Source of the DNA: Axinella damicornis
Lineage: Eukaryota > Porifera > Demospongiae > Axinellida > Axinellidae
NCBI GenBank assembly: GCA_963931865.1
Contig: OZ007506.1
Span: 8,294,934-8,358,933, forward strand
Length of the DNA stretch: 64,000 nt
Reading direction: 5' to 3'
In this document: positions 1 through 64,000 of the stretch, in pieces
Position numbering within the stretch: the first letter of the stretch is position 1
Layout: each line of letters starts with the position of its first letter
Notes under the pieces: generated by a model
What the model saw: only the letters and a program-made list of their open reading frames with translations
Databases searched by the model: none
What the model was told of the DNA's origin: nothing
Translations under genes and position numbers: made by a program

Positions 1-493
1 CTAGACTCGATTTTAACTCCTTCACTTCAGTTGGTATACCTCTCTGATTTGCGCGTAATGTTCCCGTTCCCGTGATTTCAAGGGTCAATAGATCTTCAAG
101 GAGCTTAGGACTGGAGTAGGAATTATCAAAAAGTGCGGAGTACCCCTGGAAAGCGTAAGGCTGTACAAGCTTCATAACGACATCGTAAGAAACACCATGG
201 TCAGTTCTGTCCTCCTCCTTTCCCGTGTACAGATTAAAATCTATCGTGTAGCCAGTGGGGTCCAATACTTGAAACCCCATTTATCATTTATCCTTCATGT
301 ACTGGATAAGATGGCACCTGACCTTACTTTTGACCATCCTTTCATCAATTGATAACTGTGGCAATGTCTGGTACAATTCCGAACACCTCTGTTTGATACA
401 CTCGTGGAGCGGCCTAATCTTCTTCAGTGGATCTCCCTCTGAGGGAACTTCTTCATTGGTCACCATGTGGAGAAACGTTCCAACCGTTGACAT
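1..493 (-). pseudogene. piggyBac transposase relic (runs off the left edge)
   Basis: Minus-strand translation of 493-284 and of 281-1 gives the middle of a DDE_Tnp_1_7 (piggyBac) transposase. Visible family landmarks are a KIRP stretch, the SIDERM catalytic-Asp motif followed by a QYM stretch, GYTIDF-LYTGK, and FDNSYSSPKLLEDL, which matches the second catalytic-Asp region. Two stop codons interrupt the frame near 284, where a short GATAAAT duplication breaks the expected KWGF stretch. Upstream of about 500 the reading frame dissolves into a 25-nt poly-C run. The copy is therefore dead. Its C-terminus lies outside the window. Family assignment is confident; the boundaries are not. Confidence 0.8.
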
Positions 494-549
494 GACATCA
501 AGTCCTGCAAACGGACTAGTAACTGAGCATTGTCTTCAGACCCCCAGGA

Positions 550-574
550 CCCCCCCCCCCCCCCCCCCCCCCCC
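550..574. repeat. Poly-C run, 25 nt
   Basis: Uninterrupted C homopolymer. It follows the piggyBac relic. A 29-bp stretch at 664-692 recurs at 1362-1390 beside the next poly-C run, so the run may belong to a dispersed repeat. Confidence 0.9.
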
Positions 575-1409
575 AAGATCCCCTGGAGTGTCTCGAAGAT
601 GAACTTGTAAGTTTTTCGTATTGCCACAATACTTATGCACTTTCCACAGGGCTTGCAGTGCACCATGTCATGCTTTTTCTTGTTTGGCTCCATGATATTT
701 TGCGGGGCAAGCCAAAGTGCTCCCATACCTTGCTTGTGGCTCCCTCCAAGAGTAACAGTCCCGTGGACTGTGACATCTTCGGCAGCTAGCTGCGTGCAAG
801 TGTGAAAAAGATACACGTGCAGATGGCTCTCTGTGCATGTGCAGATTATCACGATCATGAATATTTAAAGACCATAATACAAAATGATCACGATTATCAA
901 TAATATCACTCAGCCCTAATGCAGCATGCATATTGGCGTAGGTCGTGTGGGATGTATACCTGCTAGACTGCTGCTCGTACGTGTAGTAACTGCACGCCTC
1001 TGACCCGGGGTGGTCCTACCACTCCGCCCGTACTCCGACCTAGCCCGCTGCTAGTCGCTCTCTGACCCAGTCCCAGACTGGTCACACTGTAGATGCACAC
1101 CCTAGCGCTCTGACAGATTCACTGCTCGGTTCTCACAACCCAAAAAACTGTCATCATAAGTAGCCATGAACAATATATAGCACAGACAGACAAAGACTTG
1201 CACACAAAGATGCGGACGCAATTCACTGTACACAAAGGACAATACAGCACAAAGGGGGCCCTAGCCAGATAAAAGTACAAGTGCTAGCCACGAACGAAAA
1301 CAGCAAAAACCCACTATACTACAATACATGTTGTGCATGTGTGTATTTTTGCCTTGTATTCATGTCATGCTTTTTCTTGTTTGGCTCCAAGATCTTCCCA
1401 CCAGCTGTT
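575..1409. other. Repeat-derived stretch without a recognisable gene
   Basis: No convincing coding region was seen. It holds the copy of the CATGTCATGCTTTTTCTTG stretch (664-692, again at 1362-1390) and GC-rich direct-repeat-like sequence at 960-1100. Short open frames here lack recognisable domains. Confidence 0.4.
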
Positions 1410-1436
1410 CCCCCCCCCCCCCCCCCCCCCCCCCCC
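1410..1436. repeat. Poly-C run, 27 nt
   Basis: Uninterrupted C homopolymer just outside the left leader of the 1474-5694 inverted structure. Confidence 0.9.
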
Positions 1437-1530
1437 ACCTCCAAATTCTTAAAATCCTGGTTTCGCTCCCTCTGGGTGATTCTTCATGTACCGTTCCTGG
1501 GAATACATCATTACATCATAGTGTATAATC

Positions 1531-2205
1531 GTGTTTGCTGTGTTCCTTGTGTTTCCTGTGTTCCTCTTGTTTGCTGTGTTCCTCATGTTTGCTGTGTTCC
1601 TTGTGTTTCCTGTGTTCCTCGTGTTTGCTGTGTTCCTCGTGTTTGCTGTGTTCCTCGTGTTTCCTGTGTTCCTCGTGTTTCATGTGTTCCTCGTGTTTGC
1701 TGTGTTCTTCGTGTTTGCTGTGTTCCTCATGTTTCCTGTGTTCCTCGTGTTTCCTGTGTTCCTCGTGTTTGCTGTGTTCCTCATGTTTGCTGTGTTCCTC
1801 GTGTTTGCTGTGTTCCTCGTGTTTGCTGTGTTCCTCATGTTTCCTCGTGTTTACTGTGTTCCTCGTGTTTTACTGTGTTCCTCGTGTTTCCTCGTGTTTA
1901 CTGTGTTCCTTGTGTTTCCTGTGTTCCTCGTGTTTGCTGTGTTCCTCGTGTTTGCTGTGTTCCTCATGTTTCCTGTGTTCCTCGTGTTTCATGTGTTCCT
2001 CGTGTTTGCTGTATTCTTCGTGTTTGTTGTGTTCCTCGTGTTTCCTGTTCCTCGTGTTTCCTGTGTTCCTCGTGTTTGCTGTGTTCCTCGTTTTTCCTGT
2101 GTTCCTCATGTTTCCTGTGTTCCTCATGTTTCCTCGTGTTTGCTGTGTTCCTCGTGTTTCCTCGTGTTTACTGTGTTCCTCGTGTTTCCTCGTGTTTCCT
2201 GTGTT
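1531..2205. repeat. 18-bp minisatellite, left arm
   Basis: About 37 units of GTGTTTGCTGTGTTCCTC and close variants; single-base variation and a few shorter units occur. Because 18 is divisible by three, all frames stay open and give artificial hexapeptide repeats. The same family recurs in reverse at 5030-5617. Confidence 0.95.
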
Positions 2206-2394
2206 CTTCTACCATCATGGTTTTGTTACTTATCTACATGCCAAACCAAAAAAAAAACACACAAAGGAACAAAAGGAACCACAACTTAGTTAACATCTGA
2301 GGACAGTAGTAGTTGCATAGGTAAACATGAATTAGCACATGCTCCATCATTTGTAATCATGAAGGGCTAGTCCCCCAGCTCAAACCCCCTTTTC

Positions 2395-2470
2395 GGGTGA
2401 TTCTGCATGTACCGTTCCTGGGAATACATCATCGTTACATCATAGTGTATAATAGCATAGTGTATAATAG
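2395..2470 (+). repeat. Internal copy of the minisatellite leader
   Basis: Shares GGGTGATTCT-CATGTACCGTTCC and TTACATCATAGTGTATAAT with the leader at 1474-1530, and the right part with the reversed leader at 5618-5694. It is followed by an array of a different 18-bp unit. Confidence 0.8.
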
Positions 2471-2511
2471 TTTCCACTGTCTCCACAGTGACAGCATCCT
2501 TTTGTTATAGT

Positions 2512-3134
2512 CCACTGGTTCTCCTGGTTCCACTGGTTCTCCTGGTTCCACTGGTTCTCCTGGTTCCACTGGTTCTCCTGGTTCCACTGGTTCTCCTGGT
2601 TCCACTGGTTCTCCTGGTTCCACCGGTTCTCCTGGTTCTCCTGGTTCCACTGGTTCTCCTGGTTCTCCTGGTTCCACTGGTTCTCCTGGTTCCACCGGTT
2701 CTCCTGGTTCCACCGGTTCTCCTGGTTCCACTGGTTCTCCTGGTTCCACTGGTTCTCCTGGTTCCACTGGTTCTCCTGGTTCCACTGGTTCTCCTGGTTC
2801 CACTGGTTCTCCTGGTTCCACTGGTTCTCCTGGTTCCACTGGTTCTCCTGGTTCCACTGGTTCTCCTGGTTCCACTGGTTCTCCTGGTTCCACTGGTTCT
2901 CCTGGTTCCTTTGGTTCTCCTGGTTCCACAGGTTCCACTGGTTCTCCTGGTTCCATTGGTTCCATTGGTTCTCCTGGTCCGGTTCCACTGGTTCTCCTGG
3001 TTCCAGTGGTTCTCCTGGTTCCATTGGTTCTCCTGGTTCCATAAGTTCTCTTGGTTCCACTGGTTCTCCTGGTTCCCCCAGTTCTCCTGGTTCCACTGGT
3101 TCTCTTGGTTCCACTGGTTCTCCTGGTTCCACTG
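2512..3134. repeat. 18-bp minisatellite, second family
   Basis: About 34 units of GGTTCTCCTGGTTCCACT. The left part is nearly perfect and the right part more degenerate. On the minus strand it reads as a collagen-like Gly-Glu-Pro hexapeptide repeat, but no gene structure supports expression. It directly follows the Cys-rich end of the OTU pseudogene. Confidence 0.95.
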
Positions 3135-3608
3135 ATGCAAGTCTTGCATTTGCACAAGTTTGTAAAAGGCTTGCTTTCCTTGCAACAGTTACAATGTGTA
3201 ATTGTTGTATACTTTGATTCAACTGGATGACAGTGCGACATGTTCATTTTGTCATTCTTTCCACATGAACATGGACCCTTCCCAGCATCAGCAACATTTG
3301 AAGTGATTGGTAAAGCCAGTGGTTGTATTTGGTCAGTATCACACAATACCACTCCATCGTAATTCCAGCACCAGATTGATTAAATGCCAGGTACGGGGAC
3401 ACTTAAATGTCTTGGAGTGATGGTGATGACTGGTTGGCAGATCGAAGAAGTAAAAACAATCAAAGGCAGTCCAAGTAAATTAGAAAGAGCCAAGACAATG
3501 GTGTCTGCTAGTTCACCAAAAAAGTATCCACTTTTCTTAAATTTATCTGCCTCTTGCTGAATATCCACTTCAGGTACGAACGCTTCATAATCTTTCTGAT
3601 TGCACTTC

Positions 3609-3980
3609 CACTCAGCAGCGGTCAGGTTCCTCAGCAGCGGTCAGGTTCCTCAGCAGCAGTCAGGTTCCTCAGCAGCGGTCAGGTTCCTCAGCAGCGGTCA
3701 GGTTCCTCAGCAGCGGTCAGGTTCCTCAGCAGCGGTCAGGTTCCTCAGCAGCGGTCAGGTTCCTCAGCAGCGGTCAGGTTCCTCAGCAGCGGTCAGGTTC
3801 CTCAGCAGCGGTCAGGTTCCTCAGCAGCGGTCAGGTTCCTCAGCAGCGGTCAGGTTCCTCAGCTGCGGTCAGGTTCCTCAGCAGCGGTCAGGTTCCTCAG
3901 CAGCGGTCAGGTTCCTCAGCAGCGGTCAGGTTCCTCAGCAGCGGTCAGGTTCCTCAGCAGCGGTCAGGTTCCTCAGCTGC
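3609..3980. repeat. 19-bp minisatellite inside the OTU domain
   Basis: About 20 near-identical units of CAGCAGCGGTCAGGTTCCT. The unit equals the antisense of the codons for RNLTAAE that flank the array, so it arose by amplifying the gene's own sequence. As 19 is not a multiple of three, each unit shifts the frame. Confidence 0.95.
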
Positions 3981-4236
3981 ATGCTAACAGAGTCCAGACC
4001 ATCCCTTTGGTCAATTTCAAGGTTTGAAAAGAATTGTGGACTGTGCTGAGAAATTAAAAGTGAATGGGTTAACAAGGAAAAAGCCACGGCAGAAAAGCTG
4101 CAGTTTCCATCACCCTCAATGTAGTGGCGTTTCATTCCCCATGCCTTAAGTAAATTTTCAAGTCGTTTTTCACTTTGTGCATGTTCAGAAACCTCAAGTG
4201 GTGCATTGCGGTGGAAAAACAAGGAAGCAACAGATG

Positions 4237-4654
4237 ACATACCGTATTTCCGCGAATAGACGCCGCGGCGTTTATTCATTTCGTTGGTCAGTTTGATGCG
4301 GCCACTATTCGAGGGCGGCGTTTATTACTTTCAGCAGTATGACGAATTGCGTCGACAAGCTTTGTGTCAAAGCGATACACACATACACACGGGACGAGGA
4401 CGATGGTGAAGATGCCTTCGCGGGATGCATATGGAGGGGGATGACGACGAGCTCGAGGACTGAGACTGTATTCCACGACTGTTGGAAGACGTACAAAGTG
4501 TCCACGTTGTATCGTCATACTTTGTGAATGCTAACCTGCCGCGGCGTTTATTCGAGGGCGGCGTTTATTTCACTCAGCGCCTCCGATTGTGCGGCGTTTA
4601 TTCGAGGGCGGCGTCTATTCGAGGGCGGCGTCTATTCGCGGAAATACGGTATGT
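4237..4654. mobile_element. 418-bp MITE with 30-bp perfect inverted ends
   Basis: Left end starts ACATACCGTATTTCCGCG and the right end is its exact reverse complement over 30 bp. Subterminal copies of GCGGCGTTTATTCGAGGGCG occur near both ends. It is inserted in the OTU relic. No transposase inside. Confidence 0.85.
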
Positions 4655-5029
4655 GGGAGAAACTTGTAGTTGAATGATGGTGATTGTGATGAATGCTTTT
4701 CCATACATTCCGCAATTTTTATTAAAATTTTCCACAAGTTTAAAGATCTCGTCCACTGCAATCATAGCAGAAACATCCTCATTGATACAAACACTCAGGC
4801 ATGACTGCTCAAGACATTTAGGGTTGAAGGATGAAATGTGCATAAGTGGTGTGGCAATCCATGAAATGTCATGTGCATTCCCATCTTTTTCTTGTATGCC
4901 AAATGCTGGTGTGTAGTTTATGATACCACGCTGGCATCTCATAAGTGAATAGTGGGTTGCTGTTTACCAGTGATTTTTGTTTCTGTACAGCAGTTGTGTT
5001 GGACCAAAATATTGTCATTAGTGCTAACA

Positions 5030-5617
5030 CAGCAAACACGAGGAACACAGGAAACACAAGGAACACACAAACATGAAGAACACAGCAAACATGAGGAACA
5101 CATGAAACACGAAGAACACAGCAGACACGAGGAACACAGGAAACACGAGTAACATAACAAACACGAGGAACACAGGAAACACGAGGAACACAGCAAACAC
5201 GAGGAACACAGGAAACACGAGGAACACAACAAACACGAGGAACACAACAAACACGAGGAACACAGGAAACACGAGGAACACAGGAAACACGAGGAACACA
5301 GCAAACACGAGGAACACAGGAAATATGAGGAACACATGAAACACGAGGAACACAGCAAACACGAGGAACACAGGAAACATGAGGAACACAACAAACACGA
5401 GGAACACAGGAAACACGAGGAACACAGCAAACACGAGGAACACAGGAAACACGAGGAACACAGGAAACACGAGGAACACAGCAAACACGAGTAACAGAGT
5501 AACACAACAAACACGAGGAACACAGGAAACACGAGGAACAGCAAACATGCACGAGGAACACAGCAAACACGAGGAACACAGGAAACACTGCAAACACGAG
5601 GAACACAGCAAACACTA
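5030..5617. repeat. 18-bp minisatellite, right arm (reverse orientation)
   Basis: About 32 units of GAGGAACACAGGAAACAC or GAGGAACACAGCAAACAC, the reverse complement of the array at 1531-2205. Confidence 0.95.
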
Positions 5618-5694
5618 TTATACACGATTATACACTATGATGTAATGCTATTATACACTATGATGTAATGATGATGTATTCCCAGGAACGGTAG
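5618..5694 (-). repeat. Reversed minisatellite leader
   Basis: Reverse complement of the leaders at 1489-1530 and 2412-2470, with the ATTATACACTATGATGTAAT block present twice. Confidence 0.8.
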
Positions 5695-7228
5695 CACTAT
5701 GCGTACGCAAATAAGTGTCGTCTTTCTGTTTTCGGTTGAGGCAATGCACAATGGTGAGAGGGTATGTCTACAATGCTGATATCTGTGCCTCTGTTGTTGG
5801 CAAGAATTTCGGAATAGCTGCCTGGTTGGTGGCATACTCGCCGTCGTTGCTAGTCTCGCGGGGCCAGCCCCGCGAGACTAGATTGTTGCTGCTCAGTGAA
5901 CTGACTTACTTTCATTTGTCGCACTTCCCACGCTGAGTCTCGTTATCGTAGCAGGCTAACGGGTGTAGACGGGTCCACTGGAGTCCGTTCGAAGGCTAGA
6001 AATACCGTTATAAAACCCCACCGCTTGCTCGCAGCTTCCACGTGTTCGATTGCCCATTCAAAATTTGACGTTAAAATTTCGATGGTTAAAATTTTCGTAG
6101 TTTTTATTTCGTATCTCGAGGCTTCATACGAAATATACGAAAATTAGCACCGTACGAAAATTTCCCGCTATACGGTACTAGTGCGTTTATCACTTTAAGT
6201 AACTACACCACAAAATTATTTCCATGTGCTATGGTAGCTTAATTGCTGGCTGTCTCTCTTTCTTTATTACAGCTGGCTTGTACTTCGGTCTCAGTTGAAG
6301 GATCCTAACTATAGTAGCAGCAAGGTTGATGGAGTCGGTGATGGAATTGGTGGTACTGTCTGCAATGCAGCTACAGATTGGTGTGAAGAAGCTGAGGACT
6401 GGGGAAGGTCAGCTATACCTGAGTACAACAGTGCTATGGAGTACCATAGATCACATGCAGACCAGCTGCAGTAGCTATTATACTGTTCATATGACACTAC
6501 AGGAAAGACTGCCTGTTGATGCTTGCGGGCCTGTGTAGTAACTAGCTAACAGCTTAGTCTACACTTCAACTCGATTAAGGTGGCGGGATACCGGAAGGGG
6601 CGTGGTTAACAGTCCAGACTCAACAACTCAACGCCAGCTGCATGCATTAGACTATATAGCCACAAAACCTGGAACATGAATAGAGAACTGCCACACGAAC
6701 TCACACAACACAAAACGATGATGGATCACCTTGCGTGACAACGCTATGCTAGCGATCAAAGTGTGCACAATTTTCTAACCAAACATTGCCTCACCAAGAA
6801 CCCGCGAGTCTAAAACAGCACGATCTCCGAATACTCTTTAGTATACTCTAGTGACAGACCCAGTTCTTTTTTGGCAAATCTCTTTCAGTTTTTTGAACAC
6901 AGCAAACAACTGGAAAAGTATCGTAGTGTTTCACATTCCATGCTACTCTGGACACATAAACTTTTTTCGAGAACGTTTAGCGGCTACATTTTATAACTCA
7001 GTCCCTGTCCTGTCCATTTTTCAGTATTTTAGTGGATAAGCCGGGTGAAGTATATGGCTACTGAATTTTATTTTTGGTTAGAAAAAATGACTGTTAAATA
7101 CACGCATGCGCGCGCGCGCAATCCAAATGATTATTGCCGCAGGGATTTCAGCTGTTGCAGAGGTGAGTGAACTACACTGTCCAGCCCAACAAAGATACTT
7201 GTTAGACATATATTAAAAAAAAGATAAA
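5695..7228. other. Intergenic, no gene recognised
   Basis: Contains a perfect hairpin at about 5850-5883 (CTAGTCTCGCGGGGC and its reverse complement around a 2-nt loop), related in its ends to the short hairpin family, and a (CG)n-rich stretch at 7105-7120. No exon-like open frames with recognisable motifs were seen. Confidence 0.5.
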
Positions 7229-8906
7229 TTGCTGGATCTGTCCTGCAGAAGGATGGGGATCTGTGCTAGGAACAAGAAAAATCTACATGTGAGCAAGGGA
7301 AAATTCATCAATCGACGACGACGACCAAAGAGCCGCACAACAGAAGAGCGAAAGGAGAATGTCAGTCCTGGCAGCAGCACCAGCCCCTTGGAAGGAAGCA
7401 GGATTATCAATCTCGAACAACTTGCATCCTTCGTCACCAACATAGGGTCTCATTCAAAGTCATGTCCCATGGGAAATGTAACTTTGATTGGTGAGACTTA
7501 CCACAATGGTATGGCATCTGTTCTCAGCGCAAAATGTAGCAGCTGTCGAATGGAGATCGCATTTCAACATCACACAAGGTTGAGGGAGTGGGAAGTGGGA
7601 AGCGTTGGGAGAGTAATGTGGCAGCGGTGTGGGGGCAGATGTCTACTGATGGTGGCCATGCACACCTGAAGGAAACCATGTCAGTACTGGGTGTTCCTAC
7701 AATGACAAAGAAGGCCTTTGTAGCAACTGAGTCTGCCATTGACAAATGCTGGTGGCAGTCTCTTGAAGAGTCGATGAGAGAGGCTGCAGAGGAAGAGAAG
7801 AGAATAGCTATAGAGAGAGGGTCCTATCATCAGGGGGTTCCGGCTATTACAGTTATTTTGGATGCAGTTTGGAGCAAGCGCTCACATAAACATTGTTACA
7901 ACGCCAAGTCAGGTGTAGAAATTATTGTGGGAATGGAAACCTAGAAGTTATTGTACGTTGGTGTCAGGGACAAATACTGCAGTGTGTGTGCAAGGGCCGA
8001 CACAAAGGGAGAAGAACCACCACAGCATGAATGCCACAAAAATTGGGATGGGTCATCTTCCTCTATGGAAACAGACATAATTGTGCAAGGTTTCAAGGAG
8101 GCTGAAACAAAGTATGGGCTGCGGTACACGAAGTTTGTTGGAGGTGGGGACAGTTCCGTGTACCCAGCCCTGATAACTGGAGTACGTACCCCAATGGGGT
8201 CACGTTATCAGCAAAATTGAGTGCGTCAACCACGCAATAAAGTGCTACAGAGGGGCACTGGAGAAGCTGGCACAAGAAAACCCTGACTACAGAGGCAAGC
8301 AGACTAACCAGCAACATGAGAAAGAGACTGACTAAGGCAGCACGATGTGCCATCAAAATGAGAGGTGCCATCCCTGACAGGAAGCGTGCAGTGGAACTAC
8401 TTCGTGCAGATCTCCACAATGGCCCCCTTCACTGCTTTGGAGTGCACACTGAATGCAGTACTGACTACTGCCAAGTATCACGGGGTTCTACAACCAGTAC
8501 AAACTCAATCGGCACAAGCAGTACAAGCACAGGCAGTACAAGCACAGGCAGTACAAGCACAGGCAGTACAAGCACAGGCAGTACAAGCACAGGCAGTACA
8601 AGCACAGGCAGTACAAGCACAGGCAGTACAAGCACAGGCAGTACAAGCACAAGTGGTACAAGCGCACATGGAAGTGATGACAGCACAGAAATCTCACCCG
8701 AGGAGTCAGCAGGAGACATTGCGTCACAGGATGCAGAGGAGTGGGAAGATGCTCTTGATGAGGAGAACTTGGAGTCCATGCGTTCCATTGCTCCCACAGC
8801 TCCAGAAACTGTAGATCCAAAGATGATGTGGGATATTCGGCGTACAGTCGGCCGTCTCATTAGTAAAGCTGACCAACTCCTTGGTGAGATAATTATCGAT
8901 AGCTAG
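7229..8906 (+). pseudogene. Mutator-like transposase pseudogene
   Basis: Successive frames resemble the Mutator-like transposase domain common in invertebrate genomes. First comes an N-terminal part (about 7252-7580), then KRWESNVAAVWGQM, VPTMTKKAF, CWWQSLEESM and SYHQGVPAITVILD (7590-7944). Next are YVGVRDKYCSVC, HECHKNWDGSSSSME and FVGGGDSSVYPAL (7945-8190), then CVNHAIKCYRGALEKL, RCAIKMRGA and GPLHCFGVHTECS (8190-8470). The C-terminal acidic tail ends at 8906. Damage seen: frameshifts near 7585, 8190 and 8290 and an in-frame TAG at 7942. A 15-bp array lies in the C-terminal part. Terminal inverted repeats were not located. Confidence 0.85.
8513..8660. repeat. 15-bp minisatellite in the Mutator-like relic
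   Basis: About ten units of ACAAGCACAGGCAGT, coding for a Ser-Thr-Ser-Thr-Gly repeat in the transposase frame. Expansion keeps frame because 15 is a multiple of three. Confidence 0.95.
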
Positions 8907-10010
8907 TCCTAAAAGGCCAAGGGCCCTGAGCTGTGTTCTTAGCACAGCGCTGTGTTCTTAGCACAGCGAGGATGTTACAAAAGGCCCGAGGTTTTCTATA
9001 TCCCATAATTTCCATTGGTCTAGCTGTAAAGCCACACTCTGACCAATTACCGAATAGTGGGTCTGTTTAAGGAACCTTCATGAATTGCAGATTTTGGTGG
9101 AGCACCAACTAACACACCACACCCACTAATACATGGCATTGAACGGCCAGAGTATGAGTGAATGATACTCGCAATACTGGAAATGGTATACATTTCAAAA
9201 CTCACTCCGCAAAATAAACCCACTATACGGCACCAGGAGCGCATAATGAGTTAGAGAGCGGAGGAGTATGAAACAACCACACAAAAGATAAAACATTGAA
9301 AATTTTCCCACAGTAGTCCCGTTACTATTTTTAGCATGCATGAGTATCGTTGTTCTTCTGTCATGCCATTGACTGACTACAGCGACGGGCCAAATCTCAA
9401 TGGGAGACCCTTATTAAGATCTTATGCATTTTCTTATAAGAAAGTACATAATCTTATGTGGTGCTGATATTCTCTAACTATTACTTCTTATAAGAGATTT
9501 GGGACCGTTACATAAGATTCTTATAAGACTCTTATAAGATTCCTATAAGAATCTTGCCTGAATCTTACATAACCGTCCCAAATCTCTTGTAAGAATAAGA
9601 ATAGTTTCTTACAAGATTAGAATCTTATGGACCATAGGATTCTTACAAGAAGCAAGAATCTTATGTGGATCATAGTTATAAGATTCTTACAAGAAGCAAG
9701 AGTCATATCACATGTGCATTAACCAATGCATATAATACAATGCGTATAATTATACAACGGGTTCGCTTTGTTCAACAGCCTGCAGATGTTCAGTGATTGG
9801 CCTTGTTTCTGGTGTCAATGAACGCCTGGTTCAGCTTGCTCAACATGATAGCACTGTCCCACCCCCCAGGATATACTTTGGCCACTTCTCCTACACGGAG
9901 AAAGCAAGAATGGAGCAAATATGATTACAATCTATTCATTAATCAACCAACTGAAGTTCGTTACTCACCAAAAAGTAGCTGCAGCCTGTAACTGCCACCT
10001 TGTTCTTGCT
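8907..10010. repeat. Intergenic stretch with clustered CTTATAAGA palindromes
   Basis: From 9410 to 9710 the motif AATCTTATAAGAATC and close variants (TTCTTACAAGA) recur more than ten times in both orientations. Within it, 9489-9590 forms an imperfect hairpin with arms TCTTATAAGAGATTTGGGAC and its reverse complement, likely a MITE. No gene recognised. Confidence 0.6.
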
Positions 10011-12219
10011 TCACTTTTGCTCCGGGTTTGGGGGGAACACGTGCAGGTTGATAAGTCCTCTTTTCTGGCCATTTTAAATGGCGTTGGTGACTTTGACGCC
10101 GCTGCCAACTTTGCCGAGTTAATTTTCACAGTCCCGACACTGGTGTACTGTACCTTTGTGGGTGGACAAAGTACTACACAGTTAGCCACTGAAGGTCTGC
10201 GGATGCATTAATCAAATAGCTCACAGGGAACTGTGGCTTTGGACCAGGAGTTAGACGCTCTTCAACTTTCACAGGAAGCTGTAAGGGTTAGGGAAATGCA
10301 AGATAAGTGCGGTACTCAAGTTCATATGGACATACTATGATGAGGTAGGTAGCTCACAGGGAACTGTGGCTTTGGACCAGGAGTTAGACGCTCTTCAACT
10401 TTCACAGGAAGCTGTAAGGGTTACGAAAATGCAAGATAAGTGCGGTACTCAAGTTCATATCGACATACTATGATGAGGTAGGTAGCTCACAGGGAACTGT
10501 GGCTTGGGTCCAGGAGTTGTACACTCTTCAACTTTCACAGGAAGCTGTAAGGGTAAGGGAAATGCAAGATAAGTGCGGTACTCAAGTTCATATGGACATA
10601 CATAAACAGTTACTATAAAATGCTCACAATGTTAAAATGTGTTTAAACTAAGAGTTAAGCCCACCAATTTTGGTGGTGATTCACAAATCACCACCTCCTG
10701 TCCTATGTCTGGTCCCGGACAAGGGTTGGGCTGCAACTTGGTTTCAGTGTATGACATAAAATTGTGGAACAAACTCAGCTTATCAAGTACATACACTGAG
10801 AGAATAGTGTACCTGCAAAATCTCCTCATTCAGTTCAGGAGGAGTTGGTGCAGACTGGAGCTGGAGTAGTATGTCATCCTAGTAAACATGCAGCATGAGA
10901 TAACAGACACTGGTAATTCAACCACAACTATGTCAAACGTGTACTTGTTGTAATTACCACTTTGTCACTGACGAGGTCCAGACTCAGCTTGATGGGCTGC
11001 AGCAGCATTTGGAACTCTGCCGTAGTGAGAGCTCGAGACTCCTGTGTTCAAGAAGAGAACTTCACATCATGCATGTTATTGCAATATTAAGTGACAGGAA
11101 TACCTGAGTGAGGCCCTGTTGCACAGTTTCACCTGCTGGAAAAGTACAAAGATGTTGTGATTGAGTAACAGCCTATAATAATAATATATCACATACCATG
11201 ATGTTTGCATCCCAGCTGGATTCAGAGCTGCTGTCTACACTGAAGTACTTCCGTTGCTCCTCCCGTGTGGTGCCCTGCCGCACCATCTTCACATTGGTCA
11301 ATGCCTTCTGTAAACATGAGCATAAGTTGAACAGTTCTGATAATTATTATCTTGATCTATCAAATATGTAGAAAGGTTCATTTAAATGGCCAAAGTACAA
11401 GTAAAGTATGGCAGTATACGTATAATTATACACCTTGCGTTTCTGTGGTACTTCGTTTGCCTTCTTTGGAGTTTTACCCTAAAGAATTTAATGACATTCA
11501 GGGTTTCAGTTTCTCTGTATCCCTTGCAGAAAAAAAATAATACCACTTTTATACCTTTTTGGTGCCCGGAGTAGTGCTGCCAGTGCTGCCACACCGCTGC
11601 CACATTACTCTCCCAACGCTTCCCAGTACGGTGGCACTGTAGCGTGCCCCACTCACCCTGCAGCACACCTCGTCACCCTCTTTTGGTGAGTCGAATTCAG
11701 CGTTCTCTGGCTCCACCTTGTTCATGTCTATCACTTCCTCCTCCCCATCCTGGTACTTCACCTTCAGTTTCACTGTGGATTTAATTAGCACGCTGTATAG
11801 TACAGTCTGGCATAAGTGGCATGGTATGGTGCCCATGCTGTGTTGTACTAGTCTGAGTTAGGTGGTTACACGCACTGATCCAAATTCGAATGAGAGTAAT
11901 TCCGGTCTTTGTTCTCTCTAAACTGAAGATGCTATCTGGGCTATAAATGAAGCATGTTCAAAAGAAATTTTGTAGCTATAAATTGTGGTAGCTATACCTG
12001 CCAAAATAATACTATTCACAACCGGCAGCCTTGAGGGCGGAGCTCACAAGCATGTGCATGTACATACACTTAGCTTCGTTACCAGGCTCCTCCCCCTGCA
12101 CGCACAAGGTAGAGCCTGGGAACGAGGCTACAAACACACTTACACTTACCGCTCTTGTGCTGTTTCCTCCAGGCCTGGAGGGTATTGGGTTGATGCTCAC
12201 TGGAAAGAGCAGCCTTCAT
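10011..12219 (-). CDS. Uncharacterised gene with tudor-like N-terminus (about 12 exons)
   Basis: Exons inferred from splice sites and open frame, in order: 12219-12150 (ATG start), 11772-11555, 11478-11434, 11307-11193, 11146-11115 (approximate), 11053-10970 (approximate), 10878-10813, a short exon ending near 10700, three copies of a 54-bp exon (10544-10491, 10411-10358, 10278-10225) and a terminal exon 10064-10011 with stop TGA. The model gives about 293 aa. Exon 2 reads KLKVKYQDGEEEVIDM followed by GDEVCCRVSGARYSATVL, which resembles a tudor or chromo-like barrel; this is inference. A Lys-rich segment and a Pro-rich tail follow. The exon 4 to 5 join needs a GTGATA donor rather than the better GTATGT to keep frame, so that part is uncertain. 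I do not recognise the family. Exon 2 ends with 37 nt identical to the nearby Mutator-like relic. Confidence 0.5.
10218..10603. repeat. 133-bp tandem triplication carrying an exon
   Basis: Three units with period 133 bp, nearly identical. Each holds, on the minus strand, a CCCTTACAG acceptor, a 54-bp open segment reading LPVKVEE-TPGPKPQFP, and a GTGAGC donor. Confidence 0.9.
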
Positions 12220-13208
12220 TTTACTAGTAGTGGTTCGTTTGCGCTTCGTTACACACATGCACATGCATGGAAGTGGGTAATGGAAGTGGGTAAAACTCAA
12301 GCTTTAATAAAAGGGGGAACAAAAGGGCCTCATAGTGAGCAGGCCTCTACAGAAACAGAAGAGCCTTACAGCTTAGAACAAAGGGTCTCCATGCAATGGT
12401 ATAGTCTCGTGCCCAGACCACACCTCCTTGCAGGGAGAAACGGTCTGGTGAATGAAGTCGAATTTCTTGGGCTTGAAGCACACTACGGAATGTATAATCA
12501 TTGTGTTACTCCCGTGGTGTTAAGTACCTGTGAATGTGTCTGCTAAGGCTCCCGTGTTGACCAAGCGTGATCGTGGCTACTCATTTCAGGAGAGATGTAC
12601 TAACATTTTGCTGCTCACCCACCCATGGAAGGCTTTTGAAGCATCCTTCACTGTCCACTGAATCTGCTTCCTGTTTTGGGGGCATTCCTTTTAGTCTTTA
12701 CTGGTGTCAAGTATGAAAAACAGCCCCTTAAGGCTAGGACCAGCATTAGCTTACACCGAGAGGAGGTCCTTCTTTGTACTTGATCCCCTTACTGACCTCG
12801 CTCCCTCAACTTGATCCTTCATTTATAAGCGCTCACAACTAGCACAATCGAGCAGAGAAAGTCTTCAGAAGTTGTTGCCACAATGTAGCATTGCCTTACA
12901 GTCATTGCGCCGTGGTCTGCTCACCATTTGAGTCAATATAATGGGAACACTTCAACTTTAGCTTTTCCTGCATAGACTGCACATACTGGCTCTCCTCTAT
13001 GCAGGAAAACTGGCATTTTCAAAAGTAATTAGTGGGTGGGGTAGCACACATGCGTCCAGGTCCTCATCTATGGATACATTTTCCTGTGACTATTGCCACA
13101 CAAGCACTAACACTAACACTAACACTAACACTAACACTAACACTAACACTGACTCTACTAGCAATTATTAATGTTGTTCTGTCACCTGTGATCTTGTTCT
13201 ATTGCCAG
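12220..13208. other. Interval between the tudor-like gene and the PDCD2-like exons
   Basis: Contains a solo transposon end at about 12409-12455 (TAGTCTCGTGCCCAGACC, matching the element at 19915-20226) and a CACTAA hexamer array at 13104-13152. The N-terminal exons expected for the PDCD2-like gene were searched for here and not found. Confidence 0.4.
13104..13152. repeat. CACTAA hexamer array
   Basis: About eight CACTAA units. Similar in form to a telomere repeat (CCCTAA) but differs at one base per unit. Confidence 0.9.
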
Positions 13209-14791
13209 TGATTCTGAGGAAACGGTGCATGGAACTGAACTCGAGATGCCCACTACAAGCTCAAAAGCTGCTGCTATGAGAGGAACTGACACCGACAGTT
13301 ATTCCAATGTTACTGCACGAATGGAGGATCTGTCTTTAGAGGTACATGCAGCAAAGCCAGCCCCCTATGAGGGGCCTTACTTCCCTCCAAGCTATGTTAG
13401 TGTACATGAAGAACCATTTGAAGACAAGTACTCAGCTAAGGTTGAGGAACTGCTCAAGAAGTACAGAAAAGAGAATCCAGACTTTGTGCCCAACTCAGAC
13501 GTGGGCCTGAAGAGGAATGGGAGCAGTGAAGGGTATGAAAAGAGTGTAGCCGCTCATGGGGACAGAACATTTCAGAAGTTCCACAAACAGTTGGCCAGGT
13601 GCCCAGATCAGATTGTAAGGTAGGCTTGAGGTAGCATATACAATCATGGAGTCTCTTTGTAGCTTCGTTCCCAGGCCCCACCCAGCTTTTCGTGGCTTGC
13701 AGTACGGATAAGTGGGAGAGGGCCTGGTATCCTCATGTGAGCACGACGTAAGCATTTCAGAATGAAAATGTGAGGTTTCATGTATTGTTCAACCAACTAC
13801 ACGTTCAACACTTGGTGTATATGACAGTTGTTCCCCGCTAGCTAGATACGCGTGGTAGCTTACCTGGTACATACGTACCTTGCTGTTCTGAGCCCCAGTG
13901 CGCTCATGTTCACCTTTCTGCCATCCTTTCTATCCTGACATCACTCACGTGAGGAAGGATACCATGCCCTCTCCCCACTTATCCGTACTTCAAGCAACAA
14001 AAAGCTGGGAACGAGGCTAGCAGCTTTGCACAAGTCTATGCATCGTTGTCTAGTGTGGTAGGGGGGGGGGGGGGGGGGGGGGTCCATGGAGAAGTTTGTT
14101 TATAACTTGGTCTGTATGATGCCAGGTCCTGGCAGTCTTAGTCTCGTTCCCAGACCTTTCATCCATGCAGCGCGTATAAACTATCGCTTCCAGTATAGTA
14201 TTAAAAGGTGATCCATGCTGGGTTTGTTTGGGTCTGGGACTGAGACTGTTCTTGCTTGCATTCTACTGTGTCTTGTTTGCAATTGGTTAAATAGTCTTGG
14301 AATGGGGTTGGTATAGTCATAGTCCAGGAATGAGACCAAGTTTATGGCTGTACGTCTTCTGTAGGTACAGCTGGAACGGTTCTCCGCTGATGATTACAGA
14401 TCACCCTGTACCAAAAGAGACGCAATGCAAATTCTGTGGTTCCTCCCGAGTCTTTGAATTCCAGTTGATGCCACCACTAGTGTACCTCCTCCACAAGTTG
14501 ATTCGAGCAACAACTGAAACCCACCGCAGTGCTACTGTCAATACGAACCCCTCCAGCATTAATGGTGGACCCAATACTGATTGTGATGGGAGTAAGCATC
14601 AGTGTGTTGGAGGGAGTCAAGTTGTCCCTTCACTGCCTATGGTCGAGTTTGGCACTGTCTTGGTGTATAGCTGCTCCCAGAGTTGCTGGGAGGATGATCT
14701 CGAGGGAGATGCTGTTTTTAGAGAAGAATGTGTAGTTGTACAGCCAGATCCTGATGAGCGTATCTGTGCAGCTGTCCGTGTACCTGTATGA
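13209..14791 (+). CDS. PDCD2L: PDCD2-like protein, C-terminal exons
   Basis: Two exons join in frame: 13209-13619 (acceptor TTGCCAG, donor AAG/GTAGGC) and 14365-14791 (acceptor CTGTAG, stop TGA). They encode about 279 residues. PDCD2_C landmarks are GPYFPPSYVSVHEE, HGDRTFQKFHKQLARCPDQI, RYSWNG, CKFCGSSRVFEFQLMP and VEFGTVLVYSC-SCW with the paired Cys. Family members act in 40S ribosomal protein chaperoning and export. The acidic DSEETV start of the first exon matches the segment just before the C-terminal domain in PDCD2L rather than PDCD2, but the split between the two paralogues is not certain. The N-terminal zinc-binding half was not located, so the gene is incomplete in this annotation. 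Intron 13620-14364 contains a 360-bp transposon. Confidence 0.85.
13658..14022. mobile_element. Inverted-repeat transposon, long type, copy 1
   Basis: Ends TAGCTTCGTTCCCAGGCC and TGGGAACGAGGCTAG. Inverted arms of about 70 bp include CAGCTTTTCGTGGCTTGCAG and its approximate reverse complement. Interior matches, in reverse, the copies at 18230-18540 and 56332-56761. No coding capacity. Confidence 0.75.
14061..14082. repeat. Poly-G run, 22 nt
   Basis: Uninterrupted G homopolymer in the PDCD2-like intron. Confidence 0.9.
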
Positions 14792-15328
14792 ATTATATGT
14801 CCAACATTATTTGTATAGTCTCATGCCCAGAAGGAAAGGTGCATGGGATCTGGGCTGTGGTTGAGATTAGTGTACTCCTGACTTGTTCTCAGGCTGCTAT
14901 ATCTCCTCAGTTTTTTGGCACAAGCATGCTACAAAAAGCTGCATGGGAAGGGGCCTAGGAATGAGGCTATGCTCCTTTAGGAGTGAACCATTTGGGTTAA
15001 TTATTGGCTGCATGCAGGCAATTGCTACAAGGAGATGATAATGCATGGCTCGTAGTTGCTTGAATAATATTGTTGGGCTTCCTGCTTGCATGACTGTAGT
15101 AGCCCAAACGATAAAGAAAGCAAATACTGATGAACCATGATAACTTTGTGATTCCATACAAAGTAGTTGGCAAAAGTATAACATGACACACTACCAGCAT
15201 TACTCAGCAAGTGACCCCCTACATAATACATGTACACCGTACGAATACAGAAATATGATGTGAACTGACTATCTACGTTACAAATGAATACCACAGTTCA
15301 ACAGTTGTTCATGAATAGTAGTGTTCAG
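14792..15328. other. Region between PDCD2-like and PAIP1-like 3' ends
   Basis: The two genes converge here. An inverted-repeat fragment lies at about 14888-14970 (ends with GGGCCTAGGAATGAGGCTA). Presumably holds both 3' untranslated regions; no clear polyadenylation signals were assigned. Confidence 0.4.
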
Positions 15329-18300
15329 TTAAGGATTGCCCGGGACATCGTACGGTACATCTGGGTCAAAGTCCTGCATGAGTAGGTGGTCCTCAATCTC
15401 ATCAATGAAGGCCTCAAACTCGTCTTGCATGTCGGGATCCATCCCCTGGCTGTCCACGTCTCCTGGGAGAAAGCTGGAAGGAAGTGGATGTCTACGTGTG
15501 AGTAGGTGTACATGCGAAGCAGCAGGTGACAGCCTACTGGGCCTCGTCTCAGAGCCAGTATAGCCTCGTTTGCACGCTGCCCTCCCAGTTCGTGCGGTGA
15601 AGATAAATACAAAATACTCCCCCTCCGTATTTTTCTTCACAGCACACGGGGGGAGCCTAGGAACGAGGCTAGAGTCAGTAATGTCACTCACTTCCAACAC
15701 TAGCCTTGTTCCAAGGCAATTACCGAGTGCCTGGGAACGAGGCTGGAGTCAGTAATGGAAGCTGTCACTCACTTCCAACACTAGCCTTGTTCCAAGGCAA
15801 TTACCGAGTGCCTGGGAACGAGGCTGGAGTCAGTAATGGAAGCTGTCACTCACTTCCAACACTAGCCTTGTTCCAAGGCAATTACCGAGTGCCTGGGAAC
15901 GAGGCTGGAGTCAGTAATGGAAGCTGTCACTCACTTCCAACACTAGCCTTGTTCCAAGGCAATTACCGAGTACCTGGGAACGAGGCTGGAGTCAGTAATG
16001 GAAGCTGTCACTCCCAACACTAGCCTTGTTCCAAGGCAATTACCGAGTGCCTGGGAACGAGGCTATTCCAATACCAGTGAAGATGGGATGTAAAGTCTTC
16101 TTAGATGATACCCGCTACGTGTACGTGCACGACGTAAGCAGTTTGTTGAAGTCGTTAGTGATTATTGTGGTGAAGCTGTAATTCTGGTTGTGTTATTAAG
16201 GTTCTAATAAGTTTACTATTGGTGTTGAACACCATTGCCTGTGTCACTGGTATCGTGTAGGTCTCATGCACAGTGTAGTCACATACTTTAGTACTCACTC
16301 TGGTGTGTCAGTGTCCTCAACGACTAGATCATCTTCATCCACATACTCGTTCCAGTCATCTGTAAAGTGTACCAGTTATAAACATCAACATTCATTCAGT
16401 GGAGGGCAGAGCATCAGTTTTGAACATTCAGTGGAGGGCGGGGTATCAGTTATGAATACTGAATGGAGGGTGGGGCAACCTCAGTTGAGTATTTGTATAC
16501 AGTCTAGTAATCAACATTGAATAGTGGGTGGGGCATCAGTGAAAATCATTCACAACACAACACACACACTTACCAGGATCAGTAACCGGGAGTTGCGCAC
16601 CCATTGGGTGGCTTGGGTTGAATATGAGTTCGTCGAGTGGGGGTTGCTGGTTGGCAGGTGTGAGTGTGCTGGTGGAGGTAGGAGGGGCAGATTTCATACC
16701 CTTTCCCCACTTGACGGCCTGAAGCTGTATCACACGTATAACAAGGTCTTGGCAGTGACTAGTGTGTGTGCATGTGTGTGACAGGCATGTGCGTTGTGGT
16801 GTGTGTCAGCATCAAGCCACCAAAGATCAGAGAGGGTATGAAAATCAGCAAACGGATGCCTGCCTGAGGGCTGCTTTGGCCTATTTGGACCTTGTCAGTA
16901 CAGTTACTCTGACCAGCAGCAGGTACACAATTGTACAGACAGGCAGGCATCCAAGCTTTCATAGGTGCCTAATGCAATTATGGTTTCATTTTAGTCCCGT
17001 TCCCAGGTACGCCTAGCTTTTCATCGCTTGCAGCGTGGGCCTGGGAATGAGGCTATTTCGTTCTGACAGGAGGGCACAAGCCGTTCTGACAGGAGCACAT
17101 CAAGCCGGTGAAACTGGAGAGGGAGGTGTGGCTTCGCATGTACATTGTATAGGCAGCAAATACAAACATAGCAGCTGCATTATATCAGTAGGATTTTATG
17201 ATGAAACAAGAAACATTAATATCATGTGAATCGCCCGAGAGCTAGAGCTAGGGAAACAAAACACATAGAGTTGGAAGCAGTGTGTCGCTTTGAGCAAGAG
17301 TATTCAGAGAAACAGAGACCCACAGTTGGAACAGTCACCCCCCAAGCGGTTTTTGCTCACAAGTGGTTCAGAAGAAGCACAAACGGATGAGAAGCTCATT
17401 GTGTGATGGTTGTTGCAGGATAGGACTGAAGCCATGCATGTGCTGTTCGCTTTGAACATTGACGTCACTTAGTTTCTTTCAAGTCTATGTTCCAAACTGG
17501 TATTTGTCACCAGGGCTGCAGAATTGGTTCCCACTTAAGTACCAGTACTGAGATACCATCTATGATTGCTTCCAGGAAGTTGTATGTTAACCAATTCCAA
17601 CCTCCACCAGAGACGCAAGTGATTTACACGGGCAGTGAATTCCTTTCAAGTCTGCTTCATGTGAGACATGAACAGTAAAGTCTCCCGCATTCCGGGCAGA
17701 GCATACTGCATGAGCGCCCACCTCTGTTACTGTGCATCAACTTGTACGTTTGAATCTGCCCCCTGAGGGGATCCTACAGGTCTTACTAACCTCCCTGGCA
17801 ACTTCAAGGTCACTCCATGTGGCAGCCACAGACCTTGGACTGGCCACCTTATCATTGACGCTCAAAAATGTTGGCCTGAAGCAACCACATAATAAGGTTC
17901 CGTTGTACACATGATTATTGCTGAGCAGGGAAGTGGGGGAAGTAATTACGCATCTTCATTCCTAGATGAGCCTGTGAATGAGTAATCATGTTGCATCTGA
18001 GCTACGTAGAAGAGCTGGTAGCAACCTAAATTCTCACTGAACATTCTCCGGACTTGGGAAATCAATCTCGAAGGCATGCAAGGCTCAGGAATGCAGTAAG
18101 TGCATGTACATCACTCTAATGCAAGTGCTCACATTGTGTGAAAGTCTGTCACAATAATAGTTGCTGAGATGGCACTACAAACAGGGTGTTTGGTTTTTTT
18201 GCTGCTGCTTCATGAATATACTTACAAGGCCAGAATACGTAACCAACAGTATTGTTTAGCGGGAGAGAGCCTGGTAAGTTTTATTGTGCAAGTGACGTCA

Positions 18301-21300
18301 AGGGTAGAAAGACTGGAAATGACCGTGGGCATACTGGGGCTCAGAACAGCAAGAAGAGTGAAGGCACCAGGTATCTAGCTAGCGGGGGTGACTGTCATAC
18401 ACACCAAGTGTTGAACAACATGAGCGTTTTGTTCTGGCAATTTTGCCATTTGTAGACTATGTCATGCTCACGTGATCTCCGTTTTTCTGTACTGCAAGCG
18501 ACAAAAAGCCGGGTCCATGGGGGCCTGGAAACGAGGCTATTGGGCACTAATATAACTTAAAGATGAGCCTTTCCTTCTGATGTGGAGGTACTCATTAGAG
18601 CTTGTTAGTCAGTTGATGACACATTTGCATAAGTCTAAATAGAGCCCACCAAAACATTTCTGAGGGAGTTGGCATTCTGATTTTTTGAGTGCATGTAGGC
18701 CTCAGTAAAGTCTCCAAGTTTGAAGCATAAAGCTTGCACCAAACGTTTTTCGCATAATTATGGTTAGGGGTTAGGTTACCCCCCAACCATATAGCCTCGT
18801 ACCCAGGCCAACACGCAGAACGCGAACGTGGGCCTGGTGACACATGGCAAAATTCCCGTATGTGCTGAAGTCAGCAGTCTTGATTTTGGGTAGGCGAATC
18901 ACGTTTGTCCATTGCCAATTACTGCGTAGTAATTACATTCTTTACCACGTAAAAAGAGTAGCCATTTGATAGAACCGATGTTCTAGCCTTCAAGACTCAT
19001 CTCTGGTCGCTCTTTGGCAAGGATTTTCTACTTAGCCATCACCAACAGCTACATACATGTATACCTGCCGCATGAATTTGAATGTATCCAAGTAAGGAAT
19101 GTAATCGCTTACACAATTATGCTGACTGAGCACATACGGAAATTTTGCCAAGTGTCACCAGGCCCTCTTCCGCGTTCCGTGTGTGGACCTCGGTATGAGA
19201 CTACCAACCATATGTAACATACATGTATAGGAAAAGTACAATTTCTTGGTGCCCATACGGTATTAAAACCGGTGGTCCCGATGCAACACGTAGGTGGCTC
19301 AATGCCATGCTACATGTACACTGGCTAGCCTCGTTCCCAGGCTGCCCACGCGGCCTGGGAACAAGGCTAGTACACTGGCCTGCACATTTCATGGATAATC
19401 AGATTCTGAACACAGTGTTGCAATTACAGGAAGGCTTGTTGTTTGACCTGAAAAGGATTGCGTACAAAACGTACTGATGCCTGAGAGATGTCCGATGAAA
19501 TGTGCAGAGTTCAGTGATCCAGAAATAACGTGACAAGTTTAATCACCAAGGCTACTGTCCGGAGATAAGATAGAATAACGTACAAACCGTCTAAAGATGG
19601 ACGTGGACTGATATGAATATGTACGTAGCACGTGATAAATACAGCAAAACACACACACACACACACTGTACTAACATATGCACCTGCTTAAGCTGTCGTC
19701 GATGGCGAGTTTCTTGAGAGTTTCGACCACCTGTTCCATCTTGCTTGACCCCTTCTTCTCACATTCCTCCAGTAAATTCCCCGTCAACTACACAGACATG
19801 GAGCACAGTGGCAGAGAATGAACAGCTGCAGAATTCAGCCTCTGTATTTACAGTACATGCAACAAGGTTAAGACAGCCCAAGGTGGCACGGTGGCACACA
19901 TTCCAAACAGCAGTCTCGTGCCCAGCCGGAAACCTACGGGATAACCGTCTGGTGACTTTCAGCAACATTCTCGGTCTTCATTTAATCTGCCTGAAACCGG
20001 ACAGAACCGGAAGTCCTACTCGTGAAATAGTATACGTAATTGCATGAATTTTCTACAACTTCTCGCTATTAACAATTTAACATAGAGAAAACTGAATTCT
20101 CTGCGATTTCATTGGCAGTCTGATATTCCTGCCTAAAAGGAGTGACTTTTAAACGAAGACCAAGGTTTCCGCTGAAAGTCGCCAGACCGTCTTTCCTGCA
20201 AGGGGTGGGGTCCGGGCACGAGACTACCAAACAGGAGTGTGGGCAGCCTCATTCCCACCATTAATTTTGATCCCCTGCCGTATTTACAGACTGTAAGTGA
20301 TCAAACACTGTCAGTGGGGATGGCCTGGGAATGAGGTTAGAGGGTGGGCTGGCTTTAGCATTCATCTACATCACTATGAAAGGGAGCACAGGTTTGTGGT
20401 TAGCACTCAAGCATCATAGTTACATGTAGCAATGCCACTCTCCCCAACAGCCATGGTTTGGCAGTTTGCTACTACGTAACTACTTGAGAGTAGTGTCTGC
20501 AGCACACTGACTACACTTGGCCAGATTTTTGTTGGTAGCGAAGAGTCTATTGAGCCTTAAGTACACCTGGTCATGCATGATGAAGCGCTGGTTCTACTGA
20601 AGACAATACTGAGAGGTGAAACTACTGGTTTTCCACTGCTTCAGCACACTCTAACCAGCATGTACACTCAACTGCCTAATACCATCTCACATGAGACCAG
20701 GAAGCTGAGCCAAAGGGGGGCCTCATTTGCAGGTGGCGTACCTCTTTACGAGACTATACATGTACACTGTATATGATACTGTCAACTGCTGTGTGAGGTC
20801 ATACTGCACGGAAAGGGAGCACAGTGGTGGAGAGGATGAACCACCTCCTTGTTCCCGGAACCAGCATGCAGTACGCAAACAAAGCGGGATAGAGAATTGA
20901 AAGTTACTTGCTACTGTGTGAGGCCATGATCCCTGCTGCAAATGGACGGAGAGGGGGGCTGCTATGTGCTATTACGATAGACCCCCCAAAACAGCATGGT
21001 GTATAAACCACCTGGTGGCACACAGAGTGGCCTCCTAACCACCCCTACATGTAGCTGATCGATGGTAAGGCTTGTTGGAATTTGCACATAGGAGGCATTG
21101 AACACACCACCTGGCTTAGTACGGCTTAGTTCCCAGCCCCACAGCCACGAGGGCTGGTATTCCCTCCCAACCTTGAGGATGCTGCACCCGACCATAACCA
21201 GCTTGTCTTCTTTCACTGAGAGTAGCTTCTGCACCAACTCAAATATGGCGACCCCCAGCACGTGGAAAGGGCTGTTGTTCTGTGGGGGAGGAAGAAGAGG

Positions 21301-24300
21301 ACACAAACAGGAATGACTGAATGTCCCTGCTGCCCACACAACACAACAAACTGTTCCCCACATAATAAACTACATGACTGTATATACTGGGTTCTCAAGT
21401 AGTTCCATAGTCTCGGTCCCAGACCCTAACCAACCCCAGCGCGGACCGCATCTGGGGCTGAGACTAGTTGTTCCATTGTGCTACTAGGCCAACATGCAAC
21501 ACAAAACACCTGATACAAACAGACATGCTGTAGGGTACTAAAACAGCTAATACCTCCATATCCTGTTGCTGGAATAATTACTAGGAGAATGCAGGGCATT
21601 GTGGGGCTCGCCTGACGTACTGCATGTCAATATAGTAGTGAAGGCTGGACAAAGCTCATGATCAGCATTGTTGGAAGCGAGTGTGTAACCGAAGGGGTCT
21701 ATTGCTGGGTGGACCATTCAGTGTTTCTGTTTCCGCTAGCAATGTTGTTGTACGCATTAGCCGTGAAAGTTAATTGGCAGAAAGACCATGAAGATGATTT
21801 TTGTCATTGTAGCTAAATTCTCTGCATCTAGGCTATCTAATTGTTTCACTTTGTTGTCTAAGTGATTTGCACTATCACTTTGCATTGTATATCGTGTTTA
21901 TTGATGCCCGGGTGGCGTGGCGCAGCTTATAAGGGAAGCTGGGGGTGGGGCCTGAGCATAAGTTTGCGATGTAGACTATTACATGTAGCCTCGTACCCAG
22001 GCCGTTTCGTGTGTGGGCCTGGGAACGAGGCTAGTAGACTACCGGTACGCGGTAAGTAGGTTTACGTATACCTTGGGCCTCTGCTTGATGACGGTCAGCA
22101 GTATCAAGTTCGTAGCTCATGCGTTCAGTGTGTGGAGTGTCAAGTTTGTTGTACGTAGACTACGACACTACGTTGAGCCAATTGTCGTTCATTCATGTCA
22201 TTGCTGTCTGCACTGAGTTTCAAGTTCGTCGTAGCCTCCTTCCCAGTCCCACGTCCAGCTTTTCGTCGTTTCCGTACTGAGCCCATTCTTTCACGGCGAT
22301 CTAGAGTTTCAAGTTTGTAGTACGTAGTTTGTAGCACCGGCACGCGGGCGGGGCGCAAAATTTCAATTTTCCACTTGGATATACGGTCATACGCTAAGCA
22401 AACAGACATCCATCAGACGACCGACGGACATCCTGAGAACACGACTACGTGGGGCTCGCTCAGGCTCGCCCCAATTAAACATTGCTTTATTGCCGAGTGG
22501 GAAGTCGAATCTGAACTAGCATAATGAATGCAATAAGGACGTAATTTGGTACTCACTACGCAAGTGTGTGGTGGGCACTCACTACATTACTAGTTTGACT
22601 GGCAAGGCTGGATTCACTCACAAGTCTCACTCTTGCGAAAGCCTCGGCATAGAAGAAGGCAAAGTTGATGAAGGCTTCTTTCTCTTCTGTTGTCTTAGTG
22701 ACTGGTTCTTTCCGCTTCGAGAACCACACTTGTAGTCTGAGAGGTGGGTGTGACGGTGAGTGGAGAGGAGGGAGACCGGGGGAGGGGAGGAGTGTGAGGA
22801 GGGAGACAGGGGGAGGGGGAGAGTGTGAGGAGGGAGACAGGGGGAGGGGGAGAGTGTGAGGAGGGAGACAGGGGGAGGGGGAGAGTGTGAGGAGGGAGAC
22901 AGGGGGAGGGGGAGAGTGTGAGGAGGGAGACAGGGGGAGGGGGAGAGTGTGAGGAGGGAAACAGGCATGGGGAGTGTGGAGGGAAATAGGGGATGGGGAG
23001 TATGGAGGGAAAAAAAGGGGAGGGGGAGAGAATGAGGAGGTAGACAGGGGAGGGGGGAGTATGAGGAGGGACACAGGGGGAGAGGTGAGTGTGAGGAGGG
23101 AGACAGGAGGAGGGGGAGAGTGTGAGGAGGGACACAGGGGGAGGGGTGAGTGTGAGGAGGGAGACAGGGGAGGGGGAAAGTGTGGAGGGAAACGAGGGGA
23201 GAATGTGAGGAGGGAGACAGAGTGAGGAGGGACACAGGGGGAGGGGTGAGTGTGAGGAGGGACACAGGGGGAGGGGGAGAGTGTGAGGAGGAAGGCAGAA
23301 GGTGTGGCAAGACGAGGAGAGAGGATGAGGAGGAGGAGAGTGTGAGAAGGGAGAGGTGAGCAGGGGGGAGGGAGAGGAAGAGGATGCCAGGAAGGAGAAG
23401 AGAGGTAAGCGGGAAGGAGAGGGGAGAGGGTGAGGAGGGGGAAGAGAAGGATATGGGATATGTGGAGACACAGCTTAGGTCTGGAAGCTTCCACTGCTAG
23501 TGAGAGTAACAGGGCAGGAAAGGAAGCTTGACTAGCCAACCTTGCCATGAGTATCTTGTTGAAGTCGGCAATTGGTTTCATCTCACACATGACCTGGCAC
23601 AGCCTACAAGCAGTGTAGCGCAGTCCTGGTTCACCTATCCCCTGTGGATTGAAGAGTCTACTTGTAAACCCCACACTATTGAGACAGGCATGCCATGCTC
23701 TGCTAGGAACAGGAAAAGGCTGTCACTTACCCAATGAACAATCATCTCAGCAAGGTTTTGCAAAGTCTCCTGGCTTGGTGGTAACCGCTGGAGGGACTCC
23801 TCAATCTTAATGACGTGCATCTCAAATGACCCCGGATATAACGTGCCTTTGATGAGTATTTCTGCCACCAACTTCAGCAGTGGTGAGGTCCTGTCTCCGT
23901 CCTCAGCTACGATTCTCTCAAATCCATCCACAATGTCTTGGGGTTTCAAGACGGGGTCCTCCACTTCATTGTACTTCAGCTGTAACAGATCAAGATCCAA
24001 GTCATCCACTTTTCCTGGGAGACTAGGATCACCGTTTTGCATCGAAGGAGGTAGACCGATTTTAGGCACAAATTCGGGGGCTGCTATGTTTAGCGTTGTG
24101 ATTTTTGGCACAAATTCTTCTGAGTTGGGGTTGAGTGAGGATGATGAAGAGGCGTTCTGGGTTTGCGGTGTCTGGATAGAAGAAGGGGTGTTTTTTGTCA
24201 CGATCAGGGAGGCACTGGGGAGGCTTGGGGTTGTAGACGGAGTAGGGTTGAATTGTGATGGTTGCAACGCTGATGGGACAGGGGAGAAGGGCTGTGCGGT

Positions 24301-25005
24301 TGGGTTGAGTTTGGCGGATGTGTATGCTGTGGATGGGAACTCTAGACTGAGGGGATTGACTACTGTTGTGCCCTCTTTCAACACTGCTTTGAGTTCACTG
24401 GGCAAAGTAGAGCTTTTGGCAGATGATTTCTCTTGTGAGTCAGACGTCCCGCCAGCTGGCAAGTCTTGTGGTGATGACAACTGTCCATTTGTTGCCATGG
24501 AAGTTACTGCTATCCCTCTCTGTTGTTCCTGTGTATGTTGTTGTTGTTGGTTAGATCGTTGTTGTTGCTGTGGAGATTGTTGTTGCTGCTGTGGAGATTG
24601 TTGTTGTTGCTGTGTTTGTTGTTGTGAGGTCTGTCCAGTCCTTTGGGGTGGTACATCAGTGAATTGTCCATCAACAGTAACAGTACTCCCTGTAATAGAC
24701 AACATTCGGATTAATGCCACAAACAACTAACTATAAAATAACTAGCAATTTAAGGGCCTTCACTTCCTGTCCAGGTTGTCCCCTGATTTTGGTCAAGCCT
24801 TAGTTGAATATGGTCTATTGAAAAGAGAGACCATCTAAATCTGTGTTCCTTTATGGGACTTGGAGACTAACGGACATCAACGAGACCACTCACCTGCACT
24901 AGCACTGCCTACCAATCTTGCAACGGTGTCAGGGTCTGGTTCTCTCATCGGCGTGCTGCTGGTCACCCTGAACCCCCTCCCCCGACCTCTTCCACGACCA
25001 GCCAT
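15329..25005 (-). CDS. PAIP1: Poly(A)-binding-protein-interacting protein 1-like
   Basis: Nine exons keep frame to 629 aa: 25005-24894, 24689-23731, 23641-23541, 22736-22622, 21279-21172, 19787-19684, 16758-16574, 16359-16299, 15473-15329. The start sits in a GCCACCATGG context. Residues 1-12 are Arg-Gly-rich, about 58-95 are Gln-rich, and three PAM2-like motifs (LNPxAxxFxP type, binding the MLLE domain of poly(A)-binding protein) lie near 164, 223 and 237. The MIF4G HEAT domain covers about 295-515: GLRYTACRLCQVM, FAFFYAEAFARV and GCSILKLTGNLLEECEKKG align with human PAIP1. An acidic C-terminus with MDPDMQDEFEAFIDEIEDHL matches the second PABP-binding tail. The family promotes cap-dependent translation in the cytoplasm. 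Introns 3 and 5 use AAG/GTTGG donors. Human PAIP1 is shorter (about 480 aa). It shares a 278-bp promoter interval with PASK. Confidence 0.93.
15660..16065. repeat. 81-bp tandem array built on a hairpin element
   Basis: About five units, period 81 bp. Each unit contains CTAGCCTTGTTCCAAGGCAA and GTGCCTGGGAACGAGGCT, the two ends of the short hairpin family. It lies in the last PAIP1 intron. Confidence 0.9.
18230..18540. mobile_element. Inverted-repeat transposon, long type, copy 2
   Basis: Shares TACTGCAAGCGACAAAAAGC and the right end with 56332-56761, and in reverse with 13658-14022. It preserves an uninterrupted GACTATGTCATGCTCA site (18455-18470) that is split by a 40-bp insertion in the copy at 56 kb. 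PAIP1 intron 6. Confidence 0.75.
18791..19203. mobile_element. 413-bp inverted-repeat transposon with 8-bp target duplication
   Basis: Ends ATAGCCTCGTACCCAGGCC and GGTATGAGACTA, arms of about 75 bp, flanked by CCAACCAT at 18783-18790 and 19204-19211. No open frame. PAIP1 intron 6. Confidence 0.88.
19325..19370. mobile_element. 46-bp hairpin insertion with exact 8-bp target duplication
   Basis: CTAGCCTCGTTCCCAGGC and, after a 10-nt loop, GCCTGGGAACAAGGCTAG. Flanked by TACACTGG on both sides (19317-19324 and 19371-19378). PAIP1 intron 6. Confidence 0.92.
19915..20226. mobile_element. MITE with GTCTCGTGCCCAG ends
   Basis: Inverted arms of about 50 bp: GTCTCGTGCCCAGCCGG through GTCTGGTGACTTTCAGC, with the reverse complement at the right end finishing in GGGCACGAGACTA. 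A solo end of the same family lies at 12409. PAIP1 intron 5. Confidence 0.8.
21408..21468. mobile_element. Short hairpin insertion
   Basis: TAGTCTCGGTCCCAGACC at the left and GGGGCTGAGACTA at the right; flanking 8-mers TAGTTCCA and TTGTTCCA match at seven of eight positions. PAIP1 intron 4. Confidence 0.7.
21986..22033. mobile_element. 48-bp hairpin insertion
   Basis: TAGCCTCGTACCCAGGCC and GGCCTGGGAACGAGGCTA around a short loop. No clear target duplication. PAIP1 intron 4. Confidence 0.8.
22760..23450. repeat. Purine-rich minisatellite in PAIP1 intron 3
   Basis: Repeats of about 27 bp such as GGGGGAGAGTGTGAGGAGGG, most regular at 22790-22960 and decaying further on. On the gene's sense (minus) strand this is a long pyrimidine tract just upstream of the exon 4 acceptor. 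The large minus-strand open frame across it is an artefact of the repeat. Confidence 0.9.
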
Positions 25006-25283
25006 GGTGGCAAACCTCGAAAACAACGTCGCAAAATATTACCTGTCAACGAGACTTTTAGTTCTGAGATCGTACACGCACGTGCGCCAGCTGTTACGTC
25101 ATTGGGGTTTCAATCAGATGGCGCGAATATACGGGCGTTCCGCGCAAACTGTGCAGTCTTTGAGCTGAAACTTTGCCAAGAGGTGCTACAGACGCGCAGC
25201 TGGGCCTCAGTAGTGTAAATGAGACAACTGGAGAGGTGAAAAATACCACAGGCAGACGGAAAATACGGTGTTAATTGCAAGAC
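25006..25283. promoter_or_regulatory. Bidirectional promoter interval PAIP1 / PASK
   Basis: The two start codons face away from each other 279 bp apart with no other gene between. No TATA box was seen, as expected for housekeeping divergent promoters. Transcription start sites are not known. Confidence 0.65.
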
Positions 25284-61310
<36,027 letters not shown>

Positions 61311-61497
61311 TCTCACACACACAACAATCCATCAGTATCATAGCACAATGTTGCGTATTTATATGCTCAAGGAATGTTTTATTCTTTGTGTTACATGTAA
61401 GTCACTATTACTGTCTTATGAATCACTGGATGTACTGTTATTACAATGTATACGTGTGTTTTATTTTCACTGTCGTATGAATATATAATTAATATCA

Positions 61498-61503
61498 AAT
61501 AAA
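61498..61503 (+). terminator. Polyadenylation signal of PASK
   Basis: AATAAA 188 bp after the PASK stop codon, the first such hexamer downstream. Confidence 0.6.
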
Positions 61504-61948
61504 CGTTAACACTGGTTCATAAATCCAAGATGATGAAGCTCAGTATAGTACCATTATAGCATGAGCAAATTCTAAAGTGCAGCTGCCTGGTAACAGACAT
61601 TCCAAAGTGCAGCTGCCTGGTAACAGACATTCCAATGTGCTGCCTAGGTAACAAGATAAGTTAATTGCAGCTAATGAGGCTAATCTCAAAAGTTAGTATA
61701 TATAATACACAGTGGTATATATAATACACAGTGGTATAATAATTATTCTCTCTAGACACATTCCAATGTGTTGCCTAGGTGACCGGATAATTATAACTCA
61801 AGCTAGTGCCTCCATATGTCAATCACAACGAATTGCTATGTCAATTGCTTGTACTCACAATGAAAGCTACCTGTAAAACTAATATGGGACTGAACAGGCA
61901 CTAGCTGTCATTTCACTTTGAATAATTATTATGTTATTTCCTGTGCAG

Positions 61949-62045
61949 ACCACACCTACGGTAACTCCTCTGAAGCAGCAGAATCGCTGCTGAAAAAGCT
62001 AAATACGAAACTTCAAGCTAGCATTCCCACTGTAGATTCGAACAG
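61949..62045 (+). other. Orphan exon-like segment after PASK
   Basis: Bounded by a good acceptor (CCTGTGCAG) and a consensus GTGAGT donor. One frame is open throughout (HTYGNSSEAAESLLKKLNTKLQ). It could be an alternative PASK 3' exon joined from a GTCAGT donor at 61281, which would add 14 residues and stop, or an exon of another gene whose partners are outside the window. No partner exon was found. Confidence 0.35.
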
Positions 62046-62264
62046 GTGAGTGGATGGTGCATATGTCGACATGGAGCATGCTGCTCTGATTGGCACCCAG
62101 TTATAGTTACAGGAGGTATAGAGTTATTGTTTGATAGTTCACCATTCTCATAAAAAAATTGTTCATTTTTACCCAATGTACATGTAGATATGGAGAGGAG
62201 AGTGTTATAGGTCATGAATAATAATATAACAATAGATAATATATATACCTGATATGTGTAATCA

Positions 62265-62270
62265 TTTATT
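62265..62270 (-). terminator. Polyadenylation signal of the TGF-beta ligand
   Basis: TTTATT on the plus strand, AATAAA on the minus strand, 136 bp after the stop codon. Confidence 0.6.
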
Positions 62271-62405
62271 ATAAAAAATATATTAAGATAAAAAGCATAC
62301 CAGGAGCATGCATTTCCACAGTTAAGAGATAATAGGGCAATGATTGTGTAATGGCAAGTGAAAAATTGCCAAGAATATAACAATGTTTTCATGTCAGCAA
62401 CAGTT

Positions 62406-63876
62406 TCAGAGGCATCCACAAGAGTCTGCCACCATCTCATCCCAAGTTTGCATTGTGACTGTATCATCATTGGCTCCCCCTTCTACATAGACAACAGATA
62501 GGGAACTCATCCTGTTTGGAGCACAACAGGGAGGAGGTACTTCATCTGGATTGATAAAGTTCACTATGCTCTGGATGTAGGAGTGTTTAGTTGTGTTGTG
62601 GTAAACGTTTAGTGGGTATTCACAAACTCCTCGACAGAAGTTGGCTGAGTAGCTCTTAGGTTGAATAATGAAGTCTTGCCACCCAAGATCTTCAAAACTG
62701 ATCTGTTGTGTAGGTAGGAAGAAATGGATCATAATTATCAATTCTTTGATCATGATGATATGCAGTATTGTAATGTAGCACAGTCTTGCATGCACTACTA
62801 CTGGTAGCATATAGCTAGTAGAAAAACTTACATTGAATGGATGCAGTCTGCAAACTTCGGTTTCTACGGTTTCATTGGAGGCTTGTCTTCTTCGCTTCTG
62901 GTGAACTTGTGTAAGGAGTCCAAAAGCTCTTCTTGCATCTTCATCACTGATTCCACCACTCCTGGAATACCCAACAATTATAGACTCTTTTCCTAATTTT
63001 GAGGTTAAGCCAAGATTGGACGGGTTGACACCGCTACACGATCCTCCCAGGGCAAGTCTGAAAGCCAGCGAGTGATCATCAAATGATCTAGATCTGGTGT
63101 AGGCTTCTGTGATGTTATGAAAAACGATCCATTTGCTCTGAGAAAGCTCGTTCTGGGGTATTGTTGTATTCTGGAGTAGCCACATAACATCCTTTCCTTT
63201 ATTTGTGGTGTTAAGCTTCATGTAAAGATGGAGCTGTATGTCAGAAAGATCATTGCCACAGCTATTCTTCATGACTGTGATCTGGTCTTCATTCAATGCT
63301 TCTTTGAAGACACGAAGGTCAGCGCAGTGAAGTGTCTCATTGTTCCTAATGGAGCACGAGGTGTTGAAAATGATCTTCTGGGTGTTCAGAATCTCTACTT
63401 CGGTGTTGTAGCTCTGAACAGCTGTAGAATGACTCTTTTCAACTGCATGGAAGGAGGAGTGGAATACATAGTAATTTGCACAGCACCGCATGCAGCAGAT
63501 GTCATGCACACGTCAATTTAATCACAGACAGTGACTACGTGCATTTCTCAAGTACAGTGATGAACCTACTCTTTCCAATGAAGTTCCTGACTATGTCGGC
63601 GTGTTCAAGTTGTTCACGAGTCTTTTCTTCATCCTGCATACAGCTCTGCAGACCCTCGGACGTCCTGCAATTGTACAGATTCCTCAAGAACTCTGGGGTG
63701 CGCTCAAACTCTGGTGGCCCGACACTCATATCTCTGAACGGCAGGCCCAGCAGCAAACCCAAACCTTCAGCGAGCAAGTTGCTCGAGCTTCGGTGGTCGG
63801 CCATCTCAGTCGTTGACGTGTGGAATACACTTGATAGCGCAATAGATAGCGCCACGAGCCAGATTTTCAACTGCAT
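62406..63876 (-). CDS. TGF-beta superfamily ligand precursor
   Basis: Three exons, 63876-63570, 63442-62832 and 62702-62406, with donors GTAGGT and GTAAGT, give 404 aa. The N-terminus MQLKIWLVALSIALSS is a signal peptide. A propeptide with several Asn-glycosylation sites follows. A furin-type KRRR site ends near residue 288. The mature part of about 116 aa has all seven family Cys: CRLHP, NFCRGVC, PPPCCAP and DSCGCL at the extreme C-terminus, with the LGWQDFIIQP stretch and VVYVEGG finger. The single Cys before CC-pair spacing and the CGCL end fit a BMP/activin-like dimeric ligand; assignment to one subfamily is not possible from the sequence alone. Secreted morphogen acting on receptor Ser/Thr kinases. 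It converges with PASK. Confidence 0.93.
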
Positions 63877-63956
63877 GTTGGCGTTTCGGATCGGATGTGA
63901 TATCTGAGGTCGATTTGAGACAACTCAGTGCTTGGTTTTTGCAGCAGTTTTCGTCG

Positions 63957-63967
63957 CCTTATATATA
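63957..63967 (-). promoter_or_regulatory. TATA box of the TGF-beta ligand
   Basis: TATATATAAGG on the minus strand, about 80 bp upstream of the start codon, at a position consistent with a short 5' untranslated region. Confidence 0.65.
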
Positions 63968-64000
63968 GTATCCCAGCATGCAATTAGCACCTGACCTCAC

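What the first reader, a model, noticed from the sequence alone, without database searches (positions are those of the whole stretch)
19317..19378. Family of 40-70-bp hairpin transposons with 8-bp target-site duplications
Tiny inverted repeats with ends like CTAGCCTCGTTCCCAGGC occur at more than 20 places, mostly in introns. Exact 8-bp flanking duplications are seen for 19325-19370 (TACACTGG), 38296-38353 (GGTCTCCC), 45072-45140 (GCTTCATG), 45261-45305 (CAGTTGTA), 49799-49843 (AGAGTTAC) and the 413-bp member at 18791-19203 (CCAACCAT); others match at seven of eight. Elements of about 40 bp are almost nothing but the two ends, far shorter than usual MITEs. They must be moved by a transposase that makes 8-bp duplications, as hAT, P or Merlin types do. 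The source element was not seen.
Basis: partly seen in the sequence, partly recalled or inferred. Interest (0 to 1): 0.88.

Follow-up and report, generated by a model that had tools for sequence, protein, structure and literature searches.

The report
Tiny hairpin transposons, nine-base target duplications
An animal genome, probably a sponge's, carries a very large family of parasitic DNA pieces, some only 35 to 48 bases long and made of little more than their two ends, many of them still flanked by a nine-base copy of the target site; the enzyme that moved them was not found.

Summary
The hairpin elements are real, and they are non-autonomous DNA transposons (MITEs). Among 92 end pairs chosen by structure alone, flanks match exactly over 9 bp in 36, over 8 bp in 1 and over 10 bp in 4. 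The end is TAGCCTCGTTCCCAGGC, with 21,007 exact copies in the 226-Mb genome and 0 for the reversed control. It closes 605-bp, about 400-bp and about 95-bp families and hairpins of 35-60 bp. There are 574 exact-tipped hairpins of 34-48 bp. One 46-48-bp subfamily, 13 loci fetched, sits at nine distinct target sites; at all nine a copy has its own 9-bp duplication matching at 8 or 9 of 9. One of two 35-bp copies fetched has a perfect duplication. A member with a perfect 9-bp duplication also lies on an animal-like contig binned with a sponge symbiont. Nine bases fit a MULE-type transposase rather than hAT or P, and no Merlin domain was found. MULEs are present, but none was shown to carry these ends; few were read. 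Intron preference was not tested.

The parts
19326..19369 (.). 44-bp hairpin element (the named one): two 17-bp ends and a 10-bp spacer; one extra G at 19370 before the right duplication
19317..19325 (.). left 9-bp target-site duplication TACACTGGC
19371..19379 (.). right 9-bp target-site duplication TACACTGGC
18792..19203 (.). 412-bp member of the homogeneous ~400-bp family; 9-bp duplication CCAACCATA on both sides
   Evidence: L040-L068 are 92-95% identical to it over the first 110-112 bp
38298..38353 (.). 56-bp element; 9-bp duplication GGTCTCCCA
45073..45140 (.). 68-bp element; 9-bp duplication GCTTCATGC
45264..45305 (.). 42-bp TAGTCC-type element (2 extra bases on the left); 9-bp duplication CAGTTGTAC
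49800..49842 (.). 43-bp element (1 extra base on the right); 9-bp duplication AGAGTTACC
26107..26145 (.). 39-bp element; flanks match at 8 of 9
56621..56659 (.). 39-bp element; flanks match at 8 of 9
44335..44439 (.). 105-bp element; flanks match at 8 of 9
21408..21466 (.). 59-bp TAGTCTCG-type element; flanks match at 8 of 9
20244..20339 (.). 96-bp element; flanks match at 8 of 9
19911..20226 (.). 316-bp diverged element with CAGTCTCG left end; flanks match at 8 of 9 with one base of shift
15561..15671 (.). 111-bp element; flanks match at 8 of 9; next to a tandem array of related 45-bp hairpins
15682..16064 (.). tandem array, period 81, units holding a 45-bp hairpin of the family
39248..39911 (.). 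minisatellite, period 36, units holding one family end (CTAGCCTCGTTCTCAGGC)

Best explanation
These are non-autonomous cut-and-paste DNA transposons (MITEs) of one system. Its signal is a 17-bp end, TAGCCTCGTTCCCAGGC, and it duplicates 9 bp of target. SHOWN: the 9-bp duplication; the shared end on elements from 605 bp down to 35 bp; the presence of one 46-48-bp form at nine distinct sites, each with its own duplication. INFERRED: the long families carry long inverted ends whose outer part folds back on itself. Internal deletion collapses them first to ~95-bp palindromes and then to 35-60-bp hairpins that are hardly more than two ends. Those hairpins still serve as substrate, so a 46-bp unit could spread on its own. 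The transposase acts in trans and is most likely of MULE (Mutator/Rehavkus) type, about 65% likely. Some copies were later multiplied in tandem, in one case apparently between the duplicated target sites, which gives minisatellites.
For: Duplication length: 36 of 92 structure-selected pairs exact over 9 bp, 1 over 8, 4 over 10, 0 over 6, 7, 11 or 12; partner-swapped control 0.15% at 8 or more of 9 against 49 of 92. Genome: 10,089 + 10,918 exact ends, reversed control 0 + 0; 574 exact-tipped hairpins with a 0-14-bp spacer, control 0. Short form as the unit: 35 of 35 matches to the CCGAGACGGCGAG spacer run into the opposite end (6 of them with one changed base), none into a longer element; of 13 such loci fetched, 9 distinct target sites, and at 9 of 9 at least one copy has an 8-9 of 9 duplication. 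Check on 20 exact hairpins: 15 of 20 match at 8 or more of 9 in the best of 9 registers, one of the 15 meaningless (AC repeat); one 35-bp element is at 9 of 9. Deletion series: three ~95-bp palindromes match the outer 47 bp of a 397-bp element at 37-45 of 47. Another animal: a 147-bp member with duplication GTATGCACC on L119. MULE: 51 PF10551 and 85 PF20700 matches; 9-bp repeats at the ends of L075/L081 (CTAGTATTG, by eye) and L077 (ACCTTTTGT).
Against: No autonomous element with these ends was found. Only 14 of 51 PF10551 places (and the flanks of 2 more) and 3 of 85 PF20700 matches were read at least in part, so the search is thin. The MULEs with inverted repeats around the gene (L075, L076, L077, L078, L087) have other ends. 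So MULE origin rests on duplication length and on presence of the superfamily. The L075 ends lie 114 bp outside the stretch it shares with L080, so it is not certain that they are its own. 34 of 92 pairs do not reach 8 of 9 in any register. In the 20-hairpin test 5 of 20 fail and two pairs of loci share flanks; the other 35-bp element (L104) has no duplication. In the cross-locus control 4 of 752 reach 8 of 9, loci with shared flanks not removed except two pairs. Four of the 13 subfamily loci share flanks and one of them (L110) matches at only 6 of 9: that copy travels in a larger repeat, so copy number overstates insertions. In-place deletion of longer copies could have made some or all of the shortest ones.
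Confidence: 0.74

Rival explanations
1. The shortest hairpins (35-60 bp) never moved as such. Longer MITEs inserted first, and hairpin-driven deletion at each site trimmed them in place to two ends, keeping the 9-bp duplication.
For: Palindromes are prone to central deletion (established knowledge). Spacers among 34-48-bp hairpins vary in length around the same core, e.g. CCGAGACG to CCGAGACGGCGAG. The long families offer the needed arms.
Against: Nine distinct sites carry the same 46-48-bp unit with an asymmetric spacer, and 35 of 35 genome matches to that spacer are short forms with no longer relative seen. Recurrent trimming should give varied junctions and leave some longer copies. The pattern allowed only 0-4 bp before CCTGG and no G at its last place, so a progenitor with a larger loop would be missed.
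Confidence: 0.2
2. The transposase is of hAT or P type (8-bp duplication).
For: 150 scored matches to the hAT dimerisation domain show that hATs abound in this genome. P-element domains were not searched for.
Against: Flanks match exactly over 8 bp in 1 of 92 pairs and over 9 bp in 36 of 92.
Confidence: 0.06
3. The transposase is of Merlin type (8-9-bp duplication).
For: Merlin elements are reported with 8- or 9-bp duplications (PMC8101967, passages read).
Against: No PF12762 match in the assembly at E up to 0.001. Merlin ends are described as starting with GG (same passages); these start with TAG.
Confidence: 0.07
4. The hairpins are not transposons but a structural or regulatory repeat spread by tandem expansion and segmental duplication.
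For: Tandem arrays of the end occur, and some copies share flanks.
Against: A sharp 9-bp duplication peak, with 5 of 92 exact matches at all other lengths tested together, and dispersed 605-bp and ~400-bp families, the latter with different duplications at different sites.
Confidence: 0.03

Closest known systems
Made1 (MITE of Hsmar1, human)
   Same: Nearly perfect palindrome made of two ends and a tiny spacer (80 bp: two 37-bp ends and 6 bp; PMC1784062, passages read).
   Different: Made1 is mariner-type with TA duplications (recalled). The units here are 35-60 bp with 17-bp ends and 9-bp duplications.
Mutator-like elements (MULEs) and their MITEs
   Same: 9-bp duplications and, in the 605-bp family, 84-bp inverted ends. 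MULE duplications are 8-11 bp and their ends 14-500 bp (PMC6446971, passages read).
   Different: No MULE transposase has been shown between these ends. The ends TAGCCTCG differ from those of the five MULEs with readable inverted repeats here.
Rehavkus
   Same: 9-bp duplications; ends 26-400 bp; PHD finger and a minisatellite near the 3' end (PMC6446971, passages read). A PHD-like MULE protein with a short repeat just after its stop codon is in this genome (L071).
   Different: The ends of L071 could not be read. The PHD assignment is by eye; Pfam did not call it. Reported hosts are arthropods and annelids (same passages).
AhMITE1 (peanut) and Tm1 (root-knot nematode, Mutator/Foldback)
   Same: Search listing and start of abstract only: an active MITE, and a Mutator/Foldback family, in papers that mention a 9-bp TSD.
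   Different: Not read further; much longer elements as far as recalled.

Membership tests
MITE (non-autonomous cut-and-paste DNA transposon) | terminal inverted repeats | tested here: met
MITE (non-autonomous cut-and-paste DNA transposon) | target-site duplication of fixed length, well above chance | tested here: met
   9 bp
MITE (non-autonomous cut-and-paste DNA transposon) | no coding capacity, high copy number, homogeneous subfamilies | tested here: met
   copy number and homogeneity (the 40 scored of 1275, 806 and 594 candidates); coding capacity looked at in 6 elements, longest frame 102 aa
MITE (non-autonomous cut-and-paste DNA transposon) | ends shared with an autonomous partner | tested here: inconclusive
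   none found; 14 of 51 PF10551 places, flanks of 2 more, and 3 of 85 PF20700 matches read at least in part
MULE / Mutator superfamily | 8-11-bp (often 9-bp) duplication | tested here: met
   range from PMC6446971
MULE / Mutator superfamily | MULE DDE transposase encoded by an element with these ends | tested here: inconclusive
   five MULEs with readable inverted repeats have other ends; ends of the rest not read
Rehavkus | PHD-finger transposase and 3' minisatellite in an element with these ends | tested here: inconclusive
hAT | 8-bp duplication | tested here: not met
   8 bp exact in 1 of 92 against 9 bp in 36 of 92
P element | 8-bp duplication | tested here: not met
   same test
Merlin | IS1595-type DDE transposase in the genome | tested here: not met
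   PF12762, 0 hits
Merlin | ends beginning GG | tested here: not met
   the bases next to the duplication are TAG; GG from PMC8101967

The most novel reading that the evidence does not exclude
A 46-bp hairpin, and perhaps a 35-bp one, is itself a complete, mobile substrate. Two 17-bp ends back to back, on DNA too short and stiff to be looped in the usual way, are enough for a MULE-like transposase. That would make these the shortest self-contained transposons that I know of. They may move by an unusual route, for instance as a folded single strand or from a tandem pair rather than by ordinary looping of one double-stranded copy.
Probability: 0.35. Interest if true: 0.86.

Novelty: new variant of a known kind. 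Interest (0 to 1): 0.62.

Why it matters
If the 46-bp form really jumps, it sets a new lower bound on what a eukaryotic transposase can move and makes the minimal substrate directly testable. It would also show how a genome can collect on the order of tens of thousands of insertions (an extrapolation from one window) that ordinary repeat annotation, which tends to ignore units under about 50-80 bp (recalled), would miss. The element also seeds tandem repeats, one of them apparently by duplication across its own 9-bp repeats (L032).

Tried and rejected
Autonomous source. Scanned the MULE stretches read (L069-L080, L082-L089) for TAGCCTCG ends flanking the gene. L074 has an exact end 5' of its gene and an end with 3 mismatches 3' of it, but the flanks do not match; two further copies share sequence past the left one and stop before the right one, so those ends are not its termini. 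L075/L081 and L080 share 6.5 kb at 100% without these ends; the 75-bp inverted repeats around the L075 gene are of another kind. L088 carries the family end apparently only as a later, truncated insertion. L034 has an exact end about 1 kb from a PF20700 domain, but no paired end in the stretch held.

Long members. End pairs 400 bp to 20 kb apart in the window (639 pairs) with 8 or more of 9 flank bases: the 412-bp element and one pair inside the 81-bp tandem array. Pairs over 420 bp in every locus then held (1215 pairs): the 605-bp element and the same array pair. L010 and L025 looked like long elements and proved to be a truncated and a ~600-bp MITE.

Tandem end arrays as the ends of a Rehavkus-like element. 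Among the 69 matches listed no inverted pair of arrays was seen, so this was dropped; the list is a lower bound.

De novo scan of the window without the known end (exact 9-bp repeats flanking an inverted repeat): 15 hits, of which 3 members of the family, 10 from its tandem array and 2 unrelated; the reversed control gave 373, presumably mostly simple repeats. That scan is useless as a statistic and is not relied on.

Literature. 0 papers hold the end sequence. No paper describing this family was found (9 of 10 searches, open-licence PMC text only). PMC12465263 (a sponge genome) was searched for transposon words only and had none in use.

Species. Not given. An animal by its TGF-beta gene. Sponge is an inference from L119.

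Full report
WHAT WAS CHECKED. Aligned on the end TAGCCTCGTTCCCAGGC, each of the six repeats extends to nine bases. One search picks pairs by their flanks, so for a fair test I paired neighbouring inward-facing ends by structure alone (at most 3 mismatches in each end, 30-700 bp apart) in 79 stretches totalling 337 kb. Left out were L004-L008, L038 and L039, which overlap others, and the 501-bp pieces L082-L085. That gave 92 pairs. In one fixed register the flanks are identical over 9 bp in 36 of 92, over 8 bp in 1 of 92, over 10 bp in 4 of 92, and over 6, 7, 11 or 12 bp in none; 49 of 92 match at 8 or 9 of 9. Flanks taken from two different elements do so in 0.15% of about 20,000 draws. Allowing shifts of up to 2 bases on each side (best of 25 registers) raises the count to 58 of 92, against 0.5% for the control; 34 of 92 still fail. 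The sample is biased in length, because 29 stretches were fetched for the ~400-bp family. Five pairs come from one tandem array in the window, and L075 and L080 share one identical stretch, so a pair inside it could count twice.

HOW COMMON. The exact 17-mer occurs 10,089 + 10,918 times in the 226-Mb assembly and its reversed control not at all. The window has 8 exact ends against a genome mean of 5.9 per 64 kb, so it is slightly rich. It holds 16 pairs with 8-9 of 9 duplications at up to 6 mismatches per end; these were picked by flanks in the best register, so some may be chance, and 29799-30041 lies in a minisatellite and is doubtful. Scaling that count gives some 42,000-57,000 elements in the genome (my arithmetic): an upper-side extrapolation from one window. 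A sister type with ends TAGTCTCGNNCCCAGAC has 6,451 exact copies, control 0. Some members of it show 8-9 of 9 duplications (window 21408, L002 779), others do not (L033 1413, 6 of 9); in L075 one at 1348 has its right duplication split by a later MULE insertion (read by eye).

ANATOMY. Over 116 ends of 58 elements, positions 1-17 are 87-100% conserved except position 10 (T 54%), and conservation falls from position 18 (84%) onward. The level within the 17 bp is partly by construction, since ends were chosen with at most 3 mismatches, and many belong to the ~400-bp family. The same end closes several families: one of 605 bp with 84-bp inverted ends, of which the 40 scored of 594 candidates are 89-100% identical to the query; one of about 400 bp, with 1,275 candidate places, the 40 scored being 91-100% identical over the 112-bp end; one like L010, the 40 scored of 806 candidates at 95-100% over about 135 bp; palindromes of 92-95 bp; and hairpins of 35-70 bp. 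In the long families the outer end is followed by a fold-back, an inner GGCCTGG arm pairing with the outer CCCAGGCC (seen by eye). Three ~95-bp palindromes match the outer 47 bp of a 397-bp element at 37-45 of 47, and a 55-bp hairpin matches the outer 27 bp of a 369-bp element at 25 of 27. This is what repeated internal deletion of longer MITEs would give.

THE SHORT FORM. The genome holds 574 exact-tipped hairpins with a spacer of 0-14 bp, control 0. I fetched 20 of the 50 places listed there, chosen for shared spacers and for shortness, with 20-bp flanks. 15 of 20 match at 8 or 9 of 9 in the best of 9 registers and 7 of 20 at 9 of 9. L097, counted in both, lies in an AC repeat and means nothing. 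L091 and L092, and L099 and L100, share flanks, so they are not independent. A 35-bp element (L105), two 17-bp ends and one base, has a perfect 9-bp duplication; the other 35-bp one (L104) has none. As a control, flanks of different loci match at 8 of 9 in 4 of 752 comparisons, loci with shared flanks being left in except those two pairs. The spacer CCGAGACGGCGAG was then searched with 10 bases of what follows: 35 of 35 matches run into the opposite end, six of them with one changed base, and none into a longer element. The pattern would miss a progenitor with a larger loop or a G at its last place. At nine of nine a copy has its own duplication at 8 or 9 of 9. Five sites hold the 46-bp unit, one the 47-bp and three the 48-bp. 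Four of the 13 loci share flanks, one of them (L110) only on one side and with 6 of 9, so that copy travels in a larger repeat. I take this as good, not final, evidence that the 46-48-bp unit itself was inserted.

WHO MOVES THEM. Nine bases exclude the usual hAT and P products. Merlin makes 8 or 9 (PMC8101967, passages), but PF12762 finds nothing in the assembly. MULE transposases are there: 51 matches for PF10551 and 85 for PF20700, several of these being parts of one copy. I read 14 of the 51 PF10551 places at least in part and the flanks of 2 more, and 3 of the 85 PF20700 matches (L088, L089 and the window). Five genes have inverted repeats around them. Two of these show 9-bp direct repeats at their ends: L075/L081, CTAGTATTG (by eye), and L077, ACCTTTTGT, found as the longest exact repeat near the ends. 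For L076, L078 and L087 no adjoining 9-bp repeat was established. None of the five has TAGCCTCG ends. The L075 repeats lie 114 bp outside the stretch shared with L080, so they may not be its own ends. MULE type is therefore an inference from duplication length and presence, at about 65%. hAT domains abound too (150 scored matches).

ELSEWHERE. A scan of one genome per prokaryote species found the exact end in 46 stretches; chance alone gives about 30 in 257 Gb (my arithmetic). One, L119, is a contig binned with a Cycloclasticus symbiont of a Poecilosclerida sponge. One of four frames tried encodes an immunoglobulin-type domain over the cut-off, and the contig holds a 147-bp element with a perfect 9-bp duplication, GTATGCACC. 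I read it as host sponge DNA, so the family is probably not private to the window's species. 26 of the 46 stretches are cyanobacterial. In most of these the 17-mer sits in a different hairpin repeat whose other arm does not end like ours; one (L147, Calothrix) does have a second arm like our end with 4 mismatches, but its flanks do not match (read by eye). I treat the likeness as unproven. Three scans of viral contigs gave one match, looked at only in its flanks.

VERDICT. A real MITE family with a 9-bp duplication and an unknown, probably MULE-type source. It is a new variant of a known kind because of the extreme shortness of dispersed units. The closest yardstick read is Made1, 80 bp (PMC1784062, passages). 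Whether 46 bp or less can be transposed directly is the open and testable point.

Noticed in passing
window 7217-8172: Remnant of a PF20700 Mutator-like transposase gene (a stop inside the match), about 96% identical to L088 over 1.8 kb; no TAGCCTCG end with 5 or fewer mismatches in the first 12 kb of the window.
   Followed up: partly
L074 1187-5314; C4:10089250, C5:9766350: Three near-identical copies of a 967-aa MULE-domain gene all end in a run of A followed by CGCCCGG, unlike an ordinary MULE end.
   Followed up: no
L075 1587 to end of L075 and on into L081; L080 1503-8001: A 1336-aa MULE-domain gene lies in a stretch 100% identical at two places (at least 6.5 kb), which suggests very recent movement.
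   Followed up: partly
L071 577-3282: MULE protein with a C-terminal PHD-like finger (by eye; not called by Pfam) and a short repeat right after the stop codon, as described for Rehavkus.
   Followed up: partly
L003 and C4:1252959-1253696; L001; L002: Arrays of the 18-bp end in tandem, in one orientation per array, up to dozens of units.
   Followed up: partly
L032 1492-1650: Two 66-bp elements in tandem separated and flanked by the same 9-mer (gacaagact, gacaagacc, gacaagact), as if duplicated across the target-site repeats.
   Followed up: partly
L124-L129, L131, L133-L135, L137, L141, L143, L145-L148, L151-L154, L156-L158, L161, L162: Cyanobacteria (Microseira wollei 11 stretches, Hormoscilla 7, eight others) carry the exact 17-mer, mostly inside a different hairpin repeat; L147 also has a second arm resembling our end. 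Relation to the animal family unproven.
   Followed up: partly
L119: A public symbiont MAG (Cycloclasticus, Poecilosclerida sponge) includes a contig that looks like sponge host DNA.
   Followed up: yes
L088 267-852: Insertion relative to the window copy with ends AGGGTAG/CTACCCT, apparently another transposon.
   Followed up: no
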